A DNA stretch of 64,000 nt from Calditrichales bacterium MX18-03. Lineage in GTDB: Bacteria > Bacillota > Clostridia > Lutisporales > Lutisporaceae. Of this stretch, positions 1 to 64,000 are shown one piece after another; positions within the stretch are counted from its first letter, which is position 1; each line of letters begins with the position of its first letter. A model generated the notes under the pieces. The model was given only the letters and a program-made list of their open reading frames with translations. It was not told the DNA's origin and searched no databases. Location of the stretch: positions 434,001 through 498,000 of the forward strand of contig JAJGRE010000003.1 in assembly GCA_021083345.1 (NCBI GenBank), read 5' to 3'. Position numbers and translations under genes: made by a program.

Positions 1-1224
1 TGCACCCTGGGAAGAAGGTGTGTTTACCAAGATACGGAACACAGGTTTTTTAAGGCCGAATTCCCGGATGATGGCATCGTTGTTTGAGTGTATGACCATG
101 GTATGGCCAAGACCGCCGTAGTTCAACAGTTCTATGCAGCGCTTGCAGCCGGCCTCCCAATCATTTACCACATAAAAGGACAGTACCGGACACAGCTTTT
201 CTGCTGATAAGGGGTATTCCCTGCCGACGCCTTTCAGGGCTGCGCAAATGACTCTGGTCCCTTCAGGAATCTTTATGCCCGCCAGCTCAGCAATGGTCTT
301 CGGCGATTGGCCTACCACCTTGGGGTTTACCCCGCCGCCTGGCTGAATGACGGTTTTTTCCAAAGCCTCCTGATCTGCGCCCGTTACAAAATGGCCTCCC
401 TGTCTAACGACCTCCGCTATGACTTTCTCTGCTATGGCCGTTTCAGCGATGATGGCCTGTTCCGATGCACAGATGGTGCCGTTATCAAAAGTCTTGCTCT
501 TGAATATTTTGTCTACTGCGTCGGCAATATCGGCCGACCGTTCGATGAATGCCGGTACGTTGCCGGGTCCCACTCCGTAGGCCGGCGTCCCGGAGCTATA
601 TGCTGCCTTAACCATGGCGCTGCCGCCCGTAGCCAGTATAATGGAAGCCTTAGGGTGCTGCATCAGTGCGTCTGTCGCTTCCTTGGTGCATTGTGTCATG
701 CACTTGATGATGCCCTTGGGTGCACCCGCTGATACAGCCGCCTCTTCCATGATGCGTGCCGCTTCGATGCAGCATTTTACCGATCTGGGGTGAGGAGAGA
801 TAACGATTGCATTTCTTGATTTGATGGAGATGATGGCTTTGTACAGAACCGTCGACGTCGGGTTAGTGGTGGGGATCAATCCGACCACAACACCCATGGG
901 TGCAGCGATTTCAATGACGCCTTTCTCCTGATCCTCAGCGATGATTCCGGCTGTTTTCATGTCTTTTATATAGTCATAAAGATTCCTGGTAGCAAAAACA
1001 TTTTTTACGATCTTGTCTTCAACAACGCCGATTCTGGATTCTTCAACCGCCATGCGTGCAAGCTTGCCGGCATTTTCATAGCCCGCGTCCACCATGGCTT
1101 TGACGATCCTGTCGATTCTGCACTGATCCAGTTCACCAAGCAGCTTCTGGCTTTCGAAAGCTTCATCCATCAACGCATTGGCTTCTCTCAATGACTTTTC
1201 TATGTTATCCATTTCATTGGCCAT
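1..1224 (-). CDS. CoA-acylating aldehyde dehydrogenase of BMC operon, 3' end off window
   Basis: NAD-dependent acylating aldehyde dehydrogenase of the EutE/PduP/AdhE-N family, which converts acetaldehyde plus CoA to acetyl-CoA. The start is the ATG at 1224, and 408 codons are visible before the window edge. Landmarks are an APMGVVVGLIPTTNPTST stretch (cofactor-binding region), SPHPRS, and the catalytic Cys in NGTICASEQA. No clear encapsulation helix is seen at the N-terminus; a C-terminal one could lie off the window. It is the last visible gene of the minus-strand BMC operon, 35 bp after the aldolase, and would consume the acetaldehyde that enzyme makes. Family assignment is confident; the exact aldehyde is inferred from the neighbour. 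Confidence 0.93.
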   Translation of the reverse strand, partial: MANEMDNIEKSLREANALMDEAFESQKLLGELDQCRIDRIVKAMVDAGYENAGKLARMAVEESRIGVVEDKIVKNVFATRNLYDYIKDMKTAGIIAEDQEKGVIEIAAPMGVVVGLIPTTNPTSTVLYKAIISIKSRNAIVISPHPRSVKCCIEAARIMEEAAVSAGAPKGIIKCMTQCTKEATDALMQHPKASIILATGGSAMVKAAYSSGTPAYGVGPGNVPAFIERSADIADAVDKIFKSKTFDNGTICASEQAIIAETAIAEKVIAEVVRQGGHFVTGADQEALEKTVIQPGGGVNPKVVGQSPKTIAELAGIKIPEGTRVICAALKGVGREYPLSAEKLCPVLSFYVVNDWEAGCKRCIELLNYGGLGHTMVIHSNNDAIIREFGLKKPVFRILVNTPSSQGA

Positions 1225-1259
1225 CTTTTTTCACATCCCTTTTTGCTGCCGATCCGCCA

Positions 1260-2120
1260 TCAATAGTTGTCCTTTACCAGATGTGCATTGCCGGTGGGGC
1301 AGCCTTGTTTGCAGTTGCCGCAATTGACGCAGCTTGATTCTTCCGGCTTCTTGCCTGTCTGTATCAGCATTCCCTTGCTGGTGCCAAGCCTTGTAGCCCC
1401 TGCCCGGATCAGGTTCAATGCAATTTCCCTGTCATTGACGCCGGTTGAAGCCTTAACGCCCATTTGCGGTCCCACAGTCTTTCTCATCAGAGCGATATCC
1501 TCGACGGTAGCACCGCCTGTGCTCATACCTGTTGAGGTCTTGACAAAATCTGCTCCGGCATTCTTCGCCAGCAGACAGACCTTCATTTTTTCTTCATCGG
1601 TCAGCAGGCAAGTCTCTATGATGACCTTTACAAGGGCCTGCCCCCCGGCTGCGTCCACCACAGCTTTGATATCCTTGGATATCAGGTCGTAGTCTCCATC
1701 CTTCAATGCACCGATGTTGATAACCATATCCACTTCCTGTGCACCGTTGGCAATGGCATCCCTGGTCTCAGCCGCTTTAACGAAAGTTGTATTGGCTCCC
1801 AGAGGAAATCCGATAACGGTACAGACCTTGACATCTGTTCCTTTCAGCAGGCCGGCTGCCAGTTTGACATGGGTCGGATTGACACATACCGATGCAAAAC
1901 CCCATTCAGCTGCCTCCTTGCAGAATTTCTCAATGGTCTTCCGGGTGGTCTCCGGTTTCAGAACCGTATGATCCACAGTTTTTGCCAGATTGTTTATGTC
2001 GACGCCGTTGGGCAGGATTTCCTTGGAACCGCCCGCTCCGGCAAACCTGGCTGCATTGTTTTCACCCAGCTCCCTCAGGACCTCCTGGGTAATGGTCTCG
2101 ATCAACTTGTTTATTTCCAT
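1260..2120 (-). CDS. deoC: BMC-associated deoxyribose-phosphate aldolase with extra N- and C-terminal segments
   Basis: Class I aldolase cleaving 2-deoxyribose-5-P to glyceraldehyde-3-P and acetaldehyde. At 286 aa it is longer than the usual 220-260. The core carries the two active-site lysines in ADFVKTSTG (Schiff-base Lys) and GVKASTGV. Residues 1-20 ([18 protein letters not shown]) form a predicted amphipathic helix followed by a Gly/Ala linker, the typical layout of a BMC encapsulation peptide. The last 25 residues contain [12 protein letters not shown], spaced C-x2-C-x2-C-x3-C-P like one half of a ferredoxin. An AGGTG ribosome site precedes the ATG. It lies between BMC-P genes and the acylating aldehyde dehydrogenase, so the two enzymes probably share the compartment lumen. 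Confidence 0.95.
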
Positions 2121-2133
2121 TCTATCACCTCAT

Positions 2134-2433
2134 CTATTCATATAGCCCGATGCTTCCGTCTTCCGTCTCAATAATGTCGACAATCCCTGCTATGATGGTA
2201 TCAATCGGGGTCATAGGGTGGGTTGCCTTGTAGACCTGCCTTGCAGAACCGCCTTCGGCAATTGCAATGACCAGGTCGCCTATACCGGCGCCTACGGCAT
2301 CGACTGCAATAAACTGGTCCCCTGCATTTTTCCCCTTTGTATCGAGAGGCTGCAGCAGCATCAGTTTGGATCCCTTCAAGTGCTCATTTTTTTGAGTGGC
2401 AACTAAATTTCCAACCACACGTGCAAAAATCAT
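2134..2433 (-). CDS. BMC vertex protein, EutN/CcmL family (BMC-P), copy 3
   Basis: Pentameric shell protein that caps vertices of the polyhedral microcompartment. The 99 aa match the family: N-terminal IFARVVGNLVATQK, the central QPLD plus AVDAVGAGIGD, and a C-terminal IVDIIE. I chose the ATG at 2433 because AAGGGTG lies 6 nt upstream; a GTG at 2442 overlaps that ribosome site. It is third of three adjacent BMC-P genes and is followed 13 bp later by the aldolase. Confidence 0.95.
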   Translation of the reverse strand: MIFARVVGNLVATQKNEHLKGSKLMLLQPLDTKGKNAGDQFIAVDAVGAGIGDLVIAIAEGGSARQVYKATHPMTPIDTIIAGIVDIIETEDGSIGLYE

Positions 2434-2444
2434 GGCAATCACCC

Positions 2445-2714
2445 TTATGCTTTATTGTATATACTATCCACTATACCGATAATCCCGGCATCCACCGGTG
2501 CGTTGGGATCTCGCAGCGGCATGGCGCCCTCTTTGCTCTTGGCGCAAAAGACGATCTCGCCATAGCCGGCTCCGATGGTATCCGCCGCCACGACCGGCTG
2601 GCCTGCATCCTGCCCGTTGGAGTCAATGGGCTGAATGACCATCAGCTTCACGCCTTTCAAGGACGCATCCTTCTGGGTGGCTACCACCGTTCCGATTATT
2701 CTGGCTAAATACAT
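2445..2714 (-). CDS. BMC vertex protein, EutN/CcmL family (BMC-P), copy 2
   Basis: An 89-aa BMC-P shell protein. It starts MYLARIIGTVVATQKD and carries QPIDSNGQD, the AADTIGAGYGE loop and a short IVDSIY end. It is clearly paralogous to the genes on both sides but diverged, which suggests distinct vertex roles rather than a recent duplication. It overlaps nothing and sits 11 bp before the next BMC-P start, so translation is probably coupled. Confidence 0.95.
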   Translation of the reverse strand: MYLARIIGTVVATQKDASLKGVKLMVIQPIDSNGQDAGQPVVAADTIGAGYGEIVFCAKSKEGAMPLRDPNAPVDAGIIGIVDSIYNKA

Positions 2715-2742
2715 GGACCATTCCTCCCGTTCTTTTCAGCCA

Positions 2743-3039
2743 TCATACCCCCTTGTCAAATACCTTGCTGCCGTCGATATCAATCAAATCCACAATCGCC
2801 ATAATGGTTGCATCAACCGGTGTATTGGCCGTTACGGCAGTCTGCCTGGCGGAGCTTCCGCCCACAACCAGGACGATTTCATTCAGGCCGGCACCTACCG
2901 AGTCAATGGCCACTGACGGCTTACCCTCGTACTGCAGGGTCATGAGGCTGACCGGCTGCACCACCTGCAGCTTTCTTCCATTTAACTTTTCATCCTTGCG
3001 GGTACATACCACGGTACCAATTACCTTTGCAGCATACAT
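2743..3039 (-). CDS. BMC vertex protein, EutN/CcmL family (BMC-P), copy 1
   Basis: A 98-aa BMC-P shell protein. It begins MYAAKVIGTVVCTRKD and contains QPVSLMTLQ, the AIDSVGAGLNE loop and a C-terminal MAIVDLIDID. It has a slightly longer central segment than its two downstream paralogs. It is first of three consecutive BMC-P genes in the operon. No hexameric (BMC-H) or trimeric (BMC-T) shell gene is inside the window; these presumably lie beyond the left edge. Confidence 0.95.
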   Translation of the reverse strand: MYAAKVIGTVVCTRKDEKLNGRKLQVVQPVSLMTLQYEGKPSVAIDSVGAGLNEIVLVVGGSSARQTAVTANTPVDATIMAIVDLIDIDGSKVFDKGV

Positions 3040-3066
3040 ACGCTTTCTACCTCCGTGTTTGACCGG

Positions 3067-4131
3067 TTAAAGGGACTTCATATTGTGGATGATTTTTCTG
3101 AATACGTCCTTATTGACAAGGTATCTTGACTCCTCTTTACGCCAGAGGCTCTGCATTTCCCACGCCAGCTTCTTGGGAGAGTTCAGGAATGCATCCTTGG
3201 ACCCGCCTGCCATATGGGGTGTAACCGTCACATTGTCTATGGCCACAATGGGATAATCCTTCGACGGCGGTTCTACATTGAATACATCCAGGCCTGCTCC
3301 GGCAATTTTCCTGTTTCTCAAGGCTTCATACAGCGCATTTTCATCTACGATTGCAGATCTGGAAGTATTGACCAGATAGGCAGTGGGTTTCATCCGGCCT
3401 ATCAATTCCGCATTGATCAGATTTTCTGTCTCTTTTGTATGCCGGACATGGATGGTAACAAAGTCCGACTTCTCCATCAGTTCTTCCAGAGAACATAATT
3501 TGATGCCGTAGGGAGGGTTTGAAACGAAAGGATCGTAGCCTAAAAGTTCTACATCAAAGCCTACCAGCCTTTTCGCCACTTTCTGACCGATTTCACCAAG
3601 CCCCACAATGCCTACTGTTTTTCCCGGAAGGTCAGGTATATAAAAGGAATTGGGGTATACCCGGATCCAATGGCCGTTTTTTAGACCCATATGCCCTTTT
3701 GCAATATTTCTGCATTCCGACAGCATCAGTCCGATTGTAAAATCCGCTACCGCATCGGCATTCCTGCCGGGCGTGTTGTAGACCAATATATCCTTTTCAC
3801 TTGCGTAGGCAAGGTTGACATTTTCGATGCCTGCACGAAGCACGCCGATGACCTTCAGCTTCTTGCAATGGTCGATCAGTTTTTTTGTAATGGTGCAAAA
3901 TTGTGTAATAATGATGTCAGCGTCCTCACAAGCGTCGTAAATATACTGCGGCGGCTCGTAGGCTTCACTGCCGCCCTTTTCAACCATCAGGTTGATATTT
4001 TGAAGCTCATCGAAATCCTTCAGCTGCCATTCTACGGTCTCTACCTTTACGTCCATCCCGCTGTAGGGCTTGAAGCCCAATTCGATGTACTCCTTTGGTA
4101 TGAATAAATCTCCGATACCTACCAGCTTCAT
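3067..4131 (-). CDS. D-isomer-specific 2-hydroxyacid dehydrogenase in BMC operon
   Basis: NAD-dependent 2-hydroxyacid dehydrogenase of the SerA/PdxB/GyaR superfamily, 354 aa. The Rossmann motif is GIVGLGEIGQKVAKRL. The catalytic triad region is visible as Arg in NTSRSAIVDE, Glu in FNVEPPS and His in TVTPHMAGGS. It sits 27 bp upstream of the BMC-P genes and 18 bp after an MDR dehydrogenase, so it is transcribed with the compartment. The substrate is not predictable from the motifs; reduction of a 2-keto acid or oxidation of a sugar-derived hydroxyacid both fit. A redox role supporting the BMC NADH pool is inference. Confidence 0.9.
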   Translation of the reverse strand: MKLVGIGDLFIPKEYIELGFKPYSGMDVKVETVEWQLKDFDELQNINLMVEKGGSEAYEPPQYIYDACEDADIIITQFCTITKKLIDHCKKLKVIGVLRAGIENVNLAYASEKDILVYNTPGRNADAVADFTIGLMLSECRNIAKGHMGLKNGHWIRVYPNSFYIPDLPGKTVGIVGLGEIGQKVAKRLVGFDVELLGYDPFVSNPPYGIKLCSLEELMEKSDFVTIHVRHTKETENLINAELIGRMKPTAYLVNTSRSAIVDENALYEALRNRKIAGAGLDVFNVEPPSKDYPIVAIDNVTVTPHMAGGSKDAFLNSPKKLAWEMQSLWRKEESRYLVNKDVFRKIIHNMKSL

Positions 4132-4149
4132 GCTTTCACCCCCTGTATA

Positions 4150-5196
4150 CTAAGGTATTAATACGATTTTGACGGCATTTCCGGCCTTGATTTCGTCCAT
4201 TGCCTGATGGAATTCTGAAAAAGGCAGAACGTGTGTAATCAACGGTTTGAAGCCTTCAGGATTCTTCCGCAGGAGGCTTACTGCCGCTTCCACATGCTTC
4301 ACTGTGGAATCCGATGTACCGTACAGGATGAGTTCATTATAATGAATGGTCCTGCTGTTCATGGTGAGCATTTCATCTCCCACCGGCAGACTGGCAAAAT
4401 AAGATATATAGCCGCCCTTCTTGGCATACATCGGTGCCTTTCCCTGTACGCCGTTATTGGGTGCCGTTATGATGACCAGATCGAAGCCCTCGCCGCCCGA
4501 GACCGTTTTATACTGCTCATCCAACTCCGCCGGCGTCAGAACGGTTTCAAAGCCCAGCTTTCTTGCCATATCCGCTCTTTTTCCGGGGTTTGCAGAGCAT
4601 ACGATATTTTTTACGCCTTTTTCCCTGAGGCAGACGGCATGCAGCATTCCCAGCGGTCCAAGGCCGATGATCAGTGCACTTTCCAATTCTCCGTCAGGTA
4701 CCCGGCTGATATCATTCATTGCACAGGACAAAGGCTCGCTTAAGGATGCGATAGTGGCATCCAGATCCCCCACATCCACAAGATGGCCTTGCCTGACCGC
4801 CTTCTCAGGAATGACAACATACGGTGCCATTGCGCCCGGATAATGGAAGCCCATTGCTTCGGCGCTGGTGCAGAGGTTTGTCTTTCCTTTCAAGCAATAG
4901 CAGCACTCACCGCAGCCGATGGTAGTGGCCATCGATACTCTCTGACCCACATGATAATCGCTTACACCGCAGCCTGTTTCCATGATTTCTCCGCAGAATT
5001 CGTGCCCCATGATTTGCGGCGGCTTGATCCTGGGGTTGCCGTTTGTAAAGGACTTGATATCTGTGCCGCATATGGCACAAGCTTCAATCTTGACAAGAAC
5101 CTCGCCCTTGGTAATCTTCGGTATTTCCGTCATGGGTTCGATCCGGACATCCTTGGGTGCATAATAGTTTACGCACATACCGAGCTCATTGGCCAT
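4150..5196 (-). CDS. Zinc-dependent medium-chain (MDR) polyol-type dehydrogenase
   Basis: Zn-dependent alcohol dehydrogenase of the sorbitol/threonine dehydrogenase branch, 348 aa. The catalytic zinc ligand segment is ACAICGTDIKS followed by MGHEFCGE; the structural zinc Cys cluster is in GCGECCYCLKGKTNLC. The nucleotide-binding region is ALIIGLGPLGMLHAVCLREK. It probably oxidises a secondary hydroxyl of a sugar alcohol or sugar-alcohol phosphate. The stop lies 1 bp from the next gene's end on the operon map (5196/5198), so it is tightly coupled to the upstream SDR gene. The substrate is unknown. Confidence 0.9.
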   Translation of the reverse strand: MANELGMCVNYYAPKDVRIEPMTEIPKITKGEVLVKIEACAICGTDIKSFTNGNPRIKPPQIMGHEFCGEIMETGCGVSDYHVGQRVSMATTIGCGECCYCLKGKTNLCTSAEAMGFHYPGAMAPYVVIPEKAVRQGHLVDVGDLDATIASLSEPLSCAMNDISRVPDGELESALIIGLGPLGMLHAVCLREKGVKNIVCSANPGKRADMARKLGFETVLTPAELDEQYKTVSGGEGFDLVIITAPNNGVQGKAPMYAKKGGYISYFASLPVGDEMLTMNSRTIHYNELILYGTSDSTVKHVEAAVSLLRKNPEGFKPLITHVLPFSEFHQAMDEIKAGNAVKIVLIP

Positions 5197-5197
5197 T

Positions 5198-5983
5198 TTA
5201 GTGCATCTCCCTTCCCCCGGTGATGTTATATGCCTGACCGGTCATATAATCGCCTTTCAAAGTCAGGAAATAGACCATTTCGACGATGTCTTCTATATTA
5301 GTAAGGCGTTTAAGCGGTATCTTTGACGTGAACTGCTTTATGACTTCTTCCCTTGACAGGTTCAGATTGGAAGTATATCCGGAGCTGACTTCGCTCCACA
5401 CCCCTGTAGCATCAGTAATGCCTGGGCAGATTGAGTTCACTTGAATGTTGTATGGCGCCAGTTCGAATGCCAGTGCATGAGTCAATGCAATAACGGCTCC
5501 CTTTGCTGCGGAATAATGTGCCATCAGAGCCGAGCCGGTTTTCCCCGATTTGGAGGAAAAATTGACGATCCTGCCTTCTTTATTCTCCTTCATGCTCTTC
5601 ACTGCACCCTGGGAACAGAATAATGTACCGTTAACATTTACCGCCATTTGCTTGTTGATCAGCTCTGCGGTAATTTCTTCAAAAGGACGCTGATCGACGA
5701 TTCCTGCATTGTTCACCAATGCAAACACAGGACCCAAGTCGTTGACGATGGCTTCAAAACACCTCAGAACCTCATCCCTGTCGGTTATATTCAAAACATA
5801 ACCTTTGACTTTTGTTCCATATTCTTTGGAAAGCCGATCCGCCTGTTCAAGCACCTCAGGGTTGATATCGATCATGGCTACCCCTGCTGCTCCGCCCTTG
5901 CAGAACTTTTCCGATATGCCCAGTCCGATGCTTCTTGCTGCGCCTGTTACAACGCATACTTTGCCATTTAAGTTATCCAACAT
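5198..5983 (-). CDS. SDR oxidoreductase, sorbitol-6-phosphate/ribitol dehydrogenase-like
   Basis: Short-chain dehydrogenase, 261 aa, first gene of the BMC-linked operon. The NAD motif is VTGAARSIGLG, followed by NNAG in ALVNNAGIVD. The catalytic Ser is in NFSSKSGKTGS and the YxxxK motif is HYSAAKG. The C-terminal YMTGQAYNITGG resembles SrlD-type sorbitol-6-phosphate dehydrogenases, so a polyol-phosphate substrate is plausible. I start at the ATG at 5983, which has an AGGTGAGG site 8 nt upstream; an in-frame ATG at 6010 has no ribosome site. A consensus promoter lies just upstream. Confidence 0.9.
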   Translation of the reverse strand: MLDNLNGKVCVVTGAARSIGLGISEKFCKGGAAGVAMIDINPEVLEQADRLSKEYGTKVKGYVLNITDRDEVLRCFEAIVNDLGPVFALVNNAGIVDQRPFEEITAELINKQMAVNVNGTLFCSQGAVKSMKENKEGRIVNFSSKSGKTGSALMAHYSAAKGAVIALTHALAFELAPYNIQVNSICPGITDATGVWSEVSSGYTSNLNLSREEVIKQFTSKIPLKRLTNIEDIVEMVYFLTLKGDYMTGQAYNITGGREMH

Positions 5984-6033
5984 ATCCTTAACCTCACCTT
6001 CTGATAACATTTTCTAAAACATTTGTTAATACT

Positions 6034-6062
6034 ATTCTAAATTAATTTATAACATATGTCAA
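6034..6062 (-). promoter_or_regulatory. Sigma-A-type promoter of the BMC operon
   Basis: On the minus strand, TTGACA (6057-6062), a 17-bp spacer and TAGAAT (6034-6039). It reads into the SDR gene starting at 5983, with a leader of about 45 nt. It is the only good promoter seen for the eight-gene operon down to position 1. Confidence 0.75.
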
Positions 6063-6112
6063 CACATGGTTAAACTTTTTTATAAAAAATGTCAAATTGG
6101 CTTTTTGACTTA

Positions 6113-6141
6113 TTGACCTTTGTCATGGAATATGTTAGTAT
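6113..6141 (+). promoter_or_regulatory. Sigma-A-type promoter of the divergent SDR gene
   Basis: TTGACC (6113-6118), a 17-bp spacer and TAGTAT (6136-6141), followed 50 nt later by the ATG at 6194. The two divergent promoters are back to back. An ATGTCAA word occurs at 6055 and again at 6089, so a shared regulator is possible. Confidence 0.7.
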
Positions 6142-6193
6142 AGACTCAAATACAGCATCCATCTATTACCACAAATAAAAAGGAGGGTTTTTC

Positions 6194-6940
6194 ATGAGTG
6201 AATCTTTAAAAGGAAAGGTTGCCGTTTTAACCGGAGCTGCTTCTGGCTTTTCAAAAGCAACGGCTGAATTATTTGCAAAACAGGATCAGTGCAATCTGGT
6301 ACTGATCGACCTCAATGAAGCAGGCTTGGCTGAAACCGCAAAGAATTGCGAGGCCTTCGGCTCAAAGGTCATTTACTTCAAGGGTGATGTAACTAAAGCA
6401 GAAACCTTCGACGCTGCGCTCAAGGCATGCATGGACAATTTCGGAAAAGTGGATTATCTGATCAATTACGCAGGCGGCGCAGTCAAGATAGCGCCCATTG
6501 AAGAAATGACAGATGAAATGAACAGGAAGATCATAGACTTGAACCTGACAAGCACCATTATGAGCTGCAGGGCTTTTACACCCCAGTTCAAGGCACAGGG
6601 CTTCGGCAAAATCGTCAATGTATCCAGCGTCTGCGACAGGCGTTCCTGGCCGGGCTGGTCGGTTTACTCCGCAGCAAAGGCTGCTGTCAACGCATTTACC
6701 AAATGCCTGTATACTGAACTGAGACCTCATGGCATTTGTGTTACCCTGCTGGTACCCGGCGGCTCAAATACCAACTTCCAGTCTGCTGAAGGCGTCAGCA
6801 AGTTCGAATGGGATGAGTCCTTCGCAGTACGCCCCGAGCATTTCGCCGATATGGTTTACCAGGCCTGCGCCCTTACTAAAGGCGGTTGTGTCTCGGAAAT
6901 GCTGGTATTCGGCCTGGCTCAGGACATCAGCGGCTTCTAA
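6194..6940 (+). CDS. SDR family oxidoreductase, divergent from BMC operon
   Basis: A 248-aa short-chain dehydrogenase with the NAD(P) motif VLTGAASGFSKAT, catalytic Ser in NVSSVCDRR and YxxxK in VYSAAKAAV. The usual NNAGG segment reads INYAGG, so the conserved second Asn is Tyr, an uncommon change in the active-site scaffold. The gene is preceded by AGGAGGG and a consensus promoter, and followed by a strong terminator, so it is monocistronic. Being divergent from the BMC operon suggests a related substrate; the substrate itself is not known. Confidence 0.88.
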   Translation: MSESLKGKVAVLTGAASGFSKATAELFAKQDQCNLVLIDLNEAGLAETAKNCEAFGSKVIYFKGDVTKAETFDAALKACMDNFGKVDYLINYAGGAVKIAPIEEMTDEMNRKIIDLNLTSTIMSCRAFTPQFKAQGFGKIVNVSSVCDRRSWPGWSVYSAAKAAVNAFTKCLYTELRPHGICVTLLVPGGSNTNFQSAEGVSKFEWDESFAVRPEHFADMVYQACALTKGGCVSEMLVFGLAQDISGF

Positions 6941-6983
6941 CATCAAGATATTTATCTCCTCCCCTTATTTTAATAAAATTGAA

Positions 6984-7020
6984 ATGCTGTACTCTTATCC
7001 TGAGTACAGCATCTTTTTTA
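6984..7020 (+). terminator. Rho-independent terminator of the SDR gene
   Basis: An 11-bp perfect stem, ATGCTGTACTC (6984-6994) with GAGTACAGCAT (7002-7012), and a 7-nt loop, followed by a run of Ts. Confidence 0.9.
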
Positions 7021-7031
7021 TCCTTTTTTCC

Positions 7032-7060
7032 GAATTCAAATGGGGACGGTTCTTGAATTT
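7032..7060. repeat. Single arm of the GGGGACGGTTCTTGAAT repeat
   Basis: The sequence carries GGGGACGGTTCTTGAATT flanked by GAATTCAAA, near-identical to the left arm of the full palindrome at 9393-9457. It is a lone half-element lying between the terminator and the AraC gene. Confidence 0.75.
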
Positions 7061-7066
7061 GTAATG

Positions 7067-7912
7067 CTATGGCTGCCTTCTGAATTCAACCGGCGTGATA
7101 TGGGTGTGGGTCCGAAAGGTATGAATGAAGTTGGATTCACTTCCAAAGCCGATGTCTTTTGCAATCTCTTTGATCGAATAATTGGTGCTCTTGAGCAGCT
7201 TTTTTGCATGGTTGATTCTTAGCTTTATAATGTATTCATAGGGAGTGTAACCTGTTTCCTTCTTGAATGAACGAGTAAAATAATAAATACTCAGGTTGGC
7301 TTTCACCGCAATCTCTTCCAGTCCAATCTTCCGTCTAAAGTTGCTTTCCATAAAAGCAATGGCATCCATTACAGGATTGCTTTCGTCTTCATGCTTCCCA
7401 TATATATTGGAAGACAGGATGACCAGCTCTGCCAGCACCCTCTGGATCATGCACGAGATCAATGGTTCATTCATCACTTCATTATTCTTAAAGATATTGA
7501 AGATATTGTTCATGTATTTCGGTATGATCAGAGAGTTGGATGTATCTATCACACAATTGGCACGCTCGTACAGAAGATCGAAATACTGGCGGCTAGAGCA
7601 GCCATTAAAGTGAAACCAAATCGTTTCCCAGCTGCCGCCGTCTGTTGTATAGCAGTGGGGAAGGCAGCCCATCACGGCTGTATCTCCGGCTTTCAGGCCC
7701 ACTGTTTTACTGCCGTTCCGCACATACCCGCTGCCATTTATGACATACATGACGATAAAGTCCTCGAAGCTGTCCCGCTTAACGGTATAGTCCTTGTCAC
7801 ACCAGAAATGGCCGACCCTGTCCGTGTAAAAGAACATGGACCTGGCTATATTGCTGACCATGGGAAAAAAAGTATCCGATTCTCTGGAAACGCCTACCTC
7901 CGGAAAATACAT
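7067..7912 (-). CDS. AraC/XylS-family transcriptional regulator
   Basis: 281 aa. The N-terminal half is a cupin-like sensing domain (FIVMYVINGSGYV, LKAGDTAVM, WETIWFHFNG). The C-terminal 100 residues are a double helix-turn-helix: GLEEIAVKANLSIYYFTRSF and SIKEIAKDIGFGSESNFIHT, with the usual TPVEFRR ending. I start at the ATG at 7912, which follows GGGAGG by 7 nt; an upstream extension to 8011 lacks a ribosome site. It is downstream of the uroporphyrinogen-decarboxylase-like gene on the same strand. It may control that gene or the BMC operon; both are inference. Confidence 0.9.
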   Translation of the reverse strand: MYFPEVGVSRESDTFFPMVSNIARSMFFYTDRVGHFWCDKDYTVKRDSFEDFIVMYVINGSGYVRNGSKTVGLKAGDTAVMGCLPHCYTTDGGSWETIWFHFNGCSSRQYFDLLYERANCVIDTSNSLIIPKYMNNIFNIFKNNEVMNEPLISCMIQRVLAELVILSSNIYGKHEDESNPVMDAIAFMESNFRRKIGLEEIAVKANLSIYYFTRSFKKETGYTPYEYIIKLRINHAKKLLKSTNYSIKEIAKDIGFGSESNFIHTFRTHTHITPVEFRRQP

Positions 7913-8020
7913 CTCCCAGCCTCCCATTGCGCCGGTTGCTCCAGCTGCCGATTTTTTCCTATGACTTACATTATACGCCCGTCCCCTAAGTACTGACAAG
8001 CAAGCTGTCACAAATATCCG

Positions 8021-9295
8021 TTAAGCGTTCATAAGAGCCCGTGTCATGTTGACCCATTGGCTCAAGCGCGACCGGTCACCGTTCAGCGTATAGATGTCCC
8101 GGTAGCAGAACTCCAGATTGCAGTCTTTAGCTGCAGCCAAAGTATCCTTCACATCTTTTTCCAACAGGCTCCAATCGGGATAGGTTCCGCTGATATAGGT
8201 CGGCAGAGGCTTCCTGGAGTACACGTAGTCCTTGCCCAGTATCTCACCGACTTTGTACAGGTTATTCCAACCGGATACCGAGACTGCCCTGAGATTGGGA
8301 ATAGCCTTCTTGACCTGCTCGAACCGGTCGTCCACTCTTTCGCAGCAGCCGTAATACACCAGGCCGAACAACTTGCTGACTTCCGCTATGTAAGGCAGGA
8401 AAAACTCATTGAACATAGCGGGTGAGATAGCGGTTGTCTCTTGCGAGTCCGTCCATCCCCAACAATCCTGAAGACTGACGCCATCATCAGCTGCTTGCGG
8501 GTGTTGCAGGTCTGAGACAAAACCATAGCTGCCCGGACAAGGATTCCAGGTATCGGAATTCCGGTACAGCAGTCCCTCGCTTTCCATCCATTTGAAATGC
8601 CGGATCCTGTCTTCCATCAGGAAACGCATCAGCTGGTGAACCACCTCCGGCTCGTCGTAAGTCCATAACATCAGGTTATCATTTCCTGCCAGCTTGAAGA
8701 AGTCCATGGTCAGACCTCCGTAAAGGTTGCCCAGCCACGGATGATAGCCTTCATCCAGATCAAAAGGATCATAGCCCCCAATTTTTATAGGCAGGATATC
8801 GCCAAAGATATCCTCCAGAAGCGCTTTGTGCGCCATGGTTTTTTCCCGGTTGACGTTTCTGGTTTTATATCTCAGCTTCTTTAGGTCCTCCGAGGTCTTT
8901 ACAGCGAAGTTGAAGGAATAGCCAAGGGAGCTGCCGTCTGATGCCTGAGCATGATGCGCAACTATAGGTATCCCATAGTCAGACAACTCCAGCACCCAAG
9001 GCACCCTGAAATAGTTGTCAACGATGATGTCATCTCCAATTTCTTCAGCATGCCGGACTATCTCACGCAATGACTTTTCTATGTTCCGAAGATACGGATC
9101 CTGATTGATAAGCTCATCCTGCCCAATGTAATCGGACAGCATGCACGTTTCTACCAGGATCATGGGCTTCTCCGCCTCCAAATCCTTAATAGCCCGCCAC
9201 TGCCTTTTCCTGACCGCCATGATAGGCAACGCGGCAATTTCCCGCCATGTCTGCGCCAGCGTCCTAAGTGCCTGCCTCTCTTTTACGCTTATCAT
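8021..9295 (-). CDS. Uroporphyrinogen decarboxylase (URO-D) superfamily protein, methyltransferase-like branch
   Basis: 424 aa. Fold and motifs suggest the URO-D/MtaA/CmuA superfamily: GDDIIVDNYFRVPW near residue 105, LMLWTYDEPEVV, an internal DTWNPCPGSYGFVSD segment, and YYGCCERVDDR where Zn-binding methyltransferases of this group place HxC. The C-terminus contains EFCYRDIYTLNGD. Clostridial members of this branch are usually annotated as methyltransferases or unknown. There is no corrinoid protein gene beside it. The start at 9295 has AGGAGGGG 6 nt upstream. Substrate unknown; sharing an operon with an AraC regulator points to an inducible catabolic role. Confidence 0.75.
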   Translation of the reverse strand: MISVKERQALRTLAQTWREIAALPIMAVRKRQWRAIKDLEAEKPMILVETCMLSDYIGQDELINQDPYLRNIEKSLREIVRHAEEIGDDIIVDNYFRVPWVLELSDYGIPIVAHHAQASDGSSLGYSFNFAVKTSEDLKKLRYKTRNVNREKTMAHKALLEDIFGDILPIKIGGYDPFDLDEGYHPWLGNLYGGLTMDFFKLAGNDNLMLWTYDEPEVVHQLMRFLMEDRIRHFKWMESEGLLYRNSDTWNPCPGSYGFVSDLQHPQAADDGVSLQDCWGWTDSQETTAISPAMFNEFFLPYIAEVSKLFGLVYYGCCERVDDRFEQVKKAIPNLRAVSVSGWNNLYKVGEILGKDYVYSRKPLPTYISGTYPDWSLLEKDVKDTLAAAKDCNLEFCYRDIYTLNGDRSRLSQWVNMTRALMNA

Positions 9296-9392
9296 AATAC
9301 CCCTCCTGCATCTTGCTTTTTTGATATCATTATAAGCCGTCAAGAGCGTCTATTGTTGCCCACTTATATCAAAATATTGCTCTAAGACCCGA

Positions 9393-9457
9393 ATTCAAAA
9401 GGGGACGGTTCTTGAATTGAATACTGCATTCAATTCAAGAACCGTCCCCTTTTGAAT
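9393..9457. repeat. Perfect 30-bp inverted repeat (REP/MITE-like)
   Basis: Two 30-bp arms, 9393-9422 and 9428-9457, are exact reverse complements around the loop ACTGC; each contains GGGGACGGTTCTTGAATT. It lies between htpG (ends 9474) and the URO-D-like gene. A half copy is at 7032-7060. No transposase is nearby, so it looks like a dispersed palindromic element. It may also end the htpG transcript, though no T-run follows. Confidence 0.85.
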
Positions 9458-9473
9458 ATACGCGAAGCGCTAC

Positions 9474-11348
9474 TTATACCATTATCTTGCACATATTATT
9501 CGTAAACTCCACCGGATCCTGTATCGGCAAGCCTTCAATGAGAAGTGCCTGGCTATACAGCAGACTGGTATACAGCTCCAGCTTCTCCTTATCATTTTCG
9601 TAGGCATGCTTCAACGCCTTGAACACGTCATGACCGATGTTGATTTCCAGGACCTTGTCGGCCTTGATGCTGGGGTTATTGGGCATGGCATTCAGGATTT
9701 TCTCCATCTCTATGGAAAGCTCGCCTTCATTAGAGAGACATACGGGATGATTCTTCAAACGCTTGGAGGCCCTGACATCCTTGACTTTTCCGGCCAAAGC
9801 ATTTTTCATATGCTCAAACAGCTCTTTGTTGTCTTTCTCATCGGCATCAGCCGCATCCTGATTTGCTTCTATGCCCAGGTCGCTGCTGGAGACGGACTTA
9901 AATTCCTTTTCCTTGTAGTTCATCATCATTTTGATTGCGAATTCATCCACGTCATCGGTAAAGTACAGAATTTCATATCCCTTATCCGATACCAGCTCCG
10001 CCTGAGGCAATTTCTCGATCCGTTCAATGGAATCGCCGGCAGCATAGTAAATATATTTCTGATCCTCCGGCATCCTGGAAACATACTCATCCAGGGTAAC
10101 CTGCTTTTTCTCCTTTGAGGAATAGAACATCAGAAGATCCTGCAATGTTTCCTTATTACCGCCAAATTCGCTGTATATGCCGTATTTCAACTGCCTTCCG
10201 AAGGCTTTGAAGAATTCTTCGTACTTCTCCCTTTCATCCTTTAGCAGGTTCTCCAGCTCATTCTTTATCTTGGTTTTAATATTCTTGGCAATCAGTTTCA
10301 ACTGCCTGTCATGCTGGAGCATTTCCCTTGAAATGTTCAGGGACAGGTCTTCGGAATCCACCAGACCCTTGACGAAGCTGAAATAATCAGGCAGCAAATC
10401 GGCACATTTGTTCATGATCATAACGCCTTTTGAGTACAGCTCCAACCCTTTTTCGTATTCCTTGGTGTAGAAATCAAAGGGCGTTTTCTCCGGTATGAAC
10501 AGGATGGCATTGTAGCTGACAGCCCCGTCAACGCTGATGTGAATATGCTTCACCGGCTTATCAAACCCGTAGTGCTTTTCGGAATAGAAATTATCATAGT
10601 CCTCCCTGGAAAGCTCGTTCTTATTCTTTTTCCAGATTGGAACCATGCTGTTGACGGTCTGCTCCTCGGTATAGTCTTCATAGTCCTTCTCGCTGCCTTC
10701 TTTAGGCCTGCTTTTTGTGATATCCATCTTGATGGGATAACGGATGAAGTCGGAGTATTTCTTGATGATGGCTTTAAGCCGGTATTCATCCAGGTACTCG
10801 TCATATTTTTCATCCTCGGTGTTCTCTTTGATTTTCAGAATGATGTCGGTACCTACCGCATCTTTATCGCAGGGCTCAATGGAGTAGCCCTCCGCTCCCC
10901 TGGACTCCCACTTGTAGGCCTGGTCGCTGCCATAAGCTTTGCTGATGACGGTCACTACATCCGATACCATAAATGCGGAATAAAAGCCGACACCAAACTG
11001 CCCGATGATATCATAGCCATCCTTCAATTCATTCTCTTTCTTGAAGGCCAAAGAACCGCTCTTGGCAATGACGCCCAGGTTATCGTCCAGTTCTTCCTGG
11101 GTCATACCGATGCCTGTATCCGAAATCCTGAGGGTTCTGTTTGCCTTATCCGGAACAACTCTGATAAAATAGTTTTCTTTGTCAAAAGTCATAGATTCAT
11201 CCATCAAAGCCTTATAATAGATCTTATCTATGGCATCGCTGGCATTGGAGATCAGTTCCCTGAGAAAAATCTCCCTATGCGTATAGATTGAGTTGATCAT
11301 CAAATCCAGCAGCCTTTTGGACTCGGCTTTAAATTGCTTTCTTCCCAT
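9474..11348 (-). CDS. htpG: Molecular chaperone HtpG (Hsp90)
   Basis: 624 aa, ATP-dependent cytosolic chaperone. The N-terminal GHKL ATPase domain shows [25 protein letters not shown] and [13 protein letters not shown]. The middle domain has [10 protein letters not shown] and the C-terminal dimerisation domain follows an acidic linker ([16 protein letters not shown]). I start at MGRKQF (ATG 11348) because AGGAGGAGCG precedes it. The promoter region carries a perfect CIRCE element, so it should be repressed by HrcA, unlike Bacillus subtilis htpG. It is monocistronic. Confidence 0.98.
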
Positions 11349-11418
11349 GTAAATCGCTCCTCCTGTCAAATTGTTTCTGTGTGTAAATCTTCTTATATAT
11401 GTAAGTCAAACGGTATTG

Positions 11419-11445
11419 TTAGCACTCCAATCCATCGAGTGCTAA
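11419..11445. promoter_or_regulatory. CIRCE element (HrcA operator) of htpG
   Basis: TTAGCACTC-N9-GAGTGCTAA with the nine-base spacer CAATCCATC, identical to the CIRCE consensus. It is just downstream of the htpG -10 box, where HrcA binding would block transcription. Confidence 0.97.
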
Positions 11446-11456
11446 CCCCTATTTTT

Positions 11457-11485
11457 TATTTATCATAATTCACACCATGTGTCAA
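11457..11485 (-). promoter_or_regulatory. Promoter of htpG
   Basis: On the minus strand, TTGACA (11480-11485), a 17-bp spacer and TAAATA (11457-11462), directly followed by the CIRCE element. Confidence 0.75.
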
Positions 11486-11510
11486 GATGTTTTTAATAAG
11501 TCGGAAGGAA

Positions 11511-11542
11511 GACAAAAGCACCTTATCATAAATAAGGTGCTT
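11511..11542 (-). terminator. Terminator of the small ferredoxin gene
   Basis: An 11-bp stem, AAGCACCTTAT (11516-11526) with ATAAGGTGCTT (11532-11542), followed on the minus strand by TTTTGTC. It separates the ferredoxin gene from the htpG promoter. Confidence 0.8.
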
Positions 11543-11575
11543 ATTCAACAAAAACGACATTGCATATGTCCTGGA

Positions 11576-11764
11576 TCAATCTTTCAGTTGTAATGCCCCC
11601 ATTGGGCAAAACTTGACGCATTTGCCGCATTTTATACATGCATCGTTGTCCACTGTCGGCGCTTTATAGCCCGTCTGTTTCAGTGCATTTACAGGACATA
11701 CGCGGATGGACGGGCACGGATGGTTCTGCGGACATCGGCTGTTGATGACAACTAGTTCTTTCAT
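11576..11764 (-). CDS. Small 4Fe-4S ferredoxin-like protein
   Basis: 62 aa. The C-terminal half has a classical cluster motif, CIKCGKCVKFCP, with a Pro after the last Cys. The N-terminal half has Cys at CPQNHPCPSIRVCP, a non-canonical spacing in which the first Cys is well separated, so a second cluster is likely but its ligands are less certain. It probably acts as an electron carrier or a redox-sensing protein. It is monocistronic, between its own consensus promoter and terminator. Confidence 0.88.
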   Translation of the reverse strand: MKELVVINSRCPQNHPCPSIRVCPVNALKQTGYKAPTVDNDACIKCGKCVKFCPMGALQLKD

Positions 11765-11838
11765 AACGCTTACACCCCTTTACCAGCAAAAATACACATT
11801 CAATGACAGAATGTATATCGTAATATTTATATATTTGG

Positions 11839-11867
11839 ATATTATCACAACCAGATGACTCTGTCAA
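11839..11867 (-). promoter_or_regulatory. Promoter of the small ferredoxin gene
   Basis: On the minus strand, TTGACA (11862-11867), a 17-bp spacer and TAATAT (11839-11844), about 75 nt upstream of the ATG at 11764. Confidence 0.8.
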
Positions 11868-11893
11868 TATCTTTTCGGCAATGCTTATGCATA

Positions 11894-12871
11894 TTACTGC
11901 CTGACCGATATGTTTTTTCGGAAAGCCATCCGTTTCAGGTTGTACAGAAAACCTTTTTTTATCGTTTCTACCGGTTCATTGACAGCAATGTCAGCCATCT
12001 TCATAATGCTTTCATAAGATCTTGCCCCTGCGATGAATCGTGCCGGATGACAGAAAACAGCATCTTCGATGCCGATAATCTCGCCCAGTTCTAACTCCCT
12101 CAAACCAGCCCAAGCCTTGGGAAGACTTTTTCTGTTGCCGAAGGTCCCGCCGCTCCCCCGGACAGTTTGAATCAGATATTCTCCATCTCTCGGATAGATG
12201 ACAAACAAGACTTCCTTTTTCGTATCAATCTCATTCAATACCACGCTCCAAGGATAGGACTGGTCCAATACCAGTACTTCAGGCCTTACACGCCCTGCAT
12301 AGGCTTGGGAAACCAGAGCCTTGGCCTTAGCGGCAGAAGCCTGCTCCTGCAAAGCATTATCAAGCACTGTGTATGCTACATCAACCGCCTTGTGAAAGTA
12401 AGGATCGGTATCTGTGATTACCGTATCCCAGGGCGGATTAAACCCGGAAATAAGGGTCGGAATATTCATGACGGGAACAAGGCTGATAACCGTTCTCATA
12501 CCGTTATCAATAGCATCGATCCCTTGGATGATACTTAAGTCGATATGCTGGAATATAGCCATAGCCTGTTCATCCGACAGGTCGGGATATCTGTCATCCA
12601 CAATTTCTCTGCCGAACCGCCTCCAGATCAGGCCGCAAGCTGCATAGGGCACCCCGTTTTCCCGATATTCCTTCTCAATACTGTGATGGTCAAACTCACC
12701 ATCTCCCACATCATACACGATATCAAGTTCCTTCAGAACTTCCAAATCTCTGGTTCGGACTACTTTTATCGGAAAATGCAGCTTCAGAACGGCAGTTGCC
12801 ATAACATCATCGGCATGGAACCGGCCGTTATGCGTTCCGACACTCTTGATTTTTTCCTTCTCTTCGGTCAT
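11894..12871 (-). CDS. MYG1/UPF0160-family predicted metal-dependent hydrolase
   Basis: 325 aa of the MYG1 family (DHH-related). Diagnostic motifs are GTHNGRFHADDVMA near the N-terminus and DVGDGEFDHH around residue 60, which together form the predicted metal site. The C-terminal part has FGNRKSLPKAWAGLR and a late FCHPARFIAGA. Eukaryotic MYG1 is a 3'-5' RNA exonuclease; the role of bacterial members is not settled. I start at the ATG at 12871, preceded by GAGGAG; the upstream GTG region lacks a ribosome site. No functional link to neighbours is apparent. Confidence 0.88.
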   Translation of the reverse strand: MTEEKEKIKSVGTHNGRFHADDVMATAVLKLHFPIKVVRTRDLEVLKELDIVYDVGDGEFDHHSIEKEYRENGVPYAACGLIWRRFGREIVDDRYPDLSDEQAMAIFQHIDLSIIQGIDAIDNGMRTVISLVPVMNIPTLISGFNPPWDTVITDTDPYFHKAVDVAYTVLDNALQEQASAAKAKALVSQAYAGRVRPEVLVLDQSYPWSVVLNEIDTKKEVLFVIYPRDGEYLIQTVRGSGGTFGNRKSLPKAWAGLRELELGEIIGIEDAVFCHPARFIAGARSYESIMKMADIAVNEPVETIKKGFLYNLKRMAFRKNISVRQ

Positions 12872-13028
12872 GTCACTTCTCCTCACTCTGGCAGTCATTC
12901 TTGTCTATTGTTTGTTGAAGCAACAGGATTTATGTAATAAGCCCCCCCTAAGTCATCTGCATCTGACAAATTTCAATCGATGGCAGGCTTCAGATTTACA
13001 CCGCTTTTACCCTGCACCTCGGAAGTCA

Positions 13029-13068
13029 ATGGGACATGGTTTCCTTCTGAAACCATGCCCCATTTTTT
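13029..13068 (+). terminator. Hairpin with T-run on the plus strand
   Basis: Arms 13029-13043 and 13049-13063 pair over 15 bp with one mismatch around a CTTCT loop, followed on the plus strand by T6. The genes on both sides are on the minus strand, for which the hairpin lacks a T-run. It lies just after the stop of the secreted protein gene at 13077 and may still end that transcript. Confidence 0.55.
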
Positions 13069-13076
13069 ATCTCTGT

Positions 13077-14843
13077 CTATTCCTCGTATATAATAACTGC
13101 TTCCTTGGTGCTGTTGATCCAGTCCACCTTGCAGTTCAGGTTCTCTGCTGCAAACCTGACAGGAACGAAGGTCCTTCCATTTCTGGATGCCGGCGCTACA
13201 TCCATTTTTTTGCTGATTCCGTTTATCTTGATATCTGTTTTGCCCATCCACATTTCAACCGTATTCCCTCTTGCCTTCAGCGTCACCTTTTGAGTCGCAG
13301 CCTCCCACTCTATCTGCCCGCCGATGGCCTCTACTACAGCGCGGATGGGTACCATGGTTCTGCCTGCTATGGTGATGGGACTTGTCCCTCGCCCGGGATC
13401 AACCTCTTGACTTGTTCCGTCCACGCTCATCATGGGACTGTCCAGCTTCAGCATGATGAAGTGCTTGTAGCTTCCTGGCTTGTAGGTTTGGCTGCCAGTC
13501 TTTACTGTAAAGGTGTGTATGGCCGGACCAAGCTTTTCCTCGATGCCCTCTATAGGCCTTGCTTCTGCGATCACCGGCTTTACCGTGTAATAGTAGGTGG
13601 TATTGGGCTCAACATTGACATCTGCATAGGAAGTGCCGGTAATATAAAAATCAGTAATGGATATGCCAAGGCTCCCTTTACTGGTGGAACGGAAAACCCT
13701 GTAGCCAAGGCCGTCGGCAGGCTGCCATATGAGCCTGGAGCCGGATTCAAAAGCCTCAGCGCTGCTGCCTGCAGTGGGTACCGTTACAACCGGTGCCGGA
13801 GCTTCTGTAGCTGGTACAGGTGCCGGAAGGACTTCACTGATGCGTTTTCCGCCTTCCCAGTTACCCCAGCTTCCTGTAGAGCCGTATCGCCATTTGCCGG
13901 TAAAGCTCTTGCCGTCGGCGGCCATCGTAAATATGATATCTCCGCCGTCACTGGGAGGTGCATAGGAAGGTGACTCCGCCCAAGTGCCTGTCAGCGTATC
14001 CCCTGAGACAACCCCGCTTATTTTTCCGCTGTCATGGGTATAGGTTCCGGCTACAGCAGCACCATTCTGTGTCATGATCATCTTGCCCCAGTTGCTGTCC
14101 CATTCGCCTTCCCAAGCGTATTTCCCCAGATTGGCATTCCCTCCCGACACCGGCTGCGATGCAGCACCGGCGCTGCTTGGCTGCTTCCATTCATAGGTAT
14201 AACGGACACCTACCGAACCCGGAGGTCCGGCATGCACGCCCACATATAGGGCGCATTTTTGCCCAGGTGAGCCTTTATCTCTGAATTGCAGCGTCATATC
14301 AGCCGTAAAGGAACCCAGTGATTGCGGATCCTTTCCGTTGCCGACGCCCAGCTTTTTTGCTTCAGTTCCATCCGAATAGATGCCTTTAGCATCCACTTTG
14401 CTCGCTGTAGCACTGCCCAGGTTCAAGTCTGCGGCATCCAATTTAAAGAAGGGACTGAATCCAATACTGTACTTTCCGTAATTTCCGCTGATGACCTGCT
14501 GCGAAAGCTTGATGCCTACTGTTGCCTTTGGCTGTATGCTGCCCGGCAGACTGCTCCAGCTGTACTTGGCATGCAGGTTCACCGGATTGGAATAGTCCCT
14601 GGAGGCGTAAACGCCGATGTCCCAAGGTATTGAGGTTTGAACCTCAATAGTGCTGCCCTCCATATTCGCATAATAACTCCAGCTTTCACCGGGCTTAAAG
14701 TATTGCGGAATCGGGAACCGGTAGGTATCCACCAACACCCATGCATATTCGCCTTCCGCAGCGGAAACAGGTGCGGTATACCCCGCAGTCAGCCCTAGTA
14801 AGATGGTGACTGCCAAAAGTATTGATATAAGCTTTTTTTTCAT
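13077..14843 (-). CDS. Large secreted protein with copper-amine-oxidase-N-type (stalk) domain
   Basis: 588 aa. Residues 1-28 are a Sec signal peptide ending ...PVSAA. The middle has a repeat-like region with GTYTHDSGKISGVVSG and LTGTWAES typical of beta-rich domains, then a Pro/Ala linker around residue 340 and a fibronectin-III-like stretch (YRVFRSTSKG...YYYTVKPV). The C-terminal 110 residues, with GRTMVPIRAVVEAIGG and NGRTFVPVRFAAENL, match the copper amine oxidase N-terminal domain common in Firmicutes cell-surface proteins. It is probably extracellular, with a wall or polysaccharide-binding role. The specific function is unknown. Confidence 0.85.
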   Translation of the reverse strand: MKKKLISILLAVTILLGLTAGYTAPVSAAEGEYAWVLVDTYRFPIPQYFKPGESWSYYANMEGSTIEVQTSIPWDIGVYASRDYSNPVNLHAKYSWSSLPGSIQPKATVGIKLSQQVISGNYGKYSIGFSPFFKLDAADLNLGSATASKVDAKGIYSDGTEAKKLGVGNGKDPQSLGSFTADMTLQFRDKGSPGQKCALYVGVHAGPPGSVGVRYTYEWKQPSSAGAASQPVSGGNANLGKYAWEGEWDSNWGKMIMTQNGAAVAGTYTHDSGKISGVVSGDTLTGTWAESPSYAPPSDGGDIIFTMAADGKSFTGKWRYGSTGSWGNWEGGKRISEVLPAPVPATEAPAPVVTVPTAGSSAEAFESGSRLIWQPADGLGYRVFRSTSKGSLGISITDFYITGTSYADVNVEPNTTYYYTVKPVIAEARPIEGIEEKLGPAIHTFTVKTGSQTYKPGSYKHFIMLKLDSPMMSVDGTSQEVDPGRGTSPITIAGRTMVPIRAVVEAIGGQIEWEAATQKVTLKARGNTVEMWMGKTDIKINGISKKMDVAPASRNGRTFVPVRFAAENLNCKVDWINSTKEAVIIYEE

Positions 14844-14901
14844 CTTTTCCCTTCCTTTCTCATAAAATATACGTGATGTGTTTATGATGCTCCCCTCCTT
14901 T

Positions 14902-15435
14902 TTATAAATCTAATGTCACCGGATTGATGCCGGTTTCATAGCAGAATCTGTCGATACACCTTTGCAGCTCCTGCAGCCCGATAGGGCCGTGCAGAATGCT
15001 GATACCCTGTGTCGCGCGCTCATTGCCATAGGACAGAAAAACAAAATCGCGCCCGATTTCCACCCCTTTCAGCTTAATGGCATCGACATTGAACTTGATG
15101 ATCCGGGAATCCAGCAGAACGCCAAAACATGAGATGTATACCTCAAAATCACCATTATCTCTTGAGGCACCGGCTGTACCAACCTGCCCCTCTGTCTTTG
15201 CAACCTGTATATGCATGATTTTATTATCTATAATCAGCCTGGCCGCCTGATACCTGTCGTATTCCCTGATAAACTGCCTGATAAAAACAATGGTGAACAC
15301 TACGAAAACGGTAGAAAATGCGCCGTCTTTGACCTCTTGAACGACACTGCTCGAAAGAAGACCAACGAACGAGAGCAACAATGTCAAGCTGCCTGCCGCA
15401 GCTAAAAGCACCAGCCTTTTTCTGATTGTTTTCAA
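14902..15435 (-). CDS. Hypothetical membrane protein
   Basis: 177 aa. Two hydrophobic segments at about residues 8-30 and 40-55 (VLLAAAGSLTLLLSF, TVFVVFTIVFI) suggest a membrane anchor with a cytosolic or external C-terminal domain (FEVYISCFGVLLDSRIIKF, IGRDFVFLSYGNE). I do not recognise the family. It lies 58 bp upstream of the secreted protein gene on the same strand and is probably cotranscribed with it. Confidence 0.75.
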   Translation of the reverse strand: MKTIRKRLVLLAAAGSLTLLLSFVGLLSSSVVQEVKDGAFSTVFVVFTIVFIRQFIREYDRYQAARLIIDNKIMHIQVAKTEGQVGTAGASRDNGDFEVYISCFGVLLDSRIIKFNVDAIKLKGVEIGRDFVFLSYGNERATQGISILHGPIGLQELQRCIDRFCYETGINPVTLDL

Positions 15436-15526
15436 AGCAATGTCCCCCTTTCTTCCTAGAGCTGCCCTCTAGTGCCATCATACCGAATCATTCCGAAAAC
15501 TACGTCACTCATAAAGGGTGATTAAC

Positions 15527-15556
15527 GCAAAAAACTCACCCTTTTTGGGTGAGTTT
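15527..15556 (-). terminator. Terminator of the LuxR-type regulator
   Basis: A 10-bp stem, AAACTCACCC (15532-15541) with GGGTGAGTTT (15547-15556), followed on the minus strand by a T-run (GAGTTTTTTG). It lies 30 bp after the stop at 15586. Confidence 0.85.
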
Positions 15557-15585
15557 CCATCGATATTCTGCCTGAAGGTTGCCGT

Positions 15586-17001
15586 TTATATTTTAAAGGC
15601 ATTCTCCCTTTTTACCAGCAGACTGACCAACTCCGCTTTGCTCTGCACATTGAGCTTGGCATATATGTTTTTGATATGCGTTTTTATCGTATTCTCGCTC
15701 AGAAATAACTCTGCCGCAATCATTTTGTATGTCCTCCCTTTCAAAAGCAAGGCTGCAATTTCACTTTCACGCTGGCTCAGGTTTCCGATAAGCGTAAAGC
15801 TCTCCACCGCCTCCTTTTGCAGAGTTGAGGACATCCCGGAAAAGACGGTCAGAAAGGCATGATTCGTGAGCAGCATAGATAAGCGTTTATGAAGCAACGG
15901 CAACAGGATCAATATGATAAATACCACGGCAAGTGCCAATAGTGACGAATTGTTATTCTGAGTTCCGGCTGCATTGACGGCATCGCCCACGACACCGCCC
16001 AGCAAAACGCCCAGTACGTTGGCGGAAAGGCCTATGCCAAGTATTCTTGATGGGTTGTCGTCGAAGTCCATCATTTCACCGAGGATACTCCACCAGAAAA
16101 GGTCGTATACCCCAAAGGCACCCATCATGAGCGTATTCACTAGCAGATAGCTTATCGCCGAACGGTCTGTCACCATGAAGGAAATGAAAGAAAAACCAAT
16201 CATGGCAATAGCAACATATAAAATATAAGACCGGCTTAATTTTGAGGGTAGATTCTTCATAATAAACAAGGCAGCAATATAAGGCACAGCCCAGTACCAG
16301 CTGACAAGCCACTGGTGGTGCATGAAGGCGGGGTTGATAACCTGGTACATTAAGCCTGAATTAATGGTGATGATCATAATAAACAGACATAGGAACAGCA
16401 TGGGCTTTGCCAGGCTCTCAGGTTTAGTTGCGCTGGTTGGAGCCGTCTGTATGGTCTTCGGTACTTCCCCAGGCAGCTTTACAGCGAAGAACATAGCCAG
16501 TGCTAACATGAGGATCGACAGTGCAAGACCTGCTCCGGGAGACAAGTTGACTGCCAGCATGTTGATGAGGATCATCAGTGCATTTGAATAGATCAATGCG
16601 TCGGCAGCCGTCTTGATGCGTTCATTGGAAGGGGTGAAGCTCTTCAGGAAAAACCCCCATGCCGCAACACAGGTACCGACAATAAATGACATGGCAACCA
16701 GCGATGCATTCCAAATGATGGACGGCGGAAAATAGAACAGCAGGCTGCCTGCCATACAGAAAACGGTAGAGGATACCATCAGCCTTTTGGCAGTTTTCAG
16801 CGTCCTGATAAAAAAACCGCAGGCACACAACCCCAGAAAATGGGCTGCGGTCGATTGAAACACCAGTGCGCTGGGATCGATGCCGTATTGATGTGCAAGA
16901 GCATATAATACTTGTCCTTGAAAGGGGAAAGCCAAGAGCCAAGAAAAAAACAGTGAAAAAACGATGATGGACAATATGCGTTCATATCGGCAATTTGTCA
17001 A
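15586..17001 (-). CDS. LuxR-type regulator with transporter-like multi-pass membrane domain
   Basis: 471 aa. Residues 1-390 hold about 10-12 hydrophobic segments, resembling an MFS-like membrane domain (FSLFFSWLLAFPFQGQ, ILMLALAMFFAV, VVFIILILLPLL). The C-terminal 65 residues are a LuxR/FixJ helix-turn-helix: LSQRESEIAALLLKGRTYK, ENTIKTHIKNIYAKLNV. It is therefore a one-component membrane sensor-regulator. This architecture is known from Coriobacteriia (Eggerthella) and some clostridia. The TTG at 17001 has AAAGGGTGG 5 nt upstream; a GTG at 17010 overlaps that site. Target and ligand unknown. The neighbouring genes on both sides are transcribed separately. Confidence 0.85.
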   Translation of the reverse strand: MTNCRYERILSIIVFSLFFSWLLAFPFQGQVLYALAHQYGIDPSALVFQSTAAHFLGLCACGFFIRTLKTAKRLMVSSTVFCMAGSLLFYFPPSIIWNASLVAMSFIVGTCVAAWGFFLKSFTPSNERIKTAADALIYSNALMILINMLAVNLSPGAGLALSILMLALAMFFAVKLPGEVPKTIQTAPTSATKPESLAKPMLFLCLFIMIITINSGLMYQVINPAFMHHQWLVSWYWAVPYIAALFIMKNLPSKLSRSYILYVAIAMIGFSFISFMVTDRSAISYLLVNTLMMGAFGVYDLFWWSILGEMMDFDDNPSRILGIGLSANVLGVLLGGVVGDAVNAAGTQNNNSSLLALAVVFIILILLPLLHKRLSMLLTNHAFLTVFSGMSSTLQKEAVESFTLIGNLSQRESEIAALLLKGRTYKMIAAELFLSENTIKTHIKNIYAKLNVQSKAELVSLLVKRENAFKI

Positions 17002-17190
17002 TGCTACCACCCTTTGCTATTAGTGTCAATTTCCTTGCAAAACCTACATTAATGAAATGTTATCATAGCAACTCATAAGCGTCAATGAACCATTTGTCAG
17101 GTTGAAAAAATGCGAAAAAAGAAGACGGCACCGGAAAGATGACGTCCGAAAGGATGCGGTTTAACTCTTACTTCTGGAATTTTTTAGGAT

Positions 17191-18126
17191 TTATATGCCC
17201 TCTCTGTTACAACTCTGCAAATGATCCAGATTATGCATTACCTCATTTAAATAGGGAAGGGAGCTTTGTGCCCCTTTCTTCTGCACCGCCAGCGACGCCA
17301 CCAGCTGCCCTGCCATAACAGCAGCATTAAGCTCTCTATCCTTCATATATGACCATACAAAGCCCCCGATAAAGCTATCTCCTGCAGCCGTACTATCCAC
17401 TGCTTCCACTTCATATGAAGGATACCAATTGCTTTCATTATTTGCAAACACTGCACATCCTCTTTTACCAAGTGTTACAATCATTACTTTGACGCCTTTA
17501 GCCAGCATCATTTGAGCTGCCCTGTCGATTCCTTCAGTATGATCCGTTGGTATACCCGCCAATCGTTCCAACTCATGCTCATTTGGTATCAGTATGTCCG
17601 TCAGGCTTATCAAACGGTCTGAAATGCCTGCAGCCGGTGCGGGGTTGAGTATGGTAGTCTTCCCCAGTTCCTTTGCTTTGGAGAAGGCATGCTCTATTGT
17701 AGGAATTGGTATTTCCATTTGACACAGCACAATATCACACTTCACGATTGCTTCAATATTTTCATCAATATAATCTGTGTCTACATCATTATTTGCTCCG
17801 CCAATGACTACAATATTATTCTGTCCCTTGTCATTAACACAGATTATTGCAATTCCTGTGGAGCAGCCTTCTACTGTCTTTATTCTCGATACATCAATAC
17901 TGCATTCATGCATACCCTTGAGCAGCAGTGCACCATAACTGTCTGCTCCAACGCAGCCCAAGAAGCAAACCGGTACTCCAAGCCTTGCTGCCGCCACAGC
18001 TTGATTGGCACCCTTGCCGCCGGGATACTGGTTAAAATCTCTGCCTAATACTGTTTCTCCGACTTGGGGTATCTCATTTGCAGTAGCTACCAGATCCATA
18101 TTAATGCTTCCAATCACGGTCAGCAT
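17191..18126 (-). CDS. rbsK: Ribokinase (PfkB family)
   Basis: 311 aa; phosphorylates ribose to ribose-5-P. The N-terminal GSINMDLV, the substrate loop YPGGKGANQAVAAARLG and the anion-hole/catalytic motif STAAGDSFIGGF (the usual AAGDTF with Ser) identify it. ILNPAPA and LIPNEHE are also typical of ribokinases. The start is the ATG at 18126, with AAGGTGG 5 nt before; a GTG at 18135 overlaps that site. It is last in the LacI-controlled operon, after the amidohydrolase and RpiB. Confidence 0.9.
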   Translation of the reverse strand: MLTVIGSINMDLVATANEIPQVGETVLGRDFNQYPGGKGANQAVAAARLGVPVCFLGCVGADSYGALLLKGMHECSIDVSRIKTVEGCSTGIAIICVNDKGQNNIVVIGGANNDVDTDYIDENIEAIVKCDIVLCQMEIPIPTIEHAFSKAKELGKTTILNPAPAAGISDRLISLTDILIPNEHELERLAGIPTDHTEGIDRAAQMMLAKGVKVMIVTLGKRGCAVFANNESNWYPSYEVEAVDSTAAGDSFIGGFVWSYMKDRELNAAVMAGQLVASLAVQKKGAQSSLPYLNEVMHNLDHLQSCNREGI

Positions 18127-18177
18127 CCGTACCACCTTCTCACATCAATTTAACATCCATTGACACTAGGTAGGAAT

Positions 18178-18930
18178 TTAGAATTTGAAGATGCTGGCAG
18201 CATTGCGCCAGAATACATCCTCCTTTGTTTCTTCATCAAAAGCAGACAGCATCTGCCTATAGCTTGATATACATCCGCCAAGGTCGGCGAAAGGAATATC
18301 CGAGCCAAACATAATCCGTTTTGGCCCCAATGCCTTGATGGCGTTCCCTACCTTGCGTGCATCGATAGCACTACCTATTAATACCATATTGGGGTTTTCC
18401 TTTGCAACCTCTATGACCAGATCACTGCAGTCAGGGGTTCCGGCTCCTCCCATATGCACCATCAGGATTGTCATTTCAGGAAAAGCCTTTGCTACATTGG
18501 CAGCACGTTTGGGGTTAGTAAATTCAGGTTCATCAACACCGATATGGAACGCAATGATTCCGTTCAGTTTTGCTATCTGCTCCGCTACTTTCATGGCCTC
18601 CGGACTATCGATGTTATAAGCGTTCTGAGCCCCGTTGAGTTTAACCCCTGAAAAACCGAATTCCTCAATACACCGGCGTGTATCATAAATTGCCTTGTCC
18701 AACCCTTCACGGATATTGGCCCAGCCAAAGGGAAGCATTTTCTTATAATTCTTGCTGTTTTCATACAGGTATCGGTTGCTCTCCGAAACATCTTCCACAC
18801 CTTGCGGCAGCAACCAGCAAAGCGCCTTGTCAACACCTGCCCGATCTATAAGCTCTGCCCATTGCACTACATCTATGCTCTTATCAAAATTTCTGTATGG
18901 TGACATATGCGTGTCTGCATCAAAAATCAT
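18178..18930 (-). CDS. Amidohydrolase-2 family metal-dependent hydrolase/decarboxylase
   Basis: 250 aa TIM-barrel enzyme of the amidohydrolase-2 (ACMSD-like) family. The metal motif that usually reads DxHxH appears as DADTHMS, so the second His is not obvious. Other ligands are His in IAFHIGVDE, His in MVHMGGAGT and Asp in MFGSDIPFA. It probably hydrolyses a lactone or amide, or decarboxylates. Its place between RpiB and ribokinase suggests action on a sugar derivative such as a lactone; that is inference. Confidence 0.82.
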   Translation of the reverse strand: MIFDADTHMSPYRNFDKSIDVVQWAELIDRAGVDKALCWLLPQGVEDVSESNRYLYENSKNYKKMLPFGWANIREGLDKAIYDTRRCIEEFGFSGVKLNGAQNAYNIDSPEAMKVAEQIAKLNGIIAFHIGVDEPEFTNPKRAANVAKAFPEMTILMVHMGGAGTPDCSDLVIEVAKENPNMVLIGSAIDARKVGNAIKALGPKRIMFGSDIPFADLGGCISSYRQMLSAFDEETKEDVFWRNAASIFKF

Positions 18931-18952
18931 TTTAGCATCTCCTCATTCTTTA

Positions 18953-19402
18953 TTAAACGGTTCCGTCCATCTCAGCCAGTTTTCTGATTACAATTTGTGT
19001 GCGTTCATCGGTATCCCCGGTTGCTCCTAAAAACCGCTCGATCAAGTCATATGCAAGCCATTCACCTACAACTTTTTCACCGATGCACATGATTTGGACA
19101 TGGTCATGCTCCACAGCCTGATGTGCACATTGTATATCATGAATGATAGAAGCTCGGATACCAGGGATTTTATTGCATGCAATCGAAGCGCCTACGCCGG
19201 TTCCACAGAACATGATCCCCCTTTCAGCTTTGCCTTCCAAAACAGGCTGACATACTATTTTCGCCACATCCGGAAAATAAGGCATTTCGTCTCGTGAGAA
19301 GCACCCATTGTCAATAATTTCATGCCCCATAGCCTTAAGACGGGGAATCATTCTTTCTTTCAAATTGATACCTGCATGATCGCAGCCAACTGATATAATC
19401 AT
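18953..19402 (-). CDS. rpiB: RpiB/LacAB-family sugar-phosphate isomerase
   Basis: 149 aa; interconverts ribose-5-P and ribulose-5-P, or allose/galactose-6-P in relatives. Motifs: SVGCDHAGINLKE, PYFPDVA and FCGTGVGASIACNKIPGIRA, with the catalytic Cys in the CGTG loop. IHDIQCAHQAVEHD replaces the more usual HNDANVL-type segment, so substrate preference may differ from housekeeping RpiB. Operon partners (ribokinase, Liv transporter) favour pentose phosphate. RpiB is also a typical member of SPU-type microcompartment loci, which links it to the BMC genes at the left end. Confidence 0.9.
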   Translation of the reverse strand: MIISVGCDHAGINLKERMIPRLKAMGHEIIDNGCFSRDEMPYFPDVAKIVCQPVLEGKAERGIMFCGTGVGASIACNKIPGIRASIIHDIQCAHQAVEHDHVQIMCIGEKVVGEWLAYDLIERFLGATGDTDERTQIVIRKLAEMDGTV

Positions 19403-19439
19403 TTACTCATCCTCCTATAATGCTTTTAGCTATTATTCT

Positions 19440-20162
19440 CTATTTTTTTACTTTCCCGAGATAAGCTTCCCGGACTCTGTCATCTTCGATTAAATTCTTG
19501 GAATCGCCGGTAAGCGTAATGTTCCCTCTCTCTATAATATAAGCGCGGTTGGATACTTCGAGTGCTAGCGCTGCATTTTGCTCGACCAGCAATACCGGCG
19601 TACCCGCCTTATTGATTTCTACAATCTTATCGAATACTTCTTCAATAATCTTTGGCGCAAGCCCCATAGAGGGCTCATCCATCATCAGAAGCTTGGGGTG
19701 TCCCATCATGGCTCTCCCGATCACCAGCATCTGCTGTTCACCGCCCGACAGACTCCAAGCCAATTGCTTGCGGCGTTCTTTCAACCTGGGAAAAATCTCA
19801 TAAATCATCTCAATATCCGCCGAGATATTTCCACTCGTAAGCTTTATCCCTCTGTACACCACAGTACCCACCGCAAGGTTCTGCTCAACAGTCAGGCCCG
19901 GAAAGACATGCCGCCCCTCGGGCACCTGCAATATGCCCATTGAAGCAATGGTATGCGGCTTCTTGTTATGAATGCCGACCCCGTTGTATTCAATCTGGCC
20001 TGCAAGCTTGACATGGCCTGAAATGGCATTCAGCATGGTGGTCTTTCCTGCTCCGTTACTCCCAATTAATGCTACAATCTCTTTGTCTCCTACCTCCATA
20101 TTGACATTGTGAAGCACTTGAATATTTCCATAAGAGGCAACAAGGTTTTTAGTTTTCAGCAT
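19440..20162 (-). CDS. livF: Liv-type ABC transporter ATPase (LivF-like)
   Basis: 240-aa ABC ATPase. Walker A is GSNGAGKTTML, signature LSGGEQQMLVIGRAM and Walker B KLLMMDEPSMGL, with the LivF hallmark PEGRHVFPGLTVEQNL. It overlaps the end of the upstream livG by 14 bp. It powers import with the two permeases and the binding protein encoded upstream. Confidence 0.95.
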   Translation of the reverse strand: MLKTKNLVASYGNIQVLHNVNMEVGDKEIVALIGSNGAGKTTMLNAISGHVKLAGQIEYNGVGIHNKKPHTIASMGILQVPEGRHVFPGLTVEQNLAVGTVVYRGIKLTSGNISADIEMIYEIFPRLKERRKQLAWSLSGGEQQMLVIGRAMMGHPKLLMMDEPSMGLAPKIIEEVFDKIVEINKAGTPVLLVEQNAALALEVSNRAYIIERGNITLTGDSKNLIEDDRVREAYLGKVKK

Positions 20163-20919
20163 TGCGGCTCCCTCCCAGATATGCCTTTATTACTGCAGGA
20201 TTCTCCTGTATCTCTGACGGAATTCCGCTGGCGATCTGCTGTCCGAAGTTCAATACTGTCAAGCGCTGACAAATGCTCATTACCAGATCCATTGCATGCT
20301 CGATCAACAGTACGCAAATGTCTTCTTTTACGGCAAAATCAATGAGATTGATAATATAGCTCATCTCCTTGCGGTTGAGACCTGCTGCCGGTTCGTCCAG
20401 CAGCAATACCTTTGGCTTGCTCAGCAAAGCCCTTACAATCTCCAGCATCTTCTGCTGCCCATAGGAAAGCTTTTCAATGGAATCGGACAGATCTACGTTG
20501 GTAAGGCCTGCTGCTTCTAGAAGTACACCCATTCTTTCCTGATATTTGTCTGTATCCGGAATTTTTCTCTTGTCAGCCAAATCTTTACCCAATGAAATAT
20601 TGGCTCTAATATCGCAACGGCCCAGAAGTCTTGGATGCTGAAAAGTCCTGACGATCCCCACTCTGGCTCGATTGTGGATTGGCATCCTGACTATGTTTTT
20701 ACCATCCAGAACAATCGAACCGCTATCTACAGAGTAGATGCCTGTAATGAGATTGATGAGGGTTGTCTTTCCAGAGCCGTTGGGACCTATCAAACCGAAA
20801 ATTTCCCCCGCATAAAGCTCGAAGGATATCTCATTGGCAGCTACGACACCTCCGAAACGTTTGCATACATTAATCAGCTTCAGTACGGGCTGTTTTTGAG
20901 TGTTTGAGATACTTGTCAT
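20149..20919 (-). CDS. livG: Liv-type ABC transporter ATPase (LivG-like)
   Basis: 256-aa ABC ATPase with Walker A GPNGSGKTTLIN, signature LSYGQQKMLEIVRAL and Walker B VLLLDEPAAGLN. The LivG-specific VRTFQHPRLL segment is present. I start at the ATG at 20919, with GGAGGTAAGGC upstream; a longer reading frame to 20961 runs further into livM. It overlaps the 3' end of livM by about 50 bp. Confidence 0.95.
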   Translation of the reverse strand: MTSISNTQKQPVLKLINVCKRFGGVVAANEISFELYAGEIFGLIGPNGSGKTTLINLITGIYSVDSGSIVLDGKNIVRMPIHNRARVGIVRTFQHPRLLGRCDIRANISLGKDLADKRKIPDTDKYQERMGVLLEAAGLTNVDLSDSIEKLSYGQQKMLEIVRALLSKPKVLLLDEPAAGLNRKEMSYIINLIDFAVKEDICVLLIEHAMDLVMSICQRLTVLNFGQQIASGIPSEIQENPAVIKAYLGGSRNAEN

Positions 20920-21853
20920 AAATAGCCTTACCTCCTCCGAATATTCCTTCCGGCTGAACAATCATAAGGATCATAATTCCAGCACCGTAGATAAACTGCA
21001 TATAGTTTTGTAAGGGTCTTACCCATTCCTGCAGCAGAGATATTATCAATGTACCGATTAGCGCACCGGAGGGCGACATGGTTCCTCCCAGCATGATCAT
21101 GATTAAGTACATGGTAGACTGCTGAAATGTGAAGGTCTGATAGCTCAAGTATCCGGCCAGAAAGGCATACAAGGCGCCTGCTGCACCACACAGTGCCCCG
21201 GAGATTCCAAAGGCTATGCTTTTGGTTAGCAAACTGTTGACACCCAGGCAGTTGGCGGCAATCTCATTGTCCCGTATTGCCATAAAAGACCTTCCCAAAG
21301 CTGAATTAAACAATACTTTCATCAGAAAAAACGCAGCTAGGCAAATGAAAAAAATAACGTAAAAATTGCCTGGTTCTGATTTTATTATGGCGCCCCCAAT
21401 GGAGAAACTGGGTATGTTGGTGATGCCCAGAGCGCCCCCTGTAACTTCGTTCCAATTCATAAACAGTCCGTTCAGAATTGCCATGAGTCCCACTGAGGCA
21501 AATGTAAAATAATACTGCCTCAGGCGAAAAAATGCAAAACCCAGCACGAAGGCGAAAACGGCAGTCCCCAGGGAACTCAGCAAGAGTGCCGCCAATGGCG
21601 GTGCTCCCATTTTCATGACAAAATTGGCTGCCATATATGCACCTACGCCCCACAGGCCTGCCTGGGCAAAGGAGTTTTGCCCGCACATGCCCAGTATGAC
21701 ATAAAGACTGAGAACGCAGAGATACGTTATCAGAGCAATATTCAGGACCCTAAGCATGTAGCCTGAAGTAAACCCCGGTATTGCCAGACAAAATGCCAGA
21801 AACAACCCAGGAAGAATATATTTGATGACAAATTTATAGTTCAATTGTTTCAT
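20870..21853 (-). CDS. livM: Liv-type ABC transporter permease (LivM-like)
   Basis: 327-aa inner-membrane permease with about 8-10 hydrophobic segments. The family-specific GMCGQNSFAQAGLWGVGAYM near residue 55 and the EAA-like loop GRSFMAIRDNEIAANCLGVN are present. It works with LivH as the translocation pore. An AAGGTGG site precedes the start. Confidence 0.95.
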   Translation of the reverse strand: MKQLNYKFVIKYILPGLFLAFCLAIPGFTSGYMLRVLNIALITYLCVLSLYVILGMCGQNSFAQAGLWGVGAYMAANFVMKMGAPPLAALLLSSLGTAVFAFVLGFAFFRLRQYYFTFASVGLMAILNGLFMNWNEVTGGALGITNIPSFSIGGAIIKSEPGNFYVIFFICLAAFFLMKVLFNSALGRSFMAIRDNEIAANCLGVNSLLTKSIAFGISGALCGAAGALYAFLAGYLSYQTFTFQQSTMYLIMIMLGGTMSPSGALIGTLIISLLQEWVRPLQNYMQFIYGAGIMILMIVQPEGIFGGGKAIYDKYLKHSKTARTEAD

Positions 21854-21865
21854 ATCGGCACCACC

Positions 21866-22735
21866 TTACGCTTTCTCCTGGATTTTTCCGCCAAATATGC
21901 CCTGAGGGCGAAACATGAGCACAAGAACCAACATAACATAAATGAGAACCAGCTGGTAAGTTGTGGAAATATATGCGCCGCCGAAGGCCTCTACAAGCCC
22001 CACAATAAGGCCGCCAATTATAGCGCCCTGTACGCTTCCGAAGCCGCCGATTACGATGGCTGCAAAAGCTTTGGCGCCAGCGGTGGCACCCATCGTGTTA
22101 TTCAAGAAGAAAAGGGGTGCTAAGAGTCCGCCTCCGATTCCTGTCAAAAATGCACTTAATGCAAAGGTTAGCCCTATGGACATTATGACTGGGATGCCCA
22201 CTAGGGAGGCCATGTATTGATCCTGGGCCGTAGCCTGCATGATATGCCCGATAAATGTTTTTTCCAATAGCAGATATACCAAGGCCATGATCATGGCAGA
22301 TATGACGATTATGGCCACATACTGCCATTGAACCACTGCACTTCCCGCCAAAGTCGTCGAACCGTTCACCACCCTCTCCACTGTTACGGGTATTGAACCC
22401 CATATCAGACGGGCGCCTTCCTTCAGTACGATAGAAGCTCCCATAGCGCTGACAATAATGGCTCTGGCCTGGGCATTGCGCAGTGGCCAATAGGATGTCC
22501 GCATAAAGATGACACCTACCGCTCCCATCAGCAAGGAGGCCAATATTAGGGACAATCCTATTGGCAAATGCAGCAATCGATTTAATGTATAGCAGAGGTA
22601 GCCGCCGAACATCAGAAATTCACCCTGAGCAAAGTTCATTACGCCCACTGCTCGAAAAATCAGGACCATTCCCATTGCAATCAAGCCATATACAACTCCT
22701 GTTGAAACGCCTGAAACCAATAGCTGCAAGTTCAT
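21866..22735 (-). CDS. livH: Liv-type ABC transporter permease (LivH-like)
   Basis: 289-aa permease. The N-terminal GVVYGLIAMGMVLIF and VMNFAQGEFLMFGGY are hallmarks of LivH. I start at the ATG at 22735; the in-frame TTG at 22744 lies only 1 nt from the AAAGGAG site. It partners LivM in the transporter. Confidence 0.95.
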   Translation of the reverse strand: MNLQLLVSGVSTGVVYGLIAMGMVLIFRAVGVMNFAQGEFLMFGGYLCYTLNRLLHLPIGLSLILASLLMGAVGVIFMRTSYWPLRNAQARAIIVSAMGASIVLKEGARLIWGSIPVTVERVVNGSTTLAGSAVVQWQYVAIIVISAMIMALVYLLLEKTFIGHIMQATAQDQYMASLVGIPVIMSIGLTFALSAFLTGIGGGLLAPLFFLNNTMGATAGAKAFAAIVIGGFGSVQGAIIGGLIVGLVEAFGGAYISTTYQLVLIYVMLVLVLMFRPQGIFGGKIQEKA

Positions 22736-22816
22736 TCTATTCAATCTCCTTTGGAACAGCGGAATGCCGATGGCATCCCGCTGTTTGGTTTATAGTATAT
22801 AACCTGATTTTGTTTA

Positions 22817-24022
22817 TTACTTTTTAATGATTTTTTCAGAGGTGATCTGATCCAGAACGACTGCCACTTGGTTCTCCACCTTTACCAGGAGGCCGCCGCG
22901 GCCGCAGTCGCCGTTGGTTCTCAAATCATACCGGGTGACAGCGCCTTCATAGTTATCGATAGTGTTCATCGCATCCCGAACAGCAGCACGATCTGTTGTT
23001 CCGGCACGCTTGATGGCTTCCACGATAATACTGACATGGTCATATACCTGAGCGGCAGCTTTACCGCAATCTTCATTGAAAAGCTCCTTATATTTCTTGG
23101 CCAAGGCAGCACCTTTCGGATTAGGTGTTGTCGGAACCCAAGCGGATGCACAGTATACACCGTTTACAGCATCGCCTGCAAGACGGATTGTAACAGGATC
23201 AGCAAATGCATTTGATCCGAATATTGGAATATCTGTCATTCCCAGTGCACGTATCTGTTGAATCAGAATTGCAGCTTCAGCCTGGAAGCAGGCTCCGATT
23301 ATGGCATCAACACCGGCTTTCTGAATCTGGGTGATGTGGGATGTGAAGTCCTTTGTACCTGTAGTAAAGGGCACAACTACAACCGGTTCTATGCCGTATT
23401 TTGCAAGTCCTTCGGTGAAAAGACGGGCTTGATCTGCTGAAGATGTCTCTGTGTCATGGATAATGGCGAATTTTTTATATCCGCCTGTTTCAACAGCATA
23501 GCGCATAAGGGAAGCACATAATGTTTCGTCACATGCGCGGAGCTGGAATAACCACGGATTATCATTGTTGCACATGTCTCTCAGCTTGGGGCTGCTGCCC
23601 TGAGCTGTTGTAGGAATCTTAAGCTCAAGTGCCGCAGGTGATACCGCCATATTGTCATTGGAACTGTCACTACCAATAATTGCGACTATCTCCGAATCAT
23701 CTGCCAGTTTCCTGTAAGCATTAACAGCACCTACGTCCGTACCAAGTGCATCCTGAATGACAATCTCAATCGGTCTTCCCAACACGCCGCCGGCATCATT
23801 GATTTCCTGCTGGATTATCTTTATGCCATTGGATGCATACTCGCCCTCCAGAGATCGGTCACCGGTCAAAACAGTGGTCAAACCAATTTTGATGGGCTTG
23901 GCAGCAGACTCAGCCCCTGAAGCGGGTGCTGTTTTTTCCCCCGATGTGGCTGCCGGCTGTCCGCATGCAGTCATACCGAATGCCATACAGACGATGAGCA
24001 GAATAGCAAGAATCCTCTTCAT
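22817..24022 (-). CDS. livK: Liv-type periplasmic-binding-protein lipoprotein
   Basis: 401 aa. It has a lipoprotein signal peptide with lipobox FGMTACGQ (lipidated Cys at about residue 20), a low-complexity Ala/Ser linker, then a type I periplasmic-binding fold: KIGLTTVLTGDRSLEGEYA, VIVQDALGTD-like segments and IIGACFQAEAAILIQQ. This family binds branched amino acids, amides, urea or aromatic acids; the ligand here is unknown. Operon partners (ribokinase, RpiB) suggest a sugar-containing or nucleoside-like ligand, unusual for this family. It is first in the operon, with a leader of about 380 nt. Confidence 0.93.
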   Translation of the reverse strand: MKRILAILLIVCMAFGMTACGQPAATSGEKTAPASGAESAAKPIKIGLTTVLTGDRSLEGEYASNGIKIIQQEINDAGGVLGRPIEIVIQDALGTDVGAVNAYRKLADDSEIVAIIGSDSSNDNMAVSPAALELKIPTTAQGSSPKLRDMCNNDNPWLFQLRACDETLCASLMRYAVETGGYKKFAIIHDTETSSADQARLFTEGLAKYGIEPVVVVPFTTGTKDFTSHITQIQKAGVDAIIGACFQAEAAILIQQIRALGMTDIPIFGSNAFADPVTIRLAGDAVNGVYCASAWVPTTPNPKGAALAKKYKELFNEDCGKAAAQVYDHVSIIVEAIKRAGTTDRAAVRDAMNTIDNYEGAVTRYDLRTNGDCGRGGLLVKVENQVAVVLDQITSEKIIKK

Positions 24023-24352
24023 AATAATCCTTCCCTTCCCTTATTTTTTTATATGCAACGAAAGCGTCATTTAAACGTCTTCCGGCATTTCCGAAAGAAG
24101 GTCTACAGCATGGTAAAATCAAGTAAACGAGAGCAGCTATTTTGTTTTCATATTATGCCTTTATGGAAATAGCAAAATTAAGTGCAAAATAAATCAGATA
24201 ATTATTTTTGTACTCAACAGACTCGTGCTATATAATGGATTTCTGTTTCATAAGGAACTTTATACCGCTTAACGTAGGAATTATGACCGGCTCGAATGCT
24301 TTGATCTATATTATTTTTTTACCAAATGCACGATTAGAAATGATTTGAAAAC

Positions 24353-24366
24353 AAGCACTAGTGCTT
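24353..24366. promoter_or_regulatory. 14-bp perfect palindrome in the liv leader
   Basis: AAGCACTAGTGCTT, a perfect palindrome about 40 nt downstream of the predicted liv start site. It could be a second operator. Confidence 0.5.
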
Positions 24367-24391
24367 TGCGCATTCTCTCTGGTGATTTCGA

Positions 24392-24403
24392 GAAAACGTA
24401 TTC
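24392..24403. promoter_or_regulatory. LacI-type operator at the liv promoter
   Basis: GAAAACGTATTC has the central CG and near-palindromic arms of LacI/GalR-family sites. It lies about 9 bp downstream of the minus-strand -10 box, around the predicted start site. A related site is in the divergent lacI promoter. Confidence 0.65.
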
Positions 24404-24411
24404 TTAAACTT

Positions 24412-24440
24412 ATTATAAATACCAGATTTTATCTTGTCAA
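24412..24440 (-). promoter_or_regulatory. Consensus promoter of the liv-rpiB-ribokinase operon
   Basis: On the minus strand, TTGACA (24435-24440), exactly 17 bp, then TATAAT (24412-24417). This is a perfect sigma-A promoter and should be strong when unrepressed. Confidence 0.9.
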
Positions 24441-24525
24441 TCCGTTTTTTTGCATTGTTTACCCATTTCTTCATTCAAAAATTAAGATTTATGCACGTAT
24501 TTCACACTATATTGCCTTCCATCAA

Positions 24526-24554
24526 TTGACTTTCCTTGGTAAACGTTTTATAAT
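24526..24554 (+). promoter_or_regulatory. Promoter of the lacI-type regulator with internal operator
   Basis: TTGACT (24526-24531), 17-bp spacer, TATAAT (24549-24554). The spacer contains GTAAACGTTTTA (24539-24550), which shares AAACGT-TT with the site at 24392. This placement predicts autorepression. Confidence 0.85.
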
Positions 24555-24609
24555 GATATCAAATTACAAGGATAAACCAACATTTTATCAATTTTTTAGG
24601 AGAAAGCCG

Positions 24610-25635
24610 ATGAAAAACGTTACGATTAAGGATATTGCAAGAGAAGCGGGCGTCTCGGTAGCCACTGTTTCAAGGGTCGTCAACAACAACGACACCGTAG
24701 CCCTTGATCTGCGTCAAAGAGTACTTCATGCAATTGAAAAAAATGGGTACTATCCCAATCTGGTCGCACGCGGACTAAAGAAGGACAGCACTCAAACAAT
24801 AGCAATACTCATTGCTGACAGCAGCAGCAGCGAGTATTTTTCACACATCATAAAGAGCATAGAAAACGTTATCTGCATGGATAACTACACGCTGTTTGTC
24901 TGCAACTCCCTTAATGAAAAAGACACTGAACTCAATTATCTGAACCTTCTGGCCGAAAAACAGGTGGATGGCATTATTGTCAATGTTTCAGGCTTCAATA
25001 ACGAGTTTATCGCTAAGCTCAGCAACAATATCCCTATGGTTTTGTTGCATCGGCGCATCAGCCTTCCGAATTTTAAAGGGGACTTTATTGACGCCGATTT
25101 TGGAGGCAGCTGTTATGAGCTGACAATGAATCTTATAGAAAATGGCCATCGAAAAATAGGCCTTATTTCCGGCCCATTGTTTCTAAGCTCTGCTTATGAC
25201 AGATATGTCAATTTTAAGAGGGCAATGAAGTCAATAGATGTGGAAGTCAGTTCTGAATATAAATACTTCTACGAGGGTCCCTTTACAACTGAAAGCGGAT
25301 ATGCTGCTTGTGAGAGGTTTCTTACAATGGAGGATCCTCCGACCGCTCTTCTCATTATGCATTGTGACACAACAATCGGCGCTTTGCGGTATTTTCGCTC
25401 CCATCAAATCCGTGTTCCTGAGGATATCTCTTTCGCCAGTCCATGTAATATCTCTCTCTCAGATTTGCTTTACGTGCAGCCGAATTATGCAATGCCCGAC
25501 ACTTGGGCTCTGGGCAAGCGCGCCGGTGAGATGATCATGGATCGTATTAAATGCAACAATGAAATGATAAACCGTGAGGTTTGCTATATCCCCACGGTCA
25601 TCTACGGAAATAGTGTTAAGAATATCCATTTATAG
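24610..25635 (+). CDS. LacI/GalR-family transcriptional regulator
   Basis: 341 aa. The N-terminal HTH is VTIKDIAREAGVSVATVSRV, followed by a hinge near residue 50 and a periplasmic-binding-like sensor domain (IAILIADSSSSEYF, GHRKIGLISGP). The start is the ATG at 24610 with AGGAG 7 nt upstream; the longer open frame from 24361 runs through the promoter and is not coding. It is divergent from the liv operon and is likely its repressor, with a sugar or sugar-phosphate inducer. It ends tail-to-tail with the HAD gene, overlapping by 6 bp. Confidence 0.95.
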   Translation: MKNVTIKDIAREAGVSVATVSRVVNNNDTVALDLRQRVLHAIEKNGYYPNLVARGLKKDSTQTIAILIADSSSSEYFSHIIKSIENVICMDNYTLFVCNSLNEKDTELNYLNLLAEKQVDGIIVNVSGFNNEFIAKLSNNIPMVLLHRRISLPNFKGDFIDADFGGSCYELTMNLIENGHRKIGLISGPLFLSSAYDRYVNFKRAMKSIDVEVSSEYKYFYEGPFTTESGYAACERFLTMEDPPTALLIMHCDTTIGALRYFRSHQIRVPEDISFASPCNISLSDLLYVQPNYAMPDTWALGKRAGEMIMDRIKCNNEMINREVCYIPTVIYGNSVKNIHL

Positions 25636-26439
25636 GCTCGTGTCGCAGAGCACGAATTTTTCTACGGCATATGCGACCCCATCCGCATCGTTGGATAGTG
25701 TAATAAAATCTGCTTCCTTTTTTACTTTCTCTGATGCATTGCCCATCGCTACGCCGATTCCTGCCTCATGAATCATGGAAATATCGTTCTCCCCATCCCC
25801 GATGGCCATGACCTGGTCCATACTGAGATTGTAATAGCCCGCAATCCGCTTCAATGCGTCCCCCTTAGATGCATTTTTATGTATTACCTCCAGGTAATTT
25901 GAATTCGAAAAGAAGCAATTGACCCGGTGGCTATGATTTTTTTCCAACCATTCCCTTGCGGCTTCAAGGTAGTTCCGTCCGCCGATCAGAAGAAGCTTGC
26001 CCGGCTGCCTGCTTTCACTGTATTCAAGCAACGAGCCGACCCCTATCACCGGGGCGTCGGTAATGCGTGCATACTCCCTCGAATACTCCGATTCGGCACC
26101 GCAGGTAATGACGTCATCATGATAGTAATTCAAATGAATCTTCATAGACTCGACATATTTTATTATTTCCGCGGCTGTTTCCTTTTCAATCCGCAAATCG
26201 TGTATGGCTTCCGGCTTGTTATTGGCCACGATGTAAGCGCCGTTCAGGGACACTACTATATCTTTCAAGCCAAGTTCTTCAATATACTTCTGCATGCCCA
26301 CAATATTTCTGCCTGACAACAATGCAATCCTGACACCTATTGAAGCAGCCCTATGCAAGGCCATTTTGTTTCTTTCCGATATGACATGTCTACTGCTCAG
26401 CAGCGTTCCGTCAATATCCAGTGCAACTAGTTTGATCAC
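25630..26439 (-). CDS. Cof-type HAD-superfamily phosphatase
   Basis: 269 aa. HAD motif I is VALDIDGTLL, motif II LLSGRN, the Lys is in NASKGDALKRI and motif IV IGDGENDISMI. The C2B cap places it with Cof/YidA sugar-phosphate phosphatases. I start at the GTG at 26439, with AGGAGG 8 nt upstream. It is last in the minus-strand PTS direction but 230 bp after the previous gene, so it may have its own promoter. It could relieve sugar-phosphate stress. Confidence 0.9.
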   Translation of the reverse strand: MIKLVALDIDGTLLSSRHVISERNKMALHRAASIGVRIALLSGRNIVGMQKYIEELGLKDIVVSLNGAYIVANNKPEAIHDLRIEKETAAEIIKYVESMKIHLNYYHDDVITCGAESEYSREYARITDAPVIGVGSLLEYSESRQPGKLLLIGGRNYLEAAREWLEKNHSHRVNCFFSNSNYLEVIHKNASKGDALKRIAGYYNLSMDQVMAIGDGENDISMIHEAGIGVAMGNASEKVKKEADFITLSNDADGVAYAVEKFVLCDTSL

Positions 26440-26671
26440 GTATCTGACCTCCTGAAAAAAATGCGGCACAGCATCTTACCGATACCGTGTCGCTAAAAAT
26501 CATACTACAAATCCATCGATTTATCCAGCTTTATTTCTAATTGCTAGCTAAATCCATTGTATTTGCTTGTCGTCATAACCAATTCTGCAGTCTCTTCCAT
26601 ATTTAGATGCACGGTATGCTCCTCCGTGTATCTTTTTGCTATCGCAAATCAAATGATTCAAAGTATCATGT

Positions 26672-27262
26672 TCATTTCTGTACGATAAACTTTAATTTGC
26701 CGAACATTTGGTTATCTACAGCAGAGTTTTCAGCCAGCCTAACGCAGGTAGCTGAGGCATCAATAAACAACGAGCCAAGCTGTTCTATTGCCCTAACATT
26801 CTCATGCTCCGGTAAGGCTGACACCTGTGCCACAAGATAACGGGCCAATCCGATTAGCTCGGGCTGCCGTTTTTTTGCATCTGGATTTGATAGATTTGAA
26901 CATAATTCTTTGAAAATATCATACTTGGAGCTGTAGAAGCTTAGGCATTCACCCAAGAGTTCAGCTGTTGCGCGGCTGTGCAAATCCATGAAAAACTTTT
27001 TAGTGATTGCATCTGATGTCCTTTTCCTAATGTCCTCTGATACGCGAAGCCTGAATTTGCATATTCTTATGGCTATGATAAGCACAACTGCTGCGAGATC
27101 CATGGAATACCTGATCATCCCTTCTTCCGAGAGCTTCAGTTCTTTGTCCGCTATACTGGGCTCTAGCCCTCGCATATAGTATTCCATTACAAGCGAGCGC
27201 CACGTTTCGACATACTCGTCGAAGCTTAGCTGTAGTTTGGGGCTAAACTCTTTGAATGCCAT
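26672..27262 (-). CDS. Uncharacterised protein in PTS/hexulose operon
   Basis: 196 aa, not recognised. It appears soluble and helix-rich, with no signal peptide. Segments such as YSMDLAAVVLIIAIRICKF and GLARYLVAQVSALPEHENV are moderately hydrophobic helices. The start has AGGGAGG upstream, and the gene lies 12 bp after the hexuloisomerase gene, so it belongs to the operon. A regulatory or accessory role in the sugar pathway is possible but unsupported. Confidence 0.7.
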   Translation of the reverse strand: MAFKEFSPKLQLSFDEYVETWRSLVMEYYMRGLEPSIADKELKLSEEGMIRYSMDLAAVVLIIAIRICKFRLRVSEDIRKRTSDAITKKFFMDLHSRATAELLGECLSFYSSKYDIFKELCSNLSNPDAKKRQPELIGLARYLVAQVSALPEHENVRAIEQLGSLFIDASATCVRLAENSAVDNQMFGKLKFIVQK

Positions 27263-27274
27263 GCATAATCCTCC

Positions 27275-27829
27275 CTATTCGAGATTTGCGTGTCGGTGCT
27301 TTATATCTTCCTCGCTCCATCCTTTTTTCTTCATTATCTCCAGCGCAATCATGTCGCCAAGCAAATATAACTGTTGCTCAAACAGTGTGGACATCGGCTG
27401 AACAGACATGAATTCACCGGTTCGGTTTAGCTTGGTGCGGCCCGCCAACAGTAAACAGCAGTCTGCAATGCCCGCAATCGTGCTGTCTGGAGAGCATCCA
27501 ACATATATCACATAAGCACCTTGATGCTTGGCGATTTGAGTTATCGCAACTGGAAAAACGCTCTCCCCCGACGAGGATGCAGCTATCAGTAGATCTCCCT
27601 CGCTAATTGGCATCTCCGTCTCGCTGCCTACGTAGTTGATATCCAATTCCAAATGTACCAAGCGTTTTACCCATGCCTTCATTGAAACCAACACCCTTCC
27701 GACACCAACCACGAGTATACGGCGCGGCTGCATCAATTGTCCGATAAAAAACTCGAACTCACACACATCGATGCGTGCGAGCGCTAGTGAAAGCTCGTTC
27801 AGAACCGTTTGTCTACTGTCATTCAACAT
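27275..27829 (-). CDS. hxlB: SIS-domain isomerase, 6-phospho-3-hexuloisomerase-like
   Basis: 184 aa SIS protein. GVGRVLVSMKAWVKRLVHL, the YVGSETEMPISEGDLLIAAS stretch with SSSGES phosphate loop, and the C-terminal KHRHANLE match 6-phospho-3-hexuloisomerase (PHI), which interconverts 3-hexulose-6-P and fructose-6-P. The usual GAGRSG reads GVGRVL. There is no 3-hexulose-6-P synthase partner in the window, so a formaldehyde-fixing role is unlikely here; a sugar-catabolic role fits better. It overlaps the preceding dehydrogenase gene by 7 bp. Confidence 0.85.
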   Translation of the reverse strand: MLNDSRQTVLNELSLALARIDVCEFEFFIGQLMQPRRILVVGVGRVLVSMKAWVKRLVHLELDINYVGSETEMPISEGDLLIAASSSGESVFPVAITQIAKHQGAYVIYVGCSPDSTIAGIADCCLLLAGRTKLNRTGEFMSVQPMSTLFEQQLYLLGDMIALEIMKKKGWSEEDIKHRHANLE

Positions 27830-28887
27830 TGTTCCACATCCTCGCTGTATAACGCCTTACATATATTCACTCTGTGCATGTAAATATCCTCACACAACTG
27901 CGGGATACCGTCAATATTGCTCCTATGTGTGATTAAATCACCAACAAACATCCTCCCGGTGTCCATCATTCGAACGGTGTATTTCCACTCGTTTATCGGC
28001 GTGTCAGCATAATATGAATTCCAGATGCCGACTAGTGTAAGCTCCTTACGGAGTATGCTGCTGTGCTGTGACAGCCTTATCGTGGTGTCCATGTGGGGAT
28101 TTCCCAGCAACGATATCGTACCAAATGTCTTAACGCAATCTATTGCTTGATTGAGAGCCGCACCGGTCCCCGTACCCTCGATAACAATGTCGGCAAGCCG
28201 TCCTCCGCTTAATTTCTTGAATTCCGCTGCTATGTCTTGTCTAATGCCGTTTAGGACCACCTGCCCGCATTCCCCGGCAAACCGCACCTTTTCATCTATA
28301 ACATCCACCAGTACGACCTGATCAGCACCAAATATCTTTGCCCAACGCGCCGCCATAATGCCTATGGGACCCGCACCGAAAACAATCACAGAGTAGCCTG
28401 CTCTCAGGTTGCTCTTTCGGACCGCATGCTGCGCCACTGTACAGGGCTCTACCATTGCCATTGCCTCCATAGATGTTTCAGGGTTTGCTGACTCCACAAA
28501 ATGCCAACTTGAAGGTATTAGGCAGTACTCCGAGAATCCCCCGTCACTTCGTGAGCCGAGATAATCATAATCCACACACATGGCATAATCTCCGCTAATG
28601 CAAGAGTTGCACTTCCGGCAAGGTATGCACGGAAATACCGCTCCCTTCTTGCCTATCAGGCTTGAATCTGCCTCTTCTCCTGCTGCAACAACGGTGCCCC
28701 CGAACTCATGCCCTAATGTCAACGGGTATTTTTGCTTGCTCGTACCCAACTCGAATATTCGGGGAATATCAGAACCGCATATTCCACATGCACCCACCTT
28801 TAACAGCAATTGTTCTCCCACAGGTTGCGGAATGGCCAAATTGTCAACTCTAAAATCCTTAATCGCGTGCAATCGTACAGATTTCAT
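27823..28887 (-). CDS. Zn-dependent polyol-phosphate dehydrogenase, GatD (galactitol-1-P)-like
   Basis: 354-aa MDR enzyme. GACGICGSDIPRIFEL and YPLTLGHEFGGTV carry catalytic zinc ligands; CIPCRKCNSCISGDYAMC holds the structural zinc Cys. LGSRSDGGFSEY and ILRKELTLVGIWNSYY closely resemble E. coli GatD. It probably oxidises a hexitol phosphate made by the PTS encoded in the same operon to a ketose phosphate. The exact hexitol cannot be told from sequence. Confidence 0.88.
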   Translation of the reverse strand: MKSVRLHAIKDFRVDNLAIPQPVGEQLLLKVGACGICGSDIPRIFELGTSKQKYPLTLGHEFGGTVVAAGEEADSSLIGKKGAVFPCIPCRKCNSCISGDYAMCVDYDYLGSRSDGGFSEYCLIPSSWHFVESANPETSMEAMAMVEPCTVAQHAVRKSNLRAGYSVIVFGAGPIGIMAARWAKIFGADQVVLVDVIDEKVRFAGECGQVVLNGIRQDIAAEFKKLSGGRLADIVIEGTGTGAALNQAIDCVKTFGTISLLGNPHMDTTIRLSQHSSILRKELTLVGIWNSYYADTPINEWKYTVRMMDTGRMFVGDLITHRSNIDGIPQLCEDIYMHRVNICKALYSEDVEQC

Positions 28888-28899
28888 TTGCCAAACCCC

Positions 28900-29376
28900 T
28901 TATTTCAATAATCCGGCTACATTAATCGTTTTCGCAGCGGGTATTATCTGTATCTCAACAACTACCCCTTTATTTATCATTTGGCGGAAAATCTCAAGCT
29001 CCTCCACCGTAGCGGATATGTTCTGGAATAGCTTTTTACGGCCTGCGCTCATGCCCATACCGCCGATGTTCACCTTTGGAATAATGATACCTGCGTCCAT
29101 GATACGCTTTAGTGTCAGTGGCGCTTTAACGATTATCATGGTCGGCTCCTTAAAACCTGCACGCATCATTTCCACCGATTCTTCTACACTTCTGATTTCG
29201 ATGGATATGCCAGTTGGCACGAGCATTTGGAACATCTGCTGCATGAATTCATCCTGGCAGACCTGGTCGTCAATCACCAGAATGTGTGACACATTTGAAT
29301 AAGCCCGCAGCCACGCCGCAACGACCTGTCCGTGTATTAAGCGATCATCTATCCTGGTAAAGTCCAAATTCTCCAT
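28900..29376 (-). CDS. PTS mannose/fructose/sorbose-family EIIB
   Basis: 158 aa. The active-site His is in RIDDRLIHGQVVAAW (about residue 15), which receives phosphate from EIIA and passes it to the sugar. I start at MENLDF (29376), preceded by GGAGG; the longer frame to 29421 reaches the EIIA stop. All other PTS subunits are in the same operon. Confidence 0.95.
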   Translation of the reverse strand: MENLDFTRIDDRLIHGQVVAAWLRAYSNVSHILVIDDQVCQDEFMQQMFQMLVPTGISIEIRSVEESVEMMRAGFKEPTMIIVKAPLTLKRIMDAGIIIPKVNIGGMGMSAGRKKLFQNISATVEELEIFRQMINKGVVVEIQIIPAAKTINVAGLLK

Positions 29377-29398
29377 AATTCCTCCATTATTTATTGAA

Positions 29399-29791
29399 TT
29401 ATACTGAACCAAACTCCTCAATTCCCTCTATACCAATTGCGAGCAGACCGTCCACCAGCTCCTGCTGTGTTGTTTGCGGCGATCGCTCAGTTATTGCATA
29501 TATGACCATAGGCAGGTTCGCCCCAGTTATGATGCGCACATTGATCTCTCGCGACAGCTTGTAGACCGTATTGTTCGGCGTGCCGCCATAGAGATCGACA
29601 AGCGCTACTAAACCTTCACCCGAATCGACTTGCTTTGCGCTCTCCAATATTCGCTCGTAAAACTCTTCAGGCGTATTTCCAGGGTAAATACCTTCATAAA
29701 CAAGTTGCTTTCCTTTTCCTACGAGCATATTTGCACTGTTTACGAGCGCTTCCGCCAATCCAGCATGACTAATGACTATTATTCCAACCAT
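29399..29791 (-). CDS. PTS mannose/fructose-family EIIA
   Basis: 130 aa. The phospho-accepting His is in GIIVISHAGLAEAL; VDLYGGTPNNTV is the family signature. It starts at the ATG at 29791 with GGAGAAG upstream and overlaps the 3' end of the epimerase gene by about 23 bp, indicating translational coupling. It takes phosphate from the operon's HPr. Confidence 0.95.
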   Translation of the reverse strand: MVGIIVISHAGLAEALVNSANMLVGKGKQLVYEGIYPGNTPEEFYERILESAKQVDSGEGLVALVDLYGGTPNNTVYKLSREINVRIITGANLPMVIYAITERSPQTTQQELVDGLLAIGIEGIEEFGSV

Positions 29792-30491
29792 ATTTCTTCT
29801 CCAATAAAGTATTATTTGGTGTATTAATAATATTGGCAATATAACCGGAATACTGTTCTTTAAAATAGTCTACATTTTTAAGTAATGAAGACGTTCCCAC
29901 TATAAATCCATTCGCACCCGCTGCATACATTTTTTTTGTGTTCTGCAATGTTGTATTTCCATCCACAAATACATCAACATCCATCTCAAAGCGTTTAATA
30001 AGCTCAGAGATGCGTTCAAGTTTGTCGATGTGGTCGGGAACCATCTTTTGTCCCCCAAAGCCAGGGTTTACTGCCATCACCAATATGAAGTCAAGTATTT
30101 TCCGCACCTCAACAAGTATTTCTATAGGCGTTCCTGGGCTTAGTGCCAATCCCGCCTTAAGGCCATTTTCGCGAATGCGCTGCAGTAGTTTATACGGTTG
30201 GTTGCAGGATTCAGGGTGAAAGCTGACTCTATCCCCTTCAGCGGGTGAAAAATAATCCAAATAGCGCTCAGGCTCCATGCACATCAGATGGATATTGACC
30301 GGAATATGGGTCAGCTCCTTTATGTCCTTATAAAAAGAAGTACCCAACATAATGTTATCTACATAGTGTCCATCCATAACATCGAAATGGACAGAATCCA
30401 CACCGGTTTCTTCAAACGCTTGAACAAAATCTCGCACTTCCCACAGCTTGCAGCACATGATTGATGGGGATATTTTTATTTGTTTGTTCAT
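29769..30491 (-). CDS. Ribulose-phosphate 3-epimerase family, D-allulose-6-P 3-epimerase-like
   Basis: 240-aa TIM-barrel epimerase. ISPSIMCC, VHFDVMDGHYVDN with the metal/catalytic Asp, VNIHLM, MAVNPGFGGQ and the phosphate-binding FVDGNTT...GTSSL are all present. The family includes Rpe and AlsE (allulose-6-P to fructose-6-P). In this operon, with a hexitol-phosphate dehydrogenase and PHI-like isomerase, a hexulose-6-P substrate is more likely than ribulose-5-P. A C-terminal tail of about 20 residues overlaps the EIIA start. Confidence 0.87.
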   Translation of the reverse strand: MNKQIKISPSIMCCKLWEVRDFVQAFEETGVDSVHFDVMDGHYVDNIMLGTSFYKDIKELTHIPVNIHLMCMEPERYLDYFSPAEGDRVSFHPESCNQPYKLLQRIRENGLKAGLALSPGTPIEILVEVRKILDFILVMAVNPGFGGQKMVPDHIDKLERISELIKRFEMDVDVFVDGNTTLQNTKKMYAAGANGFIVGTSSLLKNVDYFKEQYSGYIANIINTPNNTLLEKKYGWNNSH

Positions 30492-30571
30492 GTGAATTAC
30501 CTCATACTTGGAATAAGCGGGAAAGGGCAAAGCGCCTTTCCCGCATTACCATAACGACTCTTCTATTGCGG

Positions 30572-31399
30572 TTACGCGGCCAGTATTCCCAGAAGGGAGC
30601 AAATGACACCGACTACGAATATCAGAGCGATGATTGTCAGCGGCTTTACCCGTTTCTGCAGCAAGCCCCAAACACCTAACGTAATGCCCAGCGGCAAGAT
30701 GCCTGGAAGCAATGCATCTAGGACACCGGTCTGTAAGTTCAACTTGACCTGGCCAAGCTCATTGTTGAATACCCACTCTATAGGAATATGAACGGCAACA
30801 CGGCTTACCGCCATATTACCTACAACCATCAAGCCTATGATACTGGCTACTTCAATAAGTCTGTTGAGCGTACCACCCTTGAGGAAATCCAAGATAGCCG
30901 TCTTGCCTTTTCTGTACCCCAGCATATACATGTTATAGCCCAATGTAAGCATTATTACCTTGTACCCGACCTCAAACAGGATAGGCCCAAAGAAGTTACC
31001 CACCAATGCCAACTGTATGCAGATACCAGCGAGAACGGGATATACAATGGACTGTGATACAACGTCGCCGATACCGGCAAGCGGTCCCATGAGTGCCAGA
31101 CGCACAGAGTTAATATCTTCAGCTGATACATTCTCACCATTTGCGCGCTTTTCTTCCATTGCTGCAGTGATACCATGTATAACAGTACCCATGAAAGATG
31201 GTTCGGTGTTGAAGAATACCATGTATTTAGAGATCTCTTCTGCATATTGATCCTTATTATACAGTCTCTTTATTATGGGCATTATAGAATTTGCGTTGCC
31301 AAGCGCCTGAAGCCTTTCATAGTTATAGCAGGTCTCACTGGAATAGCCAAGGAGCCAATGCTTAATCAAGTCAGACTTTCTTAATACTTTCTCAGCCAT
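30572..31399 (-). CDS. PTS mannose-family EIID
   Basis: 275 aa; membrane component with C-terminal helices. SSETCYNYERLQALG and MPIIKRLY near the N-terminus and MGPLAGIGDVVSQSIVYP are hallmarks of ManZ-type IID. It forms the sugar channel with IIC, whose gene ends 3 bp upstream. Confidence 0.95.
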   Translation of the reverse strand: MAEKVLRKSDLIKHWLLGYSSETCYNYERLQALGNANSIMPIIKRLYNKDQYAEEISKYMVFFNTEPSFMGTVIHGITAAMEEKRANGENVSAEDINSVRLALMGPLAGIGDVVSQSIVYPVLAGICIQLALVGNFFGPILFEVGYKVIMLTLGYNMYMLGYRKGKTAILDFLKGGTLNRLIEVASIIGLMVVGNMAVSRVAVHIPIEWVFNNELGQVKLNLQTGVLDALLPGILPLGITLGVWGLLQKRVKPLTIIALIFVVGVICSLLGILAA

Positions 31400-31401
31400 G
31401 A

Positions 31402-32163
31402 TTAAATCGCCTCCTTAACTTTCTCACCACCGGAGATGTTTTTATTATTGAAGAAGTAGACAACAGTACCAAAAATGGCTGCGATAACAGCTATTGCCAT
31501 CGTATCAAGCTTCAGATAGATAGTCAGGAAGAAGCCTGCAAAGAAAAATGCTATGAGCTTTTTCTTGCCAAGATAATTGAGCAGCATGCCGATACCAAGA
31601 GCAGGAATCAGAGCACCTACCACACCAAATGCATTTATAATCGATTGCGGAAAAGACTGCAGCCATGTACCAAAGTTCTGACCATACATTACTACCAAAA
31701 ATGCAGGTACGCCATTGAGTATAAATGATACAAAGAACGACGGTACATAGTTCATTACACGGACCATCTTAAGATTACCTTGAGCGGCATACTTGTCTGC
31801 TACATGTACCCAAAGTGCGTTGGTGGTCATATAGGCGTTCCAAGACAGTATTGCGACGGAGCCCAATATAACACCTACCGTGGTAGCTGTATGTATATTC
31901 ATGCCGGATACAAGTGCCAATGCCGTACCTACAGGACCGGCAAACATGGGGTTACCAGGCATGGAGCCGCCCGCAGTTATAAAACCGACATATGGAAGGT
32001 TGATAGCCGCCGCTATCATCATGCCTTCAAGAGGGCGGCCCATTACGAGACCCACCAAGAAGCCTGACCACAGGGGATACAGCCATGTTCTAGTGATGGT
32101 ATGGCTGAACCACCAAGTACTAAGCGTGGCGATAAGCGCAACAAGAATTGCTGAGAATACCAA
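31402..32163 (-). CDS. PTS mannose-family EIIC
   Basis: 253 aa, about 7-8 membrane segments. GFLVGLVMGRPLEGMMIAAA, VGFITAGGSMPGNP and ALGIGMLLNYLGKKK match ManY-type IIC. The start is a TTG at 32163, 8 nt after GGAGTGA; no in-frame ATG is close. It is the first permease gene, 130 bp after EI. Confidence 0.94.
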   Translation of the reverse strand: MVFSAILVALIATLSTWWFSHTITRTWLYPLWSGFLVGLVMGRPLEGMMIAAAINLPYVGFITAGGSMPGNPMFAGPVGTALALVSGMNIHTATTVGVILGSVAILSWNAYMTTNALWVHVADKYAAQGNLKMVRVMNYVPSFFVSFILNGVPAFLVVMYGQNFGTWLQSFPQSIINAFGVVGALIPALGIGMLLNYLGKKKLIAFFFAGFFLTIYLKLDTMAIAVIAAIFGTVVYFFNNKNISGGEKVKEAI

Positions 32164-32294
32164 TTTTCATCACTCCTTTTTTACTTCTAAAAAACAATAA
32201 CTCAGACCTAATAATTTTTCGCATACCCCCTTCATCTAAATCCTGAATGCCTGGCAACCCATCATTTCAGAGAACTACATTATTACGATAAATA

Positions 32295-34007
32295 TCATGA
32301 ATATTTTGGGGGCAAAGCTGCTTTTAAAACTTCTGTCGCTTCGTCGGCATTCTCCACTTCCAGCATCATTGTGCCGACCTCAGCAAGTTTACCTGCATTC
32401 AGGAGACTCATGCGTTTTTTTGCCATCAAACCCAGAGATGGCGATATACTGAACTTTTTTAATCCCAATGCTACCAATGCCGCCATACCCAGCGCTTCTC
32501 CTGCCATTTCTCCGCAAATCGAGCATTCCACTCCCGCTCGATAGGCTATATTGATCGTGTGCTTAATAAGTCGGAGCACCGCCGGGTCCATGTAGTTATA
32601 TAAATACCCTACGTTCTTGTTGAGTCGGTCTGCTGCAAAAGTATACTGAATCAGATCGTTGCTGCCAATACTCACGAAATCCAGGTGTTTTATTAATACA
32701 TCCAACATGACTACAGCAGATGGAATCTCCACCATAATTCCTACTTTGATGTGAGCATCAAATGGAACACATTGTTCCTTTAACTCTGCTTTCACCTCGC
32801 TTAGCATATCAAGTACCGCTTTAAGCTCCTTTGCAGTTGCGATCATTGGGAACATTACCCATACGTTTCCATACGCACTCGCTCTCAGTATAGCCCTAAG
32901 CTGTGTGAGCATTATGTGCTTATGATCCAAGCATATGCGTATAGCTCGATATCCCATGAACGGATTATCCTCATGCTGAAGGTCAAGACATTCTACAGTT
33001 TTATCTCCACCTATGTCCATGGTACGTATGATTATAGGCTTACCAGCAAGCTTTTCGGCGGCTAGCCGATATACCGTATATTGTTCCTCCTCTGTAGGTA
33101 GTTTCTTTCGGTTCATATACATGAACTCGGTACGGAATAACCCTACACCATCCATTCCATTTTCTATAACCTTGCTCAGCCCCATAGGCTCTACAATATT
33201 CGCGGATACGATCATCCGCTCTCCGTCGGCGCTCAGCGCCTCACATGCGGCAAGATCCTTCAGCTTTGCTTTTTCTTCCGAAAAACTTGCTGCAATCTCC
33301 ATAAATCTTTTATGCTCATCATCATTTAGATCTGAGTATACCTCACCCTTATCACTGTCCAAGAATACCATTGTGCCATCCTTTATGTTCATTGCGCCTG
33401 CACAGCTTACTATCATTGGAATACCAATGCTTGCTGCAAGTATTGATACATGCGAGGTCTTGGTTCCCCTTTCGATGATAATCCCTTTTACCTTAGAATC
33501 ATCCACACTGATCAGCATGGAGGGCAGAAGGTCCTGAGCTACAACTATTGCTGGGTCATTCATCCCACAAATATCGGGATAGTTCTTGTCAGCTATACAG
33601 CATGCTAAGCGGCAGCTAATGTCATGCATATCCTCAGCCCGAGCCACCATATATGGATCTCCGAGCGAGGCAAGCATTTCCTCTTGAGCTTTAGCTGCAC
33701 GCATTACTGCAGCTTCAGGTGAATAGCCCAACTTGACATTCCGGATAATATCTTCTCGAAAACAGGCATCGTCAAGCATCGCTTCTTGTACTTGTATAAG
33801 TGCGATATGGTCGGTATTTCCCGCCATGCGCAGCTTGGATGTCTTTAGTTCCCCAAGTACCTGATGAACAGCCCGGTCAATAAGCGCTATAGAGACCTCC
33901 GCAGGAGTATCTGACTTTTCTTCCATTTCAAACTCAGGAATCGCTGTTAAAATATAACTCTTATCCAATACCATACCCTGAGAAACAGGTATGCCTGTGA
34001 GCTTCAT
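32295..34007 (-). CDS. ptsI: Dedicated PTS enzyme I
   Basis: 570 aa, the normal EI length. The phospho-His site GTKTSHVSILAASIG is around residue 185 (the usual GGxTSHxAI motif varies). The C-terminal PEP-binding domain shows GLFRTEFMYMNR, PIIIRTMDIGGDK, FVSIGSNDLIQYTFA and CSICGEMAGE. The ATG at 34007 is 6 nt from GGAGGA; the ATG at 34013 abuts it and overlaps the HPr stop. Having EI inside a sugar operon is unusual, since one housekeeping EI normally serves all PTSs. Confidence 0.93.
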   Translation of the reverse strand: MKLTGIPVSQGMVLDKSYILTAIPEFEMEEKSDTPAEVSIALIDRAVHQVLGELKTSKLRMAGNTDHIALIQVQEAMLDDACFREDIIRNVKLGYSPEAAVMRAAKAQEEMLASLGDPYMVARAEDMHDISCRLACCIADKNYPDICGMNDPAIVVAQDLLPSMLISVDDSKVKGIIIERGTKTSHVSILAASIGIPMIVSCAGAMNIKDGTMVFLDSDKGEVYSDLNDDEHKRFMEIAASFSEEKAKLKDLAACEALSADGERMIVSANIVEPMGLSKVIENGMDGVGLFRTEFMYMNRKKLPTEEEQYTVYRLAAEKLAGKPIIIRTMDIGGDKTVECLDLQHEDNPFMGYRAIRICLDHKHIMLTQLRAILRASAYGNVWVMFPMIATAKELKAVLDMLSEVKAELKEQCVPFDAHIKVGIMVEIPSAVVMLDVLIKHLDFVSIGSNDLIQYTFAADRLNKNVGYLYNYMDPAVLRLIKHTINIAYRAGVECSICGEMAGEALGMAALVALGLKKFSISPSLGLMAKKRMSLLNAGKLAEVGTMMLEVENADEATEVLKAALPPKYS

Positions 34008-34009
34008 TT

Positions 34010-34270
34010 TCATTCCTCCAATGCATCGATAAACCTTATGATCTCAGCTGCTGCAATCTCCTCATCCGGCCCTTCGGTTCTTAACACCACAGTCTCACCT
34101 ATCTTAATACAACAGCGCAGGATACTGAATATACTTTTTGCATTACAAACCCTATCTCCTAATTCAAGTTTAACCGAGCATTCAAAACCCTTGCACAGTT
34201 CTACCAGCTGCGAAGCGGGGCGGGCGTGCAAACCCGCCGGATTCTTCACTATAGTTTGTTTCTGAACCAT
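34010..34270 (-). CDS. ptsH: Dedicated HPr phosphocarrier
   Basis: 86 aa. His15 is in NPAGLHARPASQL and the regulatory Ser46 region is NAKSIFSIL, so both the EI-dependent and the HPrK-dependent phosphorylation sites are kept. It is first gene of the operon, 75 nt downstream of the sigma-54 promoter, with a GGAGG site before the ATG. It overlaps or abuts EI. Confidence 0.95.
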   Translation of the reverse strand: MVQKQTIVKNPAGLHARPASQLVELCKGFECSVKLELGDRVCNAKSIFSILRCCIKIGETVVLRTEGPDEEIAAAEIIRFIDALEE

Positions 34271-34344
34271 TTAAATTGCCTCCATCAATGTTTTCGCTTG
34301 TGAACCCGGTTATGTTGTCAATTTGTTTTGCTGATTATATACAC

Positions 34345-34360
34345 TGCAATTTAAGTGCCA
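34345..34360 (-). promoter_or_regulatory. Sigma-54 (-24/-12) promoter of the PTS operon
   Basis: On the minus strand, TGGCAC-N5-TTGCA: the -24 box TGGCAC at 34355-34360 and the -12 box TTGCA at 34345-34349. This matches the consensus exactly, with the required GG and GC spacing. The activator would be the adjacent LevR-like protein, which carries GAFTGA. Confidence 0.93.
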
Positions 34361-34389
34361 AAACACTTTTGCAATTTCGACTATAAGTA

Positions 34390-34428
34390 AAAAGAAGCAC
34401 CTGCATAAGCCTTGCAGGTGCTTCTTTT
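34390..34428 (-). terminator. Terminator of the levR-like gene
   Basis: A long stem made of GAAGCACCTGCA and TGCAGGTGCTTC around a 7-nt loop, with A/T runs on both sides, so it could act in both directions. It ends levR transcription before the sigma-54 promoter. Confidence 0.88.
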
Positions 34429-34441
34429 ATCACTATACTAA

Positions 34442-37183
34442 TTACTTATCAAGAACTAATTCAAGTATCTTCTCAATCATCTCATATTCTTCATCTGGTA
34501 CCGTTATGCTATAGGTAGATGCCAGCGGCTCAATTGCTTCCATAAGATCTTTCGAAGCATTAGTCGCCGAGTTATTTTCCTTATTGTCAAACAGAAGACG
34601 TTCCACCATGGAGCACAAATGTATCATCAACATGATGCGCTTTCCTGAATTCAATTGACACCTTGCCGCTTCAATGCGTTTCACGCAATCGCGCAAAAAC
34701 GGCGCAGCCTTTTCTCCGTCCAAATAGAACAAATAACTGCTCAAATACTTGCCGGAGAAAAACATATCCTCAAGCATGGTCTCGTTCCTATTGTTCCACA
34801 TCACGCCGCGCTGTTTGATGTGATAGCTGCTCATAATATCGGTCAGCCGCTGTATTCCATTTCCTAGCACGAACTCCTGTGCCGAAATGAAGGGAAAGTT
34901 TACCTCCAGTCCTACGTCCATACCTATGACACATATTACCTCACGTATGGATGACAGTTCTGCTATACGGTTTTTCAAGGCTTCTACGGAAGGTATATCC
35001 ATCGTGACGATATCTATCCCCTCAGGAATATTAAAATTTTCTTCTATCAACCGTTTCAGCTTTACAGCTGCACCACAGCCGGAGATGCAAGCGGTCAGTA
35101 TTACCTTTTTGTCGTCGGAGCTCTTGAGCTTCTTCGTTTCCAGCCGATATAACTCGTTATAGTCTCGCTCCATCTGCCTCAAATGCAAGAATACCTGTTG
35201 CGCCGTTGCCTTATATTCCATCGCCAACAACGCTGCCTCAATAACAATCGATGTACTGATATTACATACTGCGTAAATGGGCGTATCAAAGCGGTCTTTC
35301 AGTGTTATTACCATTTCCATAAGAAGCTCTGAGTCTACCATTAACACGATTCCATTAACCGCCTTCATTTGTTCTATTTTAGCAGCTGCAAGGTCTGCTA
35401 GATTTTCAGCAAGGTCTTTGTCTGTCACGTCCAGCCAATGCACATGATCCTTTCCCAGTATGCTATTTGCTACCTTTGCCATAGTCTTTGCACTACCTAG
35501 TGCATAACAGATAACCAATATACCGCAGCGCTCGACGTTTGCCTCGATTGTGTTCATCTTTAAAAGCAGATTAGCGATAAACCACACCTCATCGTTTGGT
35601 ATCGCTAGCTTACACTCCTGCTCCATCATAAGTACAATCCGTTCGGCAGTATAGAAAATATCAGGATAATCTTTCTTTATTTGTGTATGCACGGGACATA
35701 CTATTGACTTGCCTGCAACGATTCGCGATATTGCCGCATTGAAATGCAATGCCAATGCCACCAGATAACTTTCTTCCAATACCAAGTCCATGTCTTGGCT
35801 AATGATCTGTTCAGCTCGCTTTGTGACATCCAGTGCCTCCTGAGAGATATATTCCATTATGTTGCTTCTAAGCATATTTGCTTTATGGTTTTGCAACAAA
35901 TTATAAAAATACCCCTCCACATCAAGCATCATAGCTAGCTCTAAATAATCCTTATCCACCGTATTGCTCGAGTACTCTTGGTGACGCCGCTCCAAAATAT
36001 CATATATATCAAGATCGTTTCTGAAATCGGGCTTATCCGTATCACTCTCCTCTCTCTGGCTTATCTCCAAATCTCCCGAAATAAGATTGATATCCGAGTA
36101 TATGTTACGCAGCTTTCTTATACCATCTTTCACATGCAATGGCAATTCAAGTATACTTATGTTCAGATGATTCTGCCTGCCCATAAGATACGCTACATAG
36201 CTGCGCGCACATGCCACCTTAATATCACTTTCCAGTTGACCAATATTACCTGGGCATTCGTATGCTAGAAGTGCTTTTACAGCTATAGAATCCACTTTCA
36301 TGTCCAAGCTTAGCTTGCACGCCTCTGCAATAAACATCTGTTTTACCAGCTTCAAACGTTCAATAGGAGTGCGTTCAGCAAGCGTAGGCAGTGTAACCGT
36401 GATAGGAATACGTCTATTAAACGCTTCAAGCAGTACGGAATCCTTGTTTTCTGTCGTAGCCATTATGATTATTGGACGCGAATAGCGTGTAACATCTGCC
36501 TCGCCAAGTCTTCTATATTGTCCAAAATCCATAAGGAAAAACAACATTTCCTGTGCAGCTTGAGACAATCGGTGGACTTCGTCCAAAAACAATATGCCGT
36601 TATCAGCCTGTTCCACTAATCCTACCCGACTATCGTCTGCTCCAGTAAACGCACCGCGTACATAGCCGAACAACTGAGCCATTACTAGTTCTGGGTTATT
36701 TGCATAATCTGCACAATTAAATGTTATGAACTTTGCATCGTCCTTGATTCTTCCTGTCTTTTTTGCATACTCATACATCAGCTTTGCGAATGTCGTTTTC
36801 CCCACGCCTGTTTTACCGCCGATAAGCATAGGCAATCCGTTAAGCGGATATAAAACTGCAGCTTTCGCCTTTTCTATCTCCATGCTTATGCTGCCGTTAT
36901 ATCCTATGTAATGTTCGAATACACTATCTGCTCCTTCTACGTTTACACCGGGTGTCTTATCCGGCAACGGTGTCAGCACAGCCGCACTGGCTCGATATCG
37001 TACAGGCCATCCTGTTACCTTTTCTACCAATTCCTGCTCAAAGAGCCGATTTAGATCCGAGCTTACGTTGGCTCGTGAAGATCCTACTGCACTCGCAATT
37101 TCCTCGGTCGTATAGGCTGCATCCAGGCCTTTAAGGTTCTTCATTTTCCTTAGGAATTCATAGATCATTTGCTTTCTGGACAT
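34442..37183 (-). CDS. levR: LevR-family sigma-54 activator with PRD and PTS-like domains
   Basis: 913 aa. In order: N-terminal winged HTH (residues 1-65), AAA+ domain with Walker A GGKTGVGKTTF, sigma-54 contact motif GAFTGA near residue 180 and Walker B GILFLDEVHRL, a first PRD with His in LALHFNAA, an EIIA-Man-like domain, an EIIB-Gat-like Cys in TACISGCGAA, and a C-terminal PRD with His in LMIHLCSMVERL. In the EIIA-like domain the usual active-site His appears lost (VICYALGSA), so PTS control probably runs through the PRDs. I start at the ATG at 37183, which is 7 nt after AAGGAG. It should activate the adjacent PTS operon. Confidence 0.93.
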   Translation of the reverse strand: MSRKQMIYEFLRKMKNLKGLDAAYTTEEIASAVGSSRANVSSDLNRLFEQELVEKVTGWPVRYRASAAVLTPLPDKTPGVNVEGADSVFEHYIGYNGSISMEIEKAKAAVLYPLNGLPMLIGGKTGVGKTTFAKLMYEYAKKTGRIKDDAKFITFNCADYANNPELVMAQLFGYVRGAFTGADDSRVGLVEQADNGILFLDEVHRLSQAAQEMLFFLMDFGQYRRLGEADVTRYSRPIIIMATTENKDSVLLEAFNRRIPITVTLPTLAERTPIERLKLVKQMFIAEACKLSLDMKVDSIAVKALLAYECPGNIGQLESDIKVACARSYVAYLMGRQNHLNISILELPLHVKDGIRKLRNIYSDINLISGDLEISQREESDTDKPDFRNDLDIYDILERRHQEYSSNTVDKDYLELAMMLDVEGYFYNLLQNHKANMLRSNIMEYISQEALDVTKRAEQIISQDMDLVLEESYLVALALHFNAAISRIVAGKSIVCPVHTQIKKDYPDIFYTAERIVLMMEQECKLAIPNDEVWFIANLLLKMNTIEANVERCGILVICYALGSAKTMAKVANSILGKDHVHWLDVTDKDLAENLADLAAAKIEQMKAVNGIVLMVDSELLMEMVITLKDRFDTPIYAVCNISTSIVIEAALLAMEYKATAQQVFLHLRQMERDYNELYRLETKKLKSSDDKKVILTACISGCGAAVKLKRLIEENFNIPEGIDIVTMDIPSVEALKNRIAELSSIREVICVIGMDVGLEVNFPFISAQEFVLGNGIQRLTDIMSSYHIKQRGVMWNNRNETMLEDMFFSGKYLSSYLFYLDGEKAAPFLRDCVKRIEAARCQLNSGKRIMLMIHLCSMVERLLFDNKENNSATNASKDLMEAIEPLASTYSITVPDEEYEMIEKILELVLDK

Positions 37184-37460
37184 TTGCATTCTCCTTACCT
37201 CATGTTATTCCCAACACGGCGCAAATATGGCTCATCCGTACGGTAATATTGCTTCATTGGAAGCATTCTACATACGACAAAATAACAGCTTCTTGAATAG
37301 AGCCGGAATGAAACGCCATATATATTTAGAACATGCTGTAATAAGAGTATATTGCTCGATAAGCTCCTTTATGAATGCATTTAGAATCATGTATTGGTCA
37401 GCACAACAGCTCATACAAACATTTATGCTATGATCAGCCTCTGTGATGTATTCCTTCACA
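37184..37460. other. Non-coding gap between molybdenum hydroxylase operon and levR
   Basis: About 280 bp with no convincing gene. A minus-strand frame of 63 codons starting GTG at 37459 has no ribosome site. I see no clear sigma-A promoter or terminator here, although levR needs one of its own or read-through from the operon upstream. Confidence 0.5.
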
Positions 37461-39755
37461 TCAACGGTGATGTCCGGGTTTTTGCATCTTAAGAAATACC
37501 TTCTCCGGCGTAATCGGAAGGTCTGTCACCCTTACCCCCACCGCATTATATACAGCGTGGGCAATCGCCGGCGGCGGCGTATTGATGACCACTTCGCCGA
37601 TTGACTTTGCGCCAAAGGGTCCTGTGGGTTCAAAGCACTCTTCAAAAACCACCTTGATGCTGCCAATGTCCTTTCTGGTCGGAATCTTATACTCCATGAA
37701 GCTGTCCGTCATCATCCTACCCCACGCATCGTGCCTGACGTCTTCATACATTGCCATACCGATTCCCTGAACCAGCCCGCCTTCAGCCTGAATCGCCGCA
37801 AGGTTGGGATTGATGACCGTGCCGCAGTCAATCACCGCTACATAATCTACCAATTCAATCTTCCCGGTTTCCTGATCTACCTCTACCTCTGCAAATCCGG
37901 CGATGAAGGGGGGAGGTGAGACGGAGCTGCCGTGTGTTGCATAGCCAACCAGCTGGCGGCTGCCCCCGAAACCCAGCACTTGAAGCTCTGCAATTTTCTG
38001 CAGGCTTATACTCTTTTCTCCGTCGAGAGTGGACAGTGTCTGTCCATCAAAATCAACCTCTTCTAAGGCCGCGTTCATGAATCTCGCACCGCTTTCAACG
38101 ATTTGCCTTCTTAGGTCCTCAGCCGCCTTCACCACCGCCATTCCTGTCACATAAGTCGTGCTGGAAGCGTACGAACCGGGGTCATAAGGCGAGATATCCG
38201 TATCTGCTGCATGTACGATGATCGTATCCACAGAGGTGTCCAGAACCTCCGCAGCCATTTGATTCAGTATGGTGTCACTGCCTGTGCCCATATCGGTGGA
38301 CCCTATCAGCAGTGTGTAGCTGCCATCGTCATTCAACCGGATTTCCGCAGAAGCCGTATCGATATTGGCAATACCCGAGCCCTGCATCGTTACCGCCATT
38401 CCAAGCCCTCTTACCTTGCTGCTGCCCGTTGCCTGCCTCGGGTACTTTTCCTTCCAGCCGATCAGCGCCTGACCCTTTTCAATGCACTGGTGAAGGGTTG
38501 AACTTCCCAGTGTTTTACCCTCAGATACCAAGGTTGTCTCTCCCACTTTGATCAGGTTTTTCAGCCGAAGCGCTGCCGGATCCATGTTAAGCTCCTCTGC
38601 CAGCTTATTGACAGCCGTTTCCAAGGCAAAGGTTCCTTGCGTTGCGCCATAGCCTCTGAAAGCACCGGCCGGCATCTTATTGGTGTAAACCACGTTTCCC
38701 ATAAAACGGACGGCTCTTGTCTTGTTATATAGCGGTAGTGTTTTTTCGCCTACCACGCCAAAAGTGGTGGAAGCGTGTTCTCCATATGCTCCCGTATCCG
38801 ACAAGCCCTCAATATCAACCACACGGATGAAGCCTTCGCTGTCAGCGCCCAGCCTTACCTTCAACCGCATGGCATGCCGGCTGTTTGTGGCTGTAAAGGT
38901 TTCTTTCCTGTCATAGATGATCTTTGCCGGTTTTCCTGTTCTCAGTGTTACAATGGCTGCAAACATCTCTACAGCACCAGTTTGTTTGCCGCCAAAGCCT
39001 CCGCCTATTCTGGGCTTGATGACCCTTATTCTGCTGGCCGGCGTGTTGAGCGCTCTTGCTAGTTGTCTTCTGACATGAAAAGGGATCTGTGTGGAAGATA
39101 CGACCACAAGCCTTCCGGTATGATCAAGGTAGCTGAACGCCCTGTAAGTCTCCATCATGCAGTGGGCCTGCGCCTTGGTATAGCAAGTTTCTTCCACTAC
39201 TACAGCGCATTTCTGCAGTTCTTCCTCCACATTGCCCACTTCCACCTTCTGTGAAGAAGCAATATTCCTATCCTTTTGCATGCCTATATCAAAATTGCAG
39301 TGCAAATCCGACTCAGAATGGACGACAGCGCGGTGGTCTATCGCTTTTTCATAATCCAATACAGGCTCAAATACTTCGTAGTCAACTTTGATCAGCTTCA
39401 TGGCCTTTTCTGCTGTTTCTTCATCGGCAGCTGCTACAATTGCTACTTCGTCTCCTACATATCTTACAATCTCATCCAGAATCAAGCGGTCATAGGGTGA
39501 CGGCTCAGGATACGACTGTCCCGCCAAAGTAAATCTTGCGCGGGGTACATCCTTATAGGTGAGGACGCATGCAATTCCCTTCAGTTTTGATGCTTTAGAG
39601 ACATCGATTGACCGTATTCTGGCAAAGGCGTGAGGACTCCTCAGCAGCTTTACAACCAACGCATTGGCCGGCGCCAGATCTTCGGTGTATACTGGCTTCC
39701 CTGTGGCTATGGCCATTCCATCTATTTTGGGTATGCTTTTACCGACAAAATTCAT
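37461..39755 (-). CDS. xdhA: Molybdenum hydroxylase large subunit (xanthine dehydrogenase family)
   Basis: 764 aa, molybdopterin-binding subunit. Key segments: RIGGGFGGKQ (Moco loop), GAFRGYGATQ, GSTDMGTGSDT and the catalytic Glu in GAKSIGEVV near the C-terminus. Transcribed last after the FAD and 2Fe-2S subunits, matching the separate three-gene architecture of clostridial purine hydroxylases. With the purine riboswitch in front, xanthine or hypoxanthine is the likely substrate. Some clostridial relatives carry labile selenium; this cannot be told from sequence. Confidence 0.93.
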   Translation of the reverse strand: MNFVGKSIPKIDGMAIATGKPVYTEDLAPANALVVKLLRSPHAFARIRSIDVSKASKLKGIACVLTYKDVPRARFTLAGQSYPEPSPYDRLILDEIVRYVGDEVAIVAAADEETAEKAMKLIKVDYEVFEPVLDYEKAIDHRAVVHSESDLHCNFDIGMQKDRNIASSQKVEVGNVEEELQKCAVVVEETCYTKAQAHCMMETYRAFSYLDHTGRLVVVSSTQIPFHVRRQLARALNTPASRIRVIKPRIGGGFGGKQTGAVEMFAAIVTLRTGKPAKIIYDRKETFTATNSRHAMRLKVRLGADSEGFIRVVDIEGLSDTGAYGEHASTTFGVVGEKTLPLYNKTRAVRFMGNVVYTNKMPAGAFRGYGATQGTFALETAVNKLAEELNMDPAALRLKNLIKVGETTLVSEGKTLGSSTLHQCIEKGQALIGWKEKYPRQATGSSKVRGLGMAVTMQGSGIANIDTASAEIRLNDDGSYTLLIGSTDMGTGSDTILNQMAAEVLDTSVDTIIVHAADTDISPYDPGSYASSTTYVTGMAVVKAAEDLRRQIVESGARFMNAALEEVDFDGQTLSTLDGEKSISLQKIAELQVLGFGGSRQLVGYATHGSSVSPPPFIAGFAEVEVDQETGKIELVDYVAVIDCGTVINPNLAAIQAEGGLVQGIGMAMYEDVRHDAWGRMMTDSFMEYKIPTRKDIGSIKVVFEECFEPTGPFGAKSIGEVVINTPPPAIAHAVYNAVGVRVTDLPITPEKVFLKMQKPGHHR

Positions 39756-40206
39756 GCTGCGCTACCCCCAAGTATTTTTTGATTGCCCTTAATTGTCCCA
39801 GGTAGCCTGTACATCTGCACAAATTTCCTGTCAAATAATGAATGATCTCTTCATCAGAAGGGTTCTTAAGCTCCCGCTTCATAGCCAGTACGGTCATGAT
39901 AAACCCCGGGCTGCAGAAACCGCATTGCTCCGAGCCTTCTGCTACAAGATGCTGTGCAAATGCTTCAGCTTCTTCCTGAAGACCCTCCAGTGTGGTGATG
40001 CTTTTGCCTTGCGCTTTTAAGGAAAGAAATGCACAGGACAGTACCGGCTTTTCTTCTACCCAAACGGTACATAGTCCGCAGCAGGCGGTATCGCAGCCCT
40101 TTCTGATGCTGTATACGCCATGAGCCCTTAGGGTATCCGCAAGCATTTCATTCTTCTTTACTTTTATGGAGACTTTTTTACCGTTTAAATTGATTTCTAT
40201 CTGCAT
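39739..40206 (-). CDS. xdhC: Molybdenum hydroxylase 2Fe-2S subunit
   Basis: 155 aa. The N-terminal plant-type 2Fe-2S cluster is in GCDTACCGLCTVW plus LSCAF; the C-terminal helical 2Fe-2S cluster is in GSEQCGFCSPGF and NLCRCTGY. It passes electrons from the Mo site to FAD. I start at MQIEIN (40206) after GGAGG; it overlaps the FAD-subunit end by 10 bp and the large-subunit start by 17 bp. Confidence 0.95.
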   Translation of the reverse strand: MQIEINLNGKKVSIKVKKNEMLADTLRAHGVYSIRKGCDTACCGLCTVWVEEKPVLSCAFLSLKAQGKSITTLEGLQEEAEAFAQHLVAEGSEQCGFCSPGFIMTVLAMKRELKNPSDEEIIHYLTGNLCRCTGYLGQLRAIKKYLGVAQHEFCR

Positions 40207-40991
40207 TGCAGGACCTCCATTATTGCTCTTTTTACAAGCACCTTGCACATAGCATGCCGGTATTGGGCCGTGCCTCTTGCATTGGTTCCAAAGCGCAGCT
40301 CATCCGCTGCCATATTTGCATAGTACTCCGGATTCTCACGGTTCGAGCTGTTTGATAGTGCTTCAGATGCCTTCATCGCAATAGCAGCCCTTTGAGGTCT
40401 TGCACCTACAGCTACTGTCCATTGGCTGCCAAGCTTTGAGACAGCGGCATTTAAAACAGGATAGTCGCTGGCCGAATTCCTTAAGTACTGGTAGGATACA
40501 TTTCTGCCGTTTTTCTTGATGAATAACCTCATCAATATATCCTTTTCGCAAGGGCTTTTCAGAAACGCATCGAGCGGCAGTCTGCCTGCTTTAAACAGCT
40601 CGACTTCGGTATCCAATGCAAGCAGGACCGTAAGCAAGTCCGAAAAGCCGTATTTTGAAAAGACAGAGGCACCGACGGTAGCAATATTCCTAAATTGCAC
40701 GCCGATAATATTTTTTACCGAATCAGATACAGCACCATCAAAGTGATCGATAAGCAGCGGATGTGTCTCAACCTCTCTTAAGGCTGTGCATGCTCCAATC
40801 TCTATCAAGGAACCTGCGTCCTTTACCCCATTTAGTTCGAGCTTGGATATGTCCACTGCCGTACCGATTTTTTTTGAGCCCATCCTCAAAAAAGCGGTGC
40901 CGCCAAGCACCGTGTTGTTCCTTCCGCTAATCAGGATTTCATAGGCTTCTTCCACTGATTTGGGCTGGACAAATTCTTTAAGTGTAAACAT
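40197..40991 (-). CDS. xdhB: Molybdenum hydroxylase FAD-binding subunit
   Basis: 264 aa of the CO dehydrogenase flavoprotein (CoxM) family. The FAD loop region shows TVLGGTAFLRMG and IGVQFRNIATVGASV, and the C-terminal domain has ARPQRAAIAM. The start is MFTLKEF at 40991, with GAAGGGAGC upstream. It is the first structural gene after the riboswitch leader of about 225 nt. Confidence 0.93.
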   Translation of the reverse strand: MFTLKEFVQPKSVEEAYEILISGRNNTVLGGTAFLRMGSKKIGTAVDISKLELNGVKDAGSLIEIGACTALREVETHPLLIDHFDGAVSDSVKNIIGVQFRNIATVGASVFSKYGFSDLLTVLLALDTEVELFKAGRLPLDAFLKSPCEKDILMRLFIKKNGRNVSYQYLRNSASDYPVLNAAVSKLGSQWTVAVGARPQRAAIAMKASEALSNSSNRENPEYYANMAADELRFGTNARGTAQYRHAMCKVLVKRAIMEVLQCR

Positions 40992-41086
40992 GCTGCGGCT
41001 CCCTTCAAAATAAATCAGGCGTGCGGGTTCTACTCGAGCAAAGAGTAAAAACCAACACGCCTGGAAAGTCTCCATCTGTGCAGTTT

Positions 41087-41122
41087 AAATGTATGCCTAT
41101 GACAACCCATAGGCATGCATTT
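41087..41122 (-). terminator. Possible terminator/expression-platform hairpin of the purine riboswitch
   Basis: Arms 41087-41100 and 41109-41122 pair with only one or two mismatches (AAATGCATGCCTAT with ATAGGCATACATTT on the minus strand), directly 3' of riboswitch P1. The following T tract is short (ATTTAAAC). Ligand binding would favour this hairpin and stop transcription, if it acts like guanine OFF switches. A second inverted repeat (41016-41023 with 41056-41063) lies further downstream. Confidence 0.6.
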
Positions 41123-41123
41123 G

Positions 41124-41191
41124 CTCATAGTCAGACAATTTACGGTCGTCTGGTAGAAACTTGCAGACCATATCTCTGCGGATATATGAAC
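41124..41191 (-). ncRNA. Purine riboswitch aptamer, guanine class
   Basis: On the minus strand: P1 TTCATATAT, then P2 CGCAGA/TCTGC with GATATGG loop, J2/3 AAGTTTCTACC, P3 CAGAC/GTCTG with loop GACCGTAAATT, then ACTATG closing P1. This matches the purine aptamer core, including the loop-loop partners and TTTCTACC. The specificity base after TCTGA is C (TGACTATG), which in this class selects guanine/hypoxanthine rather than adenine (U). It precedes the xanthine dehydrogenase-family operon. Confidence 0.95.
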
Positions 41192-41216
41192 ATTATCTGT
41201 TTTTATATGCAAATAC

Positions 41217-41246
41217 ATTTTACAACATAATCCGACACGTGGTCAA
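41217..41246 (-). promoter_or_regulatory. Promoter of the riboswitch-xdh operon
   Basis: On the minus strand, TTGACC (41241-41246), an 18-bp spacer and TAAAAT (41217-41222), about 20 bp upstream of the aptamer. Confidence 0.65.
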
Positions 41247-41254
41247 GGGCGCCT

Positions 41255-42583
41255 TTATTTACTCAAGACATATTCCCCTTCTGCCATATTTGTCACCAAT
41301 TCCAGCTTGCCGCCATTTCTGACCAGCATTGCCACATTATAGTCCTTCAGGTAAGCATCCATAAACGCAATGGCTTTCTCTTTTCCCATTACGCAAAGCG
41401 CGGTGGAAAGCGCATCGGCATTGCCGGCTTCGCCTCCCCAAAGGGTCGCTGAGACAACATCACTTTGGGTTGGTTCTCCGGTGCTTGGGTCAATAATGTG
41501 GCTGTATTCTCTCCCTCCAACAGTATATTGGACCTCATAGGTACCACTTGTGGAAACCCCGGCATTCTTTCCAAACCCAGTCAAATAATTTTCCGTGGGA
41601 TTATCCGGATCGGATATGCTGATCGACCACATATTTTCCCCCGGCGCGTCTTTGTCCGATACATCCCGCTCCAACAGCTTCATACTGCTTAAGCCAAGAT
41701 TTACCAAGCCGTATTGATAGCCATGCCTTTTCAAGATTTCAACTGCCTGATCCGCACCATAGCCCTTTGCAATACCGCCCAAATCAATCCTGAGCGAATA
41801 TAGGACGCCGTCCAGCTCAATATCTTTCACCTTCTTGGTCAGAGTATAACCACCGTTCTCATTCCGGTTCAACGCAACACCGGAAAAATCAGCTAGTGCC
41901 TTAAATGCTTCAATATAGCGCTGATCCGGAATATCAAAGCTGCCGTCCTCATTTCTGGGCCGGTCATAAGGCACTGTTTTCGCCTCGCGGTTGTGGAAAC
42001 GGGGAGAGAATCCCCACAGGTCAACGAGGTTGGCTACAGCAGGATTATATGCACCGGCCGTTAGGGCATACATGTCGATCGCTCTTGCTACAATCTCCGC
42101 CGTAACGGTGCTTATCGCAATGCTTTCCCCATGTTTAGCCTCATTAAATCTATAAATATCACTATCAACAAGGTTGACACTCACTTTACTTTCCAATACC
42201 GTCAGCATTTCATCAATTTCCTGCCACGCTTGCTCAAAGCGGGCCCGCGCAGAGGTCGAGCTGAAATCATCAAATACAACGGCAAAGCATACCGTGTTAA
42301 AATGATCATAGCTTGTCTTCCTCTTTGACGAGAGTACTTTCGGGTTTATTTTGACGGCATCCGTGTTCGTATTGTCAGCAGGTTTCGCAATTGTGGGACT
42401 GGGTTCAATTGCCTGGCTGTCTTCCTTATGCAGCGATGGGCCTTCTTCCTCAGCCTTTTCACTTGGTTCAGCATTTGCACTTAGCTGAGAAACGGGTATC
42501 TCTTGCTGGATTTCCACTTGCTGTTCACTACAGCCAACCAGAGCAAATACCATACAGAATACCACGATTAATATTCTCTTCAT
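41255..42583 (-). CDS. apbE: FAD:protein FMN transferase, lipoprotein (ApbE)
   Basis: 442 aa. The lipobox is FALVGC (Cys at about residue 18), followed by an acidic, Pro-rich linker to residue 90. The ApbE domain then shows INLVDSDIYRFN-like, DLGGIAKGYGADQAVEIL, VNLGLSSMK and SHIIDPSTGEP, which carry FAD and Mg sites. It covalently attaches FMN to Thr/Ser in exported flavoproteins. It is encoded downstream of the LysM/nitroreductase-like gene on the same strand and is likely cotranscribed. The protein at 58812 is another potential client. Confidence 0.94.
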   Translation of the reverse strand: MKRILIVVFCMVFALVGCSEQQVEIQQEIPVSQLSANAEPSEKAEEEGPSLHKEDSQAIEPSPTIAKPADNTNTDAVKINPKVLSSKRKTSYDHFNTVCFAVVFDDFSSTSARARFEQAWQEIDEMLTVLESKVSVNLVDSDIYRFNEAKHGESIAISTVTAEIVARAIDMYALTAGAYNPAVANLVDLWGFSPRFHNREAKTVPYDRPRNEDGSFDIPDQRYIEAFKALADFSGVALNRNENGGYTLTKKVKDIELDGVLYSLRIDLGGIAKGYGADQAVEILKRHGYQYGLVNLGLSSMKLLERDVSDKDAPGENMWSISISDPDNPTENYLTGFGKNAGVSTSGTYEVQYTVGGREYSHIIDPSTGEPTQSDVVSATLWGGEAGNADALSTALCVMGKEKAIAFMDAYLKDYNVAMLVRNGGKLELVTNMAEGEYVLSK

Positions 42584-42701
42584 TATTTGCTGCCCCTTTG
42601 ATCAAGTAGTTATTTTATAAGCTGCCGGATAAATTAATTCTACCGCAACAAAGTTGCGGTAGAATCCGTTGATAAGCTATAAACTGTATGTATTCGAATA
42701 C

Positions 42702-43652
42702 CTATTTGCTTATTACCCAGTTCTCCGGGTATCCATGATCGGTTACTTTCGTTTCAGCCTGCTCATTCAGCGTACCAATTACGATGGCACAGACGAACTT
42801 CAAGTTGCCATATGCATCAATCTGCCCGTTTGCATCACCTTGTTTGTTAGGATCATAGCCCAAGGTATACTTGTAGCCTTTATCCTTCAGGTACGCATCT
42901 TCTATGGTCATTGTCCTTGCGCCTGCCGCAGCATACTGAGTGGTCATATAGAAGTGTGTGCCGTAACCCTGGCTAATGGCACCCAGATTTAAGTAACCTG
43001 ATGCAATACCAACATTGTAATAACCACGATCCAACTGTTGTTTATGTTTTCCAAGGCTTTGCTCTGTTTCTATCAACCGGTCTCCAAAGACAAGCACGGT
43101 TACAGTTCCGCTGTTTACATTACCTACGCCTATAACATCTTCCTGTTGTTTCACGTCCTTCAGCACAACCATCAGATAGTCTGTTTTTCCAACGGAAGTA
43201 GGCGTAAGGCTTGTGAGCCTCATAATCGCTTTCAGCTTTTCAACGGTCGGTGCATACTGTGCTCCATCCTTGAAGGAGGTTTTATTAACTGTTCTCCAAA
43301 GACCGTCTGATTCAACCCAAGCAGGGAACATAGAGGCATCAAAAGCAGTCTTTGCTTCCATAGGCGGTGCTGCAGGTTTTACTGCCGGTACCGGTACTGC
43401 AGCCGAAGTTGCACCCGTTGCCGATGAAGTTGCATCAGCTGTGAGCTTCAACGTCTGCCCTGTATAAATCATATGGGGGTTCTCCAGCTTGTTCATCTCA
43501 GCTAGCTTTTGCCATGTGGTGCTGTACTTCTGAGCAATTTCCCACAGCTGGTCCCCTGGCTGAACGGTGTAAGTGTCTTCTGCAAATGCAAAGGAGAAAC
43601 TGGTCAATACGAGTACCACTGCCAAGAGTAGGCTAACCATCCTTTTTTTCAT
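42702..43652 (-). CDS. Exported LysM protein with nitroreductase-like domain
   Basis: 316 aa. A Sec signal peptide (residues 1-25, ...FAFA) is followed by one LysM wall-binding domain (YTVQPGDQLWEIAQKY...IYTGQTLKL), an Ala/Ser/Pro linker, and from about residue 105 a domain resembling FMN-dependent nitroreductases (VEKLKAIMRLTSLTPTSVGK, GIASGYLNLGAISQGYGTH). The linker contains DATSSATGATSAA, with a TGAT word that loosely resembles an ApbE target site. Downstream lies apbE, so a cell-wall-held flavoprotein is proposed. Nitroreductase similarity is my reading and is moderate. Confidence 0.75.
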   Translation of the reverse strand: MKKRMVSLLLAVVLVLTSFSFAFAEDTYTVQPGDQLWEIAQKYSTTWQKLAEMNKLENPHMIYTGQTLKLTADATSSATGATSAAVPVPAVKPAAPPMEAKTAFDASMFPAWVESDGLWRTVNKTSFKDGAQYAPTVEKLKAIMRLTSLTPTSVGKTDYLMVVLKDVKQQEDVIGVGNVNSGTVTVLVFGDRLIETEQSLGKHKQQLDRGYYNVGIASGYLNLGAISQGYGTHFYMTTQYAAAGARTMTIEDAYLKDKGYKYTLGYDPNKQGDANGQIDAYGNLKFVCAIVIGTLNEQAETKVTDHGYPENWVISK

Positions 43653-43801
43653 GAAAACACGCCTCCCAAAAAATTATGATTCCTTAAAAGCCTTTAATGC
43701 TCTTAAGGTTTATGTTTAAAGGCTTGTAATGTTTCAAACCTCAAACAGTCTTTGGTTCCGCATAGATTGTTTCCATTGAAATGCATACGCTTCCGATGCT
43801 G

Positions 43802-43827
43802 AATTGTTCGTTACTTAACGAACAATT
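43802..43827. promoter_or_regulatory. 26-bp palindromic operator, 12-bp perfect arms
   Basis: Arms AATTGTTCGTTA (43802-43813) and TAACGAACAATT (43816-43827) around CT. The form is typical of TetR-family operators. It lies directly downstream of the promoter for the LysM/ApbE operon, where a repressor would block RNA polymerase. No TetR gene is in the window nearby. Confidence 0.75.
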
Positions 43828-43844
43828 ATTTATAATTAATTAAT

Positions 43845-43873
43845 ATTATATATATGTTATGGAAATTATGCAA
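43845..43873 (-). promoter_or_regulatory. Promoter of the LysM-apbE operon
   Basis: On the minus strand, TTGCAT (43868-43873), 17-bp spacer, TATAAT (43845-43850), followed by the operator about 18 bp later. Confidence 0.75.
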
Positions 43874-43904
43874 TAGCATAGAGTTCAAATTTTTTGAATA
43901 TTCT

Positions 43905-43938
43905 ATAAAAAAGCAATAGGAGCTTTCCTGTTGCTTTT
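43905..43938 (-). terminator. Terminator of the hydrogenase-like/chemoreceptor gene
   Basis: A stem of AAAAGCAACAGG with CCTATTGCTTTT on the minus strand (one mismatch) and a T-run, 12 bp after the stop at 43951. Confidence 0.8.
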
Positions 43939-43950
43939 GTGAGCTGCTAT

Positions 43951-45864
43951 TTATTCTTCGATAAGCGTTTGCGCAGCGCTTACGATTTCTTCACTCTTGG
44001 CGGTTACTTCCTGAATAGCAGCTGATGAATTATTGATACTCGAATTGACTATTCGCACCCTTTCTTCCAATCCGTTGGAAATGCTTAGGATGCTCTCCAT
44101 CACTCTCAGCATGATTTCCTGATCTGATTGTGTGGATACAGCAACTTCTTTTGACTGATACGACAGTTTTTTGACTTCGTCAGCTACGACGGCGAACCCC
44201 TTTCCTTCGTTGCCTGCCCTGGCAGCTTCTATAGAAGCATTAAGAGACAGCATGCTTGTCTGGCTGGAAATAGAAACAATTCTTTCTGAGGCTTTGGAGA
44301 AATTAGTCAACCTGCTTTTCATTTCATTGACGCTTTCTCTTAATATGTTGGCTTTAATCAGGATATCAGCTACCTCGGTTGCAATGTTCTCAATGCCTAA
44401 CGCACATTCATTATTTCCATGGGAGACCTCATCCACTGCATGAATGATCTCATTGACGCGCAGCTTGAGCTTCTCGGCAGTTATTAGCCTTTCTTCCGTC
44501 AGCTTGTTAATCCGGTCCATGCTGCTGATCAATTCATTCTTGTTTGTCAATTCCTGCTTTTCGATTTCGATCTCATTCCTGTCATAATCAATACAGTTGG
44601 ACAAAACGTTCAGATTGTTGTAAATGGCTTTCGCCATCTGCTTGCAGTTTCCGTAACCACAAGCAGTACAATTGACTCGTCTTGATTGTTCCGTATTCTT
44701 ATGCATTTTCCTGAAGGTTTCATCATACTCTGCCTCACTAGGCTCCTCAGCACCCGTTATCTGCATGTTGCTGCTGTATTGCCTCATAAAATCGGAAAGC
44801 TTCAGTGTCTTATCAAAATAATCATATAGCCAGTCTATCTTCTTTTTTATCAGGCTTTTCCCTTTCTCCTGCGACTTGATATTTTTCAACGTATTAAATT
44901 TATAGTCGACTTCATCTATTGACATCTCATTACAGGTTGCCGTCCCAAAATTACATCCGTAAGGGCAATTAAGAACATCCAACAGCAAAGGAAGCGCTTT
45001 TTTGGACTTAATACTTTTGTTGTACGTGTCGAGATATTTGTAGACATGGTTCTGCCCTTCCAGCTGCCGCACCCAGGCATTTTTGACTCTGGCTTCTACA
45101 TTTTCCTTCAAGCCGCCAGGCCGGCTGAATAAATAGCCCAAGCAGCAGCCAATGTCATCAAAATCTTTTTCTGCATAAGCTGATAAATCGATTTTGTTCT
45201 TTTCCAGATAGTCCTTCAGCTTTGTGAATGTAACATTGTACCGGACATATCCATTTGTATTCTTGTCATTGATCTCGTCATACTTGCCTATGCAAGGGGA
45301 TAGGAACGCAAGCTCATCCGAAATGTTTTCATACTTTTTCATATATATTGCCGTACATAACATTGGGCTGTGAACCGGTGCCAAATGTCCAATCAATTCC
45401 GGCCTGTACTTCTGAACATAATTGACTATGGCCGGACATGGTTGTGCGATGACTGAAGATAAGTTGTTTTCTTTAATTGCTCTGAGATAAGCCCAGGTTG
45501 TCAGATCAGCCCCGAAAGACACGTCAAAAACAGCGTTGACACCCACTTTTTTTAAATAACCGAGCAGCTTTTTATAGTCCTCAAAATTGACTTTCATGGC
45601 TGGCGCGGCGATAATGGATATCTTTTTCCCTTGCTTAAGATCGCTAAAAAAAGCTTCAGTATCATCTATAAAGTCGCGGGCTTGGTGGTCACATGCAGAA
45701 ATGCATGCACCGCACCGTATGCACTTTTCAGGATTTGTCTTTGTCTTACTTTTCCCTTCAACGGTGTATGAGACATTGGCGTCGCTAATGGGACAATTAC
45801 TGATACATTTATTGCATCCTACGCAATTTGCTTCACTGAGAAGTATCACTTCATTTGTTGACAA
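43951..45864 (-). CDS. [FeFe]-hydrogenase-like sensor fused to a chemoreceptor signalling domain
   Basis: 637 aa. Residues 10-60: two 4Fe-4S motifs, CVGCNKCISNCP and CIRCGACISAC. Residues 80-370: [FeFe]-hydrogenase large-subunit domain with degenerate H-cluster motifs, AQPCPAIV (usual TSCCPxW), LSPCIGKYDE and LNCPYGCNFGTATC. Then a 4Fe-4S motif CTACGYGNCKQMA near residue 400, a coiled coil, and a C-terminal MCP signalling domain (SSQTSMLSLNASIEAARAG, GFAVVADEVKKLS). It probably senses redox state or H2 and signals to CheA/CheW. The start is a TTG behind a run of nine Gs that overlaps the ribosome-binding region. Confidence 0.87.
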   Translation of the reverse strand: MSTNEVILLSEANCVGCNKCISNCPISDANVSYTVEGKSKTKTNPEKCIRCGACISACDHQARDFIDDTEAFFSDLKQGKKISIIAAPAMKVNFEDYKKLLGYLKKVGVNAVFDVSFGADLTTWAYLRAIKENNLSSVIAQPCPAIVNYVQKYRPELIGHLAPVHSPMLCTAIYMKKYENISDELAFLSPCIGKYDEINDKNTNGYVRYNVTFTKLKDYLEKNKIDLSAYAEKDFDDIGCCLGYLFSRPGGLKENVEARVKNAWVRQLEGQNHVYKYLDTYNKSIKSKKALPLLLDVLNCPYGCNFGTATCNEMSIDEVDYKFNTLKNIKSQEKGKSLIKKKIDWLYDYFDKTLKLSDFMRQYSSNMQITGAEEPSEAEYDETFRKMHKNTEQSRRVNCTACGYGNCKQMAKAIYNNLNVLSNCIDYDRNEIEIEKQELTNKNELISSMDRINKLTEERLITAEKLKLRVNEIIHAVDEVSHGNNECALGIENIATEVADILIKANILRESVNEMKSRLTNFSKASERIVSISSQTSMLSLNASIEAARAGNEGKGFAVVADEVKKLSYQSKEVAVSTQSDQEIMLRVMESILSISNGLEERVRIVNSSINNSSAAIQEVTAKSEEIVSAAQTLIEE

Positions 45865-45873
45865 GTCAATGCG

Positions 45874-45882
45874 CCCCCCCCC
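45874..45882 (-). repeat. G9 homopolymer in the ribosome-binding region
   Basis: Nine consecutive Gs on the minus strand, 9 nt before the TTG start of the hydrogenase-like/chemoreceptor gene. No other convincing ribosome site is seen. Length changes by slipped-strand pairing could alter translation. Confidence 0.6.
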
Positions 45883-46035
45883 GACTAAAATTATTAAATA
45901 TTCATTATTGACTGATAATTAGGATTCGACATAATTTTCAAAAAACCTTTTTATTCAACAGATCCAGCTATAAAATAACAAATTTAAACACATATAAGCT
46001 TATTATACATTACTCCGGCATGCACACCAATCAAA

Positions 46036-46079
46036 TACAAAATGGACTCTATTTGTAATCGTAACAAATAGAGTCCATT
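46036..46079 (-). terminator. Terminator of the Dps-like gene
   Basis: A 16-bp perfect stem (46041-46056 with 46064-46079) and a TTTTG run on the minus strand, after the stop at 46102. Confidence 0.85.
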
Positions 46080-46101
46080 GCAAATGCTCCGCCAATAAAC
46101 C

Positions 46102-46857
46102 TTACTGCAGCTTGTTCTTATTATCTACGATACCATCCCCTGCCATATTTCCTTCCTTTTTAACCAAGTGCTCCATACCTCTAACCAAAGTATCGTCCTC
46201 AAGTACGCTGAACAAGTGATATCCAAGATCTTCCCTGTCCCTTAAAACTTCTTCAAGCACTTCTACAGTCCCAAAGTCCATAAGGTCATGGGCTCTTTTG
46301 ATCTGTTTGCGAAGCATATCTTGAATCTTCAACTCATGTTCAAGGTCATTCCGGATAAAGTCCCTCATGGTATAACGGCCTTCAACCTCGTGCTTGATGT
46401 AGGAAAGCTGATGCTGCGTCACTGGATGTGCTGTCGGTACGCCTCCCAAACGTGCTACCCGTTCCCCGATCTTATCGATATGATCGTGGGTCTGGTTGAT
46501 ATGCTCATTAAGCAGCTCATGCAAACTCAGAAACGACTCGGCACCTTCACTTAGCCAATGATGTTTATTATATTGGTGCATTGCGACGGACAATGCACAT
46601 TGATGATCATCCAGCATGAGTGCCATTTCAAGACGCACTTCATATGGAAGGCCAATCCCTGCACCTTCTTTTTTTACTGTTCTTGGTGCTTGCCTTAAAA
46701 TCATGTCATGCGGTGTTACATGTCCTGGCATACTGGGATCAAATCCAGTTGCATTCAGGTTGAATTTTCCCTCAAAATTTCTGGCATTCACAGTAGCGGA
46801 TGTAATTTCCTGCGGTGTTTTGGCTGAGGTTGGTACAGTCTTCATATTTTCCGGCAT
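46102..46857 (-). CDS. Dps-like ferritin-family protein with long N-terminal extension
   Basis: 251 aa, against about 150-180 for typical Dps. Residues 75-220 are the ferritin-like four-helix bundle: ALSVAMHQYNKHHWLSEGAE and LNEHINQTHDHIDKIGERVA hold the inter-subunit ferroxidase His/Asp/Glu ligands. The N-terminal 75 residues are polar, with no signal, and could bind DNA or tune assembly. It stores iron and protects DNA from peroxide. An AAGGAGCGAG site precedes the start. It is monocistronic. Confidence 0.85.
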   Translation of the reverse strand: MPENMKTVPTSAKTPQEITSATVNARNFEGKFNLNATGFDPSMPGHVTPHDMILRQAPRTVKKEGAGIGLPYEVRLEMALMLDDHQCALSVAMHQYNKHHWLSEGAESFLSLHELLNEHINQTHDHIDKIGERVARLGGVPTAHPVTQHQLSYIKHEVEGRYTMRDFIRNDLEHELKIQDMLRKQIKRAHDLMDFGTVEVLEEVLRDREDLGYHLFSVLEDDTLVRGMEHLVKKEGNMAGDGIVDNKNKLQ

Positions 46858-46971
46858 TTTGAACTCGCTCCTTTACGGTTTTATTAATACTCTTCAACTA
46901 TTATTCTTATAGTTAATGCTAAATATTCGAACATCTTTAATCATTTCCACGACAGTTACCATTGATTATCC

Positions 46972-47000
46972 AAAAAAATAGAGACAGTAACACTGTCTCT
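46972..47000 (-). terminator. Terminator of the M20 amidohydrolase gene
   Basis: A stem of AGAGACAG (46980-46987) with CTGTCTCT (46993-47000), followed on the minus strand by TATTTTTTT. Confidence 0.88.
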
Positions 47001-47051
47001 AGAAAATGACTTTTTTAAGTTTACAAATCCGCCTGATAATATATATAAGCT

Positions 47052-48317
47052 CTAGTATTTTTTGTCCGCTTTAAGCACGGCGTTAAGCATGACGCTGGCA
47101 CCTTCAGTACAGGATTCTACGGATGTAAATTCTGGCTCACAATGGCTGTGGCCGTCTTTAGAGGGAACGAAGATCATGGTTGTAGGCATCATATATGATG
47201 CGAACTGTGCATCATGACCTGCTCCGGAGTTGATATACTGGTTGGAAGCGCCTAATTCTTCAGCACTTTGTTTAACCATTTCAACTAATTCTTTATCGAA
47301 ATATACCGTGTCACGCTGCCAAGCCAATTCAACTTCACACTTGCATCTTGCCCACTCTCTGGTTTCAAGGCTCTTGACGATAGCCAGGACCTGCTTTCTT
47401 ACTTCAGGATCTTCATGTCTTACGTCAATTGAGAAATCTATCATATCCGGAATGACTGTATGTACATTGGGATGGCATAAGATTTCACCGGTAGTGTAGA
47501 CCAGCTCAGGCCTGCCAAGCTTATCAATTTCTTCGTGCAAGTAGCAAAGGGCTTGTGCAGCAGCATACAAAGCGTCCTGCCTCTTATGCATGGGAGTCGT
47601 ACCGGCATGATCTGACTGACCAAAGAATCTGATCCTGTAGTTGAACATACCCAGTACGCAGGTTACAACGCCAATGTCTTTGCCTGCATCTTCAAGGATG
47701 GGACCCTGTTCAATATGAAGCTCAAACATAGCTCCATAATCATTCGGGTTTAACCTGTTCTTTTCTTCTCCCTTATAGGGGCTTGCATTTAAAGCCTCTC
47801 CAAAAGTAGATTTCTTATCGATAACGCTTTTCGATAACAGCATGTTTTCCTTTTGAAACTTCTTTGCAATTTCTGCGGGTAGGTAATCATGACAAACAAC
47901 ACCGGAACACATCATTGCCGGCGGGTAAAGGGAGCCTTCTTCATTTGTCCAGATCATCGCCGTGAGCGGATGTCTGTGGGGAATATTCTCTGCTGCTACG
48001 GCTTCAAGAACTTCCATAGCAGATATTACACCTAGGATACCGTCATAGTTTCCGCCGTTTCTTACGGAGTCTACATGGGACGCCATGACGATCCTCTTCA
48101 AACCCGGTTCGGAACCTGGAAGTGTAGCATACATATTCGCCACATCGTCGCATTCGATGACTGCTCCGATTGCTTCCATTCTTTTTACGAAATAGTCTCT
48201 GGCCTGATGCGCTTCGGGTGATAATGAATACCTCGTAATCCCACCGTGACCGGCATCACCGAATTTACTGAATGATACGATCTTGTCTTCCATTCTTTTT
48301 GCGTCACAAGTATACAT
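47052..48317 (-). CDS. M20-family allantoate amidohydrolase / N-carbamoyl amino acid hydrolase
   Basis: 421 aa, di-metal hydrolase of the AllC/HyuC/UAH group. Metal-site motifs are MASHVDSVRNGGNYDGILGV, WTNEEGSLYPPAMMCSG and a late NSGAGHDAQFAS; FFGQSDHAGTTPMHKRQDA is the dimerisation-domain motif. It releases ammonia and CO2 from allantoate or hydrolyses N-carbamoyl amino acids. Its presence near the molybdenum hydroxylase operon fits purine/ureide catabolism, but the genes are not in one operon. A GGGGTGG site precedes the ATG. Confidence 0.88.
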   Translation of the reverse strand: MYTCDAKRMEDKIVSFSKFGDAGHGGITRYSLSPEAHQARDYFVKRMEAIGAVIECDDVANMYATLPGSEPGLKRIVMASHVDSVRNGGNYDGILGVISAMEVLEAVAAENIPHRHPLTAMIWTNEEGSLYPPAMMCSGVVCHDYLPAEIAKKFQKENMLLSKSVIDKKSTFGEALNASPYKGEEKNRLNPNDYGAMFELHIEQGPILEDAGKDIGVVTCVLGMFNYRIRFFGQSDHAGTTPMHKRQDALYAAAQALCYLHEEIDKLGRPELVYTTGEILCHPNVHTVIPDMIDFSIDVRHEDPEVRKQVLAIVKSLETREWARCKCEVELAWQRDTVYFDKELVEMVKQSAEELGASNQYINSGAGHDAQFASYMMPTTMIFVPSKDGHSHCEPEFTSVESCTEGASVMLNAVLKADKKY

Positions 48318-48710
48318 CGATTTCCACCCCTTTAACTTAATAAAATATTGTGCCCCTGTCGAATTGTATATTTATATACTCGCACTTATATCTTAGCACC
48401 ATCACTCTAAAACCTCAATACTATTTGGAATATTTGTAAAACAAGTAACAAAGCCAATATGCTTTTTGGTATCTGCGTTCAGATTTCTCGATGTAAGTTC
48501 AATATTTAAACACCAATTGAGTGCATGTGTTTTAATTGTGAAAGAATCGTCCAATGAATCCGGGTCGATTAACCTCAATTATCAGCATTATTGAGATTAC
48601 TTGGCCTTTTTTCATGTTTTCCTTATTGGTATATTATTTGCTAACTATTTCAATAGGCAACTCATTTGAGCCGGACATAACAAGCTGCAAATATCGAAAG
48701 GAGTAATGAA
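48318..48710. other. Divergent intergenic region between amidohydrolase and etfB
   Basis: About 390 bp without a gene. It holds an inverted repeat, CTCAAT (48574-48579) with ATTGAG (48590-48595), 10 bp apart. A TATATTATTT stretch about 50 bp before etfB is a possible -10 box, but no clear -35 box pairs with it. No riboswitch was recognised. Confidence 0.4.
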
Positions 48711-49496
48711 ATGGAAATCATCGTCTGCATCAAGCAGGTACCGGATACCACTGAAGTCAAAATCGACCCGGAAAAGGGGACCCTGATCCGGGATGGCGTT
48801 CCAAGTATCGTCAACCCTTTCGACGAGTATGCTGTGGAAGCCGCCTTAAGGCTGAAGGCTGAAAAGGGAGGGAAAGTCACCGTCATTACCATGGGCCCGC
48901 CTCAAGCCGTCGAGGCACTCAGGAAATGCATCGCCATGGGAGCCGACGAAGCGGTTTTGGTTAGTGACAGAGCTTTTGCTGGCTCTGACACCTGGAGTAC
49001 ATCCTACACGTTGGCAAAAGCGATTTCCTCTCTGGGGAAATTTGACCTGATCCTGTGCGGAAAGCAGGCCATCGACGGCGACACTGCCCAGGTCGGCCCC
49101 GGGATTGCCGAACATCTGAAGATATCTCAGATAACCTATGTTCAAAAGGTTTTCGGTATTCAGGATAACACCGTGGCAGCTGAAAGAGGTGTCGAAAGCG
49201 GCTATGAGCTGATAGAAAGCCCCCTGCCTGTATTAATGACCATCGATAAATCCTGCTGTGTGCCCAGGCTTCCATCCATGATGGGTACTGTAAAGGCTTT
49301 GAAAAAAGAGATCAAGACCCTTACCGTCAACGACATCAATCTGGAACCGGGCCTTTTCGGTATGGAGGGGTCCCCTACCAGAGTGAAACGGACTTTTACA
49401 CCGCAGCCCAGAAAAGGCGGCAGGATGATTACCGGCGAAATGCATGAGGCCTTGGATGAACTGGTTAAAACCCTTAGAGACGAGAAAATTGTATAG
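48711..49496 (+). CDS. etfB: Electron transfer flavoprotein, beta subunit
   Basis: 261 aa. Diagnostic are IVCIKQVPDT, NPFDEYAVEAALRLKAEKGG, GMGADEAVLVSD-like (MGADEAVLVSD) and LCGKQAIDGDTAQVGP. It binds the small-subunit nucleotide (AMP or bifurcating FAD) and pairs with EtfA from the next gene. It is first in a plus-strand operon with beta-oxidation-type enzymes, with an AAAGGAG site before the ATG. Confidence 0.96.
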   Translation: MEIIVCIKQVPDTTEVKIDPEKGTLIRDGVPSIVNPFDEYAVEAALRLKAEKGGKVTVITMGPPQAVEALRKCIAMGADEAVLVSDRAFAGSDTWSTSYTLAKAISSLGKFDLILCGKQAIDGDTAQVGPGIAEHLKISQITYVQKVFGIQDNTVAAERGVESGYELIESPLPVLMTIDKSCCVPRLPSMMGTVKALKKEIKTLTVNDINLEPGLFGMEGSPTRVKRTFTPQPRKGGRMITGEMHEALDELVKTLRDEKIV

Positions 49497-49509
49497 GGGG
49501 GATGGAGAT

Positions 49510-50709
49510 ATGGCTATTCAGATTAAGAAAGACCTTTGCATTGGCTGCGAAATGTGTCTTTCCAGCTGCCCTTATCCGGGTGCAATCATCATGGCGGATG
49601 GTGTAGCAGTAATCACCGACAAGTGCGTGGAATGCGGCGCTTGTGTGGATTCCTGCAGTACGGAAGCCATTGAATTTGAAGCGGCAAAAAGGGAAGCGGG
49701 AACAAAACTGGATGAATACAAAGGCGTCTGGGTTTTTATCGAGCACAGGAAAAATAAAATTGCCAATGTTGCCCTTGAGCTGCTTGGGGAAGGAAGAAAG
49801 CTGGCGGACCAATTGGGACAGGAATTGGCAGGAGTGCTTATCGGAAATGAAGTATCGGATCTGGCAAAGGATTGTTTTGCATATGGCGCCGATAAAGTCT
49901 ACCATGTGGATGGAGCTGTCTACACGCATTATGCAACTGGTCCTTACACCACAGCCTTTTCACAGCTGATCAAAGCTTTTAAGCCCAACATTGTTCTCTT
50001 CGGTGCTACCCATGACGGAAGGGATTTCGCTGCTAGGGTTGCGGTCAGAGTCTACACCGGTCTTACCGCAGACTGCACGGAGCTTTCCATCGATCCCGAA
50101 ACCAAGCTCCTTCAGCAGACACGTCCCGCCTTCGGCGGCAATATCATGGCTACCATACTGACCCCGGACCACAGACCTCAGATGGCAACAGTCCGCCCCA
50201 ATGTCATGAAGAAATTGATGCCTGACTATGGCAAGTCGGGGGAGATCATCCGGTTTGAGGCTGCCGTGACCGCCGGTGATCTGCTTTACCAAATCAAAGA
50301 GGTTGTGGAGCATACTGCCAAAACCATCAACCTGGAAGAGGCCGATATCATTGTATCCGGCGGCCGGGGCATCGGCGGTCCTGAAAACTACTATCTTATC
50401 GAAGAACTGGCTGAGGTGCTGGGTGGTGCTGCCGGCGCATCCCGTGCCGTTGTGGATGCAGGATGGGTGCCGCACTACAGACAGGTAGGCCAGACAGGAA
50501 AGACCGTAGCCCCCAAGCTTTATATCGCTTGCGGAATATCAGGTGCCATTCAGCATCTGGCTGGCATGCAGACCTCTGACTTCATCATAGCCATCAACAA
50601 AGACCCTGAGGCTCCCATTTTCAAGGTAGCCAACCTCGGCATCTGTGCTGATCTCCATAAGGCGCTGCCTTACCTTAAAGAGCGCTTTAAGGCGCTTCTT
50701 GAGAAGTAG
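49510..50709 (+). CDS. etfA: Electron transfer flavoprotein, alpha subunit with N-terminal ferredoxin domain
   Basis: 399 aa. Residues 1-60 are a two-cluster ferredoxin (CIGCEMCLSSCP and CVECGACVDSC), joined to a full EtfA with the FAD-binding C-terminal domain (VSGGRGIGGPENY, GQTGKTVAPKLYIACGISGA). Such fusion occurs in bifurcating or confurcating Etf systems such as the caffeyl-CoA reductase complex of Acetobacterium. It suggests ferredoxin coupling of the acyl-CoA dehydrogenase encoded nearby. I start at the ATG at 49510, with GGGGGGATGGAG upstream. Confidence 0.95.
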   Translation: MAIQIKKDLCIGCEMCLSSCPYPGAIIMADGVAVITDKCVECGACVDSCSTEAIEFEAAKREAGTKLDEYKGVWVFIEHRKNKIANVALELLGEGRKLADQLGQELAGVLIGNEVSDLAKDCFAYGADKVYHVDGAVYTHYATGPYTTAFSQLIKAFKPNIVLFGATHDGRDFAARVAVRVYTGLTADCTELSIDPETKLLQQTRPAFGGNIMATILTPDHRPQMATVRPNVMKKLMPDYGKSGEIIRFEAAVTAGDLLYQIKEVVEHTAKTINLEEADIIVSGGRGIGGPENYYLIEELAEVLGGAAGASRAVVDAGWVPHYRQVGQTGKTVAPKLYIACGISGAIQHLAGMQTSDFIIAINKDPEAPIFKVANLGICADLHKALPYLKERFKALLEK

Positions 50710-50734
50710 CCCATAAAAATATAACAAGGAGGTG

Positions 50735-50749
50735 CCCGGTTTGACCGGG
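50735..50749 (+). promoter_or_regulatory. Hairpin between ribosome site and thiolase start
   Basis: CCCGG-TTTGA-CCGGG lies between AAGGAGGTG and the ATG at 50757. Without it the spacing would be about 23 nt; folding the hairpin brings the ribosome site to about 8 nt. Confidence 0.6.
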
Positions 50750-50756
50750 GAAAATT

Positions 50757-51938
50757 ATGAGAAAACCGGTAATTGTAAGCGCCGTCAGAACGCCGGGAGG
50801 AAGTTTCGGCGGCAAGCTCGCAGGTCTTGAAGCGCCGGAATTAGGCGCCCTGGTCGTAAAGGAAGCGGTAAGAAGAGCCGCAATCCCACCGGAGCTGGTG
50901 GATGAACTGATCTTCGGCTGTGGCTGGCAGGCAGGACTGGGGCCTAATGTGGCCAGGATATCCAGTGTTAAGGGCGGGCTGCCTCATCAGACAACCGCAT
51001 ATACAGTGAATCTGAGATGTGCTTCCAGCCTTAAGGCTGCTGCCATTGGCTCCTCCGCTATTCTGAGCGGTGATGCGGATGTCCTGGTGGTAGGCGGCAC
51101 CGAGTCCTCCTCCAATGTTCCCTACGTGATGAAGGACTCACGCTGGGGACACCGGATGGGTGACAAACAGGTATATGACGTTCTGCACAAAGACGGATTC
51201 ATGTGCCAGCTGGCCGGAATGCTGATGGGCAATACGGCGGAGCTTTTGGCTGAAAAGTATGGCATATCCCGGGAAGAGCAGGACGCATATGCACTTGAAA
51301 GCCACCAAAAGGCCGTAAAGGCTATGGAGGACGGCCGATTCGCAGAAGAAGTCATGCCCGTAGAAGTCAAAGCGGGCAAGGCAGTCGAAGTATTTGCCCA
51401 GGAAGAGCTCCCCAGGAATAATGTCAACCTGGAGAAAATGGCAAAGCTCCCCCCGGTATTCAAGAAGGACGGCACTGTAACTGCGGGCAACAGCTGTGCA
51501 TTATGCGATGCCGCATCGGCACTGGTCATGATGTCTGACGAAAAAGCGGCTGAGCTGGGACTAAAGCCCATGGCAGTGGTCCGCTCCTACGCAACAGCAG
51601 GAGTTGATCCCCTGTATATGGGTATCGGTCCGGTGGAAGCCGTACCACTGGCATTAAAAAAAGCCGGAATGACACTTCAGGACATCGACCTGATTGAATT
51701 GAACGAAGCATTCGCAGTCCAATATCTGGCAGTTGAACGTGAACTAAAATGGGACAGAAGCAAGGTCAATGTCCATGGCGGCGCAATCGCCCTTGGCCAC
51801 CCGGTGGGCGCCACCGGTGCCAAGATCCTCACCACCCTTCTCTATGCCCTCAAGACACATGACAAGCAGGTAGGGCTGGTAACCCTTTGTGTGGGCGGCG
51901 GTCAGGGTGTGGCTATGATCGTTGAAAGAGTGAACTGA
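50757..51938 (+). CDS. thlA: Acetyl-CoA acetyltransferase (thiolase)
   Basis: 393 aa. The nucleophilic Cys is in [13 protein letters not shown] (a less common form of the CxGS motif), His is in NEAFAVQ...[18 protein letters not shown] and the second Cys in TLCVGGGQG. It condenses two acetyl-CoA to acetoacetyl-CoA or thiolyses 3-ketoacyl-CoA. Together with hbd, crt, the acyl-CoA dehydrogenase and etf it makes the C4 pathway. Confidence 0.94.
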
Positions 51939-51970
51939 TAAAGTCATGATTGAATGGAGGCGAATAATAG

Positions 51971-52852
51971 ATGGATATTAAGAAATGTGTCGTTCTGGGC
52001 GCCGGAACTATGGGTGGCGGCATTGCCCAGCTGCTGGCACAGAACGGTATTGAAACCGTATTGACGGATGTCCGGGGGGACATCGTGCAGGGCGCCCTGA
52101 ACAAAATCAAAAAAGGACTGGCAGCAAGAGTTGAGAAAGGCAAGATGACCGAAGAAGAATCTGCAGGTATCCTTTCGAGGATCAGCGGTACCACAGGGCT
52201 TGAAGCTGCCGCCGGCTGCGATTTTGTTATCGAGGCGGTTCTGGAGGATGTCTCACTCAAAAAGGAAATATTCTCCAAGCTGGACAGTATAACAAGGCAA
52301 GACGTCATTCTAGCAACCAACACTACCGCTTGCTCTCTATCCGAAATTGCTTCTGCCGTCAAGAATCCCGACAGGGTGATCGGAATGCACTTTTTCAATC
52401 CCCCGGTTGTCATGAAGCTGGTCGAAATCATGCCGGCCCTGCAGACTTCTCCACAAACGGTGGAACGGACCCGTGCTTTTGCGGAGTCCCTTGGCAAGGA
52501 ACCGGTGGTTACACTTAAAGAAGGTGTTGCCGGTATTGCTTCCAGAGTCCTGGCTGCGCTCCTGAATGAAGCGGTCTGGGTACTGGAAGAAGGGATCGGG
52601 TCAGCGGCAGATATCGACAAAGCGATGAAAATGGGTGCAAACCAGCCCATGGGACCACTGGAGCTGATCGACCTCATCGGAATCGACATCCATCTGGCTA
52701 AAACCGAGACCCTTTACAGCAAACTGGGTGATGCCAGGTATCGTCCCTGCTATCTGCTGAAAAAAATGGTGGCTGCGGGATATCTGGGACGAAAGTCCGG
52801 CAAGGGCTTCTATGATTACAGCCAGATCCCCCCGGTTCCCACAAAGCTTTAA
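51971..52852 (+). CDS. hbd: 3-hydroxybutyryl-CoA dehydrogenase
   Basis: 293 aa. The NAD motif is VVLGAGTMGGGIAQLLAQNG; the catalytic His is in GMHFFNPPVVMKLVEI, with Asn in the NQPMGPLELIDLIG segment and DIDKAMKMG typical of Hbd. It reduces acetoacetyl-CoA to 3-hydroxybutyryl-CoA. A GGAGG site precedes the ATG. Confidence 0.95.
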   Translation: MDIKKCVVLGAGTMGGGIAQLLAQNGIETVLTDVRGDIVQGALNKIKKGLAARVEKGKMTEEESAGILSRISGTTGLEAAAGCDFVIEAVLEDVSLKKEIFSKLDSITRQDVILATNTTACSLSEIASAVKNPDRVIGMHFFNPPVVMKLVEIMPALQTSPQTVERTRAFAESLGKEPVVTLKEGVAGIASRVLAALLNEAVWVLEEGIGSAADIDKAMKMGANQPMGPLELIDLIGIDIHLAKTETLYSKLGDARYRPCYLLKKMVAAGYLGRKSGKGFYDYSQIPPVPTKL

Positions 52853-52898
52853 TGATACCCGGTCAATAAGATTTATAAATGACGGAGGTGTGAACGGA

Positions 52899-54053
52899 AT
52901 GAATTTCAGCTATACACCGGAACAAGAAGCGGTAAAAGGCATGATGGAGGAATTTGTGGCCAAGGAAGTCACCCCCTATGCCGCCCAATGGGATAAGGAA
53001 GAAAAGTTTCCCTGGGACACGGTAAGGAAAATGGGAGAACTGGGCATATTCGGCACCGCCCTTCCGGAAGCATACGGCGGCAGCGGACTTGATGCCATTT
53101 GTCACGCTATCGTGGCAGAGGAGCTTGGTAAAGGCTGCTCCTCCCTCAGGGGCATTTACTCGGTACAAATCTCCCTGGTGGCAAAAACCATCGCAGCATT
53201 CGGTACCGAAGAGCAAAAACAAAAATACCTGCCCGGACTGGCGGCCGGTACCTTGTTCGGATGCTTCGGCCTGACCGAGCCTAATTCCGGAAGTGATGCG
53301 GCTTCAATGCTGTCAACTGCTGTGGAAGACGGCGACTCCTACATATTGAACGGAAACAAAATGTGGATCACAAACGCCGGTATTGCCGATGTCGCGGTTA
53401 TCTATGCCAAAACCGACAAAAATGCTGGTCCGAAGGGTATCACCGCGTTTCTCGTGGATCGCGGCCTACCCGGTTTCTCCACAAAAGACATCCACGGCAA
53501 GCTGGGTCTTAAGGCTTCAAATACTGCGGAGATCATCATGGACAACGTCCGCGTGCCTAAGACCAACGTGTTGGGCAGTGTCGGCAAAGGATTCGCCATT
53601 GCCATGTCGACCCTTGACAACGGCCGGTATACTGTTGCCGCCGGATGCGTAGGCAGCGCCCAGGCTGCTTTGGACTATGCCAAGAAATACGCCAAGGAAA
53701 GGAACCAGTTTGGCAAACCCATAGCTGCCCACCAACTGGTACAGCAGCTGATTGCCGATATGGCCGTAGACATAGAGTGCGGACGGCTATTGGTTTATAA
53801 GGCTGGGCACATGAAAAACCTGGGTCAGAAATCCACCAAGGAAGTCTGCATGGCAAAATACTATTGCAGTGAGATGGTGAACAGAGTGGCTTACAAGGCT
53901 GTTCAGGTTTTCGGCGGATATGGATTCTCTGATGAATATCCGGTGGAGCGGATCTTCAGGGATGCCCGAATCAATACCTTGTATGAAGGCACCTCACAGA
54001 TTCAACAGCTTATCATCGGCAATTTTGAACTGGGTATGTCGGCTTTCGTATAA
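52899..54053 (+). CDS. bcd: Acyl-CoA dehydrogenase (butyryl-CoA dehydrogenase-like)
   Basis: 384 aa FAD enzyme. FGLTEPNSGSDA, KMWITNAGIADV, NQFGKPIAAHQLVQQLIADM and YEGTSQIQQLIIG are family signatures; the Glu of YEGTS is the catalytic base. Operon position with a ferredoxin-fused EtfA suggests crotonyl-CoA reduction to butyryl-CoA. I start at MNFSYT (52899), preceded by GACGGAGG and 46 bp after the hbd stop. Confidence 0.94.
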   Translation: MNFSYTPEQEAVKGMMEEFVAKEVTPYAAQWDKEEKFPWDTVRKMGELGIFGTALPEAYGGSGLDAICHAIVAEELGKGCSSLRGIYSVQISLVAKTIAAFGTEEQKQKYLPGLAAGTLFGCFGLTEPNSGSDAASMLSTAVEDGDSYILNGNKMWITNAGIADVAVIYAKTDKNAGPKGITAFLVDRGLPGFSTKDIHGKLGLKASNTAEIIMDNVRVPKTNVLGSVGKGFAIAMSTLDNGRYTVAAGCVGSAQAALDYAKKYAKERNQFGKPIAAHQLVQQLIADMAVDIECGRLLVYKAGHMKNLGQKSTKEVCMAKYYCSEMVNRVAYKAVQVFGGYGFSDEYPVERIFRDARINTLYEGTSQIQQLIIGNFELGMSAFV

Positions 54054-54103
54054 TTCCTTTAGACAGAAACCAATGACCCTGATTCCGATGGGAGGTAATC
54101 GTT

Positions 54104-54883
54104 TTGTTTCAATTATTAATCTATGAAAAAAAAGCAACTTTGGCCTACATTACCATCAACCGCCCGGATGCTATGAACGCGCTTTCAAATGCACTTGTGG
54201 AGGAATTCAGCCAAGCCTTTGACCTGGTGGAGCAGGATGAGGATGTCAGGGCACTGATTATAACCGGTGCAGGTGAAAAGGCTTTTATGGCCGGTGCGGA
54301 TATAAAGGAGCTGGAGAAACGGGATTATGTGTTGGGCCGCCAGCAAACCAGGCGGCGCCAGCAGGTATTTAACCGGATTGCCGAGATGAAGATCCCGGTT
54401 ATTGCCGCTATCAACGGCTTTGCTTTGGGCGCAGGGCTGGAGCTGGCTATTGCCTGCACCCTGCGGGTTGCCTGCGAAGAAGCACGCCTGGGATCTCCCG
54501 AGGTCAATCTGGGGATCATTCCCGGAGACGGCGCCACCCAGCGTTTGCCTCGGCTGGTGGGCTTCGGCCGTGCCATGGAAATGGTGCTGACCGGCGATCA
54601 GCTGGATGCTCAGGAAGCATATCGGATTGGCCTCGTCAACAAAGTGGTTCCCAGAGGAGAGTTAATGGAAACCACCAAAAAACTGGCCGAAAAAATCGCA
54701 TCAAAAGCACCCCTTGCCGTTCAGTGTGCCAAAGAGGCCGTGAACCGATCCATGGAAGTTGGGATTTATGAGGGGTTGGCCCATGAATCCTATCTGCACG
54801 CCTTCACATGCGCGACCGATGATAAGAAGGAAGGCGTATCCGCTTTCCTGGAGAAAAGAAAACCGAATTTCCAAGGGAAATAG
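54104..54883 (+). CDS. crt: Enoyl-CoA hydratase (crotonase)
   Basis: 259 aa. The oxyanion-hole and catalytic regions are AFMAGADIKELE, ALGAGLELAIACTLRVA and SPEVNLGIIPGDGATQRLPR, with both catalytic Glu residues present. It hydrates crotonyl-CoA to 3-hydroxybutyryl-CoA. The start is a TTG at 54104, 8 nt after GGAGG; no in-frame ATG is closer than the later MNAL. It is last gene of the operon, before a strong terminator. Confidence 0.94.
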   Translation: MFQLLIYEKKATLAYITINRPDAMNALSNALVEEFSQAFDLVEQDEDVRALIITGAGEKAFMAGADIKELEKRDYVLGRQQTRRRQQVFNRIAEMKIPVIAAINGFALGAGLELAIACTLRVACEEARLGSPEVNLGIIPGDGATQRLPRLVGFGRAMEMVLTGDQLDAQEAYRIGLVNKVVPRGELMETTKKLAEKIASKAPLAVQCAKEAVNRSMEVGIYEGLAHESYLHAFTCATDDKKEGVSAFLEKRKPNFQGK

Positions 54884-54904
54884 GTTAGCAGTACGTCTCA
54901 ACAT

Positions 54905-54966
54905 ACAACAGGGACAGTCCCTTATGCTTTTTGCATGAAGCATTAGGAAGCATCCCTGTTGTTTTC
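54905..54966 (+). terminator. Terminator of the etf-thl-hbd-bcd-crt operon
   Basis: Outer arms ACAACAGGGA (54905-54914) and TCCCTGTTGT (54953-54962), enclosing an internal hairpin and followed by Ts. It also lies just after the stop of the convergent selenoprotein gene and may serve both strands. Confidence 0.8.
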
Positions 54967-54968
54967 AT

Positions 54969-55280
54969 TTATTTTTCACCACTGCAGAAGCATAGCGTTT
55001 CCGGATCACATACATAAACCTCATGCATAAAAAGAAATCTACGCACATCAATTTTTAAGAGATTTTTATTGTACTTTATTTCCTTATGAATAAAGATCAC
55101 AATACCATCGATTTCATGTTGATAGTATGCATCTTTATTGCTTGGTTGTCCTATCCTCACCGAGGGTAGAGGCGGAGATGCTCAGCAAGTTCTACTCATT
55201 ACATTTCCCAGAGTAATGAACTTATTGGCTTTCTTTTCAAGATATGACTTAAGCGCGTCCGTTACTATAATGTTTATCAT
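54969..55280 (-). CDS. Putative small selenoprotein: in-frame TGA after Cys (C-U motif)
   Basis: The minus-strand frame runs from the ATG at 55280 (AGGAG 8 nt upstream) to the TAA at 54969-54971 and is interrupted once, by TGA at 55182-55184. Read as selenocysteine it gives 103 aa with Cys32-Sec33 in MSRTC-U-ASPPLPSVRIG. Both sides are protein-like: VTDALKSYLEKKANKFITL before, and YYQHEIDGIVIFIHKE, IDVRRFLFMHEVYV and a Cys-rich end (CDPETLCFCSGEK) after. It resembles small clostridial proteins with a CC or C-Sec motif, as I recall them. A hairpin directly follows the TGA. The alternative is a recent nonsense mutation or a Cys-only paralog; the intact frame argues against decay. Confidence 0.75.
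55155..55172 (-). promoter_or_regulatory. Candidate bacterial SECIS hairpin
   Basis: Minus-strand RNA: nine bases after the UGA, CCUC-U-ACC pairs with GGU-GAGG, giving seven base pairs, a bulged U on the 5' side three pairs below the loop and a CUC loop. E. coli fdhF SECIS has the same geometry (stem about 11 nt after UGA, bulged U three pairs below the loop), although its loop is GGUC. Confidence 0.55.
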
Positions 55281-55393
55281 AACACTCACTCCTCTCCCTA
55301 AACATCTATTTGCACACTTGTTGAAGCTTTTCCTTAAGCCTCCTCTTTATTCTTTTGAATAAGCGGCTGTCCGGGGGCTAGTATTCTTTTGTG
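55281..55393. other. Gap upstream of the selenoprotein candidate
   Basis: About 110 bp. It contains the ribosome site of the minus-strand gene and A/T-rich sequence; no consensus promoter was found. Confidence 0.4.
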
Positions 55394-55407
55394 CTTATCC
55401 GCGTTTT

Positions 55408-55563
55408 TCACCTTCGAAAAAATATCTTCAGGATCTCTTCATGTGCAAATTTCCCGTGAGCATTGTATGTTCCGTAGTGCATGGGGACCAGTAAAGCATC
55501 CTGCATGGCATTAGCAAGGATAATGGCTCCGGGATGTCCCAGATGAAGAGTACAAGGGTTTTA
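55408..55563 (-). pseudogene. C-terminal remnant of a metallo-beta-lactamase-fold protein
   Basis: A minus-strand frame without a start reads NPCTLHLGHPGAIILANAMQ followed by DALLVPMHYGTYNA and ends EEILKIFFRR with TGA near 55410. The VPMHYGTYN block is typical of the C-terminus of MBL-fold hydrolases. Upstream in the same frame there is a TAA at about 55561, and no ATG. It is a decayed fragment of about 50 codons. Confidence 0.5.
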
Positions 55564-55695
55564 ATTAAGTATTCTCTTTTTTTGTCCAATTTCCTTTAAT
55601 AATCTTGTACTTTCCAGGCTCAAGCCTTATTCATCAAGGTATGTTAATATAATATTTATGTATACATTTTCAAAAAAATAAAATATAATGAATTA

Positions 55696-55710
55696 TACCC
55701 CAACGGGGTA
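55696..55710. promoter_or_regulatory. CsoR/CstR-like palindromic operator
   Basis: TACCCC-AAC-GGGGTA, flanked by ATA and further A/T, resembles operators of the CsoR/CstR family (ATACCCC...GGGGTAT). It lies 16 nt before the AAGGAGG site of the 50-residue gene. Confidence 0.6.
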
Positions 55711-55736
55711 GAAGTATAACAAGGAGGTAATACCTT

Positions 55737-55889
55737 ATGCATATCCTAAAGTATTTATTTAGCAAATCCCATAGACAGAAACTTAATTCCGAATATACAA
55801 AGGCGTTCTGTGATAAGTTTGCCTCGGAGCAAAAGCTGAAGCAAGATATCCGTGACAGCCTATTGAAGGACTTTAAACGCCAAGTATAA
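55737..55889 (+). CDS. Small 50-residue protein under CsoR/CstR-like operator
   Basis: 50 aa from the ATG at 55737, with a strong AACAAGGAGG site, to TAA. The protein is basic and helical (SKSHRQKLNSEYTKAF, LKQDIRDSLLKDFKRQV) with one Cys. I do not recognise it. The good ribosome site, upstream operator and downstream terminator argue that it is real. Confidence 0.7.
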   Translation: MHILKYLFSKSHRQKLNSEYTKAFCDKFASEQKLKQDIRDSLLKDFKRQV

Positions 55890-55910
55890 GAAAGCTTCCG
55901 GATTATTTAG

Positions 55911-55948
55911 AAAGCACTGCATTCTCTATGAATACAGTGCTTTGATTT
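55911..55948 (+). terminator. Terminator of the 50-residue gene
   Basis: AAAGCACTG (55911-55919) pairs with CAGTGCTTT (55935-55943), with an inner ATTC/GAAT stem, followed by GATTTTG. Confidence 0.8.
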
Positions 55949-55991
55949 TGTCTAAAACAATGTGTGATTCTAAAGTTATGCTATTGATCAG

Positions 55992-57635
55992 CTAACAGAC
56001 ATGTGATCTCCCTATTTTGCTAAGAACCTTGTCCGTACTCCAGAAGAATTTATCCTCTCCGATATACTCCCTCATGCCGCATCGTTCGAACATTTCCATA
56101 ACGGCAGGCTGAATGCAGGTAAAGTAAACGGTTTTCTGCTGTTGTGACAAGCGCACGCACAAATCCTCCAAAACCTTGACGCCCGAAATGTCTGCCAAGG
56201 GTACTCCCCGCATGGAAAATATCAATACATCCTTTTCAGGAAAATCAGAAAGCTTTTCCTCCAGCTTATTGGCAGTACCAAAGTATAAAGGACCTGTGAT
56301 ATAGATGACGCATGTACGCCTATGATTGTCATTGTATTGCGTCTTGTCGTGAAGCTTGTTTGGGTCTATATCGCAGATATTGATTTGCATATCTGAAACC
56401 TTAATCAGAAACACCACCACCGAGAAGAAAATTCCTATGATAATTGCGATGGTTAAGTCAAAAATGACAGTTGCAGCCATGGTGATCAAGAACTTAGAAA
56501 TTGAAGATTTCAGCTTTTTGCTGAAAATATCCTTTATCACATGCCATTCGTTCATCCGCCAGGCAGTGAGGATCAGCACGCCCGCTAATGCAGCCAGCGG
56601 AATGGACGACATGATCCCTCCAAAAGCAAACATGGAAAGCAGCAGTATAACAGCATGAATAACACTGGTCAAACGTGTTTGACCTCCCGAGGAGATCGCC
56701 ACACTGGTACGGGCAATTGCTGCTGTAGCTGGAACGCCACCGAAAAAAGGCAGCAGGATATTACCCACACCCTGAGCTATCAACTCCTGTCTTGCATTCA
56801 TCTTCTCGTTCTTCATGCGGCCTGCGGAAGCTCCGCACAGCAGACTTTCAATTAAACCTAAAGCGGCAATACTGACAGCCGGTATCAGCAAACCTTGGAT
56901 TTGATCAATATTTATTCCGCCGAGGTGCAGCCTGTCTTCTAAAAAAAGTGTCCTGGGAATCTCCCCTACTTTATCAACAGGAAGCTTGAAAACGACAGCA
57001 GCAAGGGTAGCCAGAATAATGGCTGCCAAGGAACTGGGACAGTATTGATTCAACTTTTTGGGATAAACGGCCATAAATAGGATGACTGACGCGCCTATGA
57101 AAAAAGCAGCACCATCAAAGCTTTGGGGTGTCGTAAAATAACTGGCCAGCTTAGCCAAAGTGCTGTGTCCGCTTGAAGCAAAGCCTGTAAGGCTGTTGAT
57201 CTGCCCAAGGGCAATAATAACTGCAATACCGGAGGTAAACCCGGTGATAACCGGCAGGGGTATGAAGGAAACGAGGTCTCCCAGCTTAAAAATACCGGCT
57301 ATCAGCAATATGACACCTGAAAACATACATGCAATAAAAACGCCCTGCAGCCCATACTGTGCAACCAAAGGCACAAGAATAGCGGTCATGGCCCCTGTTG
57401 GCCCTGATATTTGAAAAGAAGCACCGGACAAAGCGCCAATAAATAATCCTGATATGATTGCTGTAACGATGCCGGAAGCAGCGCTGGCTCCACTGCCTAC
57501 TCCAAAAGCAAGGGCCAAAGGCAGCGCTACGGCAGCTACCGTTATGCCCGACAATAGATCCTTGCTCAGTTTTTGTTTGTTGTACCCCGAAAATTCTTTT
57601 CTTAGCAGTTTGATATAGTTACTTATCAGACTCAT
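55992..57635 (-). CDS. SulP-family anion transporter with STAS domain
   Basis: 547 aa. About 11-12 membrane segments: LLSGITVAAVALPLALAFGV is the SulP signature, SGPTGAMTAILVPLV the anion site. The C-terminal STAS domain (residues 430-540) has VIYITGPLYFGTANKLEEKL and LADISGVKVLEDL. It exchanges sulfate, bicarbonate or other anions. The ATG at 57635 has AAAGGAG upstream; a longer frame to 57659 has no such site. The substrate is not predictable. Confidence 0.93.
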   Translation of the reverse strand: MSLISNYIKLLRKEFSGYNKQKLSKDLLSGITVAAVALPLALAFGVGSGASAASGIVTAIISGLFIGALSGASFQISGPTGAMTAILVPLVAQYGLQGVFIACMFSGVILLIAGIFKLGDLVSFIPLPVITGFTSGIAVIIALGQINSLTGFASSGHSTLAKLASYFTTPQSFDGAAFFIGASVILFMAVYPKKLNQYCPSSLAAIILATLAAVVFKLPVDKVGEIPRTLFLEDRLHLGGINIDQIQGLLIPAVSIAALGLIESLLCGASAGRMKNEKMNARQELIAQGVGNILLPFFGGVPATAAIARTSVAISSGGQTRLTSVIHAVILLLSMFAFGGIMSSIPLAALAGVLILTAWRMNEWHVIKDIFSKKLKSSISKFLITMAATVIFDLTIAIIIGIFFSVVVFLIKVSDMQINICDIDPNKLHDKTQYNDNHRRTCVIYITGPLYFGTANKLEEKLSDFPEKDVLIFSMRGVPLADISGVKVLEDLCVRLSQQQKTVYFTCIQPAVMEMFERCGMREYIGEDKFFWSTDKVLSKIGRSHVC

Positions 57636-57771
57636 AAAAAATCTCCTTTGCACTTTCAAGTATCAAGAAAACCAAATTTCTTTGTGTTTACTGACTATTA
57701 CCTATTATTCAACAAGTTAAATTAAACTCCTACTAATATACAGTTGTCAAGTATAAAGTTGCAGCATTTTA

Positions 57772-58644
57772 TTAAACCTTCTCTACTGATTGCAATATCT
57801 CTTTCTTACCAAAGAATCCGCTTATACGGGCCAATGCTGAAGTGATCAGTATGATACCAGCTATTATTCTAAGGTTTAGTGGTTCTGAAAGAAAAATAAC
57901 ACCTATTGCAGCAGACATAATGATCCTGCTTGTCGATACGAGTGCCCCCGTGGCCGAATCAACATATTTGTATCCCCAAGTGATAAATACCTGACCCAGG
58001 AACCCTGATAATGCCGAAAGAAGTACCGGACCTAAGCCATTAGAGCGCAGCATGATCAGATCATGATATGCAAATGGCAAATTAATAAAAGAACCTATAA
58101 ACATAACATAAAAAACGATTATGTGCCCTTCATTATGTTTTCTTGCTTCTGTAAGGAATAGTACGGCAGCCGCTGCAGCTATAGCAGAAACCGCGGCTAT
58201 GGCATCCCCCATATTTATTTTTGCAAAGCTTGGGTTTGAAACGATGTAAGAACCTAGCATTATCATAAACAGATATAGATATGTGCTCTTGCTGCTGGTT
58301 TCTTTTGTTATGAAGGGTGCCAACAGGATTACGAATACAGGATAAGTCATGTTCAACATATTTGCATTTGTTATCGTTGTATATTGTAATGACCAAGTTA
58401 GAAGTATCACAGCAAGACAATTGAATATGGCGCGAAAAAACACCAGCTTAATTTTCACAGGCCTAAAAGATTTTTTAGTATAAAGCATGTATATGCACAT
58501 TATAACCGTACCGAGTACAAATCTGAAGAAGGATGTTACGATCGCTGTCATCTCAGTGGTGTTGATAACAACCTTCCCAAAATATGAACTTGCTGCAAAG
58601 AATACGGCCGAGACTAGAATGAGTGCTACCCCCAAATACATCAT
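57772..58644 (-). CDS. EamA/DMT-family transporter
   Basis: 290 aa with ten predicted membrane segments in two EamA repeats (TSFFRFVLGTVIMCIYML early, VLLSALSGFLGQVFITWGYK and ALVSTSRIIMSAAIGVIFL later). It is probably a metabolite exporter of the RhaT/YdcZ type; substrate unknown. Two tandem ATG codons follow GGAG, so the exact start is ambiguous by one codon. Confidence 0.88.
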   Translation of the reverse strand: MMYLGVALILVSAVFFAASSYFGKVVINTTEMTAIVTSFFRFVLGTVIMCIYMLYTKKSFRPVKIKLVFFRAIFNCLAVILLTWSLQYTTITNANMLNMTYPVFVILLAPFITKETSSKSTYLYLFMIMLGSYIVSNPSFAKINMGDAIAAVSAIAAAAAVLFLTEARKHNEGHIIVFYVMFIGSFINLPFAYHDLIMLRSNGLGPVLLSALSGFLGQVFITWGYKYVDSATGALVSTSRIIMSAAIGVIFLSEPLNLRIIAGIILITSALARISGFFGKKEILQSVEKV

Positions 58645-58734
58645 CTCCGTTTTATTTTGTTAATCTAACTATATATTAATCTGCATGTTTATTCAATTCC
58701 TTTACAAACAGCGGAGGACTTGAAAATGCGCAGT

Positions 58735-58786
58735 AAAAAATAAAGAGGCTGTCAAAAATCAGATATCTGAGTTTTGACAGCCTCTT
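58735..58786 (-). terminator. Terminator of the FMN-binding-like gene
   Basis: A 15-bp perfect stem, 58743-58757 with 58772-58786 (AAGAGGCTGTCAAAA and its complement), enclosing CAGATATCTG and followed on the minus strand by TATTTTTT. Confidence 0.9.
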
Positions 58787-58811
58787 CAAGGAATGTTTTA
58801 AAATGTACTAG

Positions 58812-59510
58812 CTATTTTATTTCTTCTCTCGCTACATATGCTTCTTTTAAAGCTGTAATGAAGTGGGAGTGAGGATCCTGGAGCGAAATTGTTGCACTAG
58901 TGGTAACGTCTATAAGCATCGCTTTTTCTTCAGCTGTGAAATTAGCTACGACTGCTTTGTCTGCGTCAATCAACTTTTCAGGATAAGCCACTTTGTAAGG
59001 TCTTCCGTTAGCATCTGTGTATTTCTTGAACCAAGCTTCTACTTCTGCAACTGTCATGCCTTTGAAGAATGACTCAAAGTAGTCAAGCTGCTCAAACCAT
59101 TCTTTCTTGCTGGCGTTATCAGCTACACCCTTTGATTTCAAGTGTGTCATGTCATAGTCGTAGCCTTCTTCTCTCTTTGTTTCCCAAACATCGTCGATTG
59201 ACTTTACAAAAGCATCCTTTGTAGCTTGGTCTGCTGCTGCGTCAACCCAGCCGGGGAAAAGAGCATAAGTAACTTCCATAACATCCCAAGTCAAGTCTAC
59301 GATGTTACCGTCCTGGTCAAATATAGCACTTGCTGTAGTGAAGTTCAAATTGTCTTTCTGTGCGCCTCTGACTCTGTAGTTAGCTGATTCGCCCAATCCA
59401 TGGAAAAGCTTCTTTTCAGCTGCTACCGGAGCTGCAACCTTCACTTCAGGAGCTGCACTTACGACCAGCTTCCCACCAGCAACGATCATGTTGATGTTTT
59501 TAATAACCAT
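58812..59510 (-). CDS. FMN-binding-like protein with putative flavinylation motif
   Basis: 232 aa. SAIFDQDGNIVDLTWDVME and NASKKEWFEQLDYFESFFKG resemble PplA-type FMN-binding proteins of extracellular electron transfer. DVTTSATISL near residue 205 fits the ApbE target pattern Dxx[ST][GS]A[ST]. The N-terminus (MVIKNINMIVAGGKLVVSAAPEVK) is not a normal signal peptide, and no lipobox is seen; a TAG lies three codons upstream and the nearest GGGTGA is 15 nt away, so the real start or an export signal may be lost. Function is inference. Confidence 0.6.
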   Translation of the reverse strand: MVIKNINMIVAGGKLVVSAAPEVKVAAPVAAEKKLFHGLGESANYRVRGAQKDNLNFTTASAIFDQDGNIVDLTWDVMEVTYALFPGWVDAAADQATKDAFVKSIDDVWETKREEGYDYDMTHLKSKGVADNASKKEWFEQLDYFESFFKGMTVAEVEAWFKKYTDANGRPYKVAYPEKLIDADKAVVANFTAEEKAMLIDVTTSATISLQDPHSHFITALKEAYVAREEIK

Positions 59511-59689
59511 TTTTATCTATATAAATCACCCTAATGATCATACAGCAAAAGGAAGCAGGTACAACATCGGGATAAAGCAGTATGAAATTTACGTACTAAA
59601 CGGCTGGTATTGCTTTAGTAAATCGTATTTGGTATCATATAATTTATGGCAATAGTACAAAATAACATTAACAAAAGCGGGGTGAGAAA

Positions 59690-60754
59690 ATGAGCTCAGG
59701 TTACGAAATGGATGAGAATAAGCCCAAACATCAGCGACGTATTCGATACAAAGGCACTCACCCTAAGACTTTTAAGGAAAAATATAAAGAACTGCAGCCA
59801 GAGCAATATGCTGATGATGTGGCAAAGGTTATTCAGAAGGGCCGCACGCCTGCCGGCATGCATCTTTCAATTTGTGTTAAAGAAATATTGGAATTCCTGC
59901 AGATTACGCCAGGGCAAACCGGATTGGATGCAACTCTAGGCTATGGAGGCCATACTTTAGCGATGCTTAAGTGTTTGGATTCAAAGGGGCGCTTATATGC
60001 AATCGATGTAGATTCGCTTGAATTGCCGCGCACCAAAGATCGTCTTGAGCGCTTGGGTTATGGTTCAGAAATTTTAGAGATCAGGCAAATGAACTTTTCC
60101 AAAATTGATCAAATCGTTCCCGAATCAGGGCCATTTAATTTTATATTGGCAGATTTGGGTGTTTCTTCCATGCAAATCGACAATCCCGAAAGAGGATTTT
60201 CATTTAAGACTGAAGGGCCATTGGACTTGCGCCTTAACCCGAAAATGGGTAAATCGGCAGCAAGTCGGTTAAAAAAAATATCACTGGATGAATTGCAAGG
60301 CATGTTGATAGAAAATGCTGACGAGCCTCATTCCGAAGCAATCGCACGCGCCATTATTTCCAGTATTAAAAAAGGAGTTGATATATCAACCACAACGCAA
60401 CTCCGAGATATCATCAAAGATGCTCTGAAACCGATACCAAAAATCAGTGAAGATGAGATTAAAAAATCCTGTCAACGATGCTTTCAAGCGCTGCGAATTG
60501 ATGTCAACAAAGAGTTTGATGTGTTAGACGAATTTTTGGAAAAACTTCCTGGTGTCCTAGCTGAGGGCGGACGCGTTGCCATACTAACATTTCATTCAGG
60601 AGAAGATCGTCGTGTTAAAAAATCTTTCAAACACTTCTACCGTGAAGGCGTTTATCGCGAAATTGCACCCGATCCGATCCGTCCATCAGCAGAAGAATGT
60701 TATGCCAATAGTCGTGCGCGTTCTGCTAAATTGCGTTGGGCAATCAAAGCATAA
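59690..60754 (+). CDS. RsmH/MraW-family SAM methyltransferase, probable second copy
   Basis: 354 aa. RsmH normally methylates N4 of C1402 in 16S rRNA. Motifs: LDATLGYGGHTLAMLK (SAM), FILADLGVSSMQIDNPERGF, LDLRLNP, FQALRIDVNKE and ILTFHSGEDRRVKKSF. Residues 1-50 are a basic extension. The gene is not next to division genes, where housekeeping rsmH lies, so it may be the extra long copy found in some clostridia. A GGGGTGAG site precedes the ATG. Confidence 0.9.
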   Translation: MSSGYEMDENKPKHQRRIRYKGTHPKTFKEKYKELQPEQYADDVAKVIQKGRTPAGMHLSICVKEILEFLQITPGQTGLDATLGYGGHTLAMLKCLDSKGRLYAIDVDSLELPRTKDRLERLGYGSEILEIRQMNFSKIDQIVPESGPFNFILADLGVSSMQIDNPERGFSFKTEGPLDLRLNPKMGKSAASRLKKISLDELQGMLIENADEPHSEAIARAIISSIKKGVDISTTTQLRDIIKDALKPIPKISEDEIKKSCQRCFQALRIDVNKEFDVLDEFLEKLPGVLAEGGRVAILTFHSGEDRRVKKSFKHFYREGVYREIAPDPIRPSAEECYANSRARSAKLRWAIKA

Positions 60755-60759
60755 AATGA

Positions 60760-61290
60760 CTATTTATTAATATTAAGCCTTAAACGCCAGTTATTGCATC
60801 GCATGAAATTCCCTGGCGGGTATTCAAATTCTTGTTCTGAGATAAAATCAAAGCCAAGCTTCTGACAGACTGCATTAGAGGCAAGATTATTAATTGAAGG
60901 AAAAGCGTGAATATACTCATACTTGTTCTCGGCAGTTGCTGCGTCTATTGCTAACTTGGCAGCACTTGTAGCTATCCCTTTCCCCTGATATGCAGGCAGG
61001 ACGCTCCACCCTATTTCGTATATACCCTCACAGTTCCAAACTTTTTCCCAATAACCAATACAGCCGATTTCCTTCAAATCTGGATATAATGTAATACTAA
61101 ACATACATCCTTTATCGCCAATCTCCAGATAACGTTTGTGACGACTCAAAACCTTTTCTTGGGTCTCAGGTCCTCCAAGATATTCCATCATCTCTGGTTC
61201 GTTAATACCGAAAAGCAACTCAAGATCCTTGTCTTCCCAAGGATTGATCTGAACACGCTGACTGTTAATTCTCTCCATAAGCTTTTTCAT
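60760..61290 (-). CDS. GNAT-family acetyltransferase (RimJ/RimL-like)
   Basis: 176 aa. The acetyl-CoA P-loop region is VLPAYQGKGIATSAAKLAID and the C-terminal part is NAVCQKLGFDFISEQEF. The substrate (protein N-terminus, antibiotic or small molecule) is unknown. The ribosome site AAAGGAG abuts the ATG at 61290, so an ATG at 61278 is an alternative start. It converges with the RsmH-like gene, 5 bp apart. Confidence 0.85.
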   Translation of the reverse strand: MKKLMERINSQRVQINPWEDKDLELLFGINEPEMMEYLGGPETQEKVLSRHKRYLEIGDKGCMFSITLYPDLKEIGCIGYWEKVWNCEGIYEIGWSVLPAYQGKGIATSAAKLAIDAATAENKYEYIHAFPSINNLASNAVCQKLGFDFISEQEFEYPPGNFMRCNNWRLRLNINK

Positions 61291-61330
61291 CTCCTTTGCA
61301 TCTTTTCATCGCAATAACAGAACCTTTCTG

Positions 61331-62575
61331 CTAAAAAATTAAAGGAAAAACAAGTGTAACGAATGCTGCCCAGAGTCCGTAGACCGGCAAATACTTAGTA
61401 ACGGCATCTTGGATGGTTGAAGGTCCGGTTTTGTTCTGTAGAAAACGCATATAGGAGAGCATAATCCAAATCAGATTGGACCAGATGAGTATGTTTACGC
61501 CTAGAACAGCAAGTCTGTTGGGCGTAATCCCATAGGTAGAAAGTCTGAAGACTATGGCTGATAAAGCCACACTGTCAATAATAAGAGCAAGCACAATCAG
61601 GGCAAAATTTATATAATCAGAAATGTTCTTTTTCTCGTCTGTGCCGCTTTCGGTAATGGAGAATATACTGACGGCCAATACACTTAGGAGTATTCCGTTG
61701 AAGGATATGAGGAAATTGCGGTCCATGAATGGATTTGTTCCGACCCAAATGACCGTTATAAGATAGACCAACAATGTGACCAGTACAAGAGGACTAAAAA
61801 TTCTGGCTATATATGGTGCAATATTTCTGGCAAGCTTAAGATTTCTTGATACCAGGTATGTAGCCACAACAGCAAGAGCGGCAGCACCAAATAAAACGAC
61901 ATTTTTAAAATAGAATTCTTCTAAATCAATGCCGGCAAAGCTAAATAACTGCATGGTTAATACTGTTAGCAGCATTCCGCTGATTGCCATGCTGGCGTAG
62001 AGTATGCAAAATTCCCCATTGAATTTAAGATAGGCTAATCTCTTGCTGCCTATTCCATAGTCATTTCCTGTAAATGCAAGCCCTAATAATACCCATAAGA
62101 ATATAGGAAGGTGCATATAAGCCAGTATAATACTGTCTTTTTGCTCTAGTGGCAGCATATTAAGATAGAGTACGGAGATTAGGAATAACGCTGCAAGGGT
62201 GTAAAGAACATTTTTTTTCGGGGTATTATTGTATACAAAATAGGCGGCAATAAAGGGAATTATACCAAAAATAAGGTTAATAGGGGCAATTGCTTGCATT
62301 TCGGCAAAATGCAGAATGATCCTGGTGCTTATCCCGGCCAGAATTGCCAGAATGCCCATGGATAGGAAGTCTTTTTGAAGCAAGGAAGCTTTTTCTGTAT
62401 TTGCCGCCTCCTTGAAATGTAATCTTTCATACCAAACGGCAAGAACCTGCGAATCAGGATTTTGTTCCCAGGCGTATGTGAATGACTTTTTAAAAGCTTC
62501 GGGTTCCTTTTGAAACAGTCGCTCCAGCTCATGGGGGTTAGCAATATTTTCAGTAATCAGATTGTTAATGGCCAT
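61331..62575 (-). CDS. Polytopic membrane protein, DUF4153-like
   Basis: 414 aa. Residues 1-60 are soluble (HELERLFQKEPEAFKKSF); then about 10-11 membrane segments. It resembles the DUF4153/DUF4173 group by layout, but I am not sure. The start at 62575 has GTGGAGG upstream. It lies 70 bp after the XRE regulator gene, likely in one operon with it and DUF2975. Confidence 0.7.
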   Translation of the reverse strand: MAINNLITENIANPHELERLFQKEPEAFKKSFTYAWEQNPDSQVLAVWYERLHFKEAANTEKASLLQKDFLSMGILAILAGISTRIILHFAEMQAIAPINLIFGIIPFIAAYFVYNNTPKKNVLYTLAALFLISVLYLNMLPLEQKDSIILAYMHLPIFLWVLLGLAFTGNDYGIGSKRLAYLKFNGEFCILYASMAISGMLLTVLTMQLFSFAGIDLEEFYFKNVVLFGAAALAVVATYLVSRNLKLARNIAPYIARIFSPLVLVTLLVYLITVIWVGTNPFMDRNFLISFNGILLSVLAVSIFSITESGTDEKKNISDYINFALIVLALIIDSVALSAIVFRLSTYGITPNRLAVLGVNILIWSNLIWIMLSYMRFLQNKTGPSTIQDAVTKYLPVYGLWAAFVTLVFPLIF

Positions 62576-62645
62576 GGTTATACCTCCACTAATCATTGTC
62601 ATATTAAGTCCTGCTTTCCTCTAAAATGTTTATTAATAAACTTTA

Positions 62646-62867
62646 TTATCCTTGGATGTCTTCGTCACTTTTGTATTCTAAAACATCCCCTGGTTGGCAT
62701 CCTAATGCTTGACAAATTGCCTCCAAAGTAGATAATCGAATCGCTTTTGCCTTTCCATTTTTCAATATTGAAAGGTTAGCCATTGTTATCCCAACCCTCT
62801 CCGAAAGCTCTGTTACGCTCATTTTCCTTTTAGCCAGCATCACATCAATATTGATTATAATTGCCAT
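62646..62867 (-). CDS. XRE-family HTH regulator (YozG-like)
   Basis: 73 aa, essentially one HTH: AKRKMSVTELSERVGITMAN followed by LSILKNGKAKAIRLSTLEAIC and a GCQPGDVLEY end. Such small regulators pair with DUF2975 membrane proteins, as here 10 bp upstream. The ATG at 62867 follows GAGGTGA. It probably represses its own operon. Confidence 0.92.
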   Translation of the reverse strand: MAIIINIDVMLAKRKMSVTELSERVGITMANLSILKNGKAKAIRLSTLEAICQALGCQPGDVLEYKSDEDIQG

Positions 62868-62877
62868 ATTATTCACC

Positions 62878-63354
62878 TCAAACCGTTAATTCATTTTCTG
62901 TTTTTATGTCTATGGCTTCTTTTAAAAGCATTTGAAGAACAGCAGCAAAGACTGCAATCACCATTGAAGCAAAGATAGGGACCATTCCGACAATTATGAG
63001 ACCTGGGGCATCGTCCTTATCTGCTACAAGAAAAACGAATGGCAATATCACCACATACAAGGCACTGATTGTGATTGCACAGTATTTTATATTCTTTAAA
63101 GCTTTAATAGAATTCTGTGAGAAAGCTTTGTTCTTGTCAATATAGAACAAAAGTTTAAAAGCTTGATACAAAGCGAAGTAAAACGGTATCGCCGATACAT
63201 ACAAACCTAATAAAATGGGATATAGTATATGGGCATAATCTGGATTTACCGGATTATTAGCTAACCAAGGCAACCCATATATACACAGGGCAAGAACCGG
63301 GATTCCTATAAGAATAACAGCTAACTTTAAAAAGAGTGTTGTTCCTCGTTTCAT
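62878..63354 (-). CDS. DUF2975-family membrane protein
   Basis: 158 aa, four membrane segments (FLKLAVILIGIPVLALCI, HILYPILLGLYVSAIPFYFA, ITISALYVVILPFVFLV, IFASMVIAVFAAVLQML) with the short IDKNKAFSQNSIKALKNIKY loop typical of the family. Function unknown; encoded directly ahead of its XRE partner. Confidence 0.88.
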   Translation of the reverse strand: MKRGTTLFLKLAVILIGIPVLALCIYGLPWLANNPVNPDYAHILYPILLGLYVSAIPFYFALYQAFKLLFYIDKNKAFSQNSIKALKNIKYCAITISALYVVILPFVFLVADKDDAPGLIIVGMVPIFASMVIAVFAAVLQMLLKEAIDIKTENELTV

Positions 63355-63385
63355 AAAAGCACCTCACTTATTTATTGTTAACTCG

Positions 63386-63414
63386 ATTTTAACACACTAT
63401 TTATTGTTTTACAA
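63386..63414 (-). promoter_or_regulatory. Promoter of the DUF2975-XRE operon
   Basis: On the minus strand, TTGTAA (63409-63414), 17-bp spacer, TAAAAT (63386-63391). The surrounding AACAATAAATA is repeated just downstream, a possible operator. Confidence 0.65.
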
Positions 63415-63545
63415 TATATATTTATCTATTTTACTGTTATTTTTATCGTTAAACCAATGTCCAATTAAGGCAATTAAGGCTATTAGAGATTTTAAGGAAT
63501 TTAATCAAGGCAACTCCATGGATTTCTATGAATTCAATAGTAAAG

Positions 63546-63584
63546 CAAAAGCACCAATCCGATTTAGACTCAGAAAGGTGCTTG
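63546..63584 (-). terminator. Probable terminator of the hydantoinase-like gene
   Basis: AAGCACC and GGTGCTT arms with a loop of about 23 nt and a TTTTG tail on the minus strand. Weak but well placed after the stop at 63633. Confidence 0.5.
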
Positions 63585-63632
63585 ATTAAAAAGTCTTATT
63601 TACTGCTAATAACGCAATGTAAAGCCTTATTT

Positions 63633-64000
63633 TTATGCCTCAATTCGCCCTGTTGCAACTGCGATTGCACTTGTGCCTGAATAAACTGCTACATCTTTCT
63701 TGGCATGTACTATTCTGGCAGATAATTGTATATCCACCGATAGTTCACCCAAAGCCCCCCTCCTGCGTGCTTCCTCGGTTGCTGACTGAATCGCTGCCTC
63801 TTTAGCTGCGCAAGACGCTTCTTCCAAAGTATTATATACTTGTCTGCCATTAGGAGCGTAAACTGTATAGCCTACGATACCGCCCGCTGTATTTATGGGT
63901 TTAATCTCCACTTGTGCTTTTGTTGATATGTCTGCAATTATTGCACCAAACGCATTGGCAACCTCTGCGTGTTCCGGGATAATGCAGTTTGTACCAAGCG
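63633..64000 (-). CDS. Hydantoinase/oxoprolinase (HyuA)-family protein, C-terminal part
   Basis: The frame continues past the window edge; 122 codons are visible. Reading in from the edge, CIIPEHAEVANAFGAIIADI matches the C-terminal VPEHAxVANAIGA block of HyuA-type hydantoinases and related ASKHA-fold proteins. The remainder (YTVYAPNGRQVYNTLEEA, ending TGRIEA) has no motif I know. The function fits the ureide theme of the window, but the catalytic part is outside it. Confidence 0.7.
   Translation of the reverse strand, partial: LGTNCIIPEHAEVANAFGAIIADISTKAQVEIKPINTAGGIVGYTVYAPNGRQVYNTLEEASCAAKEAAIQSATEEARRRGALGELSVDIQLSARIVHAKKDVAVYSGTSAIAVATGRIEA

Follow-up and report, generated by a model that had tools for sequence, protein, structure and literature searches.

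Selenoproteins of the CC/Se motif family are described by the NCBIfam model NF041239 ('CC/Se motif family (seleno)protein', Moor_selen_rel), and a 2026 review classes the family in its Table 1 as hypothetical, with a prediction in Moorella thermoacetica and the motif CxxU (PMC13188914). For the HesB-like model TIGR01911 the same review gives the motif UxGP (PMC13188914); TIGR01911 and NF038090 cover likewise small proteins, with selenocysteine (Sec) in a HesB-related protein. In E. coli IscA, one of the A-type Fe-S carriers (IscA/SufA/ErpA, PF01521), Cys35 lies in the first third of the protein and Cys99 and Cys101 form a CxC near the C-terminus. The arsenic metallochaperone ArsD has adjacent soft ligands.

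The window, i.e. the whole 64-kb stretch of DNA analysed here, carries a gene (Table 1) whose product scores 50.9 bits against NF041239 (cut-off 40), and by sequence criteria its membership in the CC/Se motif family is close to certain. A preceding sequence-only reading had likened it to small clostridial CC/C-Sec proteins, which agrees with this match; it had also called the gene unannotated, which holds for naive gene callers only, because the family is covered by an NCBI model. Small size and a Cys/Sec motif are common to the window protein and the described family, but the motif is CU here and CxxU in the review, and the DPETxCxC tail lies outside the model, which has 91 positions and covers residues 4–90, with the tail beginning at residue 92. 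NF038090 reaches only 17.1 bits against a cut-off of 85, and neither TIGR01911 (E≤10) nor any Pfam family (E limit 10) was listed for the window protein with the HMMER filters on. The family itself is already catalogued; what this analysis adds is a small subtype with a conserved DPETxCxC tail and a predicted A-type Fe-S carrier fold.

The gene and its in-frame TGA

The gene starts with the ATG at 55280, has TGC TGA as codons 32–33 (55187–55182), continues for 70 codons and ends with TAA. The 103-codon minus-strand frame described in the sequence-only reading, with its AGGAG and a single TGA after TGC, was confirmed at 55280–54969, as was the Cys-rich C-terminus, which reads CDPETLCFCSGEK and includes Cys91, Cys97 and Cys99. 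As that reading had expected of standard callers, a naive caller reports only the 63-codon 3´ part, a 63-aa ORF from the GTG at 55160; by eye, no purine-rich ribosome site precedes this GTG. Open stretches of at least 90 codons with a single TGA occur 18 times in the window, and three of them, including this gene, are clear of large ORFs. Since such frames are not rare, homology must decide on the window gene. One of the other two (11456–11764, minus strand) is ferredoxin-like up to a TGA stop, with all matches below curated cut-offs, and was rejected as a false positive; the other (27256–27606) has no NCBIfam match at E≤0.01.

Table 1. Features of the gene in the window (positions are those of the window)
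Feature	Position	Strand	Basis
Selenoprotein gene (predicted), 103 codons, CC/Se motif family, CU type with C-terminal CxC tail	54969..55280	minus	frame, family match, homology
Ribosome site AGGAG, spacer of 8 nt to ATG	55289..55293	minus	sequence reading
Cys32 codon TGC, directly before TGA	55185..55187	minus	sequence reading and relatives
TGA, predicted Sec33	55182..55184	minus	24 TGA and 5 Cys codons in 29 chosen relatives
Candidate bacterial SECIS hairpin, apical loop GGU 20 nt past UGA	55150..55170	minus	folding
Tail motif D92-P-E-T-L-C97-F-C99	54984..55007	minus	D, P, T and both Cys invariant in 7/7 tailed members

Against a profile of 29 relatives, from which the window gene was left out, residues 1–32 scored 19.0 bits (best of 1000 shuffles 6.8) and residues 34–103 scored 69.5 bits (best of 1000 shuffles 9.2), and both sides of the TGA, called protein-like in the sequence-only reading, are thus homologous to the family far beyond the shuffled level; the five other frames reached at most 3.5 bits with the same profile. 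A chance open frame is excluded because both flanks are homologous, not because the frame is open. Homologues aligning across position 33 were found, with TGA (24) or a Cys codon (5) in that column of the 29 relatives, a set selected for a CU/CC-type motif, whose proportion of TGA genes should not be read as a family-wide rate. The set comprises 24 of the 30 loci from the P0028 search together with L024, L039, L040, L052 and L053. The remaining six loci were not used: L110 and L128, whose genes were already included, and L116, L123, L127 and L129. Among the latter, L116 is a CU gene with TGA too, and L123 and L129 have Cys-Cys. Within the chosen set, 23 of the 24 TGA relatives have a Cys codon immediately 5´ of the TGA, and a tailed relative (L107, 47% identical) has TGT TGT where the window gene has TGC TGA. 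Among the homologues read, none has the look of a simple pseudogene with a stop or frameshift elsewhere; the further stop within the match of L116 reads as the end of a short member, like L053, L119, L125 and L131. The close pair L103/L104 shows dN 0.069 and dS 0.71 before the TGA (a short part with 17.5 synonymous sites) and dN 0.038 and dS 0.30 after it, and judged by these rates is under purifying selection on both flanks.

The source genome (G000; completeness given as 100, contamination 3.35) contains the genes needed for Sec insertion that the sequence-only reading had named for a search: a tRNA-Sec (70 bits, anticodon tca), selB (372 bits), the adjoining selA (634 bits) and selD (390 bits), which has one in-frame TGA of its own and adjoins selA and selB (L098, G000:C7:1184060-1184980). 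A reassigned genetic code was rejected, because TGA terminates 5 of the 44 window ORFs of at least 200 aa. By these sequence criteria we are nearly certain that the window gene is a genuine selenoprotein gene. Its UGA would be decoded by the SelB/tRNA-Sec pathway, yielding a 103-residue protein with a Cys32-Sec33 pair.

The review describes bacterial SECIS elements as hairpins with a loop of 3–9 nt, a G in the first two loop positions and a distance of 16–37 nt from the UGA, and sets an energy limit of -7.5 kcal/mol (PMC13188914). Of the 25 TGA genes (24 relatives and the window gene), 23 have the loop of their best hairpin 20 or 21 nt past the UGA, compared with two of the five Cys genes, and the mean z against synonymous recodings is -1.09 for the TGA genes and +0.06 for the Cys genes (25 vs 5 genes). 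In an earlier mixed set the means were -1.35 for 25 TGA genes and +0.38 for 6 Cys genes (two offsets each). Figures for the Sec-Sec entry L078 in the later set are disregarded. Conserved Pro-Ser/Thr-Val codons add to the hairpin geometry. For the window gene itself z is -0.96 or -0.49, with 16 and 29 of 100 recodings folding equally well, the constrained energy of -6.6 kcal/mol falls short of the published limit, and the free fold favours another register with a loop lacking the G. Among the other tailed TGA genes z ranges between -0.80 and +0.86, and L107, the tailed gene with Cys, retains the hairpin (-10.6 kcal/mol, z -1.12) with a stability equal to that of many TGA genes. A SECIS element is thus likely as a signal of the group; for the window gene alone it is plausible and not significant, and the same applies to its subtype.

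The tailed subtype and the wider family

In the P0028 search, 33 of the 118 genomes around G279 had a match, and the tail [YF]DP[ED]T[ILV]CLC[SG]G was found in six genomes (G279, G394–G398) from two genera, five with Cys-TGA and one with TGT TGT (L107 in G397). Counting the window gene, the loci read include seven tailed members, which come from three genera. Residues invariant across all seven include Cys32, Sec/Cys33, Ala34, Pro36, Pro39, Pro46, Asp92, Pro93, Thr95, Cys97, Cys99 and Gly101, and the alignment shows that the predicted window protein belongs to a subtype with a conserved DPETxCxCxG tail. Since L107 is 47% and L108 44% identical to the window protein, the nearest relative found is the Cys homologue. 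The DPETxCxC tail was absent from the 18 further loci read (L144 excluded).

At E≤0.001 the P0001 search matched 14 of the 61 near genomes, and at E≤1e-4 it matched 24 of the 391 from the class; the tailed-subtype profile matched 32 of 398 genomes of the phylum (E≤1e-5). The source genome is counted in each case. NF041239 matches every one of the 26 members of alignment A3 at E≤1. The first relatives read also include the motif types UC, UGC and CC, and across the family the partner Cys differs (UC, CU, CxxU, or U without a near Cys). In UC members MAFFT opens a gap of one residue behind the motif; when residues are counted by eye from the TGA to the conserved Pro, the Sec of all three types (UC, CU and Sec-Sec) falls into the same column. 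Scanning the genome contig collection with the window protein as a single sequence returned no relative. The alignment scan gave 10 loci, including one in Lutispora thermophila DSM 19022, nine of them in genomes already covered; all have TGA, with a Cys codon next in eight of them and Arg next in L059 and L060, and none is of the CU type. The phages and plasmids searched had no match at E≤0.01. In one genome, two family genes stand in tandem, one with and one without TGA (G536:C17:28933-29489). Part of these family features may already be described in two papers by Haft on new selenoprotein families.

Predicted fold, paralogues and neighbouring genes

The models make an IscA-like fold of the window protein quite probable. 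A first model, built from a 26-sequence alignment, had a pLDDT of 83.8, and in VIA-align it matched SufA (2d2a_A) with Z 8.9 (rmsd 3.3, 99 aligned) and three IscA entries with Z 8.3–8.8 (best 8.8, rmsd 3.0, 94 aligned). The ten rows above Z 5 were SufA, the three IscA, two entries named 'putative Fe-S biosynthesis protein', and YneR, DsrR, AQ_1857 and HI1723, whose structures we take to be IscA/HesB-like. The second model (32 sequences, pLDDT 88.9) was more confident and gave lower Z scores (SufA 2d2a_A 7.5, rmsd 3.6, 94 aligned; IscA 7.8 at best, rmsd 3.7, 91 aligned), possibly just a common arrangement according to the tool's warning. Foldseek matched SufA with E 3.2e-3 for the first model and 3.3e-4 for the second (SufA top). 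No thioredoxin-fold match of note was among the structural matches. The tail was modelled poorly, with a mean pLDDT of 62 and 72 for residues 91–100 and of 36 and 39 for residues 101–103.

The likeness to A-type carriers lies in this predicted fold; the window protein has no PF01521 match, and the profiles are not significantly alike. Comparison with E. coli IscA/ErpA/SufA gave probabilities of 0.3% and 2.2% (P 0.22 and 0.022), hhalign pairs Cys32 with IscA Cys35 in a weak alignment, and the five matches of profile A3 to PDB sequences at E≤10 (best E 1.1) include no A-type carrier. NF038090 (IscA/HesB) matches 8 of the 26 family members weakly (E≤1). In the source genome PF01521 finds nothing above its cut-off and two sub-threshold matches, the better one (16.1 bits) at the UC paralogue. 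As to the ligands, Cys32/Sec33 and Cys97-x-Cys99 might, by analogy, correspond to IscA Cys35, 99 and 101, a hypothesis suggested by one Cys in the first third and a CxC near the C-terminus in both proteins; the carriers have CGCG where the window protein has CxCxG, and Sec is added.

Four family members with TGA are present in the source genome. The UC paralogue (C10:211203), like the window gene, is above the NF041239 cut-off. The U-G-C paralogue (C7:1089360; L068 8361-8666; G000:C7:1089360-1089665, minus) is below it and ends a gene run with Nfu-like and HpaB-fold genes (both below cut-off) and a CoA-transferase-like gene; by eye, the HpaB-fold protein resembles 4-hydroxybutyryl-CoA dehydratase. 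The fourth member, the Sec-Sec paralogue (G000:C10:20259-20558, minus; L066 8260-8559), has two adjacent TGA codons, and is 15% identical to the window protein; at E≤0.01 NCBIfam gives a single match for it, NF041239, with 32.7 bits against a cut-off of 40. By family matches, with the order read by eye, its operon comprises an ArsR-type regulator, ACR3, phosphodiesterase-like gene, Sec-Sec gene, ArsD and ArsA-like gene. The P0005 search matched 10 of the 391 class genomes. Eight of these, the source genome included, have side-by-side TGA codons, at nine loci in total (L079–L085 and L089 among them). Relatives of ArsR, ACR3, ArsA or ArsD lie within ~5.5 kb at seven of the nine, and no ars genes were found within this distance at L094 (G172) and L097 (G150). 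ArsD occurs in the same operons as the Sec-Sec paralogue and both have adjacent soft ligands, but it is a neighbour only, with no sequence relation seen. The Sec-Sec type near ars genes connects the family to metalloids and is the strongest hint of soft metal(loid) handling by it. The TGATGA gene of L097 (7051-7263, G150:C35) lies, by eye, near aldehyde ferredoxin oxidoreductase-like and MoaD/ThiS-like genes.

Neighbouring genes were identified by eye unless a family match is given. The window gene stands alone between enoyl-CoA hydratase-like and SulP/DauA-like transporter genes (matches below curated cut-offs), 711 nt from the latter, and has no telling neighbours. Upstream of it, 55340–55600 on the minus strand resembles, by eye, the remnant of a decayed metallo-hydrolase gene. 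The tailed relatives of one genus lie near YczE-like, S-layer, cysteine desulfurase-like and ThiI-like genes, and those of the other genus have different neighbours; no context common to the window gene and the tailed relatives was seen by eye.

Possible roles of the protein

The sequence-only reading had suggested thiol-selenol redox or selenium/metal handling; predicted fold and paralogue neighbourhoods lean towards a role in metal(loid) or Fe-S handling. We slightly favour, as the explanation of the whole, a Sec-decoded CC/Se family protein with an IscA-like fold that acts as a soft-metal or Fe-S carrier; for the role taken by itself, a carrier or soft-metal function has roughly even chances and is the most likely one. 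The Cys-Sec pair would meet the tail cysteines Cys97 and Cys99 like the three Cys of A-type carriers, so as to hold a soft metal centre, be it an Fe-S cluster, iron or a metalloid, between Cys-Sec and CxC and then hand it on. Sec in place of Cys might provide a softer and faster-exchanging coordination. Metal-binding Sec is raised for other families in the review (PMC13188914). A catalogued selenoprotein family of no known function would thus gain a testable fold and role, with Sec as a ligand of the carried metal and not as a redox catalyst, and the subtypes UC, CU, CC, Sec-Sec and tailed offer a natural series for what selenium adds. More speculatively, and in our view improbable, the tailed subtype might be a Sec A-type carrier with a full ligand set (Cys-Sec and CxC) that replaces the canonical carrier in Sec-using Clostridia, and the wider family might then be an IscA-fold radiation with Sec or Cys, directed at soft metals and including the ars-linked Sec-Sec form; the source genome lacks a PF01521 protein above cut-off.

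The main rival is a redox selenoprotein, in which a Cys32-Sec33 selenenylsulfide would be reduced by thioredoxin or a flavoprotein and the fold would be a scaffold only. The vicinal Cys-Sec pair fits such a function, as does the view in the review that most uncharacterised selenoproteins are likely redox proteins (PMC13188914). By eye, the tailed relative L137 lies ~0.9 kb after TrxB-like and thioredoxin-like genes, with one gene between, and the untailed relative L072 follows a gene for a FAD protein. However, the top structural matches of the models are Fe-S carriers and not thioredoxin folds, the varying partner Cys is odd for a fixed dithiol mechanism, and one paralogue type sits with arsenic genes, so that we regard a redox function as rather unlikely. 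These arsenic genes might instead indicate an ArsD-like metalloid chaperone, which would bind arsenite or a comparable toxic metal(loid) through its Cys-Sec pair and deliver it to a pump: the Sec-Sec paralogue of the source genome stands in an ACR3-containing operon, flanked by the phosphodiesterase-like gene and ArsD, and ars genes accompany most Sec-Sec loci. This link runs through a distant paralogue only, and no ars genes were seen by eye around the window gene or its tailed relatives, which leaves such a chaperone unlikely. Decay of a Cys gene, with the TGA as an ordinary stop, could be suspected from the remnant-like upstream region and the existence of the Cys form L107. A TGA at the same position in 24 of the 29 chosen relatives, from several families and genera, open and homologous flanks on both sides, selection on both flanks in L103/L104 and the Sec machinery of the genome make a pseudogene extremely improbable.

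Two observations concern other genes. Beside the CU gene of L075, a late-starting glutaredoxin-like ORF (8087-8299) may, by eye, have its first part before a TGA and could be a further selenoprotein. In the window, a purine riboswitch is located at 41108–41209 on the minus strand (84.9 bits).
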